64,000 nt of DNA from Parasphingopyxis marina. Its GTDB lineage: Bacteria > Pseudomonadota > Alphaproteobacteria > Sphingomonadales > Sphingomonadaceae. A model generated the notes under the pieces. That model was not told the DNA's origin. It did not search any database and saw only the letters and a list, made by a program, of their open reading frames with translations. The stretch spans positions 186,001-250,000 of the forward strand of contig NZ_JACJVJ010000003.1 in the NCBI RefSeq assembly GCF_014237875.1, read 5' to 3'. A program made the position numbers and the translations under genes. Every line of letters begins with the position of its first letter. The first letter of the stretch is position 1. Positions 1-64,000 of the stretch are shown piece after piece.

Positions 1-1
1 C

Positions 2-283
2 GAGTTTGACGACGAAACCGGCCACAAGACGGTCGAGGACATGGTCAAGGTTGCCGATCTCACCCGCCAGGGCTTCATGGCCGGCGATATCTCGACGGTG
101 ATGAGCCCGCGTACGGTGATCACCTGGGCGCAGAATACGACGATCTTCGGCGATATCGGTTTCGCCTTCCGGCTCTCTTTCCTCAACAAGTGCGACGAGG
201 CCGAACGGCCGCTAGTGGCGGAATATTATCAGCGCGTGTTCGGGCAGGATTTGCCCGAAAGCGTGGTTGGTCAGGTTGAGTAG
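2..283 (+). CDS. cobS: Cobaltochelatase subunit CobS, C-terminal part (cut by left edge)
   Basis: The frame is open from the left edge and ends at a TAG, giving the last 93 or so residues of a MoxR-type AAA+ ATPase. The piece matches the CobS C-terminus: a [13 protein letters not shown] segment, a helix with ARG-type residues and an ending rich in aromatic residues ([18 protein letters not shown]). CobS works with CobT, the ATPase and VWA subunits that load cobalt into hydrogenobyrinic acid a,c-diamide in aerobic cobalamin synthesis. cobT follows 57 bases downstream on the same strand, which supports the name. The Walker motifs lie outside the window, so ATPase competence cannot be checked here. 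No cobN is visible in the window. Confidence 0.88.
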
Positions 284-305
284 TGATCGGGAATAATCCT
301 TTCTT

Positions 306-324
306 CCCCTCGCCCTGTGAGGGG
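306..324. repeat. Short hairpin between cobS and cobT (REP-like)
   Basis: A perfect 6-bp inverted repeat, CCCCTC and GAGGGG, with a 7-base loop fills the cobS-cobT gap. Its right arm runs into the purine-rich stretch that should serve as the cobT ribosome binding site, so it could damp cobT translation. Hairpins of this kind are also scattered between genes in sphingomonads, so it may be a dispersed repeat. Confidence 0.4.
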
Positions 325-340
325 AGATGGGGGTTTTAAG

Positions 341-2176
341 GTGTCCGAGAAAAATCCCCTCGACGATTTGAAGGCGGCGCTCGCCGGCGCCGCCCGGGCG
401 ATGGCGCACGAGCCCGAGATCGAGCTCGCCTATACCGCCGATGCGCCGGTTTCCAGCGGCCGCCATATCAAGGTGCCGATGCCGGGGCGTGCGTTACCCG
501 CCGACCAGGTGGCCGAGGCGCGGGGCTTCGCCGATGCTGCGGCTCTGATGATCCGCCACCATAATGACGCGCTCCACGATGCCGCCCGGCCGACCGAGGC
601 GATCGCCCGCTCGGCCTATGATGCGGTCGAAAAGGCGCGGGTCGAGGCGCTCGGCGCGCGCCGCTATGCCGGGGTGAAGGACAATCTCGCCCACGCGCTG
701 GATATGCGGTTGAAAGCCGATCCGATTTCCAAGGCCCGCAGCCGCGACGAAGTGCCGCTGGCTTCGGCGATCTCGCTGATGGTCCGCGAGCGGCTGACCG
801 GCGATCCGGTCCCCGAGCGCGCCCGGGCCGGGGTCGACCTGGTTCGCGAATGGATCGAGGAAAAGGGCGGTGCCGATCTCGATGCACTCGAAATGCTGCT
901 CGACAACCAGAAGGCATTCGGCGAACTGACGACGCAACTGCTTGAGGATCTCGAACTGATCGACGGCGATATGCAGCCTGACGATGCCGAGGAGCCCGGC
1001 GACGAGGAGGATGGCGACGACGATAATGACGGCGAGGACGAGGATGGCGACGAGGATCGTGAGGGCCAGGGCGACGCCGACGCCGAAAGCCGCGCCGAAC
1101 AGTCGGACGACGAGACCGGCGAGGATGGCGACGGCGAATTCATGGACGATGACGAACTCGGCGACAGCGATGCCGAGCCCGGCGACGGCGATGACGGGAT
1201 GCTCCCGGTACGCCCGAACCGTCCGTTCAGCGATCTGACGCCCGAATTCTCCTATCACGCCTTCACGACGAGCCATGACGAGATCATCGCCGCGACCGAA
1301 CTGTGCGACGAGGAGGAGCTGACCCGGCTGCGCGCCTATCTCGACCAGCAGCTCGTCCATTTGCAGGGCGCGGTGACCAAGCTCGCCAACCGCCTCCAGC
1401 GCCGGCTGATGGCGCAGCAATTGCGCAGTTGGGATTTCGATCAGGAAGAAGGCACGCTGGATGCCGCGCGGCTTTCACGCGTGATCGTCAATCCGGCCCA
1501 TTCGCTCTCCTACAAGATCGAACGCGATACCGAATTTCGCGATACCGTGGTTACCCTTCTCCTGGACAATTCGGGCTCGATGCGCGGGCGGCCGATCTCG
1601 ATCGCCGCGATCTCGGCCGATATCCTCGCCCGCACCCTGGAGCGCGTCGGTGTGAAAACCGAGGTTCTCGGTTTCACCACGCGGGCCTGGAAGGGTGGGC
1701 AGGCGCGCGAGGCATGGCTTGCCGAAGGGCGTCCGGCCAATCCGGGACGGCTCAACGATCTGCGCCATATCGTTTACAAACAGGCCGACGAGCCCTGGCG
1801 CCGGGCGCGCAAGAATCTCGGCCTGATGATGCGCGAAGGACTGCTGAAAGAAAATATCGATGGCGAGGCGCTGCTTTGGGCGCATAATCGCCTGATCGCG
1901 CGGCCCGAGGAACGGCGCATATTGATGGTGATTTCGGACGGAGCACCGGTCGACGATTCGACGCTATCGGTCAACAGCGGCTCCTATCTCGAAAAACATC
2001 TACGGCAGGTAATCGCCTGGATCGAGGGGCGTTCGCCGGTCGAGCTTTCCGCCATTGGGATCGGCCATGACGTGACCCGCTATTATCAGCGTGCCGTGAC
2101 GATCATGGATGCCGAACAACTGGGCGGGACGATGATCGAACAGCTTGCCAGCCTGTTCGACGAGCCGCCGAAATAG
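341..2176 (+). CDS. cobT: Cobaltochelatase subunit CobT
   Basis: This 611-residue protein is the VWA-domain partner of CobS in the aerobic cobaltochelatase. The N-terminal half is helical. A long Asp/Glu/Gly stretch (roughly residues 210-290) separates it from the C-terminal VWA domain, whose metal-ion-dependent adhesion site reads DNSGSM at about residue 409. That layout and length are those of CobT. I chose GTG 341 over an in-frame GTG at 317, because 341 has GGGGAG/GGGGG upstream and begins the conserved NPLDDLK region. It is co-directional with cobS, 57 bases apart. In sphingomonads CobS/CobT can occur without a full cobalamin pathway, so another metal-insertion role is possible. Confidence 0.93.
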
Positions 2177-2263
2177 ATCCCGGCAATCCAATCCACTTGA
2201 ATGTTGGAAAATGTCTGGCCGATTGGCCGGAGCGGTTTCGCCGCGCCCGGGCCCCAATAATTC

Positions 2264-2295
2264 GGGGGCCGGCGCAGATACGCGCGCCGGCCCCC
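2264..2295. terminator. GC-rich hairpin between convergent genes
   Basis: A perfect 12-bp stem (GGGGGCCGGCGC and its complement) with an 8-base loop lies between the end of cobT and the end of the convergent glycine-zipper gene. There is no clear U-run on either side, so it may need Rho or act mainly as an RNA-stabilising structure. It could serve both directions. Confidence 0.5.
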
Positions 2296-2341
2296 TCGTC
2301 CCCGCTAAGCCACCGGGGGACTAGTCACTGATGGGCGTCTG

Positions 2342-2767
2342 CTAGCAGTCGCGGTCGATCGCGCGGCCGGCCAGCGCACCGGCGATGCCGCCAATGATGG
2401 CACCGGCCGTGCCGTCGCCGCGGCCGCGCCGGCCTTCGCCGATTTCATGGCCGAGCAGCGCGCCGGCGATGCCGCCGATCACGGTACCACCATCGCCATC
2501 GTCGCGGCAGCGGCCCCTATAGTCGCGGCGATAGTCGCGGCGCGCATGGCGGCGATCGTAGCGGTCCTGATAGCCGCGGCCCTGGTAATAATCGCCGGGC
2601 CGATAGCGGCGGTCGCCGCGATAGCCGCGATTGTCATGACGGACTTGGTAATATCCGTCGTTATAGTGGCCGTCATTATAGCCATGGCCTGCCTGCGCGG
2701 CGGCCGGGACGAGCATCGTGCCCGCAAGGGCGGCGGATGCGGCAAGGGCGATTTTCTTCAGTGCCAT
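2342..2767 (-). CDS. Exported glycine-zipper 2TM-type protein
   Basis: The 141-residue product starts with a typical signal peptide (MALKKIALAASAALAG, AxA cleavage site near residue 25). A Tyr/Arg/Asp/Gly-rich middle section follows (residues 27-85), and then two glycine-zipper segments (GGTVIGGIAGALLGHEIG and GAIIGGIAGALAGRAI), the pattern of the Gly-zipper 2TM/Rick-17kDa-like domain. The single Cys at the very C-terminus and one in the middle could pair in the periplasm. Proteins of this type are envelope-associated in alphaproteobacteria; the exact role is not known. It is transcribed alone, convergent with cobT. Confidence 0.8.
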   Translation of the reverse strand: MALKKIALAASAALAGTMLVPAAAQAGHGYNDGHYNDGYYQVRHDNRGYRGDRRYRPGDYYQGRGYQDRYDRRHARRDYRRDYRGRCRDDGDGGTVIGGIAGALLGHEIGEGRRGRGDGTAGAIIGGIAGALAGRAIDRDC

Positions 2768-2952
2768 CGTTCAAACTCCGTGTTCCAAAAAAGCCGTTTC
2801 AAAGTCGCGTGTCGGGCGCCCCTTTGGTTTCGGCTCCCTCTGACAGATGCCGCTATGGCAGGGCCTGGCAGAACCATGTCTGAACGGGGATGTTGCCTCG
2901 CGTTAATCTTCGCCTGTGCCGCGCCGCGACGGGGTGATAGGGCGGGCGCCTG

Positions 2953-3945
2953 ATGCGCAGGATAGTCGCCGCCTTGCTGGTTCTCGCCCTAGCGGGCTCC
3001 ACGGTCGTGCTGACGGGCCGGGGCAGCGGCGCGCCCGACGGGCCGTTCGCGATCCGCGCCGAGCCGGTGATGCTCGATGCCGCCGATCCGGCCCATGTCG
3101 CTGTCGGCAATCTCCGCTTCGTACGCGGCTGGACCCTGACCAGCGATGATCCCAATTTCGGCGGCCTTTCGGCGATAGCGCGAGACGGGGACGGGTTCGT
3201 CGCGGTCGGCGATGCTGGCGGCGTGTTCCGCTTCACTTTCGACGCGGCGGGTGCGATCCGCCGCGCGGAGATCGGCGCATTGCCCGCAGGGCCGCTACCC
3301 GAAGGCGGCGGCGCCGTTGAGAAGCGCGATCGCGATGCCGAGGCGATGGCTCTCGATCCGGCGAGCGGCCGGATCTGGGTGGGATTCGAGCGCGCCAACG
3401 GGATATGGCGCTACGATCGCGCCTTTGCCGGGTCGGACGCGCATCGCCGCCCGGCCGAAATGCGGCGCTGGCCGAGCAACGGCGGGCCGGAGGCGATGGT
3501 GCGGTTGCCGGACGGGCGTTTCCTTGTCTTTTCCGAAGCCGGGCGTGGCGCGCAGGGGGCGAACGCGGTGCTTTTGTTCGCTGGCGATCCGAGCGAAGAG
3601 GGGCCGGAGCCCGTGCAGCTCGGCTATCGTCCGCCCGGCGACCACCGGATCACCGACGCGGCGCTGCTGCCCGATGGCCGGCTGATGGTGCTCAACCGGG
3701 CGTTCAGCCTGGTGGACGGGGTATCGGTGATCGTTACTCTGGTCGATCTTGGCGGCGATCTCTCGCCGGGCCGGATTCTCGAGGGGCGGCAGATCGCGCG
3801 CATCGATCCGCCGCTGACGATCGACAATATGGAAGCGCTCGCCATTGGCGAGCGCGGGGGGCGGACCATCGTCTGGATGGCCTCGGACGACAATTTCAAT
3901 CCCCTCCAGCGGACCTTGCTGCTGGAGTTCGAACTGCAAGACTAG
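2953..3945 (+). CDS. Esterase-like phytase-family protein
   Basis: 330 residues with an N-terminal hydrophobic signal segment (residues 3-22), so exported or membrane-tethered. The rest has the repeated blade-like pattern of the 'esterase-like activity of phytase' family (PF13449): NFGGLSAIARDGDGFVAVGDAGG near the start, an EAMALDPASGRIWVGFER blade, then PEAMVRLPDGRFLVFSE and NMEALAIGERGGRTIVWMASDDNFN at the end. The family is predicted to form a beta-propeller with phosphatase/esterase activity; the substrate is unknown. It sits between cobT and the convergent rpmB, and ends 10 bases before the rpmB stop. Confidence 0.8.
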   Translation: MRRIVAALLVLALAGSTVVLTGRGSGAPDGPFAIRAEPVMLDAADPAHVAVGNLRFVRGWTLTSDDPNFGGLSAIARDGDGFVAVGDAGGVFRFTFDAAGAIRRAEIGALPAGPLPEGGGAVEKRDRDAEAMALDPASGRIWVGFERANGIWRYDRAFAGSDAHRRPAEMRRWPSNGGPEAMVRLPDGRFLVFSEAGRGAQGANAVLLFAGDPSEEGPEPVQLGYRPPGDHRITDAALLPDGRLMVLNRAFSLVDGVSVIVTLVDLGGDLSPGRILEGRQIARIDPPLTIDNMEALAIGERGGRTIVWMASDDNFNPLQRTLLLEFELQD

Positions 3946-3955
3946 ATCGAAAAGA

Positions 3956-4246
3956 CTAGGCGGCGGCCTTTTTGGCGGCCGTGATGTCCTTCTTAACCTT
4001 GCGCGCATTGGCGCTCAGCTTGTCGTCGGAGGTTTTCAGTAGCCAGTTGTCGAGGCCGCCGACATGTTCCACCGAACGCAGGCCGTTCGTCGAGACGCGG
4101 AACTTGAAGCTCCGGTCCAGCGATTCGGACATAAGGGTCACGTTCTGCAGATTCGGCAGAAACGTTTTCTTGGTCCTGTTATTGGCGTGGGAGACATTCA
4201 TTCCCACCAGCCGGCCCTTGCCGGTCAGTTCGCAAATACGCGACAT
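3956..4246 (-). CDS. rpmB: 50S ribosomal protein L28
   Basis: 96 residues beginning [20 protein letters not shown] and continuing with the [12 protein letters not shown] and [11 protein letters not shown] motifs of bacterial L28, followed by a Lys/Ala-rich tail. The start at 4246 is fixed by this conserved N-terminus; the frame stays open further upstream but that extension has no similarity to L28. It is a single-gene unit, not joined to rpmG as in many other bacteria (rpmG lies near 22.3 kb). Confidence 0.97.
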
Positions 4247-4397
4247 GGTTCTCGTCCTGAAATCTTCGGTTTCCCGGAAAGCGGCGCAGATAGCGCTGGT
4301 GGGCGCTTTCGTCAACCGCGAAGGGCGCATTGCGACGCGGATGCAACCCAATAGGCCGATCAATCGTTTGAGCCGCGTAACCAAAGGGAGAATCACT

Positions 4398-4682
4398 ATG
4401 CGTGCGCTTTTGACGCTGCTCGTCCTGGCCGCGATCGTTATTGTCGTCCTTGTGATGACCGACGTCATCAATATCCGGCAGACCAATGACGGCAGAATGC
4501 CAGAAATCGCCGTCGATGAGGGCGAAATGCCCGAATTCGAGGTCGATACGGCCGATATCGACGTCGCCACCGAGCGCCGCTCGGTAGAAGTCGATGTGCC
4601 GACCGTGTCGGTTCGCGGCGCCGACGAGGTTGGCGAAGACCGGACAGACCGGCCGGAAATGGCAGAAGAAGAGGCGCAATAG
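4398..4682 (+). CDS. Small acidic protein with one N-terminal membrane helix
   Basis: ATG 4398 has an AAGGGAG ribosome binding site 7 bases upstream. The 94-residue product has one very hydrophobic N-terminal helix (residues 3-21, [17 protein letters not shown]), then a strongly acidic tail of about 70 residues rich in Glu, Asp and Val (pattern [21 protein letters not shown]). It is probably an inner-membrane anchor with an acidic domain on one side. The frame is open further upstream through the antisense of rpmB, but no start there is credible. No family recognised. It is divergent from rpmB and lies 53 bases before tadA. Confidence 0.7.
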
Positions 4683-4735
4683 GGCGCCGCGTTACAGCTT
4701 TCCCGGCGGGCGCTGCTGGTTTAGGAGCACCCGCC

Positions 4736-5191
4736 ATGGCCTTTCCGCTTCCCCATCCCATGCGCCGCGCGCTCGAACTCGCCGAAATGGCGGCCCGGGC
4801 GGGCGAAGTGCCGGTCGGCGCAGTGATTACGCGCGGCGACGGGATAATCGCGGAGGCCGCCAATGCGATGCGTGCGAGCGGCGATCCGACCGATCATGCC
4901 GAAATGCGCGCGATCCGGCTGGCGAGCACGGCGCTCGGCACCGGCCGGCTCGACGGATGCGATCTGTGGGTGACACTGGAGCCTTGCGCGATGTGCGCCG
5001 GGGCGATTGCCCATGCGCGGCTTGAACGCCTCTATTATGGCACCGCAGACCCCAAGGGCGGCGCGGTCGCACATGGTCCGCACTTTTTCGGCCAGCCGAC
5101 CTGCCATCACCGGCCCGAACTCTATTCGGGCATCGGTGAGGAACGAGCGGGGGCACTCCTCCGCGCCTTTTTCGAGGCGCGGAGGGATTAG
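4736..5191 (+). CDS. tadA: tRNA-specific adenosine deaminase
   Basis: 151 residues of the cytidine/deoxycytidylate deaminase fold. The zinc-binding and catalytic residues are plain: HAE at 54-56 (His ligand plus proton-shuttle Glu) and PCAMC at 83-87 (two Cys ligands). TadA converts A34 to inosine in tRNA-Arg(ACG), needed to read CGN codons, and is normally essential. ATG 4736 has TTAGGAG upstream. The length and ending FFEARR fit TadA rather than guanine deaminase. Confidence 0.95.
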   Translation: MAFPLPHPMRRALELAEMAARAGEVPVGAVITRGDGIIAEAANAMRASGDPTDHAEMRAIRLASTALGTGRLDGCDLWVTLEPCAMCAGAIAHARLERLYYGTADPKGGAVAHGPHFFGQPTCHHRPELYSGIGEERAGALLRAFFEARRD

Positions 5192-5207
5192 GCGTTGACG
5201 CGGCGGC

Positions 5208-5900
5208 CTAGCCGCCGACCGCGTTCACATCCTGCTGGGTGATCGGGACGATCCGGATTTCGACACGCCGGTTCTGCTGCTTGCCTTCCGCGGTCGCGTT
5301 GCTGGCGATCGGCTGGCTTTCGCCGAAACCTTCGGTCGCAATCCGCGCACGCTGGACATTGCGGCTCACCAGATAGTCGGAAACCGAACTGGCCCGGCGC
5401 TGCGAGAGCGACAGGTTATAGGCATCCGATCCGTCCGAATCGGTATGGCCATAAATATCGATATAGGTTTCCGGATAGCTCGACAGCGTCTGTGCGATGT
5501 CGTTCAGCGTTTCGCGGAATTGCGGCCGAATCGAACTTGAATCGACGTCGAACTCGGCGACCGATCCCGGCATCTGCAGATAGAGATTGTCGCCGTCGCG
5601 AATCACTTCGGTGTCGGTGCCCGCCGTGGCGCGCTCCAGATCACGCTGTTGCCGGTCCATATAGGTGCCGATGGCCACACCTGCGACCGCGCCGAGGCCT
5701 GCGCCGACGATCCGTTCGGTGCGATCGTTACGGCCGCCGAGAAGGTCGCCCAGCAGATAACCACCAACGGCGCCGGCCACGCCGCCGATTGCGGCACGGG
5801 AAACGCGCTGATTCCCGGTTTCCGGGTTGGTAACGCAAGCGGTGGTTCCCAGCAGCGAAATCGCCGCCGTACCGGCAAGAATTGCGGATCTGACCCTCAT
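5208..5900 (-). CDS. OmpA-family outer-membrane lipoprotein
   Basis: 230 residues. The signal peptide ends in a lipobox-like LLGTTAC (Cys22), although Thr at -3 is unusual. A glycine-rich segment (residues 36-80, GGVAGAVGGYLLGDLLGG...GLGAVAGVAIG) looks like a glycine-zipper pair, and the C-terminal 115 residues are an OmpA peptidoglycan-binding domain (YIDIYGHTDSDGSDAYNLSLS, RARIATEGFGES, NRRVEIRI). It would tie the outer membrane to peptidoglycan. ATG 5900 has AGAGGAGAC upstream. A strong EcfG-type promoter lies 36-61 bases before the start, so it is probably a general-stress gene. Confidence 0.9.
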   Translation of the reverse strand: MRVRSAILAGTAAISLLGTTACVTNPETGNQRVSRAAIGGVAGAVGGYLLGDLLGGRNDRTERIVGAGLGAVAGVAIGTYMDRQQRDLERATAGTDTEVIRDGDNLYLQMPGSVAEFDVDSSSIRPQFRETLNDIAQTLSSYPETYIDIYGHTDSDGSDAYNLSLSQRRASSVSDYLVSRNVQRARIATEGFGESQPIASNATAEGKQQNRRVEIRIVPITQQDVNAVGG

Positions 5901-5935
5901 TATTGTCTCCTCTGTTTGTCGTTTTTCACAAGCTA

Positions 5936-5961
5936 AACGGTTCAATCGTCGCGCTTGTTCC
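5936..5961 (-). promoter_or_regulatory. EcfG-type general-stress promoter of the OmpA lipoprotein gene
   Basis: On the minus strand the sequence reads GGAAC (5961-5957), a 17-base spacer, then CGTT (5939-5936). This matches the alphaproteobacterial EcfG/SigT consensus GGAAC-N16/17-CGTT at every defined base. The expected start point falls about 25-30 bases before the ATG at 5900, a normal leader length. Confidence 0.72.
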
Positions 5962-6001
5962 CGGTTGTGGGTGAACGCAAGCTGATCGGGAGGTTGTGGT
6001 C

Positions 6002-6017
6002 GCCCGCGAAAGCGGGC
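6002..6017. repeat. GAAA-loop REP-like hairpin
   Basis: A perfect 6-bp stem GCCCGC/GCGGGC closed by a GAAA tetraloop. The same 'CCGCGAAAGCGG' core is common between genes in sphingomonads. It sits in the gap between the OmpA lipoprotein and the CNNM protein, 24 bases before the latter's start. Confidence 0.45.
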
Positions 6018-6040
6018 AAGGATCGGATACCGTTTCCGCC

Positions 6041-7360
6041 ATGCCACCAGCGCTCGCTCCCTTTCCCTGGACGGATCTTTTCATCATCCTTGCGTTGGTG
6101 CTGCTCAATGGCGTCTTCGCGATGTCGGAACTCGCCATCGTATCGTCCCGCCGCGGGCGGCTTCAGGCGATGGCGAAAGATGGCAAGGCCGGCGCGCAGA
6201 CGGCGATCGATCTAGCCTCCGAGCCCGGTCGCTTCCTCTCGACCGTCCAGATCGGCATCACGCTCATCGGCATTTTGGCGGGCGCCTATTCAGGTTCGAG
6301 CCTGGGCGGGCCGGTCGGCGACCGGCTGGTTCGTTTCGGCATCGAACCCGAACTTTCTCAAACCCTGGGTTTCGCGCTTGTCATTATCGTCACGACCTAT
6401 GCGTCGCTAGTCGTCGGCGAATTGGTGCCCAAGCAGTTCGCGCTTCGCAATCCCGAGCGGATCGCGGTGCTGGTCGCGATACCGATGCGCTGGCTGGCGG
6501 TGGCGACGGCGCCTTTGGTCTGGCTGCTCGACAAGACGAGCGCCCTGATCTTCCGCCTGCTCCGCATGAGCCGCGAATCGCAATCGCGCGTGACCGCGGA
6601 GGAACTGCATATTCTGGTCAGCGAAGCGACCCGATCCGGCGTGATCGAGGAAAGCGAGCGCGCGATCATCTCCGGCGTGGTGCGGCTTGCCGATCGGCCG
6701 GTGCGCGAAGTGATGACGCCGCGGACCGAGGTCGATTGGGTGGAAGCCTCGGCGAGCCCGAACGAAATTCGCGAGAAACTGCTCGAATCGCCGCACACCC
6801 GCCTGCCGGTCGCCGAAGAGTCGATCGACAATATCATCGGCGTCGTCCAGGCGCGCGACATCGTATCCGCGCTGTTCGAGGGGCGTTCGCTGGACCTGAC
6901 GACGCTGATGCGCGAGGCGCCTGTCATACCCGACCAGCTCGATGCGATGGACGCGCTCGAGGCACTCCGCGAATCGGATGTGCCGATGGCGCTGGTTCAT
7001 GACGAATATGGGCATTTCGAGGGGATCATGACGCCGCTCGACCTGTTGATCGCCGTGGCTGGCGAGTTCGTGTCCGATCAAGACGAGGGCACCGATCCGG
7101 CCTTTGTCCAGCGCGAAGATGGCAGCTGGCTTTTCTCCGGATCCCATTCGGCCGATAATATGGCGGAAAAGCTGGGTTTCGACCTGTCCGACGATCGCGA
7201 TTATGCGACCGTTGCCGGCTTCTCGCTGTCGGTGCTCAAGCATCTGCCGACGGTGGGCGAATATTTCGAGCAGGATGGCTGGCGTTTCGAGATCGTCGAT
7301 ATGGACGGCCGCAAGATCGACAAGCTGCTGGTAACGCGGCTCGAAGACGAGGAAGACTGA
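6041..7360 (+). CDS. CNNM/CBS-domain membrane protein (hemolysin C/CorC family)
   Basis: 439 residues. The N-terminal DUF21/CNNM transmembrane domain (residues 8-195) carries the family motif GVFAMSELAIVSSRR and several hydrophobic helices. Two CBS domains follow (about 205-330; VREVMTPRTEVDWV and LDAMDALEALRESDVPMALVHDEYGHFEGIMTPLDLL), then a C-terminal CorC_HlyC domain (about 345-435). Such proteins act in Mg2+/Co2+ efflux or homeostasis. ATG 6041 starts just before the conserved region. The in-frame GTG 5996 would add 15 residues across the hairpin and is less likely. Confidence 0.88.
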   Translation: MPPALAPFPWTDLFIILALVLLNGVFAMSELAIVSSRRGRLQAMAKDGKAGAQTAIDLASEPGRFLSTVQIGITLIGILAGAYSGSSLGGPVGDRLVRFGIEPELSQTLGFALVIIVTTYASLVVGELVPKQFALRNPERIAVLVAIPMRWLAVATAPLVWLLDKTSALIFRLLRMSRESQSRVTAEELHILVSEATRSGVIEESERAIISGVVRLADRPVREVMTPRTEVDWVEASASPNEIREKLLESPHTRLPVAEESIDNIIGVVQARDIVSALFEGRSLDLTTLMREAPVIPDQLDAMDALEALRESDVPMALVHDEYGHFEGIMTPLDLLIAVAGEFVSDQDEGTDPAFVQREDGSWLFSGSHSADNMAEKLGFDLSDDRDYATVAGFSLSVLKHLPTVGEYFEQDGWRFEIVDMDGRKIDKLLVTRLEDEED

Positions 7361-7384
7361 GCGGCCTTGCAAACGCCCGCTGCT

Positions 7385-7402
7385 GTCTTATATCTATAAG
7401 AC
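7385..7402. promoter_or_regulatory. 18-bp perfect palindrome, likely operator
   Basis: GTCTTATA, a TC centre, then TATAAGAC: two 8-bp arms that match exactly. The 2-base centre is too tight for an RNA hairpin, so a dimeric DNA-binding protein is the natural explanation. It ends 16 bases before the ATG of the 54-residue membrane peptide and overlaps where its core promoter should be. The AT-rich sequence stands out from its GC-rich surroundings. Confidence 0.5.
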
Positions 7403-7418
7403 ACTAGGGAGATACGTC

Positions 7419-7583
7419 ATGGGCCAATTGGTCAAGAATCTGCTTCTTCTCGTCGTCGCGCTCGTGCTGATCTGGGTGGCGATCAAATTCTTCGTGTCGA
7501 TCGTGGCATTGTTGTTCTACGTCGCGGCGCTCGTCCTCATCGGCTATGTCGTTCTGCGACTCGTCAAGGGATCGAAGACCTAG
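7419..7583 (+). CDS. 54-residue membrane peptide
   Basis: ATG 7419 is preceded by TAGGGAGA at a good distance. The product is almost wholly hydrophobic, with two membrane segments (about residues 7-26 and 28-48) and basic ends (K6; RLVKGSK at the C-terminus). It stops 16 bases before the convergent rpoN stop. No family is recognised. It resembles short stress-associated membrane peptides. The palindrome at 7385-7402 is probably its operator. Confidence 0.6.
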   Translation: MGQLVKNLLLLVVALVLIWVAIKFFVSIVALLFYVAALVLIGYVVLRLVKGSKT

Positions 7584-7598
7584 CCCGCGCGGAACCTC

Positions 7599-9101
7599 CT
7601 AGGCGGCGCGGTTTTTGAGTTTGCGCTGCCGTCGCCGTTCGACCGAGGATCCGATCCCCATCGCTTCGCGATATTTGGCGACCGTGCGGCGTGCGATATC
7701 GAACCCCTTGTCTTTCAGCAGCGCGACGAGCTTGTCGTCGGAGAGGATCTTCTCCTCATTGTCGATCAGCGCGCGGATATGGCTCTTCACCGCTTCGGAT
7801 GAAGCCTCCTCGCCATCTTCGCCGGCCTTGATTCCGCTCGTGAAGAAATATTTGAGTTCGAACACGCCGCGATCGCAGGACAGATATTTGTTGGAGGTCG
7901 CCCGGCTGACCGTTGATTCATGCATCTCGATCGCTTCGGCGATTTCGCGCAGGGTCAGCGGCTTGAGATGCGCCACGCCCTTGCGGAAGAATTCTTCCTG
8001 CCGCCTCACCAGCTCGCTCGCGACCTTGACGATCGTCCGGGCCCGTTGGTCGAGCGCGCGGACCAGCCAGTTGGCGTTCGACAGGCACTCGTTGAGCCAG
8101 GCACCGTCCTTGTCGCCATTCTTGCCGCCGCCATTGCCCGCCGATAGCTCGTTATAATAGCTGCGGTTGACGATCAGCCGGGGCAGGGTCGCGTTGTTGA
8201 GTTCGATCGCCCATCCGATCTTGCCCGGCGCGACGAAGATATCGGGGACGACCGCCTGCACGGCTTCGCCCCCGAAGCGGCAGCCGGGCTTGGGATCATA
8301 GTCGCGAAGCTCGGCGATCATGTCGGCCAGGTCCTCGTCGTCGACATTGCACAGCCGCTTCAGCCGCCCAAGCTCCCCGCGGGCGAGGAGATCAAGATTG
8401 TCGATCAGCCGCGCCATTGCGGGATCATAGCGGTCCGCCTCATGCGCTTGCAGGGCTAGGCATTCGGAAAGGTCGCGCGCGCCCACGCCGGTCGGCTCGA
8501 ACGACTGGATGGCGAGCAGCACCTCCTCGATTTCGGCCATCGGTACGCCCAGCTGGTGCGAGAGGTGCAGCAGATCGGCGCGCAGATAGCCGGTTTCGTC
8601 GATCCGCTCGATCAACTGTCCGGCGATCATTTCGCGATGGCCCGAGAATATTGCTCCGGCCTGGGCGAAAAGGTGATCGTGGAGCGAGATATCGGCGGCG
8701 GCGAAGCTGTCGAAATCGGGGCCGTCCTCCCCCATAGACGAAGCAATGCCCGACAGGCCGAGCGATCCGTCAAGGCCACCGGCATCCGAGCCGCTATCGT
8801 CCGAAAGGGCGCTTTCTTCGATATCCAGCCGGGCTTCGTTCTCGCCCGCCCCGCCGCTGAGCAGGCTATCGGCGGTTTGCGGCCCGGGCGTGTCGGCAAA
8901 ACCGTCCTCTTCGCTCGGCTGGGCCGGTTCGCGTTCTTCGTCGCGGGCGGCCTCGAGCAGCGGATTGCGTTCCAGCTCTTCGGCGATGAAGCCTTCGATT
9001 TCGAGATTGGACAATGCCAGCAGCTTGATCGCCTGCTGCAGTTGCGGCGTCATGACCAGAGACTGGCTCTGCCTTAGGTCGAGGCGCGGTCCTAGTGCCA
9101 T
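7599..9101 (-). CDS. rpoN: RNA polymerase sigma-54 factor
   Basis: 500 residues with the three sigma-54 regions in order: a Gln/Leu-rich activator-interacting N-terminus (LRQSQSLVMTPQLQQAIKLL), an acidic linker (about 55-110), the core-binding domain, a helix-turn-helix (LREIAEAIEMHESTVSRATSNK) and the RpoN box ARRTVAKYRE at about 470-479. It recognises -24/-12 promoters and needs enhancer-binding proteins. It is the last gene of the lptC-lptA-lptB-rpoN block, 9 bases after lptB. The hpf and ptsN genes often found next are absent; a convergent peptide gene follows instead. Confidence 0.97.
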   Translation of the reverse strand: MALGPRLDLRQSQSLVMTPQLQQAIKLLALSNLEIEGFIAEELERNPLLEAARDEEREPAQPSEEDGFADTPGPQTADSLLSGGAGENEARLDIEESALSDDSGSDAGGLDGSLGLSGIASSMGEDGPDFDSFAAADISLHDHLFAQAGAIFSGHREMIAGQLIERIDETGYLRADLLHLSHQLGVPMAEIEEVLLAIQSFEPTGVGARDLSECLALQAHEADRYDPAMARLIDNLDLLARGELGRLKRLCNVDDEDLADMIAELRDYDPKPGCRFGGEAVQAVVPDIFVAPGKIGWAIELNNATLPRLIVNRSYYNELSAGNGGGKNGDKDGAWLNECLSNANWLVRALDQRARTIVKVASELVRRQEEFFRKGVAHLKPLTLREIAEAIEMHESTVSRATSNKYLSCDRGVFELKYFFTSGIKAGEDGEEASSEAVKSHIRALIDNEEKILSDDKLVALLKDKGFDIARRTVAKYREAMGIGSSVERRRQRKLKNRAA

Positions 9102-9110
9102 ACCGGCACC

Positions 9111-9890
9111 CTAGCGTTGGAAGCCTTCGCCGAGGTAAAGGCGTCTTACCTCGGGATTGGCGACGAGATCGTCGGGGGCACCGGAAAACAGCACTTTTCC
9201 GTCATAGATGATGCAGGCCTGATCGACGATGCCGAGCGTTTCGCGAACATTGTGATCGGTAATCAGCACGCCGATATTGCGGTTCTTGAGGTCGGCAACG
9301 AGTTCGCGAATATCGGATATAGAGATCGGATCGATGCCCGCGAACGGTTCGTCGAGCAACATGATCGAAGGGTTGGCCGCCAGCGCCCGGGCGATCTCGC
9401 AGCGCCGCCGTTCGCCGCCCGACAAAGACATTGCAGCGCTGTCGCGCAGATGCTCGATCGAGAATTCGTCGAGCAGCCGTTCCAGCCGTTCGGCGCGCGC
9501 ATCGGCGTCTGGTTCGGACATTTCGAGCACGGCCGCGATATTCTGTTCGACGGTCATCCCGCGAAAGATCGACGTTTCCTGCGGCAGATAGCCGAGACCT
9601 AAGATCGCGCGGCGATACATGGGCAGGCCGGTAATATCCTCGCCATCGAGCATGATGCGCCCGGAATCCGGCCGCACAAGCCCCATTACCGAATAGAAGC
9701 AGGTCGTCTTGCCGGCGCCGTTCGGCCCGAGCAGGCCGAGGACCTGGCCCCGCCCGACATGCAGGGAGACGTCGGACAGCACCTGCTTCTTGTCATAGGA
9801 TTTGGCGATCGACACGATCGACAGCCCCTCGGCTTCCGAATCGAGGCCGGGTTTCTGTTCAGCAGGTTCTACAAGTCGGACGTCGTTCAT
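9111..9890 (-). CDS. lptB: LPS export ABC transporter ATP-binding protein LptB
   Basis: 259 residues of a complete ABC ATPase: Walker A GPNGAGKTT (about 53-61), Q-loop LPQE, signature SLSGGERRRCEIARALA, Walker B IMLLDEPFAGID and the switch His in VLITDHNVRET. The last is the LptB form. LptB powers extraction of LPS (or sphingolipid-type glycolipid in sphingomonads) from the inner membrane with LptFG. An N-terminal extension of about 20 residues precedes the ABC core. It lies downstream of lptA by 99 bases and upstream of rpoN. Confidence 0.96.
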   Translation of the reverse strand: MNDVRLVEPAEQKPGLDSEAEGLSIVSIAKSYDKKQVLSDVSLHVGRGQVLGLLGPNGAGKTTCFYSVMGLVRPDSGRIMLDGEDITGLPMYRRAILGLGYLPQETSIFRGMTVEQNIAAVLEMSEPDADARAERLERLLDEFSIEHLRDSAAMSLSGGERRRCEIARALAANPSIMLLDEPFAGIDPISISDIRELVADLKNRNIGVLITDHNVRETLGIVDQACIIYDGKVLFSGAPDDLVANPEVRRLYLGEGFQR

Positions 9891-9989
9891 CGCTCACGGC
9901 TTTTGGCATTATTGATGCATGTTGGAAAGGATCGGCGCCCTTTCAATGCCCCTATGGCGCGGAATACCTAATGTTTTGGTTGGGGGTGT

Positions 9990-10538
9990 CTAATTGTTGC
10001 GCTGGGGCACGGTGAACCGGCCGGTGACGCGACCCGAGGCATTGCCCTGGGTGGTAATGCCGTCGCCGCCCTGCGAACGCCCGTCGATTACCGCCCGGCC
10101 GCTGTTGAGATCGATCACCAGCCGGCCGCCGCGGATGACATTGCCGCCCTGATTCAGTTCGACGCCGCCGATCAAGGTGATCAACCGGCGGTTGAGATCG
10201 TAAACGGCAAACTGGCCGCGCGCCGATTCGCTGGGACTCTGGATATGGACGCCGCCCGAAGCGTCGAGCCGCTGGACCTGCGGGCCGCTGCCCGCGATCC
10301 CGCCCGAATAGGCGACCGTAATGCGCGCCGCATCGAGCGAGAGATTGCCCTGCCGAACCTGCACATTGCCCGAGAAGATCGCACGGTCTGCGCGGTCCTG
10401 CACCTCGATCCTGTCTGCCGCGACATCCACGGGCGCATTGGAATCAAGGCTCTGCAGCGCTGACTGGCTGGAGGCCGGGACGGCGGCGAAAAGGCCGAGC
10501 GCAAAGCTGGTCGCGAAGGGAAGGAGGAAGCGTCGCAT
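9990..10538 (-). CDS. lptA: LPS transport periplasmic protein LptA
   Basis: 182 residues: signal peptide (residues 1-24, cleavage near PASSQS), then an OstA/LptA jelly-roll domain with VDVAADRIEVQDRADRAIFSGNVQVRQGNLSLDA and the repeated beta strands typical of the periplasmic bridge. It forms the bridge that carries LPS from LptBFGC to LptDE. The C-terminal tail is Gly/Arg/Thr-rich. It starts 5 bases after the lptC stop, so the two are co-transcribed. Confidence 0.93.
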   Translation of the reverse strand: MRRFLLPFATSFALGLFAAVPASSQSALQSLDSNAPVDVAADRIEVQDRADRAIFSGNVQVRQGNLSLDAARITVAYSGGIAGSGPQVQRLDASGGVHIQSPSESARGQFAVYDLNRRLITLIGGVELNQGGNVIRGGRLVIDLNSGRAVIDGRSQGGDGITTQGNASGRVTGRFTVPQRNN

Positions 10539-10543
10539 GGCGG

Positions 10544-11182
10544 CTATCTGCCTTGGCTCTGTTCGATGCGCAAGCGCGCACGGCCCTCAAGATAGATTGT
10601 GCGGGTCGGAATATCGACGCGCATGCGCTGCGCGCTGAACGCGCCGAGCGGGATACGGCCGGTGACGTCTCCGGCGCTGCGCATTTCGCGGTCGTGCAGG
10701 CTGACGAATACGTTGCTGGTGTCGAGCCGATAGCCGTCGGCCGCGCGGAAGGCGAGCGGACCGTTGATGCGCACGGCCTCCTCGTCGAGATTGTATCGGC
10801 CGCGGTTTGCCGTGATCGTCGCCGGGCCGTCTTCGAGCTGCAGTTGGGCGGCAAGCTCGGCAAGTTCGACAAACGGCGTCGTCGAGCTGCGCTGGACTGC
10901 CGATGCGGCACGCAGCTGGAAGGGGCGGCCCGTCGCGTCCGTACCGCTATAGCGCGCTGCCTCGACGCGTAGCCTTTCCCCGGCAATTTCGACATTGTCG
11001 CGCGAGAGCAGGAAGCTCAGCTCGTTGCTCTTCTGGAGGGGTGCCATTGCCAGAAATGCGGCGAGCACGCCCACCGCAGAGGGCAGCGCGATCTGCAGGA
11101 AACCGACGACGCGGTCATGCCTGCCGCCGGGCGTCGCCCAGGCCTGGCGTTCGCCGAGCTTCTTGCGGGCGGCTTCAGACAT
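10544..11182 (-). CDS. lptC: LPS export system protein LptC
   Basis: 212 residues with one N-terminal membrane helix (about residues 28-48, VVGFLQIALPSAVGVLAAFLAM) and a periplasmic LptC/DUF1239 domain. The gene order lptC-lptA-lptB-rpoN confirms the call, since LptC sequences diverge strongly. It receives LPS from the LptBFG transporter and passes it to LptA. It follows rnd on the same strand with a 24-base gap. Confidence 0.88.
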   Translation of the reverse strand: MSEAARKKLGERQAWATPGGRHDRVVGFLQIALPSAVGVLAAFLAMAPLQKSNELSFLLSRDNVEIAGERLRVEAARYSGTDATGRPFQLRAASAVQRSSTTPFVELAELAAQLQLEDGPATITANRGRYNLDEEAVRINGPLAFRAADGYRLDTSNVFVSLHDREMRSAGDVTGRIPLGAFSAQRMRVDIPTRTIYLEGRARLRIEQSQGR

Positions 11183-11206
11183 GGTTCTGCTTGGGCATGA
11201 TGCGGA

Positions 11207-11824
11207 TCAGATATGGGCGAAGATATCGATCTCGGGCCAGCCGGCGAGATCGAGCCGCGCGCGATGCGGCAGAAAATCGAAACAGGCCTGGGCGAGCTCC
11301 ATGCGCCCCTCGCGCTCCAGCCGCGCGTCGAGTTCATCCTTCAGGCGATGGAGATACCGCACGTCCGAGGCCGCATAGTCGCGCTGCGCGTCGGAAAGTT
11401 CCGGGGCGCCCCAGTCCGATGATTGCTGCTGCTTGGAAATGTCGGTGTTCAGCAGCTCGCGGCAAAGCTCCTTCAGGCCGTGCCGATCGGTATAGGTGCG
11501 CACGAGCCGTGAAGCGGTTTTCGTGCAATAGGCGGGGGCCGCGGTCACGCCGAGATAATGCTCGATCGCCGCAAGGTCGAACCGCGCGAAGTGATACAGT
11601 TTCAGCCGGCTTTCGTCGGCGAGCACCGCCTTCAGATTGGGCGCGGCATAGTCGCTACCTGGCGAAAAGCGCACGAGATGTTCGTCGCCGCTGCCGTCGG
11701 ATAGCTGGACGACGCAAAGCCGGTCGCGGGGCGTGATAAGCCCCATGGTTTCGGTATCGACGGCGATCGAGCCGCAGGTGAGCACGCCCTCGGCCAAGTC
11801 TTCTTCGTGAAAATGAACTGTCAT
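11207..11824 (-). CDS. rnd: Ribonuclease D-type 3'-5' exonuclease
   Basis: 205 residues forming only the DEDDy exonuclease domain: Exo I VDTET (D23, E25), Exo II around LKLYHFARFDLAAI, and Exo III YAASDVRYLHRL (Y150, D154). There is no HRDC domain, so this is the short alphaproteobacterial form found upstream of lptC. It probably trims tRNA or other small RNA 3' ends. ATG 11824 begins the conserved region; a long open extension upstream overlaps the TerC gene in another frame and is not credible. Confidence 0.9.
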   Translation of the reverse strand: MTVHFHEEDLAEGVLTCGSIAVDTETMGLITPRDRLCVVQLSDGSGDEHLVRFSPGSDYAAPNLKAVLADESRLKLYHFARFDLAAIEHYLGVTAAPAYCTKTASRLVRTYTDRHGLKELCRELLNTDISKQQQSSDWGAPELSDAQRDYAASDVRYLHRLKDELDARLEREGRMELAQACFDFLPHRARLDLAGWPEIDIFAHI

Positions 11825-11856
11825 GCCCCGGCACATAGGCGCATTGCGCCGGGCGC

Positions 11857-12675
11857 TCAATGGTTGGCGGTCTGGCTTTCCTCGCCGGTCGCGAGCGCCG
11901 CGCGCTTCTGCCGGGCGCGGCGCGCAAGGATGTTGAGCGTCTCGACCCCGGCCGAGAAAGCCATCGCCATGTAGATATAGCCCTTGGGCACATGGACACC
12001 GAATCCGTCCGCAATCAGCACCGCGCCAATCATCAGCAGGAAGCCGAGAGCCAGCATCACCACGGTCGGATTGCGATCGATGAAGTTCGCCAGTGGGTCG
12101 GCCGCGAGCAGCATGACCCCGATCGCCACGATAACAGCGACGATCATGATCGGCAGTGCGTCGGTCATGCCGACGGCGGTCAGGATCGAATCGACGGAAA
12201 AGACCATGTCCAGAAGCAAAATCTGTACGATGACGGCCGTGAACGTCATCGTCGCCTTGCCCTTCTTGTCGAGCATGGTTCCGGAGGGTTCGGTGTCCAT
12301 CGCATGATGGATTTCCTTGGTCGCTTTCCACAGCAGGAAGAGCCCGCCAGCGATCAGTATGAGGTCGCGGAACGAAAATGCGGTCTCGAAGCTGGGTGCG
12401 CCATGGGTATCCAAAGGCCCTGCCCACCCCAGATCGAAGATCGGCTGCGTCGCCTGGACGATCCAGGCAATCATGGAAAGCAGGGCGAGGCGCAATATGA
12501 GCGCCAGGGAAATACCGATCCTTCGTGCGCGCTGGCGTTGATTTTCAGGCAGCTTGTTTGAGAGAATCGAGATGAAAATCAGATTGTCGATGCCGAGTAC
12601 GACCTCGAGCACGATCAGTGAGAAGAGGGCGGCGAGGTTGCCGGGGTCGGTGAAGATCGCAAGCAGGCTTTCCAT
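11857..12675 (-). CDS. TerC-family integral membrane protein
   Basis: 272 residues with seven or so hydrophobic segments and the TerC signature [22 protein letters not shown] near the start, plus a second acidic membrane motif [18 protein letters not shown]. The paired Glu/Asp-containing helices are thought to handle metal ions (Mn2+ export is known for relatives). The N-terminus [17 protein letters not shown] is typical; a TTG 12 codons earlier is less likely. It is 32 bases upstream of rnd on the same strand, so it may share the transcript. Confidence 0.9.
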
Positions 12676-12749
12676 GGCCGTTTCATTGCCTTTACGCCGG
12701 TCCCGGTGCAAGCTTCTTGCTAGGAATAACGGTGATCGAAGGGGGCGAA

Positions 12750-13256
12750 ATGGGCGACGACGACAAGCTGGAAGTGAATGCGCCCAACACCGAAGAGCCG
12801 CCGCGCGAGACCGTGCGCCCCCGTGGCCGTTACGAATATGACGATCGTCGCGGCGGTGCGCAGTCCGATGCCGCCCGCGATGCGGGGCGCGAAAGTGCTT
12901 ACCGGCCGTCGCCTTCAGGCGACACTAGCAAGCCGATCATCGTCGCCGCTCTCTATATCTCGAGCTTCCTCGTCGGGCTGACCGGGCTGGTCGCGTTCGT
13001 TCTGGCACTGATCTGGAAGTCCGAGCCGCACCAGGAATGGGAAAGTTCGCATTATGATTATCATGTCCTGACGTTCGTCGTCTGGCTGGTCGAAACGATG
13101 GTCGCGATTGCGCTCATTTTCACGATCATCGGCGCCTTGATCGGGATTCCGCTGCTGCTTGTCGCCTATGTTCAGGTGCTCGTGCGCGGTATCGTTTCGC
13201 TGTCCCGGGCGACCAATCGCGAGCCGATGCCGAACCCCGGGACATGGCTCGTTTGA
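12750..13256 (+). CDS. Two-helix membrane protein, DUF4870-like
   Basis: 168 residues. The first 65 are hydrophilic and charged (Asp/Arg/Glu/Pro-rich). Two long hydrophobic segments follow (about 69-93 and 112-142), then a short C-terminal tail with [19 protein letters not shown]. The layout of cytosolic N-tail plus two helices ending in a conserved loop resembles DUF4870 proteins, but the match is by eye only. ATG 12750 follows GGGGGCG. It is divergent from the TerC gene. Confidence 0.6.
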
Positions 13257-13402
13257 CGCCGCCGCTAAAATGCTCGCGAAAGCAGGGTTTTTCGTCTATA
13301 TTGATTCGCGATACGAGAGATTCGTTTCGTGAGGTTGGCGCGCACCGCCCGGCGTGAACACTTCGAATGCAAGGGTGGGCGACTGGGAAGAATTGAAGAC
13401 AT

Positions 13403-14086
13403 ATGAGTTTCGACAGGGACCGGCGAGGACGCCGGCGAGACAAGCGCGACAGCTTCGGCGACGAAAACTATCAAGGCTATAGCGAACCGAGCGGCTTCGG
13501 CGCGCCTCGGGAATCCGGGGGCTATGAAGACCGTGGCAGCGGAGGCGGCGGCGGTGGATATCGCGGCGGTGGCGGCGGTGGGGACCGGATGCCGGCGCAG
13601 ATAGTTGGCGAAGGTAAGGGCATCGTCAAATTTTTCAATGCACAGAAGGGCTTCGGCTTCATCGTCCGCGACGATGGCGGCGAAGATGTCTTCGTGCATA
13701 TCAGCGCCGTCGAACGCGCCGGGCTTACCGGTCTTGCCGAAGGCCAGCCGCTGAGCTTCAGCCTCGTCGATCGCAACGGCAAGGTTTCGGCCGCCGATAT
13801 CACCATTGAAGGGGAGCCTTTGCCGCTTCCCGAGCGCGAAGAGCGTGGGCCCCAGCGGCAGCTGACCGGCGAAAAGGCGAGCGGTACCGTGAAGTTCTTC
13901 AATTCGATGAAGGGCTTCGGCTTCATCCAGCGCGATGACGGACAGCCGGACGCTTTCGTTCATATTAGCGCGGTCGAAAAGGCAGGCATGCCGACCCTCA
14001 ACGAGGGCGACCGGCTCGATTTCGAACTCGAGGTCGATCGTCGCGGCAAGCATGCGGCGGTGAATCTCCAGCCCAAGCAGGACTGA
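13403..14086 (+). CDS. Double cold-shock-domain protein
   Basis: 227 residues. A Gly/Arg/Tyr/Asp-rich disordered N-terminus (residues 1-65) is followed by two cold-shock domains, each with both RNA-binding motifs: KGIVKFFNAQKGFGFI/DVFVHISAV (about 72-135) and SGTVKFFNSMKGFGFI/DAFVHISAV (about 160-225). Two-CSD proteins of this type are characteristic of alphaproteobacteria and act as RNA chaperones or antiterminators, some in stationary phase. The low-complexity N-terminus is a less usual addition and could drive RNA condensate formation (inference). A 146-base leader region precedes it. A bidirectional terminator follows. Confidence 0.9.
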   Translation: MSFDRDRRGRRRDKRDSFGDENYQGYSEPSGFGAPRESGGYEDRGSGGGGGGYRGGGGGGDRMPAQIVGEGKGIVKFFNAQKGFGFIVRDDGGEDVFVHISAVERAGLTGLAEGQPLSFSLVDRNGKVSAADITIEGEPLPLPEREERGPQRQLTGEKASGTVKFFNSMKGFGFIQRDDGQPDAFVHISAVEKAGMPTLNEGDRLDFELEVDRRGKHAAVNLQPKQD

Positions 14087-14131
14087 TCTTCCGCACGCCG
14101 GGCGGCCTTTAGGGCCATCGGCGATCGCGAT

Positions 14132-14173
14132 AAAAAGGGCCCGGGAAGCGTAACGCCTCCCGGGCCCCTTTTT
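14132..14173. terminator. Bidirectional Rho-independent terminator
   Basis: AAAAAGGGCCCGGGA pairs with TCCCGGGCCCCTTTTT across a 12-base loop, leaving an A-run on one side and a T-run on the other. It therefore terminates both the cold-shock gene (stop at 14086) and the convergent autotransporter gene (stop at 14193). Confidence 0.88.
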
Positions 14174-14192
14174 ATTGGGCGTTACGCTTCCT

Positions 14193-17100
14193 TCAGAAGC
14201 GGAACGAAAGCTCCGCGACCGCCCGGTCGTCCCGCTGGTCGGAACGGGCGATGTCGGTTTCGAACGCGGTCGTCAGTGAAAGATTGCCGTGTTCGATGCT
14301 GATGCCGCCGCGCATTTCGGCCCAGGCCGTGTCGTAGCCGAGACCCGGCAGCACGATCGGCACGCCGGAGGCTTCGGCGAAGCGCACCGTCATGTTGCCG
14401 TCGCTCTGACCGAGTGCATGGACATAGTCGGCGGAAAGCTGGGGCCGTATCGTCCAGCTCCCGCCGATCGCCCGTTCGCCCTCGAAGGCAAAACCGACGC
14501 GGCCCTCGATTCGCTGTTCGCGGATGTCTTCCACGCGCAACGCGATTTCGGAGCCCGCTTCGTTGTAACCCTCCACTTCCGACCGCGTGTAACGGACCGC
14601 GGCCCGCGGGGTCAGCGTGAAGTCGCTGGCGATACCGATATTCATGCCGGCCTCGGCGCCCAGAGTATAATTCGATGCCTGGGTGCCGTTATCGAAACGT
14701 GCCGATTCGAAGCCGCCGCTGACATAGCGTTCGGTTTCGATATTGCTCACCGATGCCGAACCGACGCCTGCCACGTAGGCGCCGCCGCCAAGGCGGTAGG
14801 ACGCATAGGCAAGTGCCTGATTCGTCCGGACGCGCGCCTGGGAGCCGGACAGGTTGGAGCGGCCGTTGATGAAGGCCGTCGCGCCGCCCAAAGTGAGCGA
14901 ATCCGTCATTTCGACTTCCATGCCCATCGCCATATGCCAGTTGGCCTGGGCGTCGTTGCGGCTGCCAAAGCGGCTCGCGGTACGGCTGTTTTCATAGCCG
15001 CCCGAGATGAATCCGCTCATATTTTCCGGCAGAGTACCGAGCGTGCGGCCGTCCGATACAACGCGGCCCGTAAAGCTCCTCTGGCTTGCTGCGCCGTCCG
15101 AAATCGAAGCTTCGGTAGCGGCAAGGCGGAGCGTTTCGGGTGAGCCGACAACGTTGAACGTGCCGGTACGGTGCCGGCCGGTGCCGAGCATGGACAGGCG
15201 ATCGGTGACGATACCCAACATCATGTCGTTCTGCATCGTTCCCATTTCCATCGCTTCGTTGACGATGGTCGGGGCGAGACCGGACAATGTTGCCGTCAGG
15301 GTGTCGGGATCCATCACGTCGATGGCGCCGTAAAGGCCGTAGAGCGAATTGTAGCTCGTCAGCCGCATCGTATCGAGCGCATCGGCGAAGGATGCCGCAG
15401 CGGGGGAGGACCGGCGAATGAAACCGCCGAGCCGGCCGGCACGGAGCGTCACCGTCACATCGTTGGGTCCGTAATCCAGTTCCGGCCGCAGCACGCCGAC
15501 ACGGCCCAGGACATGGTCGAACGTCCCGTCGACGCCGCCTTCTGCGGTGACGATCTGGAACGACTGGCCATGGCGCGGGGTTCGTCCGGGGCCGCGCGAA
15601 AAGACCGCGACGCCGCCGAGCGACGCGATGCCGCTATTGTCGGCATCGCCGGTCACGGCCAGCAGGTCGTTATCGTCCCGCGACAGGTCGAACGCCGTGA
15701 TGGCACCGGACGTCAGGATCAGATCGCCCTGCACCGTCAGCGTGCCCGTCCTGTTGCCGTCCGGCGTGATCGCGCCGAGCATGACCGTCAGATAGGTCGG
15801 ATCGATGGTGCCGCGTCCGGTCAGATGTCCGGCGACGATCAGGGCTTCGCCCGTATGAAGCGTGCCATTGACGATCGTCCGTCCGCCGAACTGCGTATAG
15901 TCCGACACGACCGTGAGGTCGGCGCCGGGCCGGATGTTGAGCCGCGCCAGGCCGGCAACCGTCAGCCGGTCGACCTCGACCGTCGAGCGCAGGGTCGTCT
16001 GGCCGGGGGCGGAGAGGGTAACGTCGAAATAGCGCGCCCGGAGCCCGGTTTGCGGATCGGGATCGATATTGTCCGGTACGAAACCGGTCGCGCCGGGCAA
16101 GCCGTTCTCGATGGTTGCCGTCGGCAAGCCGCTCGAAGGGCCGGCCACGGACGGCGCCGATACCGCCGCCGCCGGATCAAGCGATCCGCCGGCCGCCTGG
16201 TTGGCAACCGTTCCGGGCAGGGTCACGGCTTCCGGCATCGCGATATTGCCCGTCCCGATGCCCGAGGCGACGGCGTCGCCTATATCGCGCGAGGGCGGGG
16301 TGAATTCGCCCGTGGCCAGGTCGAAACATTCATCGCCAGGATCGCTGCCTACGGGATCGAAGCAGACCTCGCCGAAATCGGGAGTGCCGCCGTCGACGCC
16401 GCCGCCGGGTGCATCCGGCGTACCGACCACGACATCGCCGTTCGCATCGATGATCCGATAGGCCGGATCCTGGAGCGAAACCCAGTGATTGGGATTTTCC
16501 CAGCGACCGCTGCCGTTCTTGGCGCTCACATAGCGGTACGGATTCACCTCGGCGATATAGTCCCAGAACAGATAGAGCGGCTGGTAAAAGCTCTCGGTGC
16601 CGTAGCTCGAAAAGACCTGAGGCCCGAAGAAGCGGCTGCCGCCCGAAAGGACGCCGAGTACCAGATCCTCCGAAGAAAGCGTGTTGTTTGCGGCGTCGAG
16701 GATCAGCGGTCCGCCGGAATCGCCCCCCGCGGTCGTCCCTTCGCGTTCGAGCGGTTCATCCCGGTAGAGGTTGAAGTCGAACTCGTTGGCGCCGTTCGGG
16801 TCGTCGAAATCGAGACGATAGAGGCTTTGCGGCAGATCGCCGAAGGGTTCGCCGAACAGGAAGGTGTTGCGCTCGTCGAACGAGGTCAACGCGCCGATCA
16901 TATTCTCGGCAGCGCGACGGCGCCAGTCGATGCCCTGTATGTCGCCCGGGGTGCCGTTGCCCGAACGGCCATAGCCGGTGATGTTGACGTGATAGCCCGT
17001 ACCCGTGACCGGATCGATCGAGTCGGGAACCGGGAGGGCCGAAAAAAGCAGCGCCCAGGTGGGGATGTCGGCCGCCGGCGTACTCAGGCTCGCGACGGCG

Positions 17101-17555
17101 ATATCGCCCTCAAGAAAGCCGAACGCTTCGGGATCGACGAGCGAATCCGGATTATAGAGGATCTGGTTGATATTGTAGACGAACAGCTCGGGGTTGCTGG
17201 CAAAGCTGTTGGCAAGCCAGTCTTGGAAGCCGGGAAGCGCGTTCACGGCGAACGAAAAGGCGGATTGGATTGTGCCATTCGTATCATAATCGCTTTCCGG
17301 CCGGTCGTTCACGCAGTGCGCGGCGAACAGCACGGTGCGCGGATTGATCAGCGTGCCGGTGCAGACGAAGCCGTCATTGCGGTAAAACATGCCGACACCG
17401 TTCACGCCGCCGTCATTGTCGACGACGTCTTCGGGCGTGAAATTGTCGTTGGGCACGATTGCTTCGGCCGGCGCGGCAAGCGCCAGAGAAAGTGCGATCG
17501 CACCAGCGGCAGTGCCGGTGTTGAAAATGGAAGTGCGGATTTTTGTGTGCATCAT
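14193..17555 (-). CDS. Autotransporter with a trypsin-like serine protease passenger
   Basis: 1120 residues. Signal peptide at 1-32 (AxA site at APAEA). Residues 50-330 form an S1 trypsin-like domain with a full catalytic set: LFAAHC (His80), GDIAVASL (Asp151) and GGDSGGPLIL (Ser280). A Pro/Gly-rich linker (about 375-480) leads to a beta-helical passenger region with autotransporter repeats (about 490-720), and the last 270 or so residues are a beta-barrel ending in the aromatic F-R-F motif used for BAM insertion. Most known serine-protease autotransporters of this order carry subtilisin (S8) passengers, so the S1 domain is notable. Two adjacent ATGs start it. An AT-rich region and inverted repeat lie upstream. 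Confidence 0.9.
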   Translation of the reverse strand: MMHTKIRTSIFNTGTAAGAIALSLALAAPAEAIVPNDNFTPEDVVDNDGGVNGVGMFYRNDGFVCTGTLINPRTVLFAAHCVNDRPESDYDTNGTIQSAFSFAVNALPGFQDWLANSFASNPELFVYNINQILYNPDSLVDPEAFGFLEGDIAVASLSTPAADIPTWALLFSALPVPDSIDPVTGTGYHVNITGYGRSGNGTPGDIQGIDWRRRAAENMIGALTSFDERNTFLFGEPFGDLPQSLYRLDFDDPNGANEFDFNLYRDEPLEREGTTAGGDSGGPLILDAANNTLSSEDLVLGVLSGGSRFFGPQVFSSYGTESFYQPLYLFWDYIAEVNPYRYVSAKNGSGRWENPNHWVSLQDPAYRIIDANGDVVVGTPDAPGGGVDGGTPDFGEVCFDPVGSDPGDECFDLATGEFTPPSRDIGDAVASGIGTGNIAMPEAVTLPGTVANQAAGGSLDPAAAVSAPSVAGPSSGLPTATIENGLPGATGFVPDNIDPDPQTGLRARYFDVTLSAPGQTTLRSTVEVDRLTVAGLARLNIRPGADLTVVSDYTQFGGRTIVNGTLHTGEALIVAGHLTGRGTIDPTYLTVMLGAITPDGNRTGTLTVQGDLILTSGAITAFDLSRDDNDLLAVTGDADNSGIASLGGVAVFSRGPGRTPRHGQSFQIVTAEGGVDGTFDHVLGRVGVLRPELDYGPNDVTVTLRAGRLGGFIRRSSPAAASFADALDTMRLTSYNSLYGLYGAIDVMDPDTLTATLSGLAPTIVNEAMEMGTMQNDMMLGIVTDRLSMLGTGRHRTGTFNVVGSPETLRLAATEASISDGAASQRSFTGRVVSDGRTLGTLPENMSGFISGGYENSRTASRFGSRNDAQANWHMAMGMEVEMTDSLTLGGATAFINGRSNLSGSQARVRTNQALAYASYRLGGGAYVAGVGSASVSNIETERYVSGGFESARFDNGTQASNYTLGAEAGMNIGIASDFTLTPRAAVRYTRSEVEGYNEAGSEIALRVEDIREQRIEGRVGFAFEGERAIGGSWTIRPQLSADYVHALGQSDGNMTVRFAEASGVPIVLPGLGYDTAWAEMRGGISIEHGNLSLTTAFETDIARSDQRDDRAVAELSFRF

Positions 17556-17618
17556 GACTGACGAAGCCCCCTTGGTCAGATTTGCGGATGCAACAGGTAT
17601 GACTCATCATGGGCAACG

Positions 17619-17636
17619 GACAAGATGAATCTTGTC
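17619..17636. promoter_or_regulatory. Inverted repeat upstream of the autotransporter
   Basis: GACAAG, six bases, CTTGTC: a perfect palindrome 64-81 bases before the autotransporter start, next to an AT-rich block (17640-17690) likely to hold the promoter. It is suited to a dimeric regulator. No match to a known operator is evident. Confidence 0.4.
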
Positions 17637-17775
17637 TTAATGGCGCTATTTTATTGTTCGCAACACAAAGAAAATAAACACTAAATTTCACCAATGCCTT
17701 GGATTCCGGGCCTTAGCTGTGTTTACCCGGGTTAATAGCGGGGTCCCCGTTTGAGACAGAGCCGCGCAAATAAGA

Positions 17776-17812
17776 AGGGCCCCGGAGCGCAAATACTTCG
17801 CTCCGGGGCCCT
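17776..17812 (-). terminator. Terminator of the PPC-domain gene
   Basis: A perfect 14-bp stem (AGGGCCCCGGAGCG and its complement) with a 9-base loop lies 26 bases after the PPC-gene stop. Read on the minus strand it is followed by TCTTATTT, a T-rich tail. Confidence 0.75.
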
Positions 17813-17837
17813 GACGCGCAAGGCGTGCTCCGAGTCG

Positions 17838-18644
17838 CTATTCGACGGCGAGAGAATATTCGCCTGTCGCGCCGCCGCCGAGCGTCGTCGCCCGGATCGT
17901 CAGCGTGCCCGATTGGACGAAGGTGAGGGTCAGCCGGGAATCCAGACCCAGCGGGTCTTCGCCTTCACCCGCCAGTCCGTCATCATTGCTTTCAACGGCC
18001 GCGAAACCCAGCGGCGTCATCGCGCCGGCCTCGAGATAGGCGTCGAAATCGTCGGAGCGCAGGGTGACGGTGACGGTCTGTCCAGCGCGCCCACGCAGAT
18101 TGTATAGCGCATAATGCCGGGTCGAAGCGCCATAGCTATCGTCCATATAAACGGGACTAGCGTCGGTCAGCGTGCCGCTCACCGTCTGCCCGAGGCGGAT
18201 ACGGCCGGGCGGCGGCGGCGGCGCGGGCGGCGCGACCTCGGACATCTCGATGCTGTAGCTGCCGGTCGCATTGGCACCGAATGTGCGCGCCCGGACAATA
18301 TAGGTGCCGGTTTCGGGGAAGGTGAAGAGAAGCCGTGAGTTGAGGCCCTCGCCGCCATCGTCATCGACAGCGATCTGCTGGAATTCGCCATCGACCATCC
18401 GGCCGATCTCGATCAGCGTATCGAAATCTTCGGCCTGCATGGCGATGGCGATGCGCTGGCCGGCCTCGCCGGAAACCGAGTAGAGATCGAGATAATAGTC
18501 ATTCTCGTACATCCGCGTGCTCTGGTTGGTCAGCTCCCCGGTCATGGGTTCGCCGGGCGTCAGCATATTTTGTGCCATGGTTGCCGGAGCGGCGAACAGC
18601 GCAAGCGCCGTCGCCATCGCAACGCGCGAAAGATGGGTGTTCAT
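17838..18644 (-). CDS. Secreted protein with two PPC domains
   Basis: 268 residues with a signal peptide (cleavage near ATMAQN) and two copies of the bacterial pre-peptidase C-terminal (PPC) beta-sandwich domain (about 35-140 and 165-268). Each has the G-x-L-x-x-x-D/S...YxLYxLxGxAGQxVxVxL/ADFD pattern and ends in TGSYSIEM or TGEYSLAVE. A Pro-rich linker (APPAPPPPP) joins them. PPC domains usually sit behind secreted proteases; here no catalytic domain is present. It may be an adaptor or a cargo-binding protein for the neighbouring trypsin autotransporter (inference). AGGGAGA precedes ATG 18644. Confidence 0.82.
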   Translation of the reverse strand: MNTHLSRVAMATALALFAAPATMAQNMLTPGEPMTGELTNQSTRMYENDYYLDLYSVSGEAGQRIAIAMQAEDFDTLIEIGRMVDGEFQQIAVDDDGGEGLNSRLLFTFPETGTYIVRARTFGANATGSYSIEMSEVAPPAPPPPPGRIRLGQTVSGTLTDASPVYMDDSYGASTRHYALYNLRGRAGQTVTVTLRSDDFDAYLEAGAMTPLGFAAVESNDDGLAGEGEDPLGLDSRLTLTFVQSGTLTIRATTLGGGATGEYSLAVE

Positions 18645-18772
18645 CGGAGATTCTCCCTGTGATTCGAAAGCCATGCGGCTTCCTTTCTCGCTTTCGCGAC
18701 CCCGGGGATCTATCGACCAGCCGTTCTTTATGTGCGATGAACGGAGTGACGAAATGTTTTGCCTGAGAATCG

Positions 18773-19273
18773 CTAGTCGATGCGCGTGAAGGTAAACGTC
18801 TCGATCCGGGTTTCGCCGTTGCTGCTCAGTCGAAGATGGATATGCATCTCGTCGTCGCCGATCCGGCTATAGGTTATGCCCGAAAAATAGGCCGTATCGC
18901 CGTCGATCGCGACGAGCGGGAATTCGACGGCGGTCTCGGCGCTATTGTCTTCCCATCCCGAAAGATCTGCGTTGAAATGCTTGAGGCGAAGGACCAGCGA
19001 TCCGTCTCGCGGCACGAATTGAAGCAACTCGTAGAACCTCAATTCCCCGTCGTTGCTCTGGTGAAAGATGCCGGCCATCTGCCCGTTAACCGGCGGTAGC
19101 CAGCTCTCGTGGCTTTCGCCGCCAAAGCCCGTGCCCTGCCAGCTTCCCGCGAGCCAGGCGATTTGATCGATACTGGCGGGCGGCGATTCTCCTTCTCCGA
19201 GCGAACGCACCTCCTGAGCGGCGACCGGTAGCGGCAGTAGCAAGAGCGATAGAATGGCGATCAGTCTGCGCAT
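18773..19273 (-). CDS. DUF6265-family exported protein
   Basis: 166 residues: a signal peptide (residues 1-20, PVAAQE cleavage), then the lipocalin-like DUF6265 domain with IDQIAWLAGSWQGTGFGGESHESWLPP and QMAGIFHQ near the start and a C-terminal beta-strand-rich part. The function of the family is unknown. ATG 19273 has GGGGGAAG at 5 bases; an in-frame ATG slightly upstream lacks one. Transcribed leftward towards the PPC gene, 128 bases away. Confidence 0.75.
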   Translation of the reverse strand: MRRLIAILSLLLLPLPVAAQEVRSLGEGESPPASIDQIAWLAGSWQGTGFGGESHESWLPPVNGQMAGIFHQSNDGELRFYELLQFVPRDGSLVLRLKHFNADLSGWEDNSAETAVEFPLVAIDGDTAYFSGITYSRIGDDEMHIHLRLSSNGETRIETFTFTRID

Positions 19274-19335
19274 CACATCTTCCCCCGAAATTCCCATAGG
19301 CATTTCTGCCACGAACACCGGGGAACGCAAAATAA

Positions 19336-19365
19336 AAAGGGACTGGCTTTTCGGCCAGTCCCTTT
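19336..19365 (-). terminator. Terminator of the DUF1328 gene
   Basis: A perfect 12-bp stem (AAAGGGACTGGC) with a 6-base loop, followed on the minus strand by TTTTTATTTT. It lies 44 bases after the DUF1328 stop. Confidence 0.82.
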
Positions 19366-19409
19366 CCGTGCGGCGAGGGTTGCAGCTCGCCGCAAATCAG
19401 CGGGGGCTG

Positions 19410-19580
19410 CTAAACGCGTCGCGCGCCGAGCAGATGCAGCACCAGGAACAGCAGGAATACGGCGATAGCGACGACGAACAGGATCTTGGCGATACCGACA
19501 AAGGCGCCGCCGATGCCGCCGAAGCCGAGCAGCGCGAGCACAAGCCCCACAACGAGGAATATAATGGCCCAACGTAACAT
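19410..19580 (-). CDS. DUF1328-family small membrane protein
   Basis: 56 residues, nearly all hydrophobic: [22 protein letters not shown] then a [29 protein letters not shown] helix, the standard DUF1328 (YtjA-type) pattern with the Gly-rich turn in the middle. Many relatives are general-stress genes. GGGAGA precedes the ATG. An EcfG-like promoter element lies 29-54 bases upstream. Confidence 0.88.
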
Positions 19581-19608
19581 GATGAATCTCCCTTTGTTAT
19601 GATCCATC

Positions 19609-19634
19609 AACCGATGAAGCGCGTGGTCTGTTCC
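19609..19634 (-). promoter_or_regulatory. EcfG-like general-stress promoter of the DUF1328 gene
   Basis: On the minus strand GGAAC (19634-19630) is followed after 17 bases by GGTT. This matches the EcfG consensus except for G in place of C at the first base of the -10. The predicted start would be about 20 bases before the ATG. Confidence 0.5.
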
Positions 19635-19661
19635 GGCGAAATTGCCGACTATGAAAGAAAA

Positions 19662-19687
19662 ACGGGCCAGCCCAAAGGCCAGCCCGT
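19662..19687 (-). terminator. Terminator of dps
   Basis: A stem of ACGGGC/GCCCGT, with an inner GCC/GGC pairing and a small internal mismatch, is followed on the minus strand by TTTTTCTTT. It is 31 bases after the dps stop. Confidence 0.65.
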
Positions 19688-19717
19688 GCTTTTCCCGGTC
19701 CGTTGAACGCTTGCTAC

Positions 19718-20209
19718 CTAGCCGTTGCGTCCCGCTTCGAAGAGGAACCAGGCGCGTTCTTCGGCCTGGTCGGTGAAATCGTCGAGCAGGCCGTCGGTAG
19801 CGTTGTCGCCCGCTTCGCCGGCCAATTCCTTGGCCTCGCGATAGGCTTCGACGAGCTTGAGGTTGTCGTCGCGAAGTTCGTTCAGCATGTCGGCGGCGCT
19901 GACGAAATCGGCGTCGTTGTCTGCAATCGTCTGGTGACGGGCGATATCGCCGATGGAACGCAATGTCGTACCGCCGGTCTTGCGCACGCGTTCGGCCAGG
20001 GCGTCGGTCGTTGCCAAGATTTGCGCCGCCTGCTCGTCGAGCATCAGATGATAATCGCGAAAATGCGGACCCGATACGTGCCAATGAAAGTTCTTGGTCT
20101 TGAGATAGAGCGCATAGCTGTCGGCGAGGATGCCGTTGAGCGCTTCGGCGACGCTGTGAAGCTTGTTGTCGTTGAGGTCGGTCGGGGTTGCGAGTTGGCT
20201 GTTGGCCAT
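19718..20209 (-). CDS. dps: Dps-family ferritin-like DNA-protection protein
   Basis: 163 residues of a four-helix ferritin-like protein. The Dps ferroxidase signature is present: [22 protein letters not shown] (His and Asp/Glu ligands at the dimer interface), and the end [12 protein letters not shown] is typical. Dps oxidises Fe2+ with peroxide and protects DNA in starvation. ATG 20209 has AGGAGGAA upstream; 12 extra codons upstream look non-coding. Surrounded by other stress-type genes (DUF1328, DUF6265). Confidence 0.93.
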
Positions 20210-20331
20210 GATGGAATTCCTCCTTTTTCTAACGTTTTTCGTCATTCACACCATCAACGCGTGATAGGGAGGTTTGTGCCCGAAAATCGCGGAAAAGCGG
20301 GGAAATAGTCTCAATCTTTGTGATCGACAAA

Positions 20332-20898
20332 CTAGATCAACGAGAGCGCATTGATCGCCAAAATAGATGAAACGATCAAGAACAGCCCGCCCGCAATCCG
20401 GCGGATGAGCTGCAAGGGCACCGCTTCACGCAGTGCCGTTCCCATCATGATCGCCGGCGCCGCGCCGAGCAGCACGCCCAGCGTGGCCCCTATCGCGGCG
20501 AACGCCCAATTGGCGCCCGAAGCGCCGAAGCCGGCGGCGATGAACTGCGTCTTGTCGCCGATTTCGACCGCCAGGAAGGCGACGAAAGCGGTCGCGAACG
20601 TGCCGATCTTCCAGTTGAGCCCGGTGGTGGGATCGCGGAATGGCACAAAAGCTCCGACGCCGGCGAACAGGAAGCCGAGCGCAAGGAACAGCATCGCCGC
20701 GTTGGGATCGATCATCGTTGTCAGCAGGCGCCCGCCGAAGGAGGCGATCCCCATGTTGATCGCCGCCGCCGCGCCGATGCCCAGGAACAGCGGCAGCGGT
20801 TTTGCAAAGCGCGCGGCAAGCAGCATCGCCAGGATCTGGGTCTTGTCTCCCCATTCGGCGATCGCCGCCGCAACCAGGGGCAGGAAGAAGGAGTCCAT
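20332..20898 (-). CDS. TMEM165/GDT1-family cation transporter
   Basis: 188 residues, six membrane helices, with the two family signatures E-x-G-D-K-T/S: AEWGDKTQ (about residues 14-21) and VEIGDKTQ (about 113-120). The symmetrical repeat of two three-helix units is characteristic of UPF0016. Relatives export Mn2+ or exchange Ca2+/Mn2+ for H+ (MneA/MneP). ATG 20898 gives the usual start MDSFFLPLVAAAIAEWGDK. A 108-residue gene lies 13 bases upstream in the same direction. Confidence 0.92.
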   Translation of the reverse strand: MDSFFLPLVAAAIAEWGDKTQILAMLLAARFAKPLPLFLGIGAAAAINMGIASFGGRLLTTMIDPNAAMLFLALGFLFAGVGAFVPFRDPTTGLNWKIGTFATAFVAFLAVEIGDKTQFIAAGFGASGANWAFAAIGATLGVLLGAAPAIMMGTALREAVPLQLIRRIAGGLFLIVSSILAINALSLI

Positions 20899-20911
20899 CC
20901 GGTGGGCGGGG

Positions 20912-21238
20912 TTACCCCGCCATCCGTACCGAGATGGCGGCGAGCATCGCGTCGCGCGCATCGGCTTCATCAATCTCAGCGCAGCCGGTGGCGAGTTTCA
21001 GCTGGTCGAAATAGAGGCCGAAAGCCGTCCCTTGGCGGTTGCGGGCGATGGAGCGTTCGAACGCATGGGCGATGCCCTCCAGCGCGAGAAGCCGGTGCGT
21101 CATCGCCGCGGTGCGAATGGATTCGACGGCTTCATGGAGGGCCGGCAGCGTCATCGCGCGCCAATCGCGTTCCAGTTGCTCGATCCGCGTGTAGAGATCG
21201 GCACAGACCGGCAGAACGGCGTCGTTGCGAAGCTGCAT
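20912..21238 (-). CDS. Conserved hypothetical protein
   Basis: 108 residues, helical and soluble, with a basic middle (MTHRLLALEGIAHAFERSIARNRQG) and a single GLYFDQLKLATGC segment. No signal peptide or membrane helix. I do not recognise the family. It precedes the TMEM165-type gene by 13 bases and is probably co-transcribed. A CtrA-like site lies 46-61 bases before its start. Confidence 0.6.
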   Translation of the reverse strand: MQLRNDAVLPVCADLYTRIEQLERDWRAMTLPALHEAVESIRTAAMTHRLLALEGIAHAFERSIARNRQGTAFGLYFDQLKLATGCAEIDEADARDAMLAAISVRMAG

Positions 21239-21284
21239 TATCCTTGCTCCTCGGCAGTCGGGATGCCGTTGTGCGCGCTTATGG

Positions 21285-21299
21285 TTAGCAAAGGGTTAA
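21285..21299. promoter_or_regulatory. CtrA-like binding site
   Basis: TTAG, seven bases, TTAA: one mismatch from the CtrA consensus TTAA-N7-TTAA. It lies 47-61 bases upstream of the 108-residue gene. Such short sites arise by chance, so the call is tentative. Confidence 0.3.
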
Positions 21300-21303
21300 A
21301 AGC

Positions 21304-21318
21304 GCCCAGAAACTGGGC
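21304..21318 (-). terminator. Possible terminator of the sulfotransferase gene
   Basis: A 6-bp stem (GCCCAG/CTGGGC) with a 3-base loop, followed on the minus strand by GCTTTTAA. It is 27 bases after the sulfotransferase stop. Short, but the tail is suitable. Confidence 0.45.
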
Positions 21319-21344
21319 CCGGGCATCGACCACCCCAGACAGAA

Positions 21345-22139
21345 CTATCCCCGAGAGAGAGTGTCCCGGATTTCGGCCAGTTCGGCATTTATGCGGTCGC
21401 GCATCGCGAGCAATTGCGGATCGCTTTCGACCAGCTGTGTGAAAACGCCGTTCTTGCGTCGGATGCGATAGAAGGACTGCATGAGGGCACGGTGTCCCTC
21501 GACAAGTTTCTTCTTGTTTCCGATCAGGCGCCGGGCAGCGATATTCGCGTTGAGGGCGACAACGGCGGCGTCGATGCTCATCGCGACATTATATGCCTTT
21601 TCTGGCGGCTGGATTGCGCCTGCCGGCAATGATAGCATCGCCGAAATCCGGTCGTAAAAGGTGGTCGGGGAATCTCTCATCTCAGAAAAATCGAGAAACT
21701 CCACCCGGCCACGGAGAAGCGACGATATTTTTTCGCGCGAGGATGTCCTCAGGAAGCTGCGGGTTCTCGCTGTATAAAAGTCGTTCGGATACTGCGCCAG
21801 TCCTGCCCTGGTGACCGCCATTTTATAGTGGGATTCGAAGCGTTCAACGGCCGGTCGCCAGACCACCAGGACGGTGGCCTCCGGATATTCTGCAAGAGCG
21901 GTGATCAGTTTCGGCGCCCGCACGGTAACAAGGGCCTCGTGGCTAACAAATAGCGGGAGCAAGGGTGCTGCGGGCATTGTCCGCGACAACGCCTTCGAGA
22001 TTGCGGTCACGCTGCGCAGCGAGGTTGCCTTTACCTCCTTTGCCGAGATGAATTGGACTTGCGAAGCGGATTTCACTGCTTTTTGCAGACTTGTCGAACC
22101 GGATTTCATCAATCCGACATGAAAGACCAGTGGCACCAT
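21345..22139 (-). CDS. Sulfotransferase-family protein
   Basis: 264 residues. The N-terminus VFHVGLMKSGSTSLQKAV is a 5'-phosphosulfate-binding loop of the sulfotransferase fold (HxGxxKxGxTxLQ form). A second conserved segment SFLRTSSREKISSLL follows in the middle and the C-terminal part is helical with many basic residues. It would transfer sulfate from PAPS to a sugar or lipid acceptor, perhaps an exopolysaccharide; the acceptor is unknown. The start at 22139 has no strong ribosome binding site. It stands alone between ribosomal-protein and transporter genes, a possible sign of acquisition. Confidence 0.72.
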   Translation of the reverse strand: MVPLVFHVGLMKSGSTSLQKAVKSASQVQFISAKEVKATSLRSVTAISKALSRTMPAAPLLPLFVSHEALVTVRAPKLITALAEYPEATVLVVWRPAVERFESHYKMAVTRAGLAQYPNDFYTARTRSFLRTSSREKISSLLRGRVEFLDFSEMRDSPTTFYDRISAMLSLPAGAIQPPEKAYNVAMSIDAAVVALNANIAARRLIGNKKKLVEGHRALMQSFYRIRRKNGVFTQLVESDPQLLAMRDRINAELAEIRDTLSRG

Positions 22140-22333
22140 CGGCGAACGTTTACCGTCAACGTGCGCGGTATCAAGGTTAGCATTCGGATCGCGCTCGCCC
22201 TCGACGGCCTTGAAACCATGTCCTCCTTGACATTTGGGCGGTTCATGGGCATTTGGCCGCGCTTCGGGCGGGCGGCCGCGATGCCGCCTTCAACAGCCCT
22301 CGTCAGTCAATTTAAAGTGAGAAGGTTAGGGCC

Positions 22334-22501
22334 ATGGCCAAACCGGCGACCGTGAAAGTCAAACTCGTCAGCTCGGAAGGCACGGGCTTCTTCTATGTAA
22401 CCAAGAAGAATCCGCGGAACCTGACCGAAAAGATGGTCTTCCGCAAATATGATCCGGTTGCGAAGAAGCATGTCGAGTTCAAGGAATCGAAGATCAAGTA
22501 A
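22334..22501 (+). CDS. rpmG: 50S ribosomal protein L33
   Basis: 55 residues: [20 protein letters not shown] and [22 protein letters not shown], the bacterial L33 pattern. It has no Cys, so it is the zinc-free form. Start at ATG 22334 after TTAGGGCC. It ends 21 bases before the convergent divK stop. Confidence 0.97.
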
Positions 22502-22522
22502 GCGCGCCGCGCTTGCCGGACG

Positions 22523-22885
22523 CTATATCAGCGTCCGCACTTCCTCGATAAACTTTACCACCGATATCGGTTTCGAGACGTAGCTCTCCGCGCCCGCGGT
22601 GCGGATACGCTCTTCGTCGCCCTTGGCGGCATAGGCGGTCACGGCCATGATCGGGATGGATTTCAGGCCCGCATCGCCCTTCAGCTCGCCGATCAGGTCC
22701 AGCCCAGAAACGTGCGGCATCTGGATATCCATGATGATCAGGTCGGGCGTATGATTCTTCGCCGCGGCCAGTGCCTCGCGCCCATCGCTCACCGGCTCGG
22801 CGGTGTAGTCATGCGCGCGCAGCAGGTCGCAAAAAAGTTTCCGGTTGAGTTCGTTGTCCTCGACAACGAGCACCTTTTTCGCCAC
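22523..22885 (-). CDS. divK: Single-domain response regulator DivK
   Basis: 120 residues forming only a receiver domain. All key residues are present: acidic pocket E9/D10, phospho-acceptor D53 (LIIMDIQMP), T83 and K105 (SKP). GTG 22885, with GGGGTGGGA upstream, gives the DivK start AKKVLVVEDNELNRKLF. DivK relays phosphate from DivJ/PleC and controls CtrA through DivL-CckA in cell-cycle progression. The neighbouring divergent DUF3572 gene is a recurrent partner of divK in alphaproteobacteria. Confidence 0.93.
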   Translation of the reverse strand: MAKKVLVVEDNELNRKLFCDLLRAHDYTAEPVSDGREALAAAKNHTPDLIIMDIQMPHVSGLDLIGELKGDAGLKSIPIMAVTAYAAKGDEERIRTAGAESYVSKPISVVKFIEEVRTLI

Positions 22886-22927
22886 GTCCCACCCCGGTTC
22901 TATACGCAAGCAATCTAGGCGATCATC

Positions 22928-23203
22928 GTGACGGATACAAATGCCGAAATCGAAGACGATGCGACGACTCTGGCGCTGCGTGCGCTGATCTGGACGTTGA
23001 GCGACGAGCGGCGTGCGGACCGTTTGCTGGCGCTGACCGGACTGACGGCCGAACGCTTGCGCGAGGGTATCGCCGAACCTTCCATGCAATCCGCGATCCT
23101 GGCCTTCCTCGAAAACCATGAGCCCGATCTCATCGCCTGCGCCGACGCGATCGGCGCTGCACCGGGGGCGCTCATCGAGGCGCGGCGGGCACTCGACGCA
23201 TGA
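22928..23203 (+). CDS. DUF3572-family protein
   Basis: 91 residues, acidic and helical, starting at GTG 22928. The pattern LALRALIWTLSDERRADRLLALTGL...DLRGI/LREGIAEPSMQSAILAFLENHEPDLIACAD matches DUF3572, a small soluble family found next to divK. No catalytic residues are apparent. Its stop overlaps the next start by 4 bases (ATGA). Confidence 0.85.
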   Translation: MTDTNAEIEDDATTLALRALIWTLSDERRADRLLALTGLTAERLREGIAEPSMQSAILAFLENHEPDLIACADAIGAAPGALIEARRALDA

Positions 23204-23823
23204 GCCGGCCGCTCGTCATCTGCGATTGCGACGAGGTGCTGCTCCACATGGTCAGCCATTTCAGCGACTGGCTGGGCGAGGCGCACGACCTTGATCTGAG
23301 GATCGAGAGCGGCAGCTTCGCCGATGCCGTGCGGCCGCGCGACGGCAGTCCGCCGCTTAAGGGCGAAGACGTGTGGCCGCTGCTCAATGCCTTTTTCGAT
23401 ACCGAGATGGACCGGCAGACGATCGTGCCCGGCGCGAGCGAGGCCCTGATCGAAATATCCGAATATGCCGAGATCGTGATCCTCACCAATTTGCAGGACG
23501 AGTTCCGCGACGCGCGCGCGGCGCAGCTGGCGCGGTTCGGTATCGAATTCCCGGTGCACACCAACCAGGGCGGCAAGGGCGAGCGGGTCGAGACGCTGCT
23601 CGCCGATCATGCGCCGCCGCTCGCCTTCTTCGTCGACGATCTCGGCCAGCATCACGAATCGGTGGCCCGCCGCGTGCCGCATGTCTGGCGGCTGCACATG
23701 ATCGCCGAACCCTCACTCGCGGTGCATATTCCGCAGGCCGAACATGCCCATGCCCGCATCGATGACTGGCATGAGGCGCGCCGGTGGATTATTGACCATA
23801 TTACCGAGGGAGATTCGGCATGA
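23200..23823 (+). CDS. HAD-superfamily hydrolase
   Basis: 207 residues of the HAD fold. The catalytic DxD is at the start (ICDCDEVLLHM, Asp nucleophile then Asp acid/base). The Thr motif is VILTNLQ, the Lys is in NQGGKGERVE, and motif IV is FFVDDLGQHHESV. Probably a small-molecule phosphatase with unknown substrate. It overlaps DUF3572 upstream and RidA downstream by 4 bases each, so the chain is translationally coupled. Confidence 0.85.
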   Translation: MSRPLVICDCDEVLLHMVSHFSDWLGEAHDLDLRIESGSFADAVRPRDGSPPLKGEDVWPLLNAFFDTEMDRQTIVPGASEALIEISEYAEIVILTNLQDEFRDARAAQLARFGIEFPVHTNQGGKGERVETLLADHAPPLAFFVDDLGQHHESVARRVPHVWRLHMIAEPSLAVHIPQAEHAHARIDDWHEARRWIIDHITEGDSA

Positions 23824-24287
23824 GCGGGACGGTTGCTGAAACGCTGGAAAAATTGGGTATCACGCTGCCCGATGCAGCGCCCCCGGTCGCATCCTATGTC
23901 CCGGCCGTCGTGCAGAATGGCATGATGCATATTTCCGGTCAGCTGCCGTTCGAAAATGGAGAGCTGATGCAGGGCCGGCTCGGCGAGAATCGGGACATCG
24001 CCTATGGCATGCGCGCGGCGCGGGGCTGCGGCGTCATGCTGCTTGCCCAGATGCAGGCGGTGCTTGGCGATCTCGATCGCGTCGAACGGATCGTGAAGCT
24101 CGGCGTGTTCGTGAACTCCGCCCCGCATTTCGTCGATCAGGCGCAGGTCGCCAATGGCGCGTCGGAACTGATGCAGGACGTGTTCGGAGAGGCCGGGCGT
24201 CATGCGCGCGCCGCCGTCGGCGTCGCCGTGCTGCCGCTCGGCGCCGCCGTCGAGGTCGACGCGATCGTCGCCGTCGCGGATGGCTGA
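23820..24287 (+). CDS. RidA-family enamine/imine deaminase
   Basis: 155 residues of the RidA/YjgF (YjgH-like) family, with SYVPAVVQNGMMHISGQLPFENG near the N-terminus and GRHARAAVGVAVLPLGAAVEVDAIVAV at the C-terminus. The Arg-x-Ala-x-Gly-x-x-x-LP motif near the end carries the conserved arginine that clears reactive enamines from PLP enzymes. It overlaps HAD upstream by 4 bases and GDPD downstream by 8. Confidence 0.9.
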   Translation: MSGTVAETLEKLGITLPDAAPPVASYVPAVVQNGMMHISGQLPFENGELMQGRLGENRDIAYGMRAARGCGVMLLAQMQAVLGDLDRVERIVKLGVFVNSAPHFVDQAQVANGASELMQDVFGEAGRHARAAVGVAVLPLGAAVEVDAIVAVADG

Positions 24288-24999
24288 CCTCGCCTTCCTG
24301 GCGCGCGTGCCCTTCACGCATCGCGGCCTTCATGGCGGCGGCATCGTCGAGAATAGCCGCGCCGCTTTCGAGGCCGCCATCGCCAAGGGCCATGGCATCG
24401 AAACCGATGTGCAGGTTTCATCCGACGGCGTCGCGATGGCGTTTCACGACTATGAGCTCGACCGGCTGACCGCGAAGAGCGGCCCGGTGATCGAGCGCAC
24501 CGCGAAAAAACTCGGCAAGATCAAGCTGGCGGGTACCGAAGAAACCATTCCCACGCTTGCCGAGATGCTGGCGCTGATCGACGGGCGCGCGCCGCTGCTC
24601 ATCGAGATCAAGACCAGGGGCCGCAAGCTCAAGAAACTTTGCCGTTCGGTCGCCGAAGCGCTCAAGGACTATCGCGGCGAGGCGGCGGTGATGTCCTTTC
24701 ATCCCGAGGTCGGCCGCTGGTTCGCGAAAAAGGCACCGGGGGTCGTGCGCGGCCTCGTCGTAAGCGAACAGGGCGAAACGAGCCTGGCCGAGCGTTTGAA
24801 GGGGCCGGTCCAGCGTTCCTTTTCGGTGATGCGGGCGACGCCGCAATTCCTCGCCTATGATGTGCGCGACTTGCCCTCGTCCTTCGCCCGCTCGCTGCGG
24901 CTCGAAGGCCTGCCGGTGCTGACCTGGACGGTGATCATGGGTGCCGACAACAGCATCGCCGCCGAAGAGGCGGATCAGATCATCTACGAGCAACGGTGA
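24280..24999 (+). CDS. Glycerophosphodiester phosphodiesterase
   Basis: 239 residues of a TIM-barrel GDPD. Catalytic pattern: THRGLHGGGIVENSRAAFEAA (His/Arg/Glu), GIETDVQVSSDGVAMAFHDYELDRLT (Glu/Asp metal ligands, catalytic His), IEIKT, then VLTWTV at the C-terminus. It splits glycerophosphodiesters into glycerol-3-phosphate and an alcohol. ATG 24280 is inside the RidA coding region (8-base overlap). Cytoplasmic, as no signal is seen. Confidence 0.92.
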   Translation: MADLAFLARVPFTHRGLHGGGIVENSRAAFEAAIAKGHGIETDVQVSSDGVAMAFHDYELDRLTAKSGPVIERTAKKLGKIKLAGTEETIPTLAEMLALIDGRAPLLIEIKTRGRKLKKLCRSVAEALKDYRGEAAVMSFHPEVGRWFAKKAPGVVRGLVVSEQGETSLAERLKGPVQRSFSVMRATPQFLAYDVRDLPSSFARSLRLEGLPVLTWTVIMGADNSIAAEEADQIIYEQR

Positions 25000-26141
25000 G
25001 CGAGGGCGATCCCGAGCCGCTCGTCGCCCGGATAGCGGGCAGTGTCGGATCGCTCGACGCCGGAGAATGGGACGCCTGTGCCGGGACAGGCAATCCGTTC
25101 CTCAGCCACAATTTTCTTTCGATCCTGGAAGATTCGGGCAGCGTGTCCGCCCGTACCGGCTGGCAGCCCCTGCCGATCACGATATCGGGCGCGGACGGGC
25201 GGCTCGATGCGGCTGTGCCCGCCTATGTAAAGGGCCACAGCCAGGGCGAATATGTCTTCGACCATAATTGGGCCGATGCATGGGAGCGCGCGGGTGGGCG
25301 TTATTATCCCAAGCTCCAGATCGCCGTGCCTTTCACCCCGGTGCCCGGGCCCCGTCTGCTGGCGCGGGATAGCGCGCGAATTCCGGCGCTGATCGCGGCG
25401 CTGGAAACCGTGACCGCCGACAACGGCATGTCCTCCGCCCATGCGACCTTCATTTCGAAGGAGGATCTGCCCTGGTTCGAACATGCCGGCTGGCTGATCC
25501 GCGAGGGCAGCCAGTTCCACTGGCAGAATGACGGCTATGAAACATTCGACGATTTCCTTGCCGCGCTTGCCTCGCGCAAGCGCAAGGCGATCCGCAAGGA
25601 ACGCGCGCGGGCGGTCGAGGGGCTCACGATAGAGCATGTGACGGGCGCCGCGCTGACCGAAGATCATTGGGACGTCTTCTGGGAATTCTATCAGGATACC
25701 GGCGCGCGCAAATGGGGGCAGCCCTATCTTACGCGCAATTTCTTCTCGCTGCTGGGCGAGCGGATGGCGGAGCAGACGCTGCTGATCCTCGCCAAGCGCG
25801 ACGGGCGGACGATAGCGGGCGCGCTCAACCTGATCGGGGCGGACACGCTCTATGGCCGCTATTGGGGCTGTATCGAGGACGTGCCCTTCCTCCATTTCGA
25901 ACTTTGCTATTATCAGGCGATCGATGCCGCGCTGGAGCGCGGGCTCGACAGGGTGGAGGCGGGGGCGCAGGGATCGCACAAGCTTGCGCGCGGCTATCGC
26001 CCGGTGCCGACCTGGTCGGCGCATTTCTTCCCTGACCGCAATTTCCGCAGCGCCGTTGCCGACTATCTGGCTGCGGAGCGCCAGGCCGTCGAACGGGAAA
26101 TCGAGTTTCTCGGCGATATGATGCCGTTCAGGAAGGCCTGA
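24996..26141 (+). CDS. FemAB-like GNAT-fold peptidoglycan-related protein
   Basis: 381 residues of the DUF482 / 'peptidogalycan biosynthesis' family, a relative of FemAB transferases. Conserved blocks include NPFLSHNFLSILEDSGSV, YVFDHNWADAWERAGGRYYPKLQ, FTPVPGPRLL, LASRKRKAIRKERARA and YWGCIEDVPFLHFELCYYQAIDAAL. The acceptor is unknown. The start is GTG 24996, sharing bases with the GDPD stop (GTGA), so it is the last gene of the coupled chain. A weak hairpin follows in the gap to the S9 peptidase. Confidence 0.85.
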   Translation: MSEGDPEPLVARIAGSVGSLDAGEWDACAGTGNPFLSHNFLSILEDSGSVSARTGWQPLPITISGADGRLDAAVPAYVKGHSQGEYVFDHNWADAWERAGGRYYPKLQIAVPFTPVPGPRLLARDSARIPALIAALETVTADNGMSSAHATFISKEDLPWFEHAGWLIREGSQFHWQNDGYETFDDFLAALASRKRKAIRKERARAVEGLTIEHVTGAALTEDHWDVFWEFYQDTGARKWGQPYLTRNFFSLLGERMAEQTLLILAKRDGRTIAGALNLIGADTLYGRYWGCIEDVPFLHFELCYYQAIDAALERGLDRVEAGAQGSHKLARGYRPVPTWSAHFFPDRNFRSAVADYLAAERQAVEREIEFLGDMMPFRKA

Positions 26142-26249
26142 GACAGCCGCGCGAAATAGCCCCCTGAGAAAACCGATCGCGCGGCGGCGGCTGGCTAGCC
26201 CCGTACCGATATGCTTTAGGGGAAGGCACAAGCGCATCAGGGGGTCGTC

Positions 26250-28307
26250 ATGCTGAAACGGATCGTCGCCGTCATTGTCCTTGCCATCGCCGCCACCGCT
26301 GCCGCCGAACCGGCGGCGGGGCCGGAACGGGTGCTCACCGGCAGCGATCTCTTCTCGCTCGAAGTCGCGGCCGATCCGCAGATCAGCCCGGACGGGCGCT
26401 GGATCGCCTATGTCCGCCGGTCGGGCGATATCATGACCGACCGGTTCCGGCCGACCATCTGGCTCGTCGATACGCGGTCGGGCGAACAGGTGCCGATCGC
26501 CGCCGGGCCGGGCTCGCATATGAGCCCGCGCTGGTCGCCCGACGGCCGCCGGCTCGCCTATATATCCTCGGCCGAGGGCGAAGCCTCGCAGCTTTTCGTG
26601 CGCTGGATGGCGAGCGGGGAGGCGGTGCGGCTTACCGGCCTGCCGAATGCCCCGGGCAGCATTGCCTGGTCGCCCGATGGCCGGAATATAGCCTATGCGA
26701 TGCTCGTCCCCGGCGAGGCGGCGCGGCTGGGCAGCCGCCCCGACGCGCCCGAGGGCGCCGAATGGGCGGACCCGCTCGACGTGACCACGGCGATTTCCTA
26801 CCGCGCCGACGGGGCCGGCTATCTGCGGCCCGGTTTCAGCCAGATCTTCGTCGTCCCTGCCGATGGCGGCGCGGCGCGGCAGTTGAGCTTCGGCAATTAT
26901 CAACATGACGGCCCGCTCTCCTGGAGCGCCGATGGCCGCACGATCCTGTTCAGCGGCAATCTGACGCCCGATTGGGAGCTCGATCCGATCGAGAGCGAGG
27001 TCTATGCGCTCGACGTCGCGACGAGCGCAATCACGCCGCTTACGGATCGCGACGGGCCCGATGCGAGCCCCGCCGCCTCCCCCGACGGCCGCCACATCGC
27101 CTGGCTCGGCTTCGACGATCAGCGGCTTGGCTATCAGAATGTCGAGCTCTATGTCGCGAACCCGGACGGCAGCGGGCGGCGCAGCCTGACCTCCACGCTC
27201 GATCGCAGCATCGGCGCGGTCGATTGGGCGGCGGACAGCCGCGCGCTCTATATCGCCTATGACGATCATGGCCGCACGCGGGTGGCGCGGGTTTCGCTCT
27301 CGGGCGATATCCGCACGGTTGCCGAAGGACTGACCGGCGCCTCGCTCGACCGGCCCTATTCCGGCGGCGGCTTCAGCGTGGCGCGGGACGGCACGGTCGC
27401 GATCACCGGTGGCCCGGCGACGCGCCCGGCCGATGTCGTGCTGGTGCGCGGCGGCAACCGCCGGCAGCTGACCCATCTCAATGACGGGCTGCTGGCAGGA
27501 AAGACGATGGGCGAGGTGCGTCATATCGAAACCGCCTCGTCTTTCGACGGGCGGACGATCGAAGGCTGGCTCACCCTGCCGCCACACCATGTCGAGGGCC
27601 AGCGCCATCCGCTGATTCTCGAAATCCATGGCGGGCCGTTCGCCGCTTACGGCCCGCATTTCTCGACCGACAACCAGCTATATGCCGCCGCCGGCTATGC
27701 CGTGCTGTCGGTAAATCCGCGCGGATCGACCTCCTACGGCGCCGAGTTCGCGAACCTTATCCACCATGCCTATCCGGGGCATGATTATGACGACCTGATG
27801 AGCGCCGTCGATGCGGCTATCGCCCAAGGCTATGCCGATCCGGACCAGCTGTTCGTGACCGGCGGATCGGGCGGCGGCGTACTGACATCCTGGATCGTCG
27901 GCAACACCAACCGGTTCCGCGCGGCCGCCACCCAGAAGCCGGTGATCAACTGGACGACCCAGGCGCTGGTTTCCGACATACCGGTGTTCGTCGCCCAATA
28001 TTGGTTCGGCGCGCTACCCTGGGAGGACCAGCAATCCTATTGGGCGCGCTCGCCGCTATCGCTGGTCGGCAATGTGGAGACACCGACCCTGGTCGTGGTG
28101 GGCAGCGAGGACGAACGCACGCCGGTGAGCGAGGCCGAGCAATATTATATGGCGCTGCGGATGGAAGGCGTGCCGACGACGCTCGTGCGCGTGCCGGGTG
28201 CCAGCCATGGCGGCATCGCCGCGCGGCCCTCGCAAAGCGCGGCCAAGGCATCGGCGATTCTCGCCTGGTTCGACCGGTACCGGACGGCAGCGCCGAGCGC
28301 GCCCTAG
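26250..28307 (+). CDS. S9-family serine peptidase (acylaminoacyl/prolyl oligopeptidase type)
   Basis: 685 residues: signal peptide (1-20), a WD40-like/TolB-type beta-propeller (about 45-400, with repeated SPDGR...AYV blades), then an alpha/beta-hydrolase domain. Catalytic residues are Ser540 in GGSGGG, Asp621 in GSEDERTP and His653 in ASHGG; GGPFA upstream builds the oxyanion hole. It probably degrades peptides in the periplasm. ATG 26250 follows AGGGGGTC. It is preceded by a promoter-length gap (108 bases) and ends in a strong terminator. Confidence 0.92.
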   Translation: MLKRIVAVIVLAIAATAAAEPAAGPERVLTGSDLFSLEVAADPQISPDGRWIAYVRRSGDIMTDRFRPTIWLVDTRSGEQVPIAAGPGSHMSPRWSPDGRRLAYISSAEGEASQLFVRWMASGEAVRLTGLPNAPGSIAWSPDGRNIAYAMLVPGEAARLGSRPDAPEGAEWADPLDVTTAISYRADGAGYLRPGFSQIFVVPADGGAARQLSFGNYQHDGPLSWSADGRTILFSGNLTPDWELDPIESEVYALDVATSAITPLTDRDGPDASPAASPDGRHIAWLGFDDQRLGYQNVELYVANPDGSGRRSLTSTLDRSIGAVDWAADSRALYIAYDDHGRTRVARVSLSGDIRTVAEGLTGASLDRPYSGGGFSVARDGTVAITGGPATRPADVVLVRGGNRRQLTHLNDGLLAGKTMGEVRHIETASSFDGRTIEGWLTLPPHHVEGQRHPLILEIHGGPFAAYGPHFSTDNQLYAAAGYAVLSVNPRGSTSYGAEFANLIHHAYPGHDYDDLMSAVDAAIAQGYADPDQLFVTGGSGGGVLTSWIVGNTNRFRAAATQKPVINWTTQALVSDIPVFVAQYWFGALPWEDQQSYWARSPLSLVGNVETPTLVVVGSEDERTPVSEAEQYYMALRMEGVPTTLVRVPGASHGGIAARPSQSAAKASAILAWFDRYRTAAPSAP

Positions 28308-28324
28308 GAGCCGGGCGCGGACAC

Positions 28325-28353
28325 AAAAAAGGCCGCTCGAAAGCGGCCCTTTT
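28325..28353. terminator. Bidirectional terminator
   Basis: GGCCGCT/AGCGGCC with a 4-base CGAA loop, flanked by six A on one side and four T on the other. It ends the S9 peptidase transcript (stop 28307) and the convergent rpsU (stop 28375). Confidence 0.85.
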
Positions 28354-28374
28354 CGGTTCGATTGTTCGGCTTTT

Positions 28375-28581
28375 CTAGCGCGTACCGTCACGCTCCATGC
28401 GCTTGCGCTCCAGCTTGCGGGCGCGGCGAATGGCGGCGGCGCGCTCGCGCGCGCGCTTTTCAGACGGCTTTTCGTAATGACGACGCAGCTTCATCTCGCG
28501 ATACACGCCTTCGCGCTGCAGCTTCTTCTTGAGCGCGCGGAGCGCCTGATCGACATTGTTGTCGCGGACCGAAACTTGCAT
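28375..28581 (-). CDS. rpsU: 30S ribosomal protein S21
   Basis: 68 residues: [20 protein letters not shown], then [23 protein letters not shown] and an Arg/Lys-rich end, the alphaproteobacterial S21. The conserved start sets ATG 28581; six more codons upstream are not conserved. It is monocistronic, with a terminator 22 bases downstream. Confidence 0.96.
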
Positions 28582-28671
28582 AAACCCGTCTGTCTCCAAT
28601 CGAACCGTCTGGCGTGCCGCAGGCTCTATCGCCGGCGGTTTCCAGTCATATGCTACAAAAGCGATTATGCC

Positions 28672-28687
28672 GCGGAACCTGTTCCGC
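28672..28687. promoter_or_regulatory. GCGGAAC/GTTCCGC inverted repeat
   Basis: A perfect 7-bp palindrome with a 2-base centre in the divergent 273-base gap between rpsU and the aldolase gene. It resembles the GAAC...GTTC core of LexA-like operators but does not have the alphaproteobacterial spacing. The rest of the gap shows nothing clear. Confidence 0.3.
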
Positions 28688-28854
28688 AGCGATCAAGGTG
28701 GGCGAGCTAGCAACGTAGCAGCCCGATTTCAAGCAAAAAGCACATATCACCGCTCTCGACATCCGGCGTGCTTTGGGCGACACTTCCGGCAAAACAGACC
28801 ATCGGCTGCCCGCTATCAAGGCAGAAAAGATGGCCGAAATGATGGAGAATTCCG

Positions 28855-29619
28855 ATGGCCACCAAGATCGACCCCTCGAACGACCGGATGACCGACGAAG
28901 AATGGAAGGCGCGGCAGGATCTCGCCGCCTGCTACCGCGTCTTTGCGATGATGGGCTGGGACGAATCGATCTATAACCACATCACCCTGAAGGTGCCGGG
29001 CGAGGAGGGAGCCTTCCTGATCAATCCGTTCAGCCTGCACTTCTCCGAAGTGACGGCGTCGAGCCTGATCAAGATCGATATCGACGGCAACAAGCTCAGC
29101 GACAGTCCCTATCCGGTCAACAAGGCGGGTTTCGTCCAGCATTCGATGTTCCACCGCCACCTTCATGACGCGCATTGCATCATCCACACCCATACCACCG
29201 AGACGATGGCGGTCTGCTCGGTTGAGGGCGGGCTGCAGCCGACCAATTTCTACGCCTGCAACTTTATCGGCCGGATCGGCTATCACACCTTCGAAGGGGT
29301 GACGGTGCGCGAGGAGGAGGGGCAGCGGCTGCTCGAAAATCTCGGCAGCCACCGCATCCTGATGCTCCGCAACCACGGCCCGGTTGTGATGGGGCCGACC
29401 CTCCCGATCGCCTTCGTCCAATATTGGGCGCTGCAGCGCGCCTGCGAGATCCAGCTCGCGACGATGTCGATGGGCAAGCCGATCCTCGTTCCCGACGAGG
29501 TGATCGCCGTCCATCAGCGCGACATCTTCCAGACCCAGGCGTCGGCCGAACCCGGTCGAGCCGATTTCGACGCGATGGTTCGCAGGGCCGACAAGATCGA
29601 TTCGAGCTGGCGAGAATAG
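28855..29619 (+). CDS. Class II aldolase/adducin-family protein
   Basis: 254 residues. The zinc-binding H-x-H is IIHTHT (His111, His113), with the further conserved NHGPVVMG His near 175. An N-terminal DLAACYRVFAMMGWDESIYNHITLK block gives the phosphate/substrate loop. The family covers fuculose-type aldolases, decarboxylases and adducin-like proteins. The substrate is not set; the extended N-terminus suits the oxidoreductase/decarboxylase-like subgroup common in sphingomonads. ATG 28855 follows GGAGA. Confidence 0.87.
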   Translation: MATKIDPSNDRMTDEEWKARQDLAACYRVFAMMGWDESIYNHITLKVPGEEGAFLINPFSLHFSEVTASSLIKIDIDGNKLSDSPYPVNKAGFVQHSMFHRHLHDAHCIIHTHTTETMAVCSVEGGLQPTNFYACNFIGRIGYHTFEGVTVREEEGQRLLENLGSHRILMLRNHGPVVMGPTLPIAFVQYWALQRACEIQLATMSMGKPILVPDEVIAVHQRDIFQTQASAEPGRADFDAMVRRADKIDSSWRE

Positions 29620-29632
29620 GGAAAGGGGGGGC

Positions 29633-29923
29633 ATGATGATCGTCTCCCTTGCCCTGATGCTCCAGTCCGCCGGGCCGGTCGCCGCGCGCGGCAACACGGG
29701 ATGCGAGAGCGGCGACGGCGAGATCGTGGTCTGCGCGCAGGGCGATTCGGCGGATCAGTTCCGTATTCCAAGGGAACTTCGGGAAGAGCGTGATGCGCCG
29801 CCCGAAACCGGGCTCGTCATTCCGATCACGGATGACATCAACGCCAATCTCCATGTCGAATCGGTGGGCGTGGGCGGCTTCACCAGCGAACGGGCGATGG
29901 TGACGTTCACCTTGCCATTCTGA
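29633..29923 (+). CDS. Small exported protein with a CES...VVCA motif
   Basis: 96 residues: a short signal peptide (about 1-19), then GNTGCESGDGEIVVCAQGDS, in which two Cys probably form a disulfide. A charged FRIPRELREERDA stretch follows, and the end is FTLPF. Short proteins with a D-G-E-I-V-V-C motif are frequent in sphingomonads, but the role is unknown. It starts 13 bases after the aldolase stop, so it likely shares its transcript. Confidence 0.6.
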   Translation: MMIVSLALMLQSAGPVAARGNTGCESGDGEIVVCAQGDSADQFRIPRELREERDAPPETGLVIPITDDINANLHVESVGVGGFTSERAMVTFTLPF

Positions 29924-29995
29924 ACCCGCGGTCATGACGCCGGGTGTGTGCAAACCGCTTGTGGGGCTGCGCCGAGAGGCGCTAGACGAAACGCC

Positions 29996-30574
29996 ATGAC
30001 CCGGATGACCGTCAACGGCCAGCCCGTCCACTACCGGATGGATCCGCGCACGCCGCTGCTCTGGGCGTTGCGCGACGCATCGAACCTTACGGGCACCAAA
30101 TATGGCTGCGGGATCGGTATGTGTGGCGCGTGCACCGTGCATCTCGATGGCCGCGCGGTGCGTTCCTGCCAGATTACGATCGCCGATGCCGAGGGCGCGG
30201 TCGTCACGACGATCGAGGAGCTTTCGCGATCGCGCGACCATGCCGTCCAGCAGGCATGGATCGAAAACATGGTGCCGCAATGCGGCTATTGCCAGTCGGG
30301 CGTGATCATGGCCGTCGCCGCGCTGCTCGATAGCAATGCCAATCCGACCGACGAGGAAATCGACGTAGCGATCACCAATATCTGCCGCTGCGGAACCTAT
30401 CCCAGGATGCGCGAGGCGATCCGGCTGGCGGCCCGCGTCGCGCGCGGCGAGGAGCGGCTGGCCTCGGCGCCGCCGCCGGGAATCGATCCCGGCGATGCCG
30501 CGCGCAGCGTGGAAGCGCTGACCCCGCCGGAAGAGGGCGCAGAGGCCGATCCCGGCCGTATCGTCAACGAATAG
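29996..30574 (+). CDS. [2Fe-2S] small subunit of a molybdenum hydroxylase (orphan)
   Basis: 192 residues. The N-terminal plant-ferredoxin-type cluster is CGIGMCGACTVHLDG...C, and the second cluster in the C-terminal four-helix bundle is QCGYCQSG...ICRCGTY, together the layout of the CoxS/IorA small subunit. It passes electrons from a molybdopterin-cytosine-dinucleotide large subunit. No large subunit is adjacent, which is unusual. The C-terminus has about 45 extra residues rich in Ala/Pro/Glu. ATG 29996 was chosen; an open extension of 16 codons has no ribosome binding site. Confidence 0.88.
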   Translation: MTRMTVNGQPVHYRMDPRTPLLWALRDASNLTGTKYGCGIGMCGACTVHLDGRAVRSCQITIADAEGAVVTTIEELSRSRDHAVQQAWIENMVPQCGYCQSGVIMAVAALLDSNANPTDEEIDVAITNICRCGTYPRMREAIRLAARVARGEERLASAPPPGIDPGDAARSVEALTPPEEGAEADPGRIVNE

Positions 30575-30708
30575 CGCTCTCCCAGGCGTCATTAAGGAAA
30601 TCTTGCTGTTTCCTGACTCGCGGGTTCAGGCTCGTCTCATGGCAGCGCTGCTAGTCCGGCTACACAGGTGGCCGAACCGTGCCGCCGCAAGATGAGGAGT
30701 AGTAACAT

Positions 30709-31677
30709 ATGCGTATCAGGACGATCGCACTGTTGCTGGCGGCGAGCGCGGGCATTCCAGCGCTGATGGCGCCGGCACAGGCGCAAAATGTTCGCGGGCT
30801 GGGCGTTGAGACCAACGCCAGGACCGAAGTCGCCATGCTGCAGCGGAACGACCGCCGCGCGGATCGCGGTGAACGCCGCGGAAATCGCAACGGGCAGGCC
30901 CAGCAACGCGGTCGCAACCAGCAGGCTGTCCAGCGGAGCAACGGCAATCGCGCCCAGCGCCAGGAACGCCGGGGCGACAATCGCCAGGTTCAACAGCAAC
31001 GCCGGCAGAATGTGGGGCAGCAACAGCAGCGCCGCGCCGACCGTACCCAGAACCGTCAGCAGAGCCGCTTCGACAATCGCCAGAACCAGCGTCAGGCCCA
31101 GCGTAACGTAAATCGTCGCGATGCGCGCCAGGATAACCGGCAGGACCGTCGTTGGGATCGCCGCGACAACCGCCGCGATGCCCGGCAGGACAACCGGCAG
31201 GATCGTCGTTGGGACCGCCGCGACAATCGCCGCGATGCCCGGCAGGATAACCGGCAGGACCGCCGTTGGGACCGGCGCGACAACCGCCGCGATGCCCGGC
31301 AGGACAACCGGCAGGATCGTCGTTGGGACCGCCGCGACAATCGCCGCGACGCCCGGCGCGACAACCGGCAGTGGAACCGCGGATGGCGCAACGATCGCCG
31401 CTACAACTGGCGGGACTATCGGCAGCACAACCGCAATGCCTACCGGCTCGGACGCTATTATGCGCCCTATAACGGCTATCGGTATCGCCGGTTCAACGTC
31501 GGCCTGTATCTCGGCTCGGCCTTTTACGGCTCGCGCTACTGGATCAACGATCCCTGGGCCTATCGGCTTCCGGCAGCTCACGGACCCTATCGCTGGATCC
31601 GCTATTACGACGATGTGCTGCTGATCGATGTCCGCAACGGCTATGTCGTCGACGTGATCTACGATTTCTTCTGGTAG
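30709..31677 (+). CDS. RcnB-like periplasmic protein with tandem Arg/Asp/Asn/Gln repeats
   Basis: 322 residues. A signal peptide (1-26, cleavage APAQAQN) leads to a long Arg/Gln/Asn/Asp-rich region (about 45-225). That region includes four exact or near-exact 19-residue units N-R-R-D-A-R-Q-D-N-R-Q-D-R-R-W-D-R-R-D from residue 135. The last 70 residues (YRFNVGLYLG...YRWIRYYDDVLLIDVRNGYVVDVIYDFFW) match the RcnB domain linked to nickel/cobalt homeostasis in the periplasm. The repeat makes the linker far longer than in E. coli RcnB. A terminator follows. Confidence 0.82.
   Translation: MRIRTIALLLAASAGIPALMAPAQAQNVRGLGVETNARTEVAMLQRNDRRADRGERRGNRNGQAQQRGRNQQAVQRSNGNRAQRQERRGDNRQVQQQRRQNVGQQQQRRADRTQNRQQSRFDNRQNQRQAQRNVNRRDARQDNRQDRRWDRRDNRRDARQDNRQDRRWDRRDNRRDARQDNRQDRRWDRRDNRRDARQDNRQDRRWDRRDNRRDARRDNRQWNRGWRNDRRYNWRDYRQHNRNAYRLGRYYAPYNGYRYRRFNVGLYLGSAFYGSRYWINDPWAYRLPAAHGPYRWIRYYDDVLLIDVRNGYVVDVIYDFFW
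31111..31371 (+). repeat. 57-bp tandem repeat inside the RcnB-like gene
   Basis: Four complete 57-bp units (31111-31338) plus a partial fifth (31339-31371) keep the reading frame. Units differ by a few synonymous or near-synonymous changes, so expansion is fairly recent. Each unit codes for 19 residues, of which ten are Arg. Confidence 0.92.
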
Positions 31678-31702
31678 ATCGGCTGCACGGCTGACGTCCA
31701 AG

Positions 31703-31734
31703 ACGGCCCGGAGCGCATCGACGTTCCGGGCCGT
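31703..31734 (+). terminator. Terminator of the RcnB-like gene
   Basis: A 10-bp stem ACGGCCCGGA/TCCGGGCCGT with a 12-base loop, then TTCCTTTC. It lies 25 bases after the RcnB-like stop. Confidence 0.72.
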
Positions 31735-31782
31735 TTCCTTTCGCCCTTTGCACGAATCGTCCCATTTGATACCGGATCGGCC

Positions 31783-32460
31783 ATGAGCATCACCGACAAA
31801 GCCGTGCTTGCGGAACGCAACGAGGCGATCATCGCGCATATCGCCAGCCAGCCGGACGTCCGGAAGGTGCCGGTCAAGCAGATCGACATCTTCACCTGCC
31901 CCGATTTTCTCGATGACGAGGAGTGCCGGCTGCTGGTGGAGAAGATCGACCGCGATGCGCGCCCCTCGACTTTGCTGTCGACCACCGACGATACCGAGTT
32001 TCGCACCAGCTCCTCGACCGATTTCGACCGCCAGGCACCGGAGATCGATCGCATCGAGGAAAAGATCGTCCGTTTCATGGGGATCGCCAAGGATAATGGC
32101 GAAACGATCCAGGGCCAGCGCTACGAGGTCGGCCAGCAATTCAAGCCGCATAACGACTGGTTCTACGAAACCCAGGACTATTGGAAGGAAGAGCGCAACC
32201 ATGGCGGCCAGCGCATCTGGACGGCGATGGTATTCCTCAACGATACCCAGACCGGCGGCGCGACGCGCTTCAAGCGGCTCGGCAAGATGTTCCATCCGGA
32301 AAAGGGAAAGCTGCTCTGCTGGAACAACCTGACCGCAGAGGGCGAACCCAATGAATGGGCGCTTCATCAGGGCATGAAGGTGCGCCAGGGCGCCAAATAT
32401 ATCATCACCAAATGGTTCCGAGAATTGCCCTGGGTTAGCGGGGGCACGAGCGCCTATTGA
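31783..32460 (+). CDS. Prolyl-4-hydroxylase-type 2OG-Fe(II) oxygenase
   Basis: 225 residues of the P4H family. The iron triad is complete: H-x-D at His123/Asp125 (KPHNDWF) and distal His195 (EWALHQGMKV); Lys205 (RQGAKY) suits 2-oxoglutarate binding. The N-terminal part (IDIFTCPDFLDDEECRLLVE) is typical of the alpha-subunit-like bacterial P4H. It hydroxylates a prolyl (or other) residue of an unknown protein. ATG 31783 begins the usual N-terminus. No signal sequence, so cytoplasmic. Confidence 0.9.
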   Translation: MSITDKAVLAERNEAIIAHIASQPDVRKVPVKQIDIFTCPDFLDDEECRLLVEKIDRDARPSTLLSTTDDTEFRTSSSTDFDRQAPEIDRIEEKIVRFMGIAKDNGETIQGQRYEVGQQFKPHNDWFYETQDYWKEERNHGGQRIWTAMVFLNDTQTGGATRFKRLGKMFHPEKGKLLCWNNLTAEGEPNEWALHQGMKVRQGAKYIITKWFRELPWVSGGTSAY

Positions 32461-32617
32461 GCGCCGCCTGCGGGCTGCATTCCCGCTGGTTTTGCCATTT
32501 GGCGAAGGATGTCGTGCGCCGGTCAAAGACCGGTTGACGGATGACGGTGCCACCGTTGCCATGCCGCAATCACTGATTTATACGACTAATACACTCGTTC
32601 TTCCGGAGATCCGATCC

Positions 32618-34483
32618 ATGAGTCGCAAACTTCTTTTCCTTGCCTCGGCGGCCGCGCTGTCCGTCTTTTCCGTACCGGCTTTCGCCGATCACCACGAAGG
32701 CGGCGAGGTCGCGGCCGAAGCGGCGGCAACCGCCGACGAGCAACTGCGCGCGCTTTTCGCCGAAAGCGACGAGGATGATCTGCGCCGCAATCCGATCGGC
32801 GCGATCTTTCGCGGCGATATGCGCTATGCCGATCATCTCGGCATCTATCTGTCCGACGAATATTATGACGGCGAGCGCGCGGCCGCCCAGTCCCAGCTCG
32901 ACGGGCTCCACGCGATAGACCGCGAGGCGCTCTCCCCGGTCAACCGGATCGCCTACCGCATTTTCGAACTCGATCAGGAAGAGGCGCTGCGCGATCTGAC
33001 GCCGGAGATGATGGCGCTTACCGTCGTGCGTCCGGTCAACCATTTCTCGGGCTTCCACACCTTTTACCCGACCTTCGCTTCGGGGCAGGGCGCGGCGCCG
33101 TTCGACACGGTCGAGGATTATGAGAACAACCTTGCCCGCCACCGCGAATTCCTGATCAATCTCGATCTCGCGATCGACAGGTTCCGCGAAGGCATGGCCT
33201 CGGGCGTCGTCGAAACCCGGCTGACGGTCTCCAACGTCATCGACCAGCTCGACACGCAGCTTGCCATGGATATCGAGGAATCGCCCTATTTTGCGCCGGT
33301 CAACGCCTTTCCGGAGGATTTTTCGGACGCGGACAAGGCGCGGCTGACCGAGGCCTATCGCGTGGCGACCGAGGAAATCTACGCCGCCTATACGCGGTTC
33401 CGGGATTTCATGCGCGACGAATATCTGCCCGTGGCGCGCGAGGGAGTCGGCCTGACCCATATGCAGGGCGGCGACATGCTGTACGCGCAGATGGTGCGCG
33501 ACACGACGACGCTGGACGTAACCCCGCAATATATCCACGATCTCGGCCTGGCCGAAGTCGCGCGCATCACGCGCGGGATGGAGGGCGTGCGCGACGAGGT
33601 CGGCTTCGATGGCACCTTGTCCGAATTTTTCGAATTCATCCGCACCGATCCGCAATTCAAGCCCGAAAGCCGCGAGGCTCTGACCGAAGGCTATTATGCC
33701 ATAGGCCGGGAGGTGGACGGCCATATTGCCGACTATTTCTCGGTGCTCCCGCAAAGCCCGCTCGAAATCCGGCCCTATGAGCCGTTCCGCGAACAGCATG
33801 AGGCGGGCGGTTCCTACCAGTCCGGTACCCCGGACGGGTCACGCCCCGGCGTCTTCTATTTCAACGCCTATAATCTGCCCGAACGGCTGACGCCGGGCAT
33901 GACGACGCTCTATCTCCACGAAGGCGCGCCGGGCCATCACTTCCAGATCAGCCTTGCCCGCGAAAATGAGGAGCTGCCGGCCTTCATGCGCTTCGGCGGC
34001 AATACCGCCTTTGTCGAAGGCTGGGGGCTCTACGCCGAGACGCTCGGCTATGAGATGGGCTTCTACGAGGATCCCTATCAGCGCTTCGGCACGCTCAACG
34101 ACGAGATGCTGCGCGCGATGCGGCTGGTCGTCGATACCGGCATCCATGCGCTCGGCTGGACCCGCGAACAGGCGATCGATTACATGCTCGAAAATTCGGG
34201 CATGACGCGGACCGAGGTCGTTTCCGAAGTCGAGCGCTACATCGCCATTCCCAGCCAGGCCGTCGCCTACAAGGTCGGCGCGCTGACCATCCAGGCGCTG
34301 CGCCAGCAGGCCGAGGAAGCGCTGGGCGAGAATTTCGACATCCGCGAGTTCCATAACCAGGTGCTCAACACCGGCGCCCTGCCGATGGCCGTGCTTCAGG
34401 AGAAGATCTACGACTGGATCGAGGCCGAGGGCGGCGTGCGGCCCATGGGTGTCGACCTGATGGCGGTGCACGCCGGAGAGTAG
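32618..34483 (+). CDS. DUF885-family exported metallopeptidase-like protein
   Basis: 621 residues with a signal peptide (1-23, SVPAFADHH). The DUF885 zinc-like motif HEGAPGHH starts at His434, and a downstream Glu lies in FVEGWGLYAE. Surrounding blocks YLHEGAPGHHFQIS and MRLVVDTGIHALGWTREQAIDYM are diagnostic. The family is thought to be a zinc peptidase, probably carboxypeptidase-like. ATG 32618 has GGAGATCC. Upstream open sequence (42 codons) lacks a signal and is rejected. It is alone on its transcript. Confidence 0.92.
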   Translation: MSRKLLFLASAAALSVFSVPAFADHHEGGEVAAEAAATADEQLRALFAESDEDDLRRNPIGAIFRGDMRYADHLGIYLSDEYYDGERAAAQSQLDGLHAIDREALSPVNRIAYRIFELDQEEALRDLTPEMMALTVVRPVNHFSGFHTFYPTFASGQGAAPFDTVEDYENNLARHREFLINLDLAIDRFREGMASGVVETRLTVSNVIDQLDTQLAMDIEESPYFAPVNAFPEDFSDADKARLTEAYRVATEEIYAAYTRFRDFMRDEYLPVAREGVGLTHMQGGDMLYAQMVRDTTTLDVTPQYIHDLGLAEVARITRGMEGVRDEVGFDGTLSEFFEFIRTDPQFKPESREALTEGYYAIGREVDGHIADYFSVLPQSPLEIRPYEPFREQHEAGGSYQSGTPDGSRPGVFYFNAYNLPERLTPGMTTLYLHEGAPGHHFQISLARENEELPAFMRFGGNTAFVEGWGLYAETLGYEMGFYEDPYQRFGTLNDEMLRAMRLVVDTGIHALGWTREQAIDYMLENSGMTRTEVVSEVERYIAIPSQAVAYKVGALTIQALRQQAEEALGENFDIREFHNQVLNTGALPMAVLQEKIYDWIEAEGGVRPMGVDLMAVHAGE

Positions 34484-34523
34484 CAAGGGCCGCTTCTATC
34501 GGACTTTCGCCGAAGATCGGGGG

Positions 34524-35066
34524 TCAGGGAAGATCCGGCCCCAGATCTTCGGCGAGATCGCGCGGACGGACGAAACGGAGCAGCGTTCCGGCGGCGGGGC
34601 GGATATCGGCCCAGCTATCGGCATCGAATTCCATCTCGGCGAGGCTGCAGGTCGGGAATTTTTCCTCGACCGCCTCGCGCAGCGTATCTCCCTTGGTGTC
34701 GGGCACCAGCAGCAGCACCAGATCCTCGAGCCCCGAATTATGGCCCGAGAGCAGCAGCGCATCGCCGTCGTCCGATGCCTCGTGGACGATATCGAGCAAG
34801 GTCACGTTGGAGGCGAGATAGGCGCGCCGGTCCCATAACGGATCGATCGGTTTGCCATAGCCCTTGCCGACATATTGCAGCGTTTCGACGACGCGGATGG
34901 CAGGCGAGGCGATGGCCGCGTCGAAGGTGACGCCTTCCTCGCGCATGTGCCGCCCCATGGTTTCGGCCGCGCGCTTGCCCTTGGCGTTGAGCGGGCGATC
35001 GAAATCGCGCTCGACCGGATCGTCCCAGCTCGACTTGGCATGGCGCAAGAGGATCAGGCGCTTCAT
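34524..35066 (-). CDS. SixA-type histidine phosphatase
   Basis: 180 residues. The catalytic RHG motif appears as RHA (R8-H9-A10) in MKRLILLRHAKSSWDDP, the SixA form. The second His is in LLLSGHNSGLEDLV. SixA removes phosphate from phosphohistidine signalling proteins. ATG 35066 overlaps the helicase stop by 4 bases (35063-35066), so it is translated with it. Confidence 0.87.
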   Translation of the reverse strand: MKRLILLRHAKSSWDDPVERDFDRPLNAKGKRAAETMGRHMREEGVTFDAAIASPAIRVVETLQYVGKGYGKPIDPLWDRRAYLASNVTLLDIVHEASDDGDALLLSGHNSGLEDLVLLLVPDTKGDTLREAVEEKFPTCSLAEMEFDADSWADIRPAAGTLLRFVRPRDLAEDLGPDLP

Positions 35067-37819
35067 TCGCTCTCCAAGGAAATGTCCCCCGCCGCCTGTT
35101 GCCCGATTTCCGTTACCGAGGAAAGACGGTGCGCAACACGCGCCACCGCCTCGTCGAGCGGCACCCGCGCTACCGGCGTGCCTTCGGGAAAGGCGGTGAG
35201 CAGGCGAGAGGGCGTGGCCGCGGTCAGCAGCACGAACATGCCGACATCGTCCTTGCGCCGGATCAGCCGGCCAAAGGCCTGGGCCAGCCGGGCGCGGACA
35301 AGGCGGTCGACATAGGCGTTGCCGCCATTGGCGAGCTTGCGGGCGGCGTGGAGGACGGTCGGCCGCGGCCAGGGCACGGTTTCGAGGACGACCAGGCGCA
35401 GCGATTCGCCCGGAACATCGACGCCGTCGCGCAGCGCATCGGTACCGAGTAGCGAAGCGCGCGGATCGTCGCGGAAGATGTCGACAAGCGTGCCGGTATC
35501 GATCGGATCGACATGCTGGGAATAGAGCGGCAGCCCTTCGCGCGCGAGCCGGTCGGCGATCCGGGCATGGACGGCTTTCAGTCGCGCGATCGCCGTGAAC
35601 AGGCCCAGAGTCCCGCCGCCCGCCGCTTCTATCAGCTTCGCATAGGCACCGGCGAGCGCGGGCATATCCCCCTTCTTGATGTCCGTGACGATCAGCACTT
35701 CGCTGTTCGCTTCATAGTCGAAGGGTGACGGCGCTTCGAACCGGTCGGGCGCGAAATCGAGATGCGGCGCCCCGGCGCGCGCGTCCGCCGCGTCCCAGTC
35801 CTCGCCGCCCTTCAGGGTCGCCGAGGTGACGATCAACCCGTGCGCGGGCTTGATCACGGTTTCCGCCAGCGGTTTCGTCGGATCGAGCCAGTGGCGGTGG
35901 AGGCCGATATCATATTCGCGCCCCTCAATCCGGTCGACGGCGAGCCAGTCCACGAAATCGGGGTCGGCAGGCCCGCCGAGACGCGAGAGCAAGGCGATCC
36001 AGGCGGCGATCATCTGGTTGCGCAGGGTCAGCCCCATCATCGCGCCTTCGATCCGCGCCCGTGCCTGGCTGTCCAGCCAGTCGGGCGCATCTTCGAACAC
36101 CGCTTCGAGGCGTCCCCGTAAAGTCGCGAGCGGCCGGTGCAGCGCTTCGAGCGCGGCGATTGCGGTCGCCGCGGCAGCGACAAGATGGCCATCGAGCTCG
36201 GCCGCTTCGGTTTCGAGGCCATAGCCCGCATCCTGCGCGTCGGCGCGGGCATAGACCGTGCCGCGCACGGCGGCGAGCAGCTTTTCTATCGGCCCGAGCG
36301 GCACGCCCTCACCGATCCGTCCTAGCCAATTGTCGCTCGGCAGTTCGGAGGCCGCCGCGTTCGCCGTCTCGATCGCCTGGCCGCCCGCCTCGTCATAGGA
36401 GGCGACATCCATAAGCCGCGCGGAAAGCCCGCGCCGCCGTCCGCGATGGCGGCCCTCGGGGCCGACGATCCAGCGGCGCAGCTCGATCGTCTCCTGTCCG
36501 GTCAGAGCTGCCGAGAAGGTAGAGTCGGCGGAATCGAACAGGTGGTGGCCCTCGTCGAATATGATGCGGGAGAGCGCGCCGCCATTGTCGTTATTCTCGG
36601 CGCGCCGCCGCTCGGCAAGGATCATGACGAGCGCATGATTGCCGATGACGATCTCGGCATTTTCCGCGGCCCGCGCCGAGCGTTCGATGAAGCATTTGCG
36701 GTAATGCGGGCAGCCCGCATAGACGCACTCGCCGCGCCGGTCGGTCAGCGCGGTCGCGCCCGCCCGGCGAAACAGGGTGGTCAGCCAGCCGGGCAGGTCG
36801 CCGCCGACCATGTCGCCATCCTTGCTGTAGGCCGCCCAGCGCGCGACGAGCTGCGCAAGCACCGCCGCCCGCCCGGCGAAGCCGCCCTGCAGCGCGTCTT
36901 CGAGGTTGAGCAGGCAGAGATAATTTTCCCGGCCCTTGCGCACGACGACCTTTTCGCGCCGGATTTTCGGATCGGGGTAAATCCGCTCGGTCTCGCGGTC
37001 CAGTTGCCGCTGCAAGGCCTTGGTGAAGGTCGACACCCAGACGGCGCCGTCGGCCTCGGCCGCCCAGAGCGAGGCGGGCGCGAGATAGCCCAATGTCTTG
37101 CCGATCCCGGTTCCGGCCTCGGCGAGCAGCATATGCGGCTTGCCGGCGGTGCGGCGCGGCTCGAAGATGTGGGAGGCGGCGCGCGCATAGTCGCGCTGAC
37201 CCTCGCGGCGTTCGGCATCTTCGCCGATCAGCGCATCGAGTCGGTCGAGCGCGGCCTGCTCGTCGACCGTCACGGTGAGCGGCGCGGGGCGGGGAGCCTG
37301 GTCCTCCCATTCGGGCAGGCGCGAAAACAGCCAGCGTTCGGCCTTGGCGGGCCTGGCGATCCGTTCGGTCACGGGCCCGGCCCAAGGCCAGCGCAGGCGG
37401 AACAGGCTTTGCGCGGCGCTCCACGCGCCCTCGCGCTCGCCCCAGCCATCCCATTCCAGCGTGTCGAACAGATGGCGCGCCGCCTCCAGCAGCAGCATCG
37501 CGGCGTCTTCGTCCTGCTGGGGCACCGGCAGCCCCAGCGTGCGCGCGATCCCCGCCGGCGTCGGCACTGTGAAGCGCGCGGGATGGACGAAGGCGAACAG
37601 CTCCAGCAGGTCCAATCCGGAAAGCTCGGCATAGCCGAGCCGCTGGCCGGTCATCGGCGCATTCAGCAGGATCATCGGTGTGTCGGCCGCCGCGGCGATG
37701 GCTTCGCCGCGCCCGACTTCGCGGATCTCGCCGTCGGGCGTGGCTATCCAAATGCCGCCATGGGTGGCATGGAGCGCGCGATAGGGTAGAGGGGCGGCTT
37801 GATCTGACACCGAATCCAC
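35063..37819 (-). CDS. DinG/XPD-type ATP-dependent helicase with an extra N-terminal domain
   Basis: 918 residues. The Walker A motif AEAGTGIGKT ends at Lys241-Thr242, the DEGH box is near residue 422, and an Fe-S cluster is suggested by four Cys (one in YLCLLN, three in ECVYAGCPHYRKCF). Motif VI region QAFGRLIRRKDD completes an SF2 XPD/DinG helicase. The first 200 or so residues form an extra domain (ILLNAPMTGQRLGYAEL...LLELFAFVHPARF) that looks like a degenerate DEDD exonuclease; its active-site acids are not obvious. DinG-type enzymes unwind R-loops and forks. Confidence 0.9.
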   Translation of the reverse strand: MDSVSDQAAPLPYRALHATHGGIWIATPDGEIREVGRGEAIAAAADTPMILLNAPMTGQRLGYAELSGLDLLELFAFVHPARFTVPTPAGIARTLGLPVPQQDEDAAMLLLEAARHLFDTLEWDGWGEREGAWSAAQSLFRLRWPWAGPVTERIARPAKAERWLFSRLPEWEDQAPRPAPLTVTVDEQAALDRLDALIGEDAERREGQRDYARAASHIFEPRRTAGKPHMLLAEAGTGIGKTLGYLAPASLWAAEADGAVWVSTFTKALQRQLDRETERIYPDPKIRREKVVVRKGRENYLCLLNLEDALQGGFAGRAAVLAQLVARWAAYSKDGDMVGGDLPGWLTTLFRRAGATALTDRRGECVYAGCPHYRKCFIERSARAAENAEIVIGNHALVMILAERRRAENNDNGGALSRIIFDEGHHLFDSADSTFSAALTGQETIELRRWIVGPEGRHRGRRRGLSARLMDVASYDEAGGQAIETANAAASELPSDNWLGRIGEGVPLGPIEKLLAAVRGTVYARADAQDAGYGLETEAAELDGHLVAAAATAIAALEALHRPLATLRGRLEAVFEDAPDWLDSQARARIEGAMMGLTLRNQMIAAWIALLSRLGGPADPDFVDWLAVDRIEGREYDIGLHRHWLDPTKPLAETVIKPAHGLIVTSATLKGGEDWDAADARAGAPHLDFAPDRFEAPSPFDYEANSEVLIVTDIKKGDMPALAGAYAKLIEAAGGGTLGLFTAIARLKAVHARIADRLAREGLPLYSQHVDPIDTGTLVDIFRDDPRASLLGTDALRDGVDVPGESLRLVVLETVPWPRPTVLHAARKLANGGNAYVDRLVRARLAQAFGRLIRRKDDVGMFVLLTAATPSRLLTAFPEGTPVARVPLDEAVARVAHRLSSVTEIGQQAAGDISLESE

Positions 37820-37848
37820 CCATCGCCCAACCGGAACGAAAGAGCAAC

Positions 37849-39432
37849 ATGAACGCCCTGCGCGAAGCCGCCCTCGAATCGAAAGCCTGGCCCTATGAGG
37901 AAGCGCGCAAGCTGTTGAAGCGCTATCCGGATGGCAAGCCGGCCAAGGATGGAAAACCCGCGCCGATCATCTTCCAGACCGGCTATGGGCCGAGCGGATT
38001 GCCGCATCTCGGCACTTTCCAGGAAGTCGCGCGGACCGAGATGGTCCGCCATGCGCTGGAGGAGATGACCGGCTGGCCGACCAAGCTGATTTCGTTCAGC
38101 GACGATATGGACGGGATGCGCAAGGTTGCCGAGAACCTGCCCAATCGCGACATGCTGGCGGAGCATCTGGACGAGCCGCTGTGCAAGGTGCCCAATCCGT
38201 TCGACGACAGCGAGCATGAAAGTTTCGCCGCGCATAACAACGCGATCCTGCGAACTTTCCTCGATCGCTACGGTTTCGATTACGAATTTCTCGCTTCGTC
38301 GGACTGCTACCAGTCGGGCCGGTTCGACGAGACCCTGAAGCTGGTACTCGAGCGTTACGACAAGATCATGGACGTGATGCTGCCGACCCTGGGCGAGGAA
38401 CGGCGCGCGACCTATTCGCCCGTGCTGCCGATCTCGCCGAAAAGCGGCAAGGTGCTGCAGGTGCCCGTCGAGATACTCGATGCGCAGGCCGGCATGGTCC
38501 GCTTCGTCGAAGAGGGCGAACCGATCGAGCATTGCATTCTCTCGGGCGGCGCCAAGCTGCAGTGGAAGGTGGACTGGGCGCTGCGCTGGGTGGCGCTCGG
38601 CATCGACTATGAAATGGCGGGCAAGGACCTGATCGATTCGGTCACGCAAAGCTCCAAGATCACCCGCGTGCTCGGCACGAAGCCCCCCGAGGGGTTCAAT
38701 TTCGAGCTGTTCCTCGACGAGAATGGGCAGAAGATATCGAAGACCCGGGGCAACGGCGTCACCATTGATGAATGGCTAACCTATGCGCCCGAGGAATCGC
38801 TGCATTTCTATATTTATCGCGAGCCGAAAAAGGCCAAGCAGCTGAGCTTCGGGATCATTCCCAAGGCGGTCGACGAATATTACCGCTTCCTCGCCGCCTA
38901 TCCGGATCAGGAATGGAAGGAGAGGCTCGGCAACCCCGTGCATCACGTGCATCGCGGCAATCCGCCCGCGGCGAACATGCCGATCAGCTTCGCGCTGCTG
39001 CTCAATCTCGTCAGCGTTGCGCATACGGACGACAAGGATCTGCTCTGGGGTTTCGTGCAACGCTATGCGCCGGAAGCGACGCCCGAAACGCATCCCGCGC
39101 TCGACGCGCTGATCGGCCATGCGCTCGCCTATTTCCGCGATTTCGTCGCCGATTCGCTGGAGCGCCGCGCGCCCGACGCGCGCGAGGCGGCGGCGCTGCG
39201 CGATCTCGACGAAGCGCTGGCCGCGATGCCGGCGGATGCCGATGCCGAGATGCTGCAGAATGCGGTGTTCGAAATCGGCAAGAAACACGATTTCGATCCG
39301 CTGCGCGACTGGTTCAAGGCGCTTTACGAGACCTTGCTGGGATCGAGCCAGGGGCCGCGCATGGGCAGCTTCACCGCGCTTTACGGGATAGACAATGTGC
39401 GCAAGCTGATCGCCGAGGCGCTGGCGGCCTGA
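37849..39432 (+). CDS. lysK: Lysine--tRNA ligase, class I
   Basis: 527 residues. The class I signature is GPSGLPHLGT (HIGH motif, about 47-56) and KISK (KMSKS-like, about 295-298, in GQKISKTRGNG). Length and the all-helical C-terminus match class I LysRS, used by most alphaproteobacteria in place of the class II LysS. It charges tRNA-Lys. ATG 37849 begins the conserved MNALREAALESKAWP; the extra upstream open frame runs antisense to the helicase gene. It is divergent from that helicase by 29 bases. Confidence 0.96.
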   Translation: MNALREAALESKAWPYEEARKLLKRYPDGKPAKDGKPAPIIFQTGYGPSGLPHLGTFQEVARTEMVRHALEEMTGWPTKLISFSDDMDGMRKVAENLPNRDMLAEHLDEPLCKVPNPFDDSEHESFAAHNNAILRTFLDRYGFDYEFLASSDCYQSGRFDETLKLVLERYDKIMDVMLPTLGEERRATYSPVLPISPKSGKVLQVPVEILDAQAGMVRFVEEGEPIEHCILSGGAKLQWKVDWALRWVALGIDYEMAGKDLIDSVTQSSKITRVLGTKPPEGFNFELFLDENGQKISKTRGNGVTIDEWLTYAPEESLHFYIYREPKKAKQLSFGIIPKAVDEYYRFLAAYPDQEWKERLGNPVHHVHRGNPPAANMPISFALLLNLVSVAHTDDKDLLWGFVQRYAPEATPETHPALDALIGHALAYFRDFVADSLERRAPDAREAAALRDLDEALAAMPADADAEMLQNAVFEIGKKHDFDPLRDWFKALYETLLGSSQGPRMGSFTALYGIDNVRKLIAEALAA

Positions 39433-39438
39433 AGAGGC

Positions 39439-39783
39439 TTATTCGCCGAGCGCGTCGGCAAGGCCGTTGCGAATGGCCTTGAGCTTGAGGGCGATATTGG
39501 CCGGTATCGCATCGGCCCGCGCCGCGGAGGATTCCGGTTCCTCGACCTTGCCGGCGAGCACTTTCTGGACGCCCTTGATCGTGAAGCCGTCCTCGTTGAG
39601 CAGCCGGTCTATGCGCTTGACCAGCGCGACGTCGTCGGGCCGGTAATAGCGGCGATTGCCTGCGCGCTTCAGCGGCTGGAGCTGCGGAAATCGGGTTTCC
39701 CAATAGCGCAGGATATGCTGGGCGACGCCCAGTTCGTCCGAAAGTTCGCCAATGGTTCGAAAGGCTTCGGCGTCCTTCGCCAT
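39439..39783 (-). CDS. MerR-family transcriptional regulator
   Basis: 114 residues. A winged-helix MerR DNA-binding domain (about 8-75: FRTIGELSDELGVAQHILRYWETRFPQLQPLKRAGNRRYY) is followed by a short helical tail with no effector domain. This is the alphaproteobacterial MerR that follows ihfA. Start at ATG 39783 with AACGGAGAT upstream. The ihfA stop is 11 bases upstream. The target is not known; regulators of this type control metabolic or cell-cycle genes. Confidence 0.88.
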   Translation of the reverse strand: MAKDAEAFRTIGELSDELGVAQHILRYWETRFPQLQPLKRAGNRRYYRPDDVALVKRIDRLLNEDGFTIKGVQKVLAGKVEEPESSAARADAIPANIALKLKAIRNGLADALGE

Positions 39784-39794
39784 CGAATCTCCGT

Positions 39795-40094
39795 TTAGCC
39801 GACGTCTGCGATCGCGTCCCGCATGGTCTGGCTGGCACGGAAGGTCAACACCCGGCGCGGTGCGATGGGCACTTCGATGCCGGTCTTCGGATTGCGGCCG
39901 ATGCGCTGGCCCTTGTCGCGGAGTACGAAGCTGCCGAAACCGGAAATCTTCACATTCTCGCCCTCGGCCAGGGCGTCGCACATATGGCCGAGCAGGGACT
40001 CGACCAACTGGGCGGAATCGGCGCGCGATAGGCCCAGCGAGCTATGTACGGAATCCGCGAGATCAGCTCGCGTCAAGGTGCCTGCTTCGCTCAT
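39795..40094 (-). CDS. ihfA: Integration host factor subunit alpha
   Basis: 99 residues: [55 protein letters not shown] and [10 protein letters not shown]. The GRNPKTG beta-arm identifies the DNA-bending HU/IHF fold and the sequence matches IhfA. It dimerises with IhfB. Between fabH and the MerR gene, as in many alphaproteobacteria. An AT-rich inverted repeat lies just upstream. Confidence 0.95.
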
Positions 40095-40105
40095 TTAAAA
40101 CCCCC

Positions 40106-40124
40106 TAATCGTATTAGTCGATTA
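40106..40124. promoter_or_regulatory. TAATCG/CGATTA inverted repeat upstream of ihfA
   Basis: Two exact 6-bp arms separated by 7 bases, 12-30 bases before the ihfA ATG. The site could be an autoregulatory element or an ihfA-specific promoter part. Its AT-rich content stands out. A second short hairpin (GCAGGA/TCCTGC, 40134-40161) lies just after fabH. Confidence 0.33.
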
Positions 40125-40164
40125 CTTCTTATCGCAGGACCACACTATGGGCAAATCCTGCCTT

Positions 40165-41124
40165 TTAGTATCGAACCACCGCCGCGCCCCAGGTGAAACC
40201 GCCGCCCATTGCCTCCAATACGATCAGATCGCCACGCTTGATCCGCCCGTCGCGAATGGCGGTGTCGAGCGCCAGCGGGACGGAGGCAGCCGAGGTGTTG
40301 GCGTGCTGATCGACGGTGATGACGACCTTTTCGGGGGGGAGGCCCAGTTTCTTCGCGGTCGCATCGAGGATGCGGCGATTGGCCTGATGGGGCACGATCC
40401 AGTCGATATCCGCGGCGGTCAGCCCGGCGGCGTCCAGCGTTTCGTTGAGCACGTCCGCCAGATTGACGACCGCATGGCGGAACACCTCGCGGCCCTTCAT
40501 GCGCAGCTTGCCGACCGTCCCCGTCGTCGAGGGGCCTCCATCGACATAGAGCAGGCCATTGTGCCGCCCATCGGCATGAAGCTTGGTCGCGAGAACGCCG
40601 CGCCCGTCTGCTTCCGCGCCCAGCACGATGGCGCCGGCACCGTCGCCGAACAGCACGCAGGTGCCCCGGTCTTCCCAGTCGAGGATACGGCTGAAGGTTT
40701 CCGAGCCGATGACGATCGCCTTTTTTGCCATGCCGCCTCGGATCATCGAGTCGGCGACGCCAAGCGCATAGAGAAAGCCCGAGCATACGGCCTGAACGTC
40801 GAAAGCGATGCAATCGTCGATCTCGAGCGCGGTCTGGATGATCGTCGCCGACGCCGGAAAGGTCTGGTTGGGGGTCGAGGTTGCAAGAACGATCAGGTCG
40901 ATCTCGCTGGCGTCGAGCGCGGCGGCTTCCAGTGCCCTGCGCGCCGCATCGGTGCCGAGCGAAGCCGTGGTTTCGTCTTCATCCGCGATATGGCGGAAAT
41001 GGATGCCGGTACGCTCGACGATCCATTCGTCGGAGGTGTCGACGGTCTCGGCCAGTTCCGCGTTACTGACGCGCTTGCGGGGCAGGGCGGAGCCCGTCCC
41101 TAAAATCACCGATTGCAAGGTCAT
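40165..41124 (-). CDS. fabH: 3-oxoacyl-ACP synthase III
   Basis: 319 residues of the thiolase fold. The active Cys is at 114 ([10 protein letters not shown]), with His in [10 protein letters not shown] and Asn in [10 protein letters not shown]. FabH condenses acetyl-CoA with malonyl-ACP to start fatty-acid synthesis. It overlaps plsX by 4 bases (ATGA). ATG 41124 starts [15 protein letters not shown]. Confidence 0.97.
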
Positions 41125-42167
41125 TCGGCTGCGTCCTCGATCGCCTGTTTCGGGAAGTTTTCGAGGTCGCTCGCTATCTTCCGGGTGATGTCGGCTATCG
41201 CCATTTTGGCGGCGACGCCGATCGCGTTGCGAACGCCATTGGCATCCGCGCCGCCATGGCTCTTCACGACGAGGCCGTTGAGACCCAGGAACACACCGCC
41301 ATTGTGGAAATTGGGGTCCAGCGTGTTTTTCAACAGCTTGGCTGCCGGCCGCGAAAGCATGAAGCCGGCCTTGGAGCGCAGCGAACTGGTAAAGGCCTGG
41401 CGGATGAGGTCGGCGACGAAGCGAGCCGTGCCTTCCACGGCCTTGATCGCGATATTGCCGGAAAATCCGTCGGTCGCGACGACATCGACATGCCCGCGCG
41501 AGAGGCGGTCCGCCTCGATAAAGCCGGTGAAATCGAGCGGCAGCGTATCGGCGGCGCGCAGCCTTGCCGCGGCGTCTTTCAGCATGCCGGTGCCTTTTTC
41601 GTCTTCGCTGCCGATATTGAGAAGCGCCGTTCGCGGGCGTTCGATGTCGAGCACGACGCGCGCATAGGCGGCGCCCATCACCGCGAACTGGACGAGATTT
41701 TCAGCGTCGCATTCGGTGTTGGCGCCGAGATCGAGCATGACAACGTCATTGTCCCCGAGGGTGGGCATCAGCGCGGACAGGGCGGGGCGATCGATGCCTT
41801 CCATGGTCCGCAAGGCGACCTTGGCGATGGCCATCAGCGCGCCGGTATTACCGCCGGACAGCGCGGCATCGGCCTCGCCGGCCTTCACGGCGGCGATGGC
41901 CAGTCCCATCGAACTGTCCTTGGAACGGCGAAGCGCCTGGCTTGGCTTGGCTTCGCCCGAAATCACCTCGTCGGAGTGGATGATCTCCACGTTCCGGGCC
42001 AGCGCCTTGTGCTTGGACAGCTCGGAACGAATCCGGGCTTCGTCGCCGAAAAAGGTGAAACGAATCTCGGGGAAGGCTGCGCGCGAAAGCGCTGCGCCCG
42101 CCACCATCACTTCCGGCCCTACATCGCCGCCCATCGCATCGATGGCGATCCGCGGCGATTGTGTCAT
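41121..42167 (-). CDS. plsX: Phosphate acyltransferase PlsX
   Basis: 348 residues. Begins with [19 protein letters not shown] and keeps [16 protein letters not shown] and [19 protein letters not shown], all PlsX blocks. It makes acyl-phosphate from acyl-ACP for phosphatidic-acid synthesis by PlsY. The gene order rpmF-plsX-fabH-ihfA-merR is the classic alphaproteobacterial operon. It begins 21 bases after rpmF. Confidence 0.96.
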
Positions 42168-42188
42168 AGGGTTTTCTCCGCGGACCCG

Positions 42189-42368
42189 TTAGACCTTGGG
42201 CTGCATGATCTCGCGGCCGTTATAATGGCCACACGCCGCACACATATGGTGCGGGCGCTTGAGTTCGCCGCAATTCGGGCATTCGCTGAAGGCTTCAACC
42301 TTCAGCGCATCATGTGCGCGGCGATTGCCACGGCGGGAGGGCGATGTTTTTCTCTTCGGAACGGCCAT
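42189..42368 (-). CDS. rpmF: 50S ribosomal protein L32
   Basis: 59 residues: [20 protein letters not shown], then a zinc ribbon C-x2-C...C-x2-C ([17 protein letters not shown]) and the ending [10 protein letters not shown]. It is the Cys-containing, zinc-binding form. It starts at ATG 42368; 21 bases separate its stop from plsX. Confidence 0.97.
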
Positions 42369-42566
42369 GTCGGCACCTTAATTACTAGCAATTGCCAAAA
42401 AATCTCTCTCGCAACGGCATTAGAAGCTTCCCCGACGGCCATCAAGGCTGCCGTACGAACATCGGCCGATACGCGAATGAAGTGGCGGGGATATAGCGAT
42501 TTCGCGCCTGCTTGCAACCTTTATGAACGCATGCGAGGGCAGGCCATAACGATAAAGGGGAGCGCC

Positions 42567-42992
42567 ATGAAACTGGAAATCACGCTGATCATCGCGGCTG
42601 CCGCTGCGCTCATCAATATCTGGCTTGCCATGCGGGTCGGCAGGGTCCGGGTTTCTGAGAAAATTTCGGTCGGCGACGGGGGCAACGAATTGCTCTCCCG
42701 GCGAATGCGCGCTCACGCCAATTTCGTCGAATATACGCCCTTTGTGTTGATCCTGCTGGCGCTGGTCGAACTGGCATGGGGCACTAATGTCTGGCTCTGG
42801 GCGGTGGCGATCATCTACATATTGGGCCGTATCGCGCACGCCTTTGGAATGGATGGCAAGGAAAAGTTGCGGGCGGCGGGCACGATCGTCACCATGCTCA
42901 CGCTTCTCGGCCTCGCAATCTATGCGCTCGTCATCGCCTATTCGGGAACCGTCTTCGAAGGCTGGCCGGCCGAACCGGGCATCAGCGCCTAA
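42567..42992 (+). CDS. MAPEG-family membrane protein
   Basis: 141 residues with four hydrophobic helices. The conserved MAPEG centre is LLSRRMRAHANFVEYTPFVLILLALVEL (the R-A-H-x-N-x-x-E motif), and the end reads LGRIAHAFG. Proteins of this family conjugate glutathione or act as leukotriene/microsomal GST-like enzymes. ATG 42567 has AAAGGGGAG upstream. Its TAA shares bases with the TAG of the convergent MBL gene (42989-42992). Confidence 0.92.
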   Translation: MKLEITLIIAAAAALINIWLAMRVGRVRVSEKISVGDGGNELLSRRMRAHANFVEYTPFVLILLALVELAWGTNVWLWAVAIIYILGRIAHAFGMDGKEKLRAAGTIVTMLTLLGLAIYALVIAYSGTVFEGWPAEPGISA

Positions 42993-43651
42993 CCGGCGAG
43001 TATCCGGTCGGCGACGAAGCCGTTCGTCTGCCGCTCATGGCCGAAGGTCGACATCGGCCCATGACCGGGGACGAAGGCTGTTTCGTTGCCGAGCGGCCAG
43101 AGCTTTCCGGTGATCGAATCGATGAGGTCCTGGTGATTGCCCATCGGGAAATCGGTGCGGCCGATCGAGCCCTGGAACAGCACGTCGCCGACGATCGCGA
43201 AGTTCGACGGGGCGTGATGAAAGACGATATGGCCGGGCGTGTGACCGGGACAGTGATAGACGTCGAGGGTCACCTCGCCGACCGTAACCTCGTCGCCATC
43301 CTCCAACCAGCGGTCGGGTTCGAACACCTCGCCGCGAAAACCCCATTTATGGCCGTCATCCTCAAGCCGTGAGATCCAGAAGCGATCGGCTTCCTGCGGC
43401 CCTTCGATGGGTACTCCGAGTTCTTTCGCCAATATGCCGGTCTGGCCGCAATGATCGAGATGGCCATGGGTGACGAGCAGCTTCTCGATCGTCACGCCCA
43501 TCTTTTCGGCTGCGGCCTTGAGCTTGTCGAGATCGCCGCCGGGATCGGTGAACGCGCCGCGCATCGTCTTGGTGCACCAGATCAGGCAACTATTCTGCTG
43601 GAGCGGTGTCACCGGGATAATCGCGGCCTTGAGCGGGGCAGTGTCGGTCAT
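42989..43651 (-). CDS. MBL-fold hydrolase (glyoxalase II-like)
   Basis: 220 residues of the metallo-beta-lactamase fold. Metal motif THGHLDHCG (about 60-68), further ligands in CPGHTPGHI and in VGDVLFQGSIGRTDFPMG, and PGHGPMS near the C-terminus. This layout suits a YcbL-type glyoxalase II or a persulfide dioxygenase-like enzyme. The stop codon overlaps the convergent MAPEG stop. Confidence 0.9.
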   Translation of the reverse strand: MTDTAPLKAAIIPVTPLQQNSCLIWCTKTMRGAFTDPGGDLDKLKAAAEKMGVTIEKLLVTHGHLDHCGQTGILAKELGVPIEGPQEADRFWISRLEDDGHKWGFRGEVFEPDRWLEDGDEVTVGEVTLDVYHCPGHTPGHIVFHHAPSNFAIVGDVLFQGSIGRTDFPMGNHQDLIDSITGKLWPLGNETAFVPGHGPMSTFGHERQTNGFVADRILAG

Positions 43652-43722
43652 GCCGGAGACATGGCGTTTCGGGCGCGCGCTTGCAACTGGCGAAACCCGT
43701 CAGGTCTTGGCATGGAGCGCGG

Positions 43723-45498
43723 GTGACCCGATCGATTTCCGCCGAAACGCCTTTCGTGCTGCTCGACGACGCCCGCCCGGGCGGCGCGGCCGCGCGGCTG
43801 TTCCGCGCCCCGGTCGAAACGATAGAGGTGCGCGATCATGCCGAGGTTGCCGCAGCGCTCGACCGGGTGGAACAGGCACGGGGCGAAGGACGCCATGCGG
43901 CAGGCTTCCTCTCCTATGAAGCGGGGCTTGCGCTTGAAAACCGGTTGGCGCCCTTGCGCCGCCCGCTGGAGCAAGGCGCGCCGCCGCTGCTCTGGTTCGG
44001 ACTGTTCGAGGAGATGGAGCGCATCCCCGCGGACGAAGTCCTCGGCCTGCTGCCCGATCCCGCGGGCGGCTATGCGGCCGCGCCGGTGCCGCGTATCTCG
44101 CAGCGCGCCTATGAGAGCGCTTTCGCAAAGGCGCAGGATTTCATCACCGCCGGCGATATCTACCAGACCAACCTCACTTTCGGGTGCGACGTGCCGGTCG
44201 CCGGCGATCCGCTGGCGATCTATGCGCGGCTGCGGGCGGGATCGCTGGCCGGTTATGGTGGCGCGCTGTGGACCGGCGCGCACTGGCTGCTCTCGCTCTC
44301 GCCCGAGCTGTTCTTCTCTCTCAAGCATGGCACGATCACCGCGCGGCCGATGAAGGGGACGGCGGTCCGCCATGCCGATCCCGAGGCCGATCGCTTGGCA
44401 AGCGAGGAGTTGCAATCGGATCCCAAGCAGCGCGCGGAAAACCTGATGATCTGCGATCTGCTGCGCAACGACCTGTCGCGCGTCGCGGCGGACGGCAGCG
44501 TGCAGGTGCCCTCGCTCTTCCATGTCGAGAGCTATCCGACCGTTCATCAGATGACCTCGACTGTGACGGCGCGGCTGGCCGAGGGGATGGGCGCCGCCGA
44601 TATCCTGCGCGCCATCTATCCCTGCGGCTCGATTACCGGCGCGCCCAAGATCCGCGCGATGGAGATCATCCATGCCTTGGAAACCGATCCGCGGGGGCCT
44701 TATACGGGGTCGATCGGCTGGCTGGGTCCTGACGGAGACGCCGCCTTCAATGTTGCGATCCGCACCCTGGTGCTGGAAGATGGCGCGACAATGGCGACGC
44801 TGGGTCTCGGCTCGGGGATCGTGGCGGACAGCCGCGCGGGCGAGGAATGGCGCGAATGTTTGGCCAAGGGGGCATTTGTGACTGAGGGGCAGGCCGAGTT
44901 CGACCTCATCGAGACGATGCGCTTCGATCCGGTGGACGGCGTCTGGGAACTCGAACGCCATCTGGAACGAGCCAAGGCGGCGGCCGTCGATCTCGGCTTC
45001 GCCTTCGATCGCCATGCCGCCCGCAACGAATTGCAGGCGGCGACCTTCCGGCTGACGGACGCCGCGAAGATCCGGTTGCTCGTTTCGCGGCGCGGGCGGT
45101 TAGCGATTGAGATTCGCAAGCTCGGCGAAGCGTCCGAGGAAGCCGTGCCGGTCGCAATCGTGAAGCGCGATGCGCCGGCCTCGGATTTCCGGCTGCGCTA
45201 CAAGACGAGCGCGCGGAGCATTTACGAGGATGCGCTGGCCGAGGGCGGCACCTGGGACGTGCTGCTGGAGGACGGCGAGGGCTATCTTTCCGAAGGCTGC
45301 TTTACCAACATCTTCGTTGAGCGGGACGGCGCGCTGCTGACTCCGCCGCTATCGCGCGGGTTGCTGGACGGGATCCTTCGCCAGACGCTGATCGCGGAGA
45401 GCAAGGCGGTGGAGCGGGACCTGACCCGCGCCGATCTCGAAGACGGATTCTTTCTCGGCAATGCCGTGCGCGGCATGATACCCGCCCGGCTCGCCTGA
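43723..45498 (+). CDS. pabB: Aminodeoxychorismate synthase component I fused to aminodeoxychorismate lyase (PabB-PabC)
   Basis: 591 residues with two enzymes in one chain. Residues 1-375 or so are the chorismate-binding PabB domain (GDIYQTNLTF, RPMKGT, AENLMICDLLRNDLSRVA, CGSITGAPKIRAMEII). From about 390 on is a class IV aminotransferase-like PabC domain (LVSRRGR, RYKTSARSIYEDAL with the PLP lysine, EGCFTNIF, PPLSRGLLDGILR). Together they turn chorismate to p-aminobenzoate (with a PabA amidotransferase elsewhere) for folate. GTG 43723 has GGAGCG upstream. Confidence 0.93.
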   Translation: MTRSISAETPFVLLDDARPGGAAARLFRAPVETIEVRDHAEVAAALDRVEQARGEGRHAAGFLSYEAGLALENRLAPLRRPLEQGAPPLLWFGLFEEMERIPADEVLGLLPDPAGGYAAAPVPRISQRAYESAFAKAQDFITAGDIYQTNLTFGCDVPVAGDPLAIYARLRAGSLAGYGGALWTGAHWLLSLSPELFFSLKHGTITARPMKGTAVRHADPEADRLASEELQSDPKQRAENLMICDLLRNDLSRVAADGSVQVPSLFHVESYPTVHQMTSTVTARLAEGMGAADILRAIYPCGSITGAPKIRAMEIIHALETDPRGPYTGSIGWLGPDGDAAFNVAIRTLVLEDGATMATLGLGSGIVADSRAGEEWRECLAKGAFVTEGQAEFDLIETMRFDPVDGVWELERHLERAKAAAVDLGFAFDRHAARNELQAATFRLTDAAKIRLLVSRRGRLAIEIRKLGEASEEAVPVAIVKRDAPASDFRLRYKTSARSIYEDALAEGGTWDVLLEDGEGYLSEGCFTNIFVERDGALLTPPLSRGLLDGILRQTLIAESKAVERDLTRADLEDGFFLGNAVRGMIPARLA

Positions 45499-45511
45499 GC
45501 GAGATCCCCGG

Positions 45512-46243
45512 CTAGACGCCGAGTCGGTAGAAATCGAGCGCGAGGATACGCTCGATATGGGCCAGCCATTGGCCGATACCTTCGCTGGCGCGCGTGCAAT
45601 CGAGCTCGATAACGACATTCTGGCCCTTGCGGCCGGTGCGGACCTTCACTCCGTCGGCGAGGAACACGCTCTTGAGCGCTACCGTTGCCGCGCCATGCGC
45701 GCCGACGATCCGCGGCGCATAGATGTTCGCATCCTCGAACTGGAATTGCGCGCCCGCACTGTCGGTCGCCGGCACGCCTTCGATGCCGGTATAGACGGTC
45801 GCGCGGTGCGCCGAGGTCGCCGAATCCGAAATCCCGGCATGGCGGAAGAAATCGACCGCCTTCTGCGTGTCTTCGAGCGCGCCGACATCGATATGCTGGC
45901 GGGCTTCGAGAAAATCGTGCCAGCGCCCGACATTTTCGAGGCTCGAAAACTCCGAAGCGAAAAGCGCACGAAAATTGTTCGCATAGCTGTAGCGCAGATT
46001 CTCGTCCTCTACGCCCAGGGTAATCAGTTTGACGATCGGGCGGCGCGAACGGGCCATCAGGATGGCGTTGGTCAGCAGAAAGGCCGCGGCGATGGTTTCG
46101 GCAAGATCGGCGCTCGGCCGCAAGTTACGGCAACGCAGCGCGAAAACGCTGGCCTCACCCGATGCGATATCGGCGATCGCCTCGCCAAAAGCCGCCTTCT
46201 CGCCGTCGAGAAACAGATTGGGAATATTGGGAAGGCTGGCCAT
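45512..46243 (-). CDS. Uncharacterised protein downstream of the aromatic aminotransferase
   Basis: 243 residues, soluble, no signal. It contains a DTQKAVDFFRHAGISDSATSAHRATVYTGIEG block, probably forming an alpha/beta fold, and a Cys-Arg-Asn (ALRCRNLRPSADL) near the N-terminus. I do not recognise the family. It is the last gene of tyrA-pheA-aminotransferase, 10 bases after the aminotransferase stop, so is very likely co-expressed. It is possibly tied to aromatic amino-acid metabolism, but this is only by position. Confidence 0.6.
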   Translation of the reverse strand: MASLPNIPNLFLDGEKAAFGEAIADIASGEASVFALRCRNLRPSADLAETIAAAFLLTNAILMARSRRPIVKLITLGVEDENLRYSYANNFRALFASEFSSLENVGRWHDFLEARQHIDVGALEDTQKAVDFFRHAGISDSATSAHRATVYTGIEGVPATDSAGAQFQFEDANIYAPRIVGAHGAATVALKSVFLADGVKVRTGRKGQNVVIELDCTRASEGIGQWLAHIERILALDFYRLGV

Positions 46244-46253
46244 AATCGGCTCC

Positions 46254-47432
46254 TTACAGCACGCTCACCAGCTTGGCGGCGATCTCGTCGACCTTGCTGG
46301 TATCGATGCCGGCGATATTCATCCGGCCATCGGGAATGACATAGACGCCCTGGTCCTCGCGCAGGGTCTTGGCGTCCTCGGGCGTGACGTCGAGCAGCGA
46401 GAACATACCGAAGCCCTTGTCGATATAGGTCCAGTCGCGATCCTGCTTGGCGCGGGCGAGAGCAAGCGCCAGCGCGGAGCGGTTGACGCGGATGCGGTTG
46501 CGGATTTCCTCCAGCTCCGCCAGCCAGTCGGCCTTCAGCGCGTCATCTTCGAAGATCGTACGGACGATCGAGGCGCCGTGATCGGGCGGCATCGAATAGC
46601 TCTGGCGCGCGATGGCCAGCAGTTGCGAATTCGCCACCGCGAGCTGGGGATTGCCCTTTGAGACGAGCAACGCCGCGCCGGTGCGCTCGCGATAGATGCC
46701 GAAATTCTTGGAACAGCTGAGTGCGAGCAACATTTCCGGCGCGCGTTCGGCGATCAGGCTGATACGCGCCGCATCGTCGGCCCAGCCATGGCCGAAGCCG
46801 ACATAGGCCGCGTCCACAAAGGGCATGAGCTCGCGCTCGACGATGCCATCGACGAGCCTGGCGAGCGCTTCGGGTTCGGGATCTATGCCGGTCGGGTTGT
46901 GGCAGCTGCCGTGCAGGATGACGACATCGCCCGGGTTCGCGGCATCGAGCGCGGAAAGAATTGCGTCGACATCCACCTCGGCCTTGTATTTGGGATAGGG
47001 ATAGCTCTCCATCGTCGCGCCAACCGCGCCGAGGATTGCGCCATGGTTCGGCCAGGTCGGTTCGGGCAGCCAGAAACGCGCATCGGGGTTGAGCGTGCGG
47101 GCGAGTTCGGCGAGCAGCCGCACCGCGCCCGAACCGCCGATCGCCTGTACGCCGATCATATCGGTGCCATAGCCATAGCCGGGCAGAACGGCGCCGGAGA
47201 GCAGATCGACGAATTTCTGGTCGCCGCCGACGCCGACATAAGTCTTGGTCTTCTGGCCCTCGACCAGCCGGCGCTCGGCTTCCTTCACCGCGCGCATGAC
47301 CGGCGTGTTGCCCATCTCGTCCTTGTAGACGCCGATGCCGAAATCAACCTTGTCGGTCCGCGGGTCCTCCGCATAGGCGCGGGTGACGGCGATGATCTGG
47401 TCTATCGGGCGGGGCTGCGCATTCTCGAACAT
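46254..47432 (-). CDS. tyrB: Aromatic/aspartate amino acid aminotransferase
   Basis: 392 residues of a fold-type I PLP enzyme, subgroup I-alpha as in TyrB/AspC. Active-site lysine is in LLALSCSKNFGIYRERTGAL. Further conserved blocks are HGSCHNPTGIDP and FVDAAYVGFGHGW (Asp/Tyr PLP contacts). Arg in the MRVNRSALA end binds the substrate carboxylate. With tyrA and pheA immediately upstream, transamination of (hydroxy)phenylpyruvate to Phe and Tyr is the likely task. ATG 47432, 14 bases after pheA. Confidence 0.9.
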   Translation of the reverse strand: MFENAQPRPIDQIIAVTRAYAEDPRTDKVDFGIGVYKDEMGNTPVMRAVKEAERRLVEGQKTKTYVGVGGDQKFVDLLSGAVLPGYGYGTDMIGVQAIGGSGAVRLLAELARTLNPDARFWLPEPTWPNHGAILGAVGATMESYPYPKYKAEVDVDAILSALDAANPGDVVILHGSCHNPTGIDPEPEALARLVDGIVERELMPFVDAAYVGFGHGWADDAARISLIAERAPEMLLALSCSKNFGIYRERTGAALLVSKGNPQLAVANSQLLAIARQSYSMPPDHGASIVRTIFEDDALKADWLAELEEIRNRIRVNRSALALALARAKQDRDWTYIDKGFGMFSLLDVTPEDAKTLREDQGVYVIPDGRMNIAGIDTSKVDEIAAKLVSVL

Positions 47433-47446
47433 CGAAACGGTCTTTC

Positions 47447-48340
47447 CTACGGGTTGATCGACTTGACGGGGAGGAAGCCGGAATTGGCATTGCGGACGTC
47501 GCTGGCGACATAGCTGCCGAGCAGCTTTACGTAGCGTGCCTTTGCCTCAAGCGCGCCCAGCGCTTCCTGCACCGCTGCGTCCTCCAGCCCGCCGCCGATA
47601 TCGATATAGAAGGTCGGCAGCGCCGTTTCTTCGGAGATGGTATAGGTTTCCAGGGTCGTGATGTTGATCCCGGCGTCGCGGAACACCGCCAGCGCCTCGA
47701 TCAGAGAGCCCGGCTGGTGATCGATCTGGAAGATCAGGGTGGTAATGTCGCAGCCCGCATAATCGGGATCGAGAGCCGGCTTTTCGAGCGCGAGGAAACG
47801 CGTGTAATTATTCTTCTGGTCGGCGATGTCGCGTTCGACGACAACGCCGCCGAAAACTTGCGCCGCGACCGAGGAACCAATGGCGGCGACCCCCGGATCT
47901 TCCATCCCGACGATCACCCGCACCGCGTCGGCGGTGTCGACCGTTTCGATCTGTTCGGCGTCGCGGCAATGCGCCTCGATGAAGCCCGAGCATTGCAGGA
48001 AGCCCTGGCGGTGGCTGTAGATCCGCGTGATCGCCGAAAGCTCGGTCACCGGGCGCGGGCCCGAATGCGCCTGGACCAGGCAATGCTCGACCCGCTGCAT
48101 ATGTTCGCTGGTGATCGCCATCTCGGTCGAAAGCATCAGCCGGTGGACGTCGGGGATGCGGCCGCTCGTCGAATTTTCGATCGGGATGACGGCGGTCTTG
48201 TGGGCGCCTGCCTCCACCGATTCCATGATCTCGCCGAAGGTGCGCAACCCGACATGCTCGGCTTCGGGAAACATCGTCGCTGCCGCCTGGTAGCTATAGG
48301 TGCCGGGCGAACCCAGATAGGCGATGGTATCGGCGGTCAT
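47447..48340 (-). CDS. pheA: Prephenate dehydratase
   Basis: 297 residues. The dehydratase domain begins IAYLGSPGTYSYQAA and has the catalytic Thr-Arg-Phe in KNNYTRFLAL. A C-terminal ACT domain (about 190-290) has GSLIEALAVFRDAGINITTLETYTI for Phe feedback. It converts prephenate to phenylpyruvate. ATG 48340 overlaps tyrA's stop by 4 bases (ATGA). Confidence 0.95.
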   Translation of the reverse strand: MTADTIAYLGSPGTYSYQAAATMFPEAEHVGLRTFGEIMESVEAGAHKTAVIPIENSTSGRIPDVHRLMLSTEMAITSEHMQRVEHCLVQAHSGPRPVTELSAITRIYSHRQGFLQCSGFIEAHCRDAEQIETVDTADAVRVIVGMEDPGVAAIGSSVAAQVFGGVVVERDIADQKNNYTRFLALEKPALDPDYAGCDITTLIFQIDHQPGSLIEALAVFRDAGINITTLETYTISEETALPTFYIDIGGGLEDAAVQEALGALEAKARYVKLLGSYVASDVRNANSGFLPVKSINP

Positions 48341-49185
48341 GCGTCATTCTCCAGGGCGTCGATCCGGGCCTTTGCCGTTTCCAGCGTTTCCAGCAAATTC
48401 CCGGGGGTCGGCTCGTCGGCCATGGCGGCGATCAGATCAAGCCGTTTTTTGAAAGTTTCGAGAGCCTCGGCAAGGCCCTCGCGGTTGGCGCGGAAAATGT
48501 CCGCCCACATCCGGGGGTCGGATGCGGCATAGCTGGATATGCCCCTAAACGAGGCGGGTAGCAGGTCGCGGACTTCTTCTTCGGCGAATTCGGCGAGCGC
48601 GAAGGCGATCAGGTGCGGCAGGTGCGATCCGCGGGCGAGCAACTGGTCATGTGCCTCGGCGTCCATCTCGACGACATGTGCGCCGAGCGTTTCGAGCAGC
48701 GCGCGCGCCTTGGTCAGCGCGGCGGGCGCGGTCGCCTCCGACGGCGTCAGCACGAAGGGGCGGGCGGTTATGATGTCCGGCGTCGAATGGCCGGGACCCG
48801 TCGAAATTCCGCCGGCGAGCGGGTGGCCGGGCACGAAGCGCGCGGCGTCCACGCCGGAGGCGGCGATGGCCGACACGATTTCAGCCTTGGCCGAACCGGT
48901 ATCGATGACGAGCGTATCGCCGCCAAGCGCGAGCAGGGCTTCGACCTGTCCGGGGATGGAAGCGACCGGCGTTGCGACGAAAATCGCGTCGCAATCGGCC
49001 ATATCCGCGAATTGTCCGGTCGATCCGTTCGGATGGCGCTCGGCGACATAGGCGGCGTTGCCCGGGCTCGCATCGTGGACGATCAGGGCCGCATCGGCTA
49101 TTCTGCGGCCGAGCGCGGCGGCGATCGATCCTCCGATCAATCCCGCCCCGACAAGGCCGATCCGCTGGAATATGCGCTTTTCCAT
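48337..49185 (-). CDS. tyrA: Prephenate dehydrogenase
   Basis: 282 residues. N-terminal Rossmann motif IGLVGAGLIGGSIAAAL. Later blocks DTGSAKAEIVSAI, GHPLAGG and QLLARGSHLPHLIAFAL (His/Arg at the active site) identify a TyrA/arogenate dehydrogenase. No ACT domain. It makes 4-hydroxyphenylpyruvate for Tyr synthesis. ATG 49185 fits the conserved N-terminus; a long open extension upstream is not conserved and crosses a divergent gene. First of a three-enzyme operon, plus one unknown. Confidence 0.93.
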   Translation of the reverse strand: MEKRIFQRIGLVGAGLIGGSIAAALGRRIADAALIVHDASPGNAAYVAERHPNGSTGQFADMADCDAIFVATPVASIPGQVEALLALGGDTLVIDTGSAKAEIVSAIAASGVDAARFVPGHPLAGGISTGPGHSTPDIITARPFVLTPSEATAPAALTKARALLETLGAHVVEMDAEAHDQLLARGSHLPHLIAFALAEFAEEEVRDLLPASFRGISSYAASDPRMWADIFRANREGLAEALETFKKRLDLIAAMADEPTPGNLLETLETAKARIDALENDA

Positions 49186-49354
49186 TGCGGCGCTCCTAAA
49201 GCGGCTCCCGGCAATAAATGCAAATGCAATGGCGAAAATCTGTAACTTTCGCGCGTGTCGCACCGAACCATATGGCGTGCCGGGCGATGTGACGGGCTTC
49301 ACAGCCCTTTCGCGCGGCACGGGGCAAAACAGGGCGATGACGAGGAAGGACGAC

Positions 49355-49852
49355 ATGACCCTAGATCGACGAACCCTGATGGCCGGCGGCGCTTTCGGCG
49401 CGCTGATGACGCTGATCGGCTGCAACAGCCGCGCCGAAGCGACGAGCGGCGGCAATTTCCGCGTGTCGCTGAGCGATGCGCAATGGCGCGCGCGGCTGAC
49501 GCCCGCCGAATACCGGGTGCTGCGCGGCCACGGCACCGAGCGGCCCCATTCGAGCCCGCTCGACAATGAGCATCGTAGCGGTGTCTTTGTGTGCGCCGGC
49601 TGCGCCAACCGCCTGTTCAGCTCGCGCACCAAATTCGACAGCGGGACGGGCTGGCCGAGCTTCTACCGGCCGATAGACAGCGGCGCGATCGGCACGAGCA
49701 CCGACCGTACGCTCGGTATGACGCGCACCGAGGTGCATTGCGCCGATTGCGGCGGGCATCTCGGCCATGTGTTTCGCGATGGTCCGCGCCCGACGGGCCT
49801 GAGATACTGCATGAACGGCGTGGCGATGGATTTTCGCCCGGCGGGGAGTTGA
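49355..49852 (+). CDS. msrB: Exported peptide-methionine (R)-S-oxide reductase MsrB
   Basis: 165 residues. The Tat-type N-terminus has a twin Arg (DRRTLMAGGAFGALMTLIGC), ending in a lipobox LIGC (Cys23), so it is likely a Tat-exported lipoprotein. The MsrB domain carries zinc Cys80/83 and Cys129/132, the SGTGWPSF motif and the catalytic Cys152 (RYCMNG). It reduces R-methionine sulfoxide in the periplasm. ATG 49355 has AGGAAGGA nearby; the in-frame ATG 49337 is less likely. msrA follows after 4 bases. Confidence 0.9.
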   Translation: MTLDRRTLMAGGAFGALMTLIGCNSRAEATSGGNFRVSLSDAQWRARLTPAEYRVLRGHGTERPHSSPLDNEHRSGVFVCAGCANRLFSSRTKFDSGTGWPSFYRPIDSGAIGTSTDRTLGMTRTEVHCADCGGHLGHVFRDGPRPTGLRYCMNGVAMDFRPAGS

Positions 49853-49856
49853 GGCG

Positions 49857-50549
49857 ATGACCGGCAAAATTATCACGACGCTCGCCATCGGGGGTGCGGC
49901 TGCGCTCGCCGCCACTGCGGCGGTCTTGCTGCCCGGCGCGCCGCAAGCCGCCGAAGCCGCGGTTTCGATTCCTGCGCCTTCGGTCAATGTTCCGGCCACC
50001 GGTTCTCGCCAGGTGGCGGTGCTCGCGGGCGGCTGTTTCTGGGGCATGGAAGGCGTGTTCGAACGGATCGACGGCGTCGTCAGCGTCACCTCCGGCTATG
50101 CCGGCGGCACCCGCGCGGACGCGACCTATGCCCGGGTAACGACCGAACGCACGGGCCATGCCGAGGCCGTCCGCATCGTCTATGATCCAAGCGAGATCAG
50201 TTACGGCCAGCTGTTGCAGGTCTATTTCTCGGTCGCGCACGATCCGACGCAGGTGAACCGGCAGGGGCCGGATCACGGCCCCAGCTATCGGTCGGCGATC
50301 TTCCCGCAAGACGCGGCGCAGCGCCGGGCGGCCGAAACCTATATCGCGCAGCTCAACCGTTCGGGCCGTTTCCCCCGGCGGCTGGCGACGCGGATCGAGA
50401 CGGGGCGCTTTTACCGGGCCGAAGACTATCACCAGAATTTCATGCGCCGTAACCCGCGCCATCCCTATATTCTGGCCCATGACGTGGAGAAGGTGCGGGA
50501 TCTTCGCGCGACCTTCCCCAACCTTTACCGGCAGCGCCCGGCGACCTGA
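49857..50549 (+). CDS. msrA: Exported peptide-methionine (S)-S-oxide reductase MsrA
   Basis: 230 residues with a signal peptide (1-32). The catalytic motif is GGCFWGMEG (Cys60), followed by the standard VTSGYAGG, SVAHDPTQ and EDYHQNFMRRN blocks. It reduces S-methionine sulfoxide. The start codon lies only 4 bases after msrB, so both are made together, covering both sulfoxide isomers outside the cytoplasm. Confidence 0.94.
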   Translation: MTGKIITTLAIGGAAALAATAAVLLPGAPQAAEAAVSIPAPSVNVPATGSRQVAVLAGGCFWGMEGVFERIDGVVSVTSGYAGGTRADATYARVTTERTGHAEAVRIVYDPSEISYGQLLQVYFSVAHDPTQVNRQGPDHGPSYRSAIFPQDAAQRRAAETYIAQLNRSGRFPRRLATRIETGRFYRAEDYHQNFMRRNPRHPYILAHDVEKVRDLRATFPNLYRQRPAT

Positions 50550-50632
50550 GCTTTACCGGTCTTTTCCTGGCCCGGCTCTGGACGCGCCTCGCGGCGGACG
50601 GCAGACTCGCCTTGAATAAGGGGAGAGTTGCC

Positions 50633-52240
50633 GTGAAGCGCCTTTTTGCCGTTTTTTCGATCTGCCTGACAGGAGTCGCCGGGCCCGCCGGCGGGCAGGG
50701 CATGCCGCAGCTCTCGCCCGTCGTCGAAACCGAATATGGCCGTGTCCAGGGTCTGAGCGAAAACGGCATCCACGCCTTTCGCGGTATCCGCTACGCCGCA
50801 CCGCCTATAGGCGATCTGCGGTTCATGCCGCCCGCTGATCCCGAATCCTGGCAAGACATCGCCGATGCCGCCCATCTGGGCGCGCCTTGCATGCAGGATT
50901 ATGCGCCCTCGGGACCCAATATCACCGATTTCATGCGCGAGCTGAACACGCTCTTCCCGACCTTGTCCGAAGACAAGATCGACAATGAGGATTGTCTGTT
51001 CCTCAACGTATGGACGCCCGGGACGGATGATGGCGTGCGGCCGGTGATGGTCTGGATCCATGGCGGCGGCTATGCCTATGGCTCGGGCGGCTGGCCGGCT
51101 TATGACGGCGCCAATCTCGCGCGGCGCGGCGATGTCGTCGTCGTCACCGTCAACCACCGGCTTCATCTGTTCGGCTATATCAACCTCGCGCCGATCTTCG
51201 GCGAGGAATTCGCCGGTTCGGGCAATGCCGGGAACGCCGATCTCGTCCAGAGCCTCCAATGGGTGCGCGACAACATCGCCAATTTCGGCGGCGATCCGGA
51301 CAATGTGACGATCATGGGGGAATCGGGCGGCGGATCGAAGGTCAGCCATTTGATGGCCACGCCTGCGGCCGACGGCCTGTTTCACCGCGCGATCATCCAG
51401 TCGGGCGCGGGTGTGACCAGCGGCGATGCCGGTCAGGCCGCCGATCTGGCGCGCCAGCTGCTCGACGAGGCCGGGATCGAAACGGTGGAGCAGTTGCGCG
51501 CCGCGCATCCCAACGCCTTGCTCGAGGCAATGGATGCGCTGCTCGGCCGGCTGGGGCGCGGTTTCGGCAGTCCGCATTTCCGCCCCATCGTCGACAGCGA
51601 TTTCCTGCCGCGGCATCCTTTCCGGGAGGGCGCGCCGGAGCAGTCGCACGACGTGCCGGTGCTGATCGGCTGGAATACGGACGAGATGACCTTCTTCACC
51701 CTTTCCCATCCCTGGTTCGGTAATCTCACCGACGACGCGCTCGATGCGATGGCCCCCGGCTTCGGCGAAGCGGGGCCGGCGCTGGTGGCCAATTTCCGGC
51801 AGAAATATCCCGAGTTCAGCCCCACCTATATCGCCACGCGCGCGCGGCAGGCGGGATTCGTGCAGCGGACCTTTACGCTTGCCGATGCCCAGGCGCGGAC
51901 GGGCGCACCTGTCTATATGTACCAGCTGGCCTGGGAGACGCCGGTCGATGGCGGGCAATTGCGCGCGCCGCATATGCTCGATATCCCGCTGATGTTCGAT
52001 AATGTCGAACGCTCGCGCGTCTTTGTGGGCCTCGGCGAAGAGCCGCAGCGCATGGCGGATATGATGAGCGATGCGTGGATCAGCTTTGCCCGCACCGGCG
52101 TGCCGTCGAGCGATACCTTGCCCGATTGGCCGCGCTATATGCCCGATAGCCGCATGGTGATGCAGCTGGACCTCGAACCCGGGATTGTCGCGGACCCCGA
52201 GCGCGGAGCCCGGGAGATCCTGTCGGCGGGGCGGGACTAG
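50633..52240 (+). CDS. Carboxylesterase type B family protein
   Basis: 535 residues: signal peptide (1-20), then the type-B carboxylesterase alpha/beta-hydrolase core. FRGIRYAAPPIGDLRF, NEDCLFLNVWTP, MVWIHGGGYAYGSGG (oxyanion hole) and the nucleophile Ser in GESGGGSK are all present. The catalytic His probably lies in LRAPHMLDIPL. Likely a secreted/periplasmic ester hydrolase. GTG 50633 with GGGGAGAG is preferred over TTG 50612. The stop overlaps the convergent PdeM stop by 4 bases. Confidence 0.9.
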   Translation: MKRLFAVFSICLTGVAGPAGGQGMPQLSPVVETEYGRVQGLSENGIHAFRGIRYAAPPIGDLRFMPPADPESWQDIADAAHLGAPCMQDYAPSGPNITDFMRELNTLFPTLSEDKIDNEDCLFLNVWTPGTDDGVRPVMVWIHGGGYAYGSGGWPAYDGANLARRGDVVVVTVNHRLHLFGYINLAPIFGEEFAGSGNAGNADLVQSLQWVRDNIANFGGDPDNVTIMGESGGGSKVSHLMATPAADGLFHRAIIQSGAGVTSGDAGQAADLARQLLDEAGIETVEQLRAAHPNALLEAMDALLGRLGRGFGSPHFRPIVDSDFLPRHPFREGAPEQSHDVPVLIGWNTDEMTFFTLSHPWFGNLTDDALDAMAPGFGEAGPALVANFRQKYPEFSPTYIATRARQAGFVQRTFTLADAQARTGAPVYMYQLAWETPVDGGQLRAPHMLDIPLMFDNVERSRVFVGLGEEPQRMADMMSDAWISFARTGVPSSDTLPDWPRYMPDSRMVMQLDLEPGIVADPERGAREILSAGRD

Positions 52241-52899
52241 GCCGCGAGCGGAAAGCGCAGCAGCCTGTCACTGACCGGCACGAGCGCTTCGGCACCCGGC
52301 CCGGCGGCGCGGACGATTTCCGGGTGCGCGGCGTCGAGCCCGCCGGTCAGCGCGCCGAAGGCCGGCAGGATCAGCTTGGTTTCCGAGGCGACGAAGCAGC
52401 GCCGCGCGACATTCTGGCCGCGCACGCGGACACGCAGCTTGGGATGGAAATGGCCTGAAAGTTCAGGGCGCGGGTCTGATGGGTCCGCCTCGTGGCGCAG
52501 GACGAGGCCGTCGACCTCGGCTTCGTGTACGATCCGCCCGCCATGGGTATCCTCCATCGCGAGATCGTGATTGCCGGCGATCCAGGTCCATTTCAGCGTC
52601 GAAGTCAGGCCCCTGAGCTGCGCTGTCGCGCGCACGGAAAGGCGCTTGCTGCCATCGCTATCGTGAAAGCTGTCGCCAAGGCACCATAGCTCCCGCGCAT
52701 TTGTTGCCGCCGCCAGCGCCTCAAGATCGGCGAGCGTCGCCTCGCTGTCATAGGGCGGCAGCATCTGGCCGAAGCGCGCATACCAGCTCGCCTTCTCGAA
52801 ATGCAGATCGGCAACGAGCAGCGCATGGCGCGCAGGCCAGAACAAGGCGGCCTGGGGTAGGGCGATCAGCTCATGGCCGGAGAACGAAAAGCGAACCAT
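52237..52899 (-). CDS. pdeM: Ligase-associated DNA damage response endonuclease PdeM
   Basis: 220 residues of the calcineurin-like fold. Metal motifs in order: DLHFEK (about 31-36), GDSFHD, GNHD and GHFHPKLRV. The pattern is that of PdeM, the nuclease of a set with an ATP-dependent ligase, an exonuclease and a DEXH helicase. Here the helicase lies 4.5 kb away and the ligase and exonuclease are not in the window. ATG 52899 begins the conserved part. It is divergent from the next gene. Confidence 0.88.
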   Translation of the reverse strand: MVRFSFSGHELIALPQAALFWPARHALLVADLHFEKASWYARFGQMLPPYDSEATLADLEALAAATNARELWCLGDSFHDSDGSKRLSVRATAQLRGLTSTLKWTWIAGNHDLAMEDTHGGRIVHEAEVDGLVLRHEADPSDPRPELSGHFHPKLRVRVRGQNVARRCFVASETKLILPAFGALTGGLDAAHPEIVRAAGPGAEALVPVSDRLLRFPLAA

Positions 52900-52961
52900 T
52901 GCATTGCCATAAGGCGGGTCTAGAGAAAGCGGCAAGACTTTTGTCCGGGAGCGATCACCCA

Positions 52962-53345
52962 ATGAAGAAGTTTTTCGCGATTGGCGCTGCGTCGGCGGCG
53001 CTTGCCATGTCGAGTTCGGCGTCCACCCAGGTTGCGACCGACGAAGCGTCGGACGTCGAATGTCTCGCCGCGACGCTGATCATTTCGCAAAATGCCGAAC
53101 AGCCGGTCGCCGATCAGGCGATGTCGGCGGTCATGTATTTCATCGGCAAGATCCAGGCACGCGGACTCGATTATACCTTGGCGCTGGAGACGGCGCTGCG
53201 GGAGATGACCAATATCGGCCTCGACCGCGCGACCGCACGATGCGAGGCGGAGCTCCAGTTCGTCGCCACCGACATGCAGCGACGCGGGGACGAGATCGAG
53301 GCGCGTGAACAGCTGGAGCTTCGCGAAGGCATGCCTGCCGAATAG
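52962..53345 (+). CDS. Exported hypothetical protein
   Basis: 127 residues with a clear signal peptide (MKKFFAIGAASAALAMSSSA; cleavage near residue 21). The mature part is helical and acidic with two Cys (VECLAAT and ARCEAEL) likely disulfide-bonded. Family not recognised, though short helical proteins of this type are common in sphingomonads. It lies between PdeM and the MFS gene, its stop separated from that of the MFS gene by one base. Confidence 0.65.
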   Translation: MKKFFAIGAASAALAMSSSASTQVATDEASDVECLAATLIISQNAEQPVADQAMSAVMYFIGKIQARGLDYTLALETALREMTNIGLDRATARCEAELQFVATDMQRRGDEIEAREQLELREGMPAE

Positions 53346-53346
53346 C

Positions 53347-54774
53347 TCAGCTCTTTACCGCGGCTCCGGACTGTTCCGCCCTTGCCAAGGCGACAAGGCG
53401 CATCGCCGCCAGCGCGCCGATCAGGCCGAAAGGCACGCCGATAGCGCACACCCAGAAGCCGGCTGCGGCGACCGACTGCGCGTTCGGGCCATCGGCAAAT
53501 CCCGTCACATTGGCCGCGATGCCGACGATCGCGGCCCCGGCCGCCCCCCCGGCGTTGCGCATCGCCGCGATGCCGCCCGATCCGGTCGCGCCCTCATGCT
53601 CGTCCAGATTGGCCATGACGAGCCGGTTGGCAAAACTCGAATAGAGCCCGAAACCCCCGCCCATCATGGCGCCCCCCAACAGCACCAGAGGAAGGTCGCC
53701 GCTCGCGAGGAAAAATGCGAGCAGCAGGAGGCCCATCGGGATCAGCAGCGTTCCGATGACGATCCAGCGCCGCCGCCACTGCGGTCCCGAACCGGCAACG
53801 AGCAGCGCCGCAACCGTCCAGACGGCCGCTTCGATAGCGACGACATATCCCGCTTCGAGGGCGGAAAGCCCGTTGGTGAATTGCAGAATGGCCGGCGCGT
53901 AGATGCTGAAACCGATCGCTCCGGCCATGGTCGCGAAATAGGTGGCATAGGCGGCACCGATCAATGAACCGAAATTGCCGGCCTGGCGCGGAAAAAGGCG
54001 GGATTCGGCTTTGCGGTCGACAATGAGGGCGAGCGTCAGAAGGACCACGCCGGCGGGAACTAATGTCCATTGCAGCCAGGCGGCAGTGACGACGCCCGCG
54101 CTCGAAAGCAGGACGATGCCCAGGGTGATTATTATCAGTTGGAAAAAGGGTACGCGCCCGCCCTGTTCGCCGCCATGGGCAGGGACGAGGTGGATCGTGG
54201 CCCAGGCGAAGAGCAGAGCCTGCACCGCGAACAGCCAGAAAACGCCGCGCCAGGCGCCGCCATCGGCGAACAGCCCGCCGATCAGCGGCCCGATAAAGGT
54301 CGCGACGCCCCAGATGGCGGTCGCCGCCGCGAAGATGCGGACGAGAAAGCGCTCGGGAAAGACGACGTGGATGGTGACGAAGCAGAAGCCGAGTACCCAA
54401 CCGGCGCCGATCCCCTGGATAACGCGCCCGGCGATGAAGAAGCCGATGCCCGGCCCTGCCGCGCTCATCGCGCACCCCGCAGCGAGCAACAGGCCCGACC
54501 CGACCATCGCCCGGCGCAGGCCGATCCGGTCGGCCAGCCATCCCGCGCAGGCGCCCGCGACGACGACGCCGACCAGATAGCCGGAGGTTGCCCAGCCGAA
54601 CCAGGCATAGCCGTCGAGATCGGCACCGACGCTGGGCATGATGGTAGTCGTGACCAGCGCATCGGCCGCCTGCAGCCAGACGCCGAGCATGATCAACGCA
54701 AAGGCGGGCAAGCGGTCAGCCGAGAGGAGTTCGCGCCAGCGTGCCGTATCTTCGGGCGTTCCCGTCATGGACAT
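53347..54774 (-). CDS. MFS transporter, DHA2-like
   Basis: 475 residues with 14 or so membrane helices. Motif A is GWLADRIGLRRAMVGSG. Motif C-type Gly-rich region GIGAGWVLGFCFVTIHVVF. The 14-helix layout suits the DHA2 drug/H+ antiporter group, though specificity is unknown. Two near starts (54774, 54768) are possible. The upstream neighbour ends 22 bases away, so the two may be co-transcribed. Confidence 0.88.
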   Translation of the reverse strand: MSMTGTPEDTARWRELLSADRLPAFALIMLGVWLQAADALVTTTIMPSVGADLDGYAWFGWATSGYLVGVVVAGACAGWLADRIGLRRAMVGSGLLLAAGCAMSAAGPGIGFFIAGRVIQGIGAGWVLGFCFVTIHVVFPERFLVRIFAAATAIWGVATFIGPLIGGLFADGGAWRGVFWLFAVQALLFAWATIHLVPAHGGEQGGRVPFFQLIIITLGIVLLSSAGVVTAAWLQWTLVPAGVVLLTLALIVDRKAESRLFPRQAGNFGSLIGAAYATYFATMAGAIGFSIYAPAILQFTNGLSALEAGYVVAIEAAVWTVAALLVAGSGPQWRRRWIVIGTLLIPMGLLLLAFFLASGDLPLVLLGGAMMGGGFGLYSSFANRLVMANLDEHEGATGSGGIAAMRNAGGAAGAAIVGIAANVTGFADGPNAQSVAAAGFWVCAIGVPFGLIGALAAMRLVALARAEQSGAAVKS

Positions 54775-54796
54775 CGCAACGCTGATCCGGGCCGCG

Positions 54797-55450
54797 TCAG
54801 CAGCGGATCATCTCGTGATGGCTGCCATCGGCGAACACGGCCGCCCCGGCATTCTGGCCCATCCAATAGACGGTCCAGCGGCGTTCGGACGGAGTTTCAA
54901 GCGGCTGGAGGTCGCCTCCTTCGCCTTCCGCATCGGTAACCGTTATCACGAGCTGTTCGCCGTCCAGCGTCCAGCGACCCGCTTCGCCCATCGCCCAATA
55001 GCGGCCATCCGCTTCGAGCATGAAGCCGCCGTCATTCTCGCAATTGCCCTCAAAATTCCATGTGCCTGACAGCCAATATTCGCTTGTTTCCATCATCATC
55101 GGCGAGGACGGGTCGAGCGGGATGCGCGGAGCGCGGTCTTCGGGCGAGCGTATGTCGAGCGCGAGCCAGCCATTGTCGCCGCCGACAAAGATTGCGCGTT
55201 CGGTGACGCCCGGATTGTCGCATGGCCCGGCGACGCCCTCCGCGACGCACAGGTTGATGCTCCACCGGCAATCATAGCCGGGCTGGCCGGGAACGGTTTC
55301 GCAGCCCTCCGGCTCGATCGCCTCGACGGGAACGCCGTCGCCGCCGAGCGCGTTGTGGAGCGCCTGGGCGATCGCACGGGCATCGGGTTCGGCGCTCGCG
55401 GGAACGGCGAGCGCCAATATCAGCGGTAGGGAAAGGGCGAAACGGGTCAT
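54797..55450 (-). CDS. Exported hypothetical protein with paired cysteines
   Basis: 217 residues with a signal peptide (about 1-20, PASAEP). Several Cys (CETVPG, DCRW, LCVAEG, PCDNPG, NCEND, final IRC) suggest a disulfide-rich extracytoplasmic fold. The second half has a lipocalin-like WNFEGNCENDGGFMLEADGRYWAMGEAGRW pattern, in which small molecules might bind. Not a family I can name. AGGAG 6 bases before ATG 55450 favours it over the ATG two codons earlier. Confidence 0.62.
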   Translation of the reverse strand: MTRFALSLPLILALAVPASAEPDARAIAQALHNALGGDGVPVEAIEPEGCETVPGQPGYDCRWSINLCVAEGVAGPCDNPGVTERAIFVGGDNGWLALDIRSPEDRAPRIPLDPSSPMMMETSEYWLSGTWNFEGNCENDGGFMLEADGRYWAMGEAGRWTLDGEQLVITVTDAEGEGGDLQPLETPSERRWTVYWMGQNAGAAVFADGSHHEMIRC

Positions 55451-55480
55451 GATCATCTCCTGCGGGGCGGCCCATTTATG

Positions 55481-56686
55481 TCAATCGGCGAGCGACGCGC
55501 TATAGGCCTCGGCCTCGCGCAGCAGGCGCAGCACATTGCCGCTCCACATTTTTGCCAGATCGTCTTCGCCATAGCCCGCGGCGATCAGCCGTTCCGTGAT
55601 CTGCGGCAACGCCGTGATATCGCGCATGCCGACAACGCCGCCGCCGCCATCCCAGTCAGCCCCGAACGCGACATGGTCGACCCCGGCGACCTCGATCAGG
55701 TGCAGCACGCTCGCCATGAAGGTCTCGAAATCGGCCTCGGTGCGCGGATGTTCCGCGTCGTAGGCGCGCAGCGCGGTGATGGCTGCCGCCTGCTCTTCGG
55801 CCGACATCGCGGCCAGGCTTTCGAGCCGTTCGGTCAACTCGTCGCGCACCGTGTCCTCATCGCCGCCGCCCGAGAGATAGACGCTGTTGACCGCGATCAC
55901 CCCGCCCGATTCCGCGAGCCGCCGGATGCGTTCGTCGGTCAGGTTGCGGGGGTGATCGAAAATCGCCTGCGGGCCGGAGTGGGAAAGAATGATCGGCGTC
56001 GCGCTGAGCTCGATCATCTGGTCGACGACATCGTCCGAAGCGTGCGAGCCGTCCGGGACAATGCCCAGCCGGTTCATCTCGACGATCAGCTCGCGCCCCA
56101 GCGGACTGAGGCCATTCCATCGTGGTTCGGGATCGGTCGAGCTGTCGGCGAACTGGTTGTTACGGAAATGAACGGGCCCCGCCATCCGCACACCGCGATC
56201 GTAAAAGCCCTGCAGCGCCGAAATATCCTCGCCCAGCGGATAGCTGTTCTCGATGCTCTGGAAGACGAAGCCGCGGCCCCGGGCAACGATCCGTTCGGCA
56301 TCGTCGGCGGTCCAGGCGGCCTCGAGAGTGCCGGCGTTGGTCGCGAGCATCAGCAGGATTTCGAGCTGGCGCTGGGCTGCGGAGGCACCCGCTTCGGCAA
56401 AGCCTTGCTCGGTCAGTTCTCCTTGCGATGTGTAAATAACGAAGAAGCCGCCATCGAGCCCGCCTTCGACCATGCGTGGTTGATCGACCTGGGCGATGTC
56501 CGTTTCCAGGCCGTGACGGTCGCCCATGCGCCAGCCGGGGCGCGCGAAATGGATCGGCGTATCGAGATGGGTGTCGAGCGTCAGCAGGTTTTGATGAACC
56601 GCGGCGGGATCCTGTATGGCGAGCGCGGGCACCGCCGCAATCGACGCGGCCAGTGCCGCCATAGCTGTCCTAACCGAATTGCGCAT
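55481..56686 (-). CDS. Membrane dipeptidase (peptidase M19)
   Basis: 401 residues, signal peptide (1-24), then the renal-dipeptidase TIM barrel. Metal ligands are in the DTHLDTP motif (about 37-43) and in later ILSHSGPQAIFDHPRN and FGADWDGG blocks, as in M19. It hydrolyses dipeptides (including D-amino acid or beta-lactam-like bonds) in the periplasm. ATG 56686, with AAGGGGAT upstream, is chosen. The next gene starts 25 bases downstream. Confidence 0.92.
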   Translation of the reverse strand: MRNSVRTAMAALAASIAAVPALAIQDPAAVHQNLLTLDTHLDTPIHFARPGWRMGDRHGLETDIAQVDQPRMVEGGLDGGFFVIYTSQGELTEQGFAEAGASAAQRQLEILLMLATNAGTLEAAWTADDAERIVARGRGFVFQSIENSYPLGEDISALQGFYDRGVRMAGPVHFRNNQFADSSTDPEPRWNGLSPLGRELIVEMNRLGIVPDGSHASDDVVDQMIELSATPIILSHSGPQAIFDHPRNLTDERIRRLAESGGVIAVNSVYLSGGGDEDTVRDELTERLESLAAMSAEEQAAAITALRAYDAEHPRTEADFETFMASVLHLIEVAGVDHVAFGADWDGGGGVVGMRDITALPQITERLIAAGYGEDDLAKMWSGNVLRLLREAEAYSASLAD

Positions 56687-56775
56687 TGCCGATCCCCTTG
56701 CTGATGCCATGGGCAGACTAGCGCGGCTTTTTCTTGCTGTCTCGGTCGGCTGTGGAACTAACTGCTGGGAAAAAG

Positions 56776-56809
56776 CCGGCATCCGCCCAAGGGGCCGGGC
56801 GGATGCCGG
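56776..56809 (-). terminator. Terminator of the 135-residue exported gene
   Basis: A perfect 13-bp stem (CCGGCATCCGCCC and its complement) with an 8-base loop, followed on the minus strand by CTTTTTC. It is 29 bases after the stop at 56839. Confidence 0.82.
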
Positions 56810-56838
56810 AGACCGAAATGGGTATTTCCGGGGAGGGC

Positions 56839-57246
56839 TTAGAGGCCGCGCATCCCGATGCCGACGATCTTCGGCGGATCGCGGTCGTTCATGACGAGGC
56901 TGATCGCTTCGGTCCGGCTGGTGCCGTTGCTGACCTGCACGATGATTCCGTTCGACGCTTCCTGCACGCCGACGAGCGAAAGATCGCCATGCCGTCGCGC
57001 GATGCGATTCAGCTGCTGCAATTGCATGCGGAAGCTGGAATTTTCGACATGTTGCTGCGCCCAGCGCGTCCGATCGCCGCTGCCGCCGTTCAGCGCAGCG
57101 ACCAGCGATTCGCCGATCTGCTGCGCCGAATGACCGGCCTCGGATTGGGCGAGCGCGGGGCTCGTGGCCACCGTCAGCCCGGCGAAGGGAAGGGCGAAGG
57201 CGGCAAGCGCGAGCCGTAGTCGCGCGGCTTTTGTTTTCGTCATCAT
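56839..57246 (-). CDS. Exported hypothetical protein
   Basis: 135 residues with a strong signal peptide (cleavage near SPALAQ). The mature part has no Cys and a hydrophobic QIGESLVAALN helix and a NGIIVQVSNGTSRTEAISLVM strand region. The family is not recognised. ATGATG at 57246/57243, preceded by GGAGAG. A good terminator follows, so it is a one-gene unit. Confidence 0.65.
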   Translation of the reverse strand: MMTKTKAARLRLALAAFALPFAGLTVATSPALAQSEAGHSAQQIGESLVAALNGGSGDRTRWAQQHVENSSFRMQLQQLNRIARRHGDLSLVGVQEASNGIIVQVSNGTSRTEAISLVMNDRDPPKIVGIGMRGL

Positions 57247-57423
57247 GACTCTCCTGAACCTTGGTACGCATGCACGAATCATTACGAAACGAGCTATTAC
57301 TGTTGTAGGTGGATAGGACAGTCGATGCGCCCCGGATTCGACGAGTTGCAGCCTGCGCTCGACGGGTGCCGATCAAATAACGACAAATGTCTTAGGCTGC
57401 CGTCGGAGCGTGCCTCGTGCGCG

Positions 57424-59916
57424 TCAGTCAGTGCGCATCGCGATTTCCGCCAGCGCTTCAGCCTCGATCAGCAGCGCATCGTCGACGGTTCCTTGGGCGA
57501 CATGTTCGCGGCCAATGAGAACCAGCACCGGCACGGCGAGTGGCGAGACACGGGGGAGGTCGACATGGACCATCGTGTCTTGCGCGCGATCCAGCAGCGA
57601 GGCGAGACGGCCGACATCGGTGAGCTTGGTCCGCGCATCGGCCCAAGCCGCCTGCAGCAACAGATGATCGGGTTCGTACCGGCGAAGCACGTCGTAGATC
57701 AGGTCGGTCGAAAAGGTAACCTGCTTGCCGGTCTTGCGTTTGCCCGGGTGCTGGCGCTCGACGAGGCCGCCGATCACCGCCACTTCGCGAAAGGCGCGCT
57801 TGAGCAAGTGCGAGCCCTCGACCCAGTCGACAAATTCATGTTCCAGGATATCGGGAGAGAAAAGCGGCGCGGGATCGCGCACCCGTTCCAGCGAATAGCA
57901 GGCGAGACTGTAATCGTTGGCGACAAAGCCGATGGGTTTCAGCCCGGCCGTTTCCATTCGCCGGGTCAGCAGCATGCCAAGCGACTGGTGCGCGTTCCAG
58001 CCTTCGAAACTATAGGCAACCATATAGTGGCGATGTTCGTGCGGGAATGTCTCGACCAGCAGTTCGTTCGCCTTGGGCAGGCGGGATCGGAGCGCCTGGA
58101 TCGTCAGCCATTCCTCGACATCCTCGGGAAAGGCCGCCCATTCGCTGCGATCGGCCAGGAAGCCGCGCACCCGGTTGGCAAGATGCGTAGTCAGCGGCAT
58201 CCGCGCGCCCATATAGGAAGGAATGCGCGCGGCCTTGGCCGAAGCGCGGACGAGGAGGTCGGGATCCTTGATCGAAAGAACTTCGAGACTCATGCCCGCG
58301 AAGAAGAAGGTGTCGCCGGTTGATAGCGAAGCGGCAAATATCTCCTCCACCCTGCCGACCTTGCGGCCGTTCCGGAACCGGATGTCGAGCATCGGCGCCT
58401 CGACGATGATCCCCGCGTTGAGCCTGTGCTGCTTGACGAATTTGGGATGGCTGACACGCCAGATGGTCTGCCCGTGTTCGTCGATTTCCGACGTCAGCCG
58501 CTTGAACTTGTCATAGGCTTTGAGCGCATATCCGCCGTTGGCGATATAATCGAGTTCGCGCGCGAATTCCGCCGATGTGAGCTCGCGATAGGGCGCGGCC
58601 GAGCGGATCTCGGCCAGCATCGCGGCTTCCTCGAACGGCTGAGCGCAGGCGCAGGCCATCAGATGCTGCGCGAGGACGTCCAGGCCGCCGGGCCGGAAAG
58701 CATCCGCGTCGAGTTCCTTTTCCGCCACCGCGTCGAGCGCCGCGCGGGCTTCCAAATATTCGAAGCGATTGCCGGGGACGAGGATCGCCTCGGACGGTTC
58801 GTCGAGCCGATGGTTGGAACGGCCGATACGCTGGAGCAGCCGTGAAGCGCCCTTGGGCGCGCCCATCTGAACGACGCAATCGACATCGCCCCAATCGACG
58901 CCGAGATCGAGGCTGGCGGTCGCCACCAGCCCGCGAAGCTCGCCGCGCGCCATCGCGCTTTCCACCTTACGCCGTGCCTCGCGGGAGAGCGAACCATGAT
59001 GAATGCCGATCGGCAGCTGCGCCTCATTCGCCTTCCACAGTTTCTGGAAAGTCAGTTCGGCGAGGCTGCGGGTGTTGCAGAAAATAAGCGTCGTCTTGTG
59101 AGCGGCGATGATTTCCATCACCTGTTCGGTCGCATACATGCCCGAATGGCCGGACCAGGGGACGCGATCCTCGGGCAGCAGGATGCGGATATCCGCCTCG
59201 GCGCCGGGATCGCCGCGCACGATCGAGACATTGTCCGTCTTACCGCCGGGCGCCAGCCATTGGGCATAGGCATGCGGGTCTGCGACCGTCGCCGAAAGCG
59301 CGACCCGGCGCACATTCGGTGCGAGCGCCTGCAGCCGCGACAGGCCGAGATTCAGCAGGTCGCCGCGCTTCTGGGGAGCAAAAGCGTGGACCTCGTCAAT
59401 GATGACGGTCTTCAACTCCGCGAACAGCGTTGCGCTGTCGGAATAGGACAGCAGCAGGCTCAAGGATTCGGGTGTGGTCAACAACATCTGCGGCGGGCGC
59501 CGGCGCTGGCGGACCTTGCGGTTATGCGGCGTATCACCGGTGCGGGTTTCGACTCGGATATCGAGCGCCATTTCCTCGATGGGTGCGAGCAGATTCCGCT
59601 GGACATCGACCGCGAGCGCCTTGAGCGGCGATATATAGAGCGTGTGCAGTCCGCCAGATGGCGTCTCGATCAGATCGGCGATGCTCGGCAGGAAGCCGGC
59701 CAGCGTCTTGCCCGCCCCGGTCGGCGCGACGAGCAGCGCATGTTTTGCCGCTCGCGCCGCCTCCAGCATTTCCCGCTGGTGCCGTCTTACGTTCCAGCCG
59801 CGACTTGCGAACCAGTCATCGATTGCGTTCGGCAAAAGGGATTGTGTCGCCATCGCGGCCATATAGGCACGATGCCGCGCCGCGGATACTGGATCGACCC
59901 GTTCGATCGGCGTCAT
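57424..59916 (-). CDS. Ligase-associated DNA damage response DEXH-box helicase (Lhr-type)
   Basis: 830 residues. Helicase core: VAPTGAGKT (Walker A), VIIDEVHAF (DEXH), VALSATVADP (motif III), then QMGAPKGASRLLQRIGRSNHR (motif VI). The C-terminal half is the DEAD/H Lhr region with a winged helix and a WYL-independent tail. It belongs to the set of PdeM, an ATP-dependent ligase and an exonuclease; only PdeM is nearby (52.2 kb). Start uncertain: ATG 59916 or ATG 59853 (809 residues), the latter nearer the usual N-terminus. Confidence 0.9.
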   Translation of the reverse strand: MTPIERVDPVSAARHRAYMAAMATQSLLPNAIDDWFASRGWNVRRHQREMLEAARAAKHALLVAPTGAGKTLAGFLPSIADLIETPSGGLHTLYISPLKALAVDVQRNLLAPIEEMALDIRVETRTGDTPHNRKVRQRRRPPQMLLTTPESLSLLLSYSDSATLFAELKTVIIDEVHAFAPQKRGDLLNLGLSRLQALAPNVRRVALSATVADPHAYAQWLAPGGKTDNVSIVRGDPGAEADIRILLPEDRVPWSGHSGMYATEQVMEIIAAHKTTLIFCNTRSLAELTFQKLWKANEAQLPIGIHHGSLSREARRKVESAMARGELRGLVATASLDLGVDWGDVDCVVQMGAPKGASRLLQRIGRSNHRLDEPSEAILVPGNRFEYLEARAALDAVAEKELDADAFRPGGLDVLAQHLMACACAQPFEEAAMLAEIRSAAPYRELTSAEFARELDYIANGGYALKAYDKFKRLTSEIDEHGQTIWRVSHPKFVKQHRLNAGIIVEAPMLDIRFRNGRKVGRVEEIFAASLSTGDTFFFAGMSLEVLSIKDPDLLVRASAKAARIPSYMGARMPLTTHLANRVRGFLADRSEWAAFPEDVEEWLTIQALRSRLPKANELLVETFPHEHRHYMVAYSFEGWNAHQSLGMLLTRRMETAGLKPIGFVANDYSLACYSLERVRDPAPLFSPDILEHEFVDWVEGSHLLKRAFREVAVIGGLVERQHPGKRKTGKQVTFSTDLIYDVLRRYEPDHLLLQAAWADARTKLTDVGRLASLLDRAQDTMVHVDLPRVSPLAVPVLVLIGREHVAQGTVDDALLIEAEALAEIAMRTD

Positions 59917-60002
59917 GCCTTGTCGGTCGGGAAATGAGGCGAATGGCAGTTAGAAGCTGCGCCGCGCCTAACAGGTTGTTATTGCGACGCACAAAATCCG
60001 GA

Positions 60003-60062
60003 CAAAAAAAGGGCCGCCCCGAGGGGCAGCCCTGAAGTTTAGGAGAGGATGCCTGAAAGGCA
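60003..60062 (-). ncRNA. Candidate small RNA with anti-Shine-Dalgarno loop
   Basis: Read on the minus strand the element starts with a small hairpin (TGCCT-TTC-AGGCA, 60062-60050), then a single-stranded pyrimidine-rich run TCCTCTCCTAAACTTC, which could pair with ribosome binding sites, then a GC-rich hairpin and seven T. A -35-like TTGCAG and a -10-like TACAAA sit 17 bases apart just upstream (60096-60068). The size is about 60 bases. It lies in the only gap over 300 bases in the window (59917-60224), between the Lhr helicase and the phosphomannomutase. This hairpin/anti-SD/terminator plan is typical of alphaproteobacterial trans-acting sRNAs, but no family match could be made. Confidence 0.5.
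60004..60033 (-). terminator. Rho-independent terminator of the candidate sRNA
   Basis: GGGC/GCCC plus an inner GCCC/GGGC pairing (one C-A mismatch) with a 4-base loop, and a seven-T tail on the minus strand. It could alternatively end the phosphomannomutase transcript, whose stop is 190 bases upstream. Confidence 0.78.
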
Positions 60063-60088
60063 CGATCTTTGTATGTCTTACTGCATTT

Positions 60089-60133
60089 TGCTGCAACTGC
60101 GAAAAACACAGATACGGTTGCAAATGCTGCAAC
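60089..60133. promoter_or_regulatory. TGCTGCAAC direct repeats upstream of the candidate sRNA
   Basis: The 9-mer TGCTGCAAC occurs at 60089-60097 and again at 60125-60133, 36 bases apart. The second copy is also the right arm of a perfect GTTGCA-N5-TGCAAC palindrome (60117-60133). The first overlaps the candidate sRNA -35 element. Spacing and symmetry suggest a regulator site. Confidence 0.35.
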
Positions 60134-60224
60134 GCACAAAAATCCCGCGCAAATGTGCGATTCCATGCCTCAGATCGTTATTTCGGGGGGATCGATTGCA
60201 GCCTTGGGCGGGATTCTAGCGCCC

Positions 60225-61607
60225 TCAATGCCCGGTTTGCGCTCCGCGTTCGAGACCCGACGCGGCAAGTTGCGCGTCGATTTGCCCGACAAGCCGCTCG
60301 AGTCCGCCCTGACTTGAGGCTTCGGCGCGGGCGACGAGCACGTCCTGCGTGTTGGATGCGCGCAGCAGCCACCAGCCGTCTTCGGTGTTGACCCGCGCGC
60401 CATCGGTATCGTTGACCTCGGCGCCTTCCGCCTTCAGCCGTGCGAGCACTTCCTCGATCACCGGGAATTTGCGGCTTTCGTCGACCTGGAAGCGCATTTC
60501 CGGGGTGTTGATCATCTCGGGAAGTTGGCCGCGCAACTCGGTCACGCTCTTGCCGAGTATGTGCGCGGCCGAGATCAGCCGTATCGCGGCGAACAGCGCG
60601 TCGTCGAAGCCGTAATAGTCCTGCGCAAAGAAGATGTGCCCGCTCATCTCGCCGGCAAGCGGCGCGCCGGTTTCCTTCATTTTCGACTTGATCAGAGAGT
60701 GGCCGGTTTTCCACATCAGCGGCTCGCCGCCCAGTTCCGCGATCCGGTCGTATAGCGCCTGTGACGCCTTCACATCGGCGATAATCGTGGCGCCGGGAGC
60801 CTTGCGGAGCACCGGTTCGGCAAGGATCGCGAGCAATTGATCGCCCCAGATCACCCGGCCCGTGCCGTCGATCGCGCCGATCCGGTCTCCGTCGCCGTCG
60901 AAAGCCAGTCCGAAATCGAGCTTGTTGTCGGCGACGAGCTTTTTCAGGTCTGCGAGATTCGACTCGTCCGTGGGATCGGGATGATGATTGGGAAAAGACC
61001 CGTCGATATCGGTGAAGAGCGTGAAATGTTCGCCGGGCAGCCGTTCGGCGAGCCGTTCGACGATCGGCCCCGCGGCACCGTTGCCCGCGTCCCAACCGAT
61101 GCGGAAGGTGCCGCCTTCATAGCCGGCCATCAGTCGGTCAAGATAGATATCGGCGATGTCGAGCGTTTCGTTGGTGCCCGTTCCGTCTTCCCAGTCGGCG
61201 GCTGCGGCCATCTCCCCGAGCCCGAGGATGTCGGTGCCGAAAAACGGCCTATGCTGAAACACCATCTTGAAGCCGTTATAGTTGGCGGGATTATGGCTGC
61301 CGGTTATCTCTATGCCGCCATCCACCTCTAGGGTCGCCTCGGCGAAATAGAGCATCGGCGTTGGCCCGCAGCCAATTCGCACGGCATTGCATCCCGATGC
61401 GTTGAGCCCCTCGACGAGCGCCGCTTCGAGTATCGGCGAGCTTTCGCGGCCGTCATAGCCGACCGCTACCCGGCTGCCGCCTGCGCGGCGGATAAGCGTG
61501 CCGAAGCTGCGCCCGATCGCACGCGCGTCGTTTTCGCCCAAGGTTTCGCCGACGATCCCGCGGATATCATATTCGCGAAGGCTGGTCGGGTGAAAGGTGT
61601 GGGACAT
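60225..61607 (-). CDS. Phosphomannomutase/phosphoglucomutase
   Basis: 460 residues of the alpha-D-phosphohexomutase family (AlgC/ManB-like). Phosphoserine loop TGSHNP (Ser104), metal loop FDGDGDRIG (about 240), sugar-binding GEMSGH and C-terminal phosphate-binding [15 protein letters not shown] (all four domains present). It interconverts mannose-6-P/mannose-1-P or glucose-6-P/glucose-1-P for exopolysaccharide and LPS precursors. ATG 61607 starts [17 protein letters not shown]; extra upstream codons are not conserved. Confidence 0.94.
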
Positions 61608-61692
61608 GGGGCAATCGCTTTCGGTTCGTTTGTCGGGCCAGCGCATACCCAGTCCGGCTGGCAAGGGCAAAGGCCGCGTGATAGCCAGTGCC

Positions 61693-62043
61693 ATGGGCTA
61701 TCTGCTTCTCAAGGCCGCGCTGTCGGGGATCATCATAGCGATCGTTTCGGAGATTGCGCGGCGTAGCCCCGGCTTCGGCGCGCTCGTCGCTTCGCTGCCG
61801 CTCATATCGGTGCTGGGCATGATCTGGTTGTGGCGCGACACCCATGATCCGGTCCGCATGGCCGATCACGCAATGGCGACGTTCTGGTTCGTGTTGCCAT
61901 CGCTTCCGATGTTCGTGGCGATCCCGGTGATGCTTCGGCAGGGCCTGCCGTTCTGGGTGTCGCTTGCCGTCGGCTGCCTGCTGACGATCCTGCTCTATTT
62001 GCTGATGACCTGGATCGGCCCGCGCTTCGGCCTGAGGCTCTAG
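61693..62043 (+). CDS. DUF3147-family membrane protein
   Basis: 116 residues with four helices (about 3-20, 30-48, 62-80, 86-108). Conserved [20 protein letters not shown] and [12 protein letters not shown] blocks match DUF3147. Function unknown. The TAG stop overlaps the convergent DnaJ-domain gene stop by 4 bases. It is divergent from the phosphomannomutase gene. Confidence 0.82.
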
Positions 62044-62456
62044 TCGTGCCGTTCGGGCACGTGATTGCGCGCTTCGGACAGCAATATCTCGCGCGCGGCG
62101 TTTACGCGGCGAGCAAGTTCAACCGATCCGCCGGCGTCGGGATGGACCTTGGCGATCAGCCTCCGGTGCGCCGCGCGGATTGTTTCCTGATCGGCATCGT
62201 CGGGCACGCCCAGCAATTCGCGCGCCTCGGCGACCGGCATCCTCGCCCGGCGAAATTGCTGCGAGCGATAGGCGGCCCATAGCGCGACGCCTGAAAAGCA
62301 GACCAGCGCGAAAATCCCGTTGCCGGTCGAGAACCAGCGCAAGCCGAGAACGACCGCTGCGACCGCTGCAAAATCCCCGGTGTCCGCGCGCTTGAGACGA
62401 CCGGTTTTCCAAGCCCAGAGCGTCAGGAGGACAATCGCGATCAGGATCGGGTACAT
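62040..62456 (-). CDS. Membrane-anchored DnaJ-domain protein
   Basis: 138 residues. N-terminal membrane segments (about 2-15 and 27-65), then a J domain at the C-terminus (EARELLGVPDDADQETIRAAHRRLIAKVHPDAGGSVELARRVNAAREIL) with the HPD motif for DnaK. It probably recruits DnaK to the inner membrane, as DjlA-type proteins do. It starts 6 bases after the mipZ stop, so the two may be co-transcribed. Confidence 0.88.
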   Translation of the reverse strand: MYPILIAIVLLTLWAWKTGRLKRADTGDFAAVAAVVLGLRWFSTGNGIFALVCFSGVALWAAYRSQQFRRARMPVAEARELLGVPDDADQETIRAAHRRLIAKVHPDAGGSVELARRVNAAREILLSEARNHVPERHD

Positions 62457-62462
62457 GGCCCC

Positions 62463-63296
62463 TTATACCGCTTCGAACATATCCTGGGTAACCCCCGTTT
62501 GCGGAAGTTGTAGCGCGCCGATCATCTCGCGCAGCTCCTGCCGTGCCGCGACATGGCTGAGACCGACACTCTCGAAATGATCGATATCGAGCAGGGTGAG
62601 GCCGCTGGGGAAGAGTTCGCGGTAGACGACACGTTCGGAAAGCCCGGGAATGACGCGGAAGCCAACACGCCGCGACAATTCTTTCAGCGCGTCGGCGACA
62701 CGAAGCATGTTCTTCGCGCCGATATGCTGGAGGCGGTTGCGCAGCACGACCCAGTCGACCTCTCCGCCGCTCTGCGCCTTGTTCTTGCGGGCTTCCCAGA
62801 CGATTTCGGCATAGAAGCTCGGCCGGCGGACCTTGTAGGTTTCGGGATCGACCTCGCCGATCAGGTCAAGATCGACGAAACTGTCGTTGATCGGCGTCAC
62901 CAGCGTGTCGGCGCGCGCGGCCGCTATGCGCGCAAGCGGATCGTCGCGGCCGGGCGTGTCGATGACGAGGATTTCGTTGTCGGCGGTGAGCGCGTCGATA
63001 TTGCGTTCGAAGCCCGCAAGGCTGCCGGCTTCGTTTACCCGAAAAGCCGGCATTGGCAGCGCATCGCCCAATCGCTCGACACTGGCCGCGCGGTTTTCGA
63101 GATAGCGGGTGGTCGTGCGTTGGCGATCGTCGAGATCGAGCACGCCGACCTTGCGGCCGCTCGCCGTCAGCGCCACGGCCGTGTGAACGGCGGTGGTCGA
63201 CTTGCCGGTGCCGCCCTTCTCGTTGGCGAATACTATATAATGGCTTGCCGCCAATGGCTTTCCCCCGAAATGCTGGCCGTCCCTTGATTCGGACAT
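62463..63296 (-). CDS. mipZ: Division-plane positioning ATPase MipZ
   Basis: 277 residues of a ParA/MinD-type ATPase. Deviant Walker [11 protein letters not shown] (residues 25-34), [16 protein letters not shown] (switch I) and VIDTPGRDD (Walker B). The LDLDDRQ segment and lack of an amphipathic C-terminal helix identify MipZ, which binds ParB and inhibits FtsZ away from midcell. ATG 63296 is used; the open upstream extension overlaps the divergent panC. The panC neighbour also fits MipZ. Confidence 0.94.
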
Positions 63297-63345
63297 CGCG
63301 TCCGCGCAAAGGCGACGGACCGGAACTATCGGAGGCGGCACAGCG

Positions 63346-64000
63346 GTGCAATTGGCGCGAACTCTCGAAACGTTGAGAAAAACGGTCGCGACGTTGAAAA
63401 GCGATGGCGGCACCCTGGCGCTGGTGCCGACCATGGGCGCGCTCCATGAAGGCCATATGGCGCTTGTCGCGCGGGCGCACGAGGTCGCCGATCATGTCGC
63501 GGCCTCGATCTTCGTCAATCCGACTCAATTCGGCGAAGGCGAGGATCTGGACGCCTATCCCCGCCCCGAAGCGGAAGATTGCGCGAAGCTGGATGCGGCG
63601 GGATGCGACCTCCTCTGGATGCCGCTGCCGTCGGAGGTCTATCCGCAGGGCTTTTCGACAACGGTGCGTGTGGAAGGCGTTTCGGGCGGACTGTGCGGCG
63701 ATGCGCGCCCCGGCCATTTCGACGGGGTGGCGACGGTTGTCGCCAAGCTCTTCAACCAGGTCATGCCCGATGTCGCGTTGTTCGGCGAAAAGGATTATCA
63801 GCAGCTGGCGGTGATCCGGCGCATGGCGTGCGATCTCGATTTCTCGCTCGATATCGTGGGCGTTCCGACCGTGCGCGAGGCGGATGGCCTCGCCCTGTCT
63901 TCGCGCAACGCCTATCTTTCCGATGACCAGCGGCAGCGCGCGGCGGCTCTGCCCAAGGCGCTGAGCGAGGCTGCCGATACGATAATTGCCGGCGGCGATG
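63346..64000 (+). CDS. panC: Pantothenate synthetase, N-terminal part (cut by right edge)
   Basis: The first 218 residues of PanC. Motifs: [12 protein letters not shown] (HIGH-like H34-H37), [37 protein letters not shown] and [11 protein letters not shown], and the KMSKS-like SSRNAYLS. It joins pantoate and beta-alanine with ATP. GTG 63346 has GGAGGC upstream at 9 bases; the frame is open to the right edge. Divergent from mipZ by 49 bases. Confidence 0.95.

Follow-up and report, generated by a model that had tools for sequence, protein, structure and literature searches.

Which RNA, if any, is made from the gap between pgm and an lhr-type helicase gene, on what would it act, and what would control it? 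In the window, by which we mean the whole 64-kb stretch of Parasphingopyxis marina DNA that was analysed, this gap extends for 308 bases from the pgm stop to the longest lhr-type helicase frame (59917-60224), in agreement with the original prediction, which had described a gap of over 300 bases and had placed in it, on the minus strand, a candidate trans-acting sRNA of the alphaproteobacterial kind with an anti-ribosome-binding-site loop, offering its name and targets as inference only.

Family and structure of the sRNA

The Rfam covariance search matched RF00519 above its cut-off (E 9.3e-8 for the 64-kb window), covering the full model from 1 to 77, and this was the only above-cut-off Rfam match across the 64 kb; upon relaxing the threshold, the remaining families in the stretch all stayed under their own cut-offs. 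One of these, BjrC1505 (RF02356), matches the same stretch weakly, mainly in the terminator part, and was rejected as its 26.4 bits fall short of a cut-off of 50. The plan of RF00519, a weak leading hairpin, a single-stranded run and a Rho-independent terminator, was found here by fold and scan. The locus is almost certainly a member of the suhB/MmgR (alphaR8) family, a family that is already known, with SuhB, MmgR and SisA-D as known relatives, and the predicted trans-acting sRNA is thereby supported by its sequence and given a name by Rfam. The features are collected in Table 1.

Table 1. Features of the suhB locus, in positions of the 64-kb window.
Feature	Position	Strand	Basis
suhB/MmgR (alphaR8) sRNA gene	59996-60068	minus	RF00519, 51.8 bits vs cut-off 41
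Probable RNA	about 60064/60061 to 60004	minus	ends placed from promoter and terminator
Leading hairpin	60049-60063	minus	fold; identical in all collected copies
Anti-ribosome-binding-site seed AUCCUCUCCU	60041-60050	minus	AUCCUCUCC in 127/127 Sphingomonadaceae-type copies
Intrinsic terminator, 10-pair stem and seven U	60004-60033	minus	scan, fold, covariation in relatives
Promoter, -35 TTGCAG, 17 bases, -10 TACAAA	60096-60091 and 60073-60068	minus	columns conserved in relatives
Element B, TTCGCAGTTG, overlaps -35	60094-60103	minus	105/127 at -42 +/- 1
Element A, TTGCAGCATTTGCAA	60118-60132	minus	82/127 at -71 +/- 1
Upstream PhaR-type box, overlaps element A	60122-60142	no strand	matrix score 24.4, best of window
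Downstream PhaR-type box, just past terminator	59977-59997	no strand	matrix score 18.4, second of window
Neighbour pgm (phosphoglucomutase/phosphomannomutase), outside element	60225-61694	minus	Pfam PGM_PMM I-IV
Neighbour lhr-type DEAD helicase, outside element	57424-59916	minus	Pfam DEAD, WH_Lhr, DEAD_assoc

The minus strand of 60003-60133 folds at -48.5 kcal/mol (z -4.79, with none of 200 shuffles as good), and the predicted RNA would measure about 58-61 nt. Both the leading hairpin (5-6 pairs at 60063-60049) and the terminator (stem 60033-60010, U at 60010-60004) came out as originally described. The CU-rich run at 60049-60041 is present and is mostly rather than wholly open, as in the model of the 66-nt form its UCU pairs weakly with a 5' AGA. 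Lack of conservation would have spoken against the sRNA; the comparison with relatives showed a run that is invariant in 127/127 Sphingomonadaceae-type copies and a terminator stem that covaries (125 distinct copies). The leading hairpin is invariant, with no covariation, and as the search pattern fixed most of its core, this invariance is no independent proof.

Matches to RF00519 at E 0.001 or better were found in 54/60 relatives and 135/149 family genomes, of which 49/60 and 122/149 lie above the cut-off. Thermus composti, one of 14 control genomes, also gives a match, and weak RF00519 matches are therefore unsafe evidence. The usual neighbour of alphaR8 in most species, according to the available part of PMC12559287, is an N-formylglutamate amidohydrolase gene; it is not found at the window locus, which is flanked by pgm and lhr. 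There are four RF00519 matches in the window's genome and only the window copy is above cut-off. One paralogue (L033) agrees with the window copy in both seed and promoter module. Another copy, L034 (G000:C2:585947-586029), is alphaR8-like and sub-cut-off, carries CCCUCCCU, a seed of the canonical type, and adjoins an N-formylglutamate amidohydrolase gene, the family's usual place. A further sub-cut-off hairpin-terminator, L032 (G000:C3:126279-126351, 36.3 bits), is suhB-like, has neither A nor B and differs in its loop; as a suhB-type sRNA it is doubtful.

Seed variant and candidate targets

To count seeds we took the loci L001-L073 and L127-L186 and extracted from them, by a pattern of hairpin and seed, copies together with 250 upstream bases; of the 145 distinct rows obtained, 127 have CCTCTCC and 18 do not. 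These are mainly strong matches, so that weak copies are under-represented and copies missed by the pattern, such as L034, lie outside the counts; related genomes and paralogues among them are not independent. Within this sample AUCCUCUCC and the longer stretch ATCCTCTCC occur in 127/127 Sphingomonadaceae-type copies, and UUUCCUCCC replaces AUCCUCUCC in 17 copies that belong to other families within the order. Of the 18 remaining rows 17 read TTTCCTCCC, the eighteenth being L032 of the window's genome. The published 10-mer UUUCCUCCCU, the seed of SisA-D of Caulobacter crescentus (PMC12559287, seen in part), is absent from the window copy, which has AUCCUCUCC instead, a clade variant of this 10-mer, still recognised by the Rfam model. 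SisA-D resemble the window copy in their alphaR8 plan, their anti-Shine-Dalgarno seed and their several copies per genome, and MmgR of Sinorhizobium meliloti differs from the Sphingomonadaceae in having the canonical 10-mer, according to the same part of PMC12559287. In view of the changed seed, target lists from Caulobacter and rhizobia should not simply be transferred.

Similar in kind is SuhB of Sphingopyxis granuli TFA, a sphingomonad sRNA that bears the same Rfam name and measures about 61 nt; it acts with Hfq in carbon catabolite repression by keeping thnR from being translated, and is linked to PHB (PMC6563040, in the part available). Experiments have shown this action of SuhB on thnR, and likewise the seed pairing of SisA (available part of PMC12559287). 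We propose that SuhB, with Hfq, would pair AUCCUCUCC with ribosome-binding sites of the GGAGAGGAU type, and that genes for the use of other carbon sources would thereby go untranslated. That the sRNA acts by covering ribosome-binding sites is very probable, and that it both belongs to the suhB/MmgR family and acts on such sites we consider likely. An Hfq gene is present in the window's genome. At G000:C2:126158-126583 (L353) two Hfq domains share one open frame of 201 aa, that is, a tandem Hfq.

RGGAGAGGATG occurs at eight sites in the window's genome, two of them the suhB copies. At five of the six others a start codon follows 8-13 bases after the site's first base, and the genes so marked encode an acyl-CoA dehydrogenase, an FMO-like protein, an amidohydrolase, an SDR and a DUF3237 protein. 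With a 45-nt stretch set against one of 70 nt, duplex energies of -28 to -38.5 kcal/mol were predicted, a figure computed without a control. Across 36 genomes, seed-complementary sites before start codons numbered 17 vs 10 for a one-base-changed control, a contrast that is weak, with few sites, and counts against the targets. By our own reading (150 aa or more, antisense frames ignored), 10/17 of the seed set and 4/10 of the control set stand before real genes, L254, L256, L260, L263 and short frames having been set aside. The seed set comprises two GST, two SDR, a TonB receptor, a fatty-acid hydroxylase, an acyl-CoA dehydrogenase, an FMO-like protein, an amidohydrolase and one protein without family, and the control set an M16 peptidase, a GNAT protein, a phage capsid and one without family. 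By family the seed set is mostly catabolic, detoxifying or uptake-related and the control set is not, a classing that was made after the genes were seen and in which four of the ten come from the very genome that suggested the idea, that of the window. We offer the listed catabolic genes as predicted leads, whose standing as real SuhB targets is tentative.

Promoter elements A and B

The -10/-35-like pair had been predicted with 17-base spacing; the spacing stood, but a scan for the sigma-70 consensus found no promoter at the sRNA, the TTGCAG/TACAAA pair being too weak, which counts against it. We nevertheless find the pair believable because it is conserved in relatives. If positions are counted from the G of GCC in the leading hairpin, element B, TTCGCAnTTG (searched as TTYGCAnTTG), lies over the -35 and begins at -42 +/- 1 in 105/127 promoters (shuffles 0.05 of 127), and element A, TTGCA-N5-TGCAA (searched as YTGCR-N5-YGCAA), begins at -71 +/- 1 in 82/127 (shuffles 0.0 of 127); 71/127 promoters have both. 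Neither element was found at these positions in the 18 promoters of other type. For sisA-D, PMC12559287 reports no shared promoter motif, whereas A and B are common to the Sphingomonadaceae copies.

When both elements were sought at their spacing, one mismatch being allowed, hits came from 34/60 genomes, 31 of them Sphingomonadaceae. The window's genome yielded its two suhB copies only, and further sites in G017, G022, G023 and G025 immediately precede genes of small proteins, most of them exported. Six of these frames were tested: four fall into UrcA family TIGR04433, one into no family, and the sixth was only a 25-aa piece. These UrcA-family and small-protein loci with A-B are L217 (G023), L218 (G022), L220 (G025) and L221 (G017). 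It appears that A-B marks a small regulon common to suhB and UrcA-family genes, and the conserved module points to one regulator for both. Element A looks like an activator site; it has the T-N11-A form near -65, which we take to be a LysR-type likeness, and a LysR-type activator would be our guess for the A-B regulator.

PhaR-type boxes around suhB

Our PhaR matrix was built from 16 efficiently bound S. meliloti sites (taken from the available part of PMC12542648) and has a training mean of 22.9 and a minimum of 17.6. The two top positions of the 64 kb flank suhB (Table 1), and the upstream one scores above the mean of the bound S. meliloti sites. The window's genome has phaR (PF07879 and PF05233), with one box upstream of it (23.3), and its phasin gene has two (27.7 and 26.8). 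The core YGCRNYGCR stands upstream of 30/30 phasin genes (a count made without a shuffle control), and two such cores, 45-48 bases apart, precede 24/24 Sphingomonadaceae phasin genes. Among the suhB promoters, the strict core TGCRNYGCA occurs at -23 to -18 in 38/127 (shuffles 0.45) and at -80 to -55 in 7/127 (shuffles 2.15). With a score of at least 12, boxes are found in 52/127 promoters vs 16/127 control stretches (156-250 bases upstream) vs 0/18 promoters of other type. Several results count against control by PhaR: the strict core is at either preferred place in only 45/127 promoters, the control stretches also reach a score of 12 in the 16/127 just given, and the family's commonest box, at -19 (38/127), is missing from the window copy. 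A PhaR site in element A itself was considered and dropped, as the spacing differs and A is kept in G026 and G033, which have no phaR match. On the predicted boxes we lean towards PhaR as a controller of suhB.

In the usual model PHB draws PhaR off DNA. PhaR is a PHB sensor and repressor that in S. meliloti binds near the start site of mmgR, of the same Rfam family and likewise tied to PHB, and represses it, the binding to the mmgR promoter having been shown by experiment, and the PHB granules of S. granuli promote suhB transcription (available parts of PMC12542648 and of the 2019 review, PMC6563040). The molecular route from PHB to suhB is not given in that part of the review, nor are PhaR boxes mentioned there around the S. 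granuli gene; our literature search found no PhaR-SuhB link shown in sphingomonads. We propose that without PHB, PhaR would bind the boxes and keep suhB down, and that PHB granules would titrate PhaR so that suhB is transcribed. As the upstream box overlaps A, PhaR would compete with the factor that binds A and not cover the -10; in copies with the box at -19 it might cover the -10. Unlike mmgR, which has one box near its start (PMC12542648, in part), the window copy has one over element A and one past the terminator. What may be new is the wiring, predicted PhaR boxes on both sides of suhB. If true, it would link the PHB store directly, through PhaR, to SuhB, and in sphingomonads, which are used to break down pollutants, PHB would then signal carbon catabolite repression.

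The bracketing pair recurs in the genus. Six of the ten genomes compared yielded a pgm-linked suhB, and upstream and downstream cores are present in 6/6 of these copies, both boxes scoring at least 12 in only 4/6. The upstream core is at -75 in the window copy and at -61 or -60 in the other five, and the downstream core is at +70 to +75, 11-12 bases past the U-run, in 6/6; elsewhere a core at +68 to +76 was seen in 2/106. Downstream, the window has the codirectional lhr-type gene, while each of the five congeners has a gene convergent with suhB, sulfotransferase-like in two and of the metallo-lactamase fold in three (Pfam having been run on one of each kind). Since a promoter box is unexpected between two gene ends, suhB is the gene that the downstream box most likely serves, and we suggest tentatively that it takes part in suhB control.

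Other accounts of the locus have to be weighed against these boxes. The PhaR-like boxes of a true SuhB sRNA could be due to chance or belong to another factor, A and B alone exerting control, perhaps through a LysR-type activator. As A and B occur more often than the PhaR boxes and at more exact positions, and in the window's genome mark the two suhB copies only, this is a possibility to be taken seriously, if a somewhat doubtful one. A phaR match is absent in only 4/149 family genomes; in three of these, G026, G033 and G145 (G138 being left out), the copies seen keep A and/or B (in G026, L029 has both and a second copy was found by pattern; L041 of G033 has A only and L167 of G145 B only). 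On the other hand, the window boxes are the two best PhaR matches of 64 kb, one exceeding the bound S. meliloti mean, and cores recur on both sides of suhB across the genus.

The downstream box alone might, instead of controlling suhB, serve the promoter of the lhr-type helicase or act as a roadblock, as that gene is codirectional in the window and the start of its longest frame lies some 60 bases past the box; given the five congeners that keep the core 11-12 bases past the U-run and yet have a convergent next gene, we find this quite improbable. Far more remote is the notion that the element is only the pgm terminator, or else an RNA processed from the 3' end of pgm, having no promoter of its own. 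While pgm does lie upstream on the same strand, with suhB no more than 700 nt away in 25/80 pgm loci, suhB is absent there in 55/80 (one of these incomplete), pgm adjoins only about 11 distinct suhB loci among those scanned, and the promoter module keeps a fixed spacing to the RNA.

As for PhaR acting at both boxes, core-to-core spacing is 145 in the window and 133-135 in the five congeners, a difference of about one helical turn that would keep both boxes on the same helix face, although this is a hint only, as the five congeners share ancestry. It is conceivable, if unlikely, that in this genus PhaR represses the gene by holding both boxes and so bending the DNA between them, from promoter to terminator, into a small loop, which would open when PHB granules pull PhaR away. 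Some of the A-B small-protein loci also carry a PhaR-type core.
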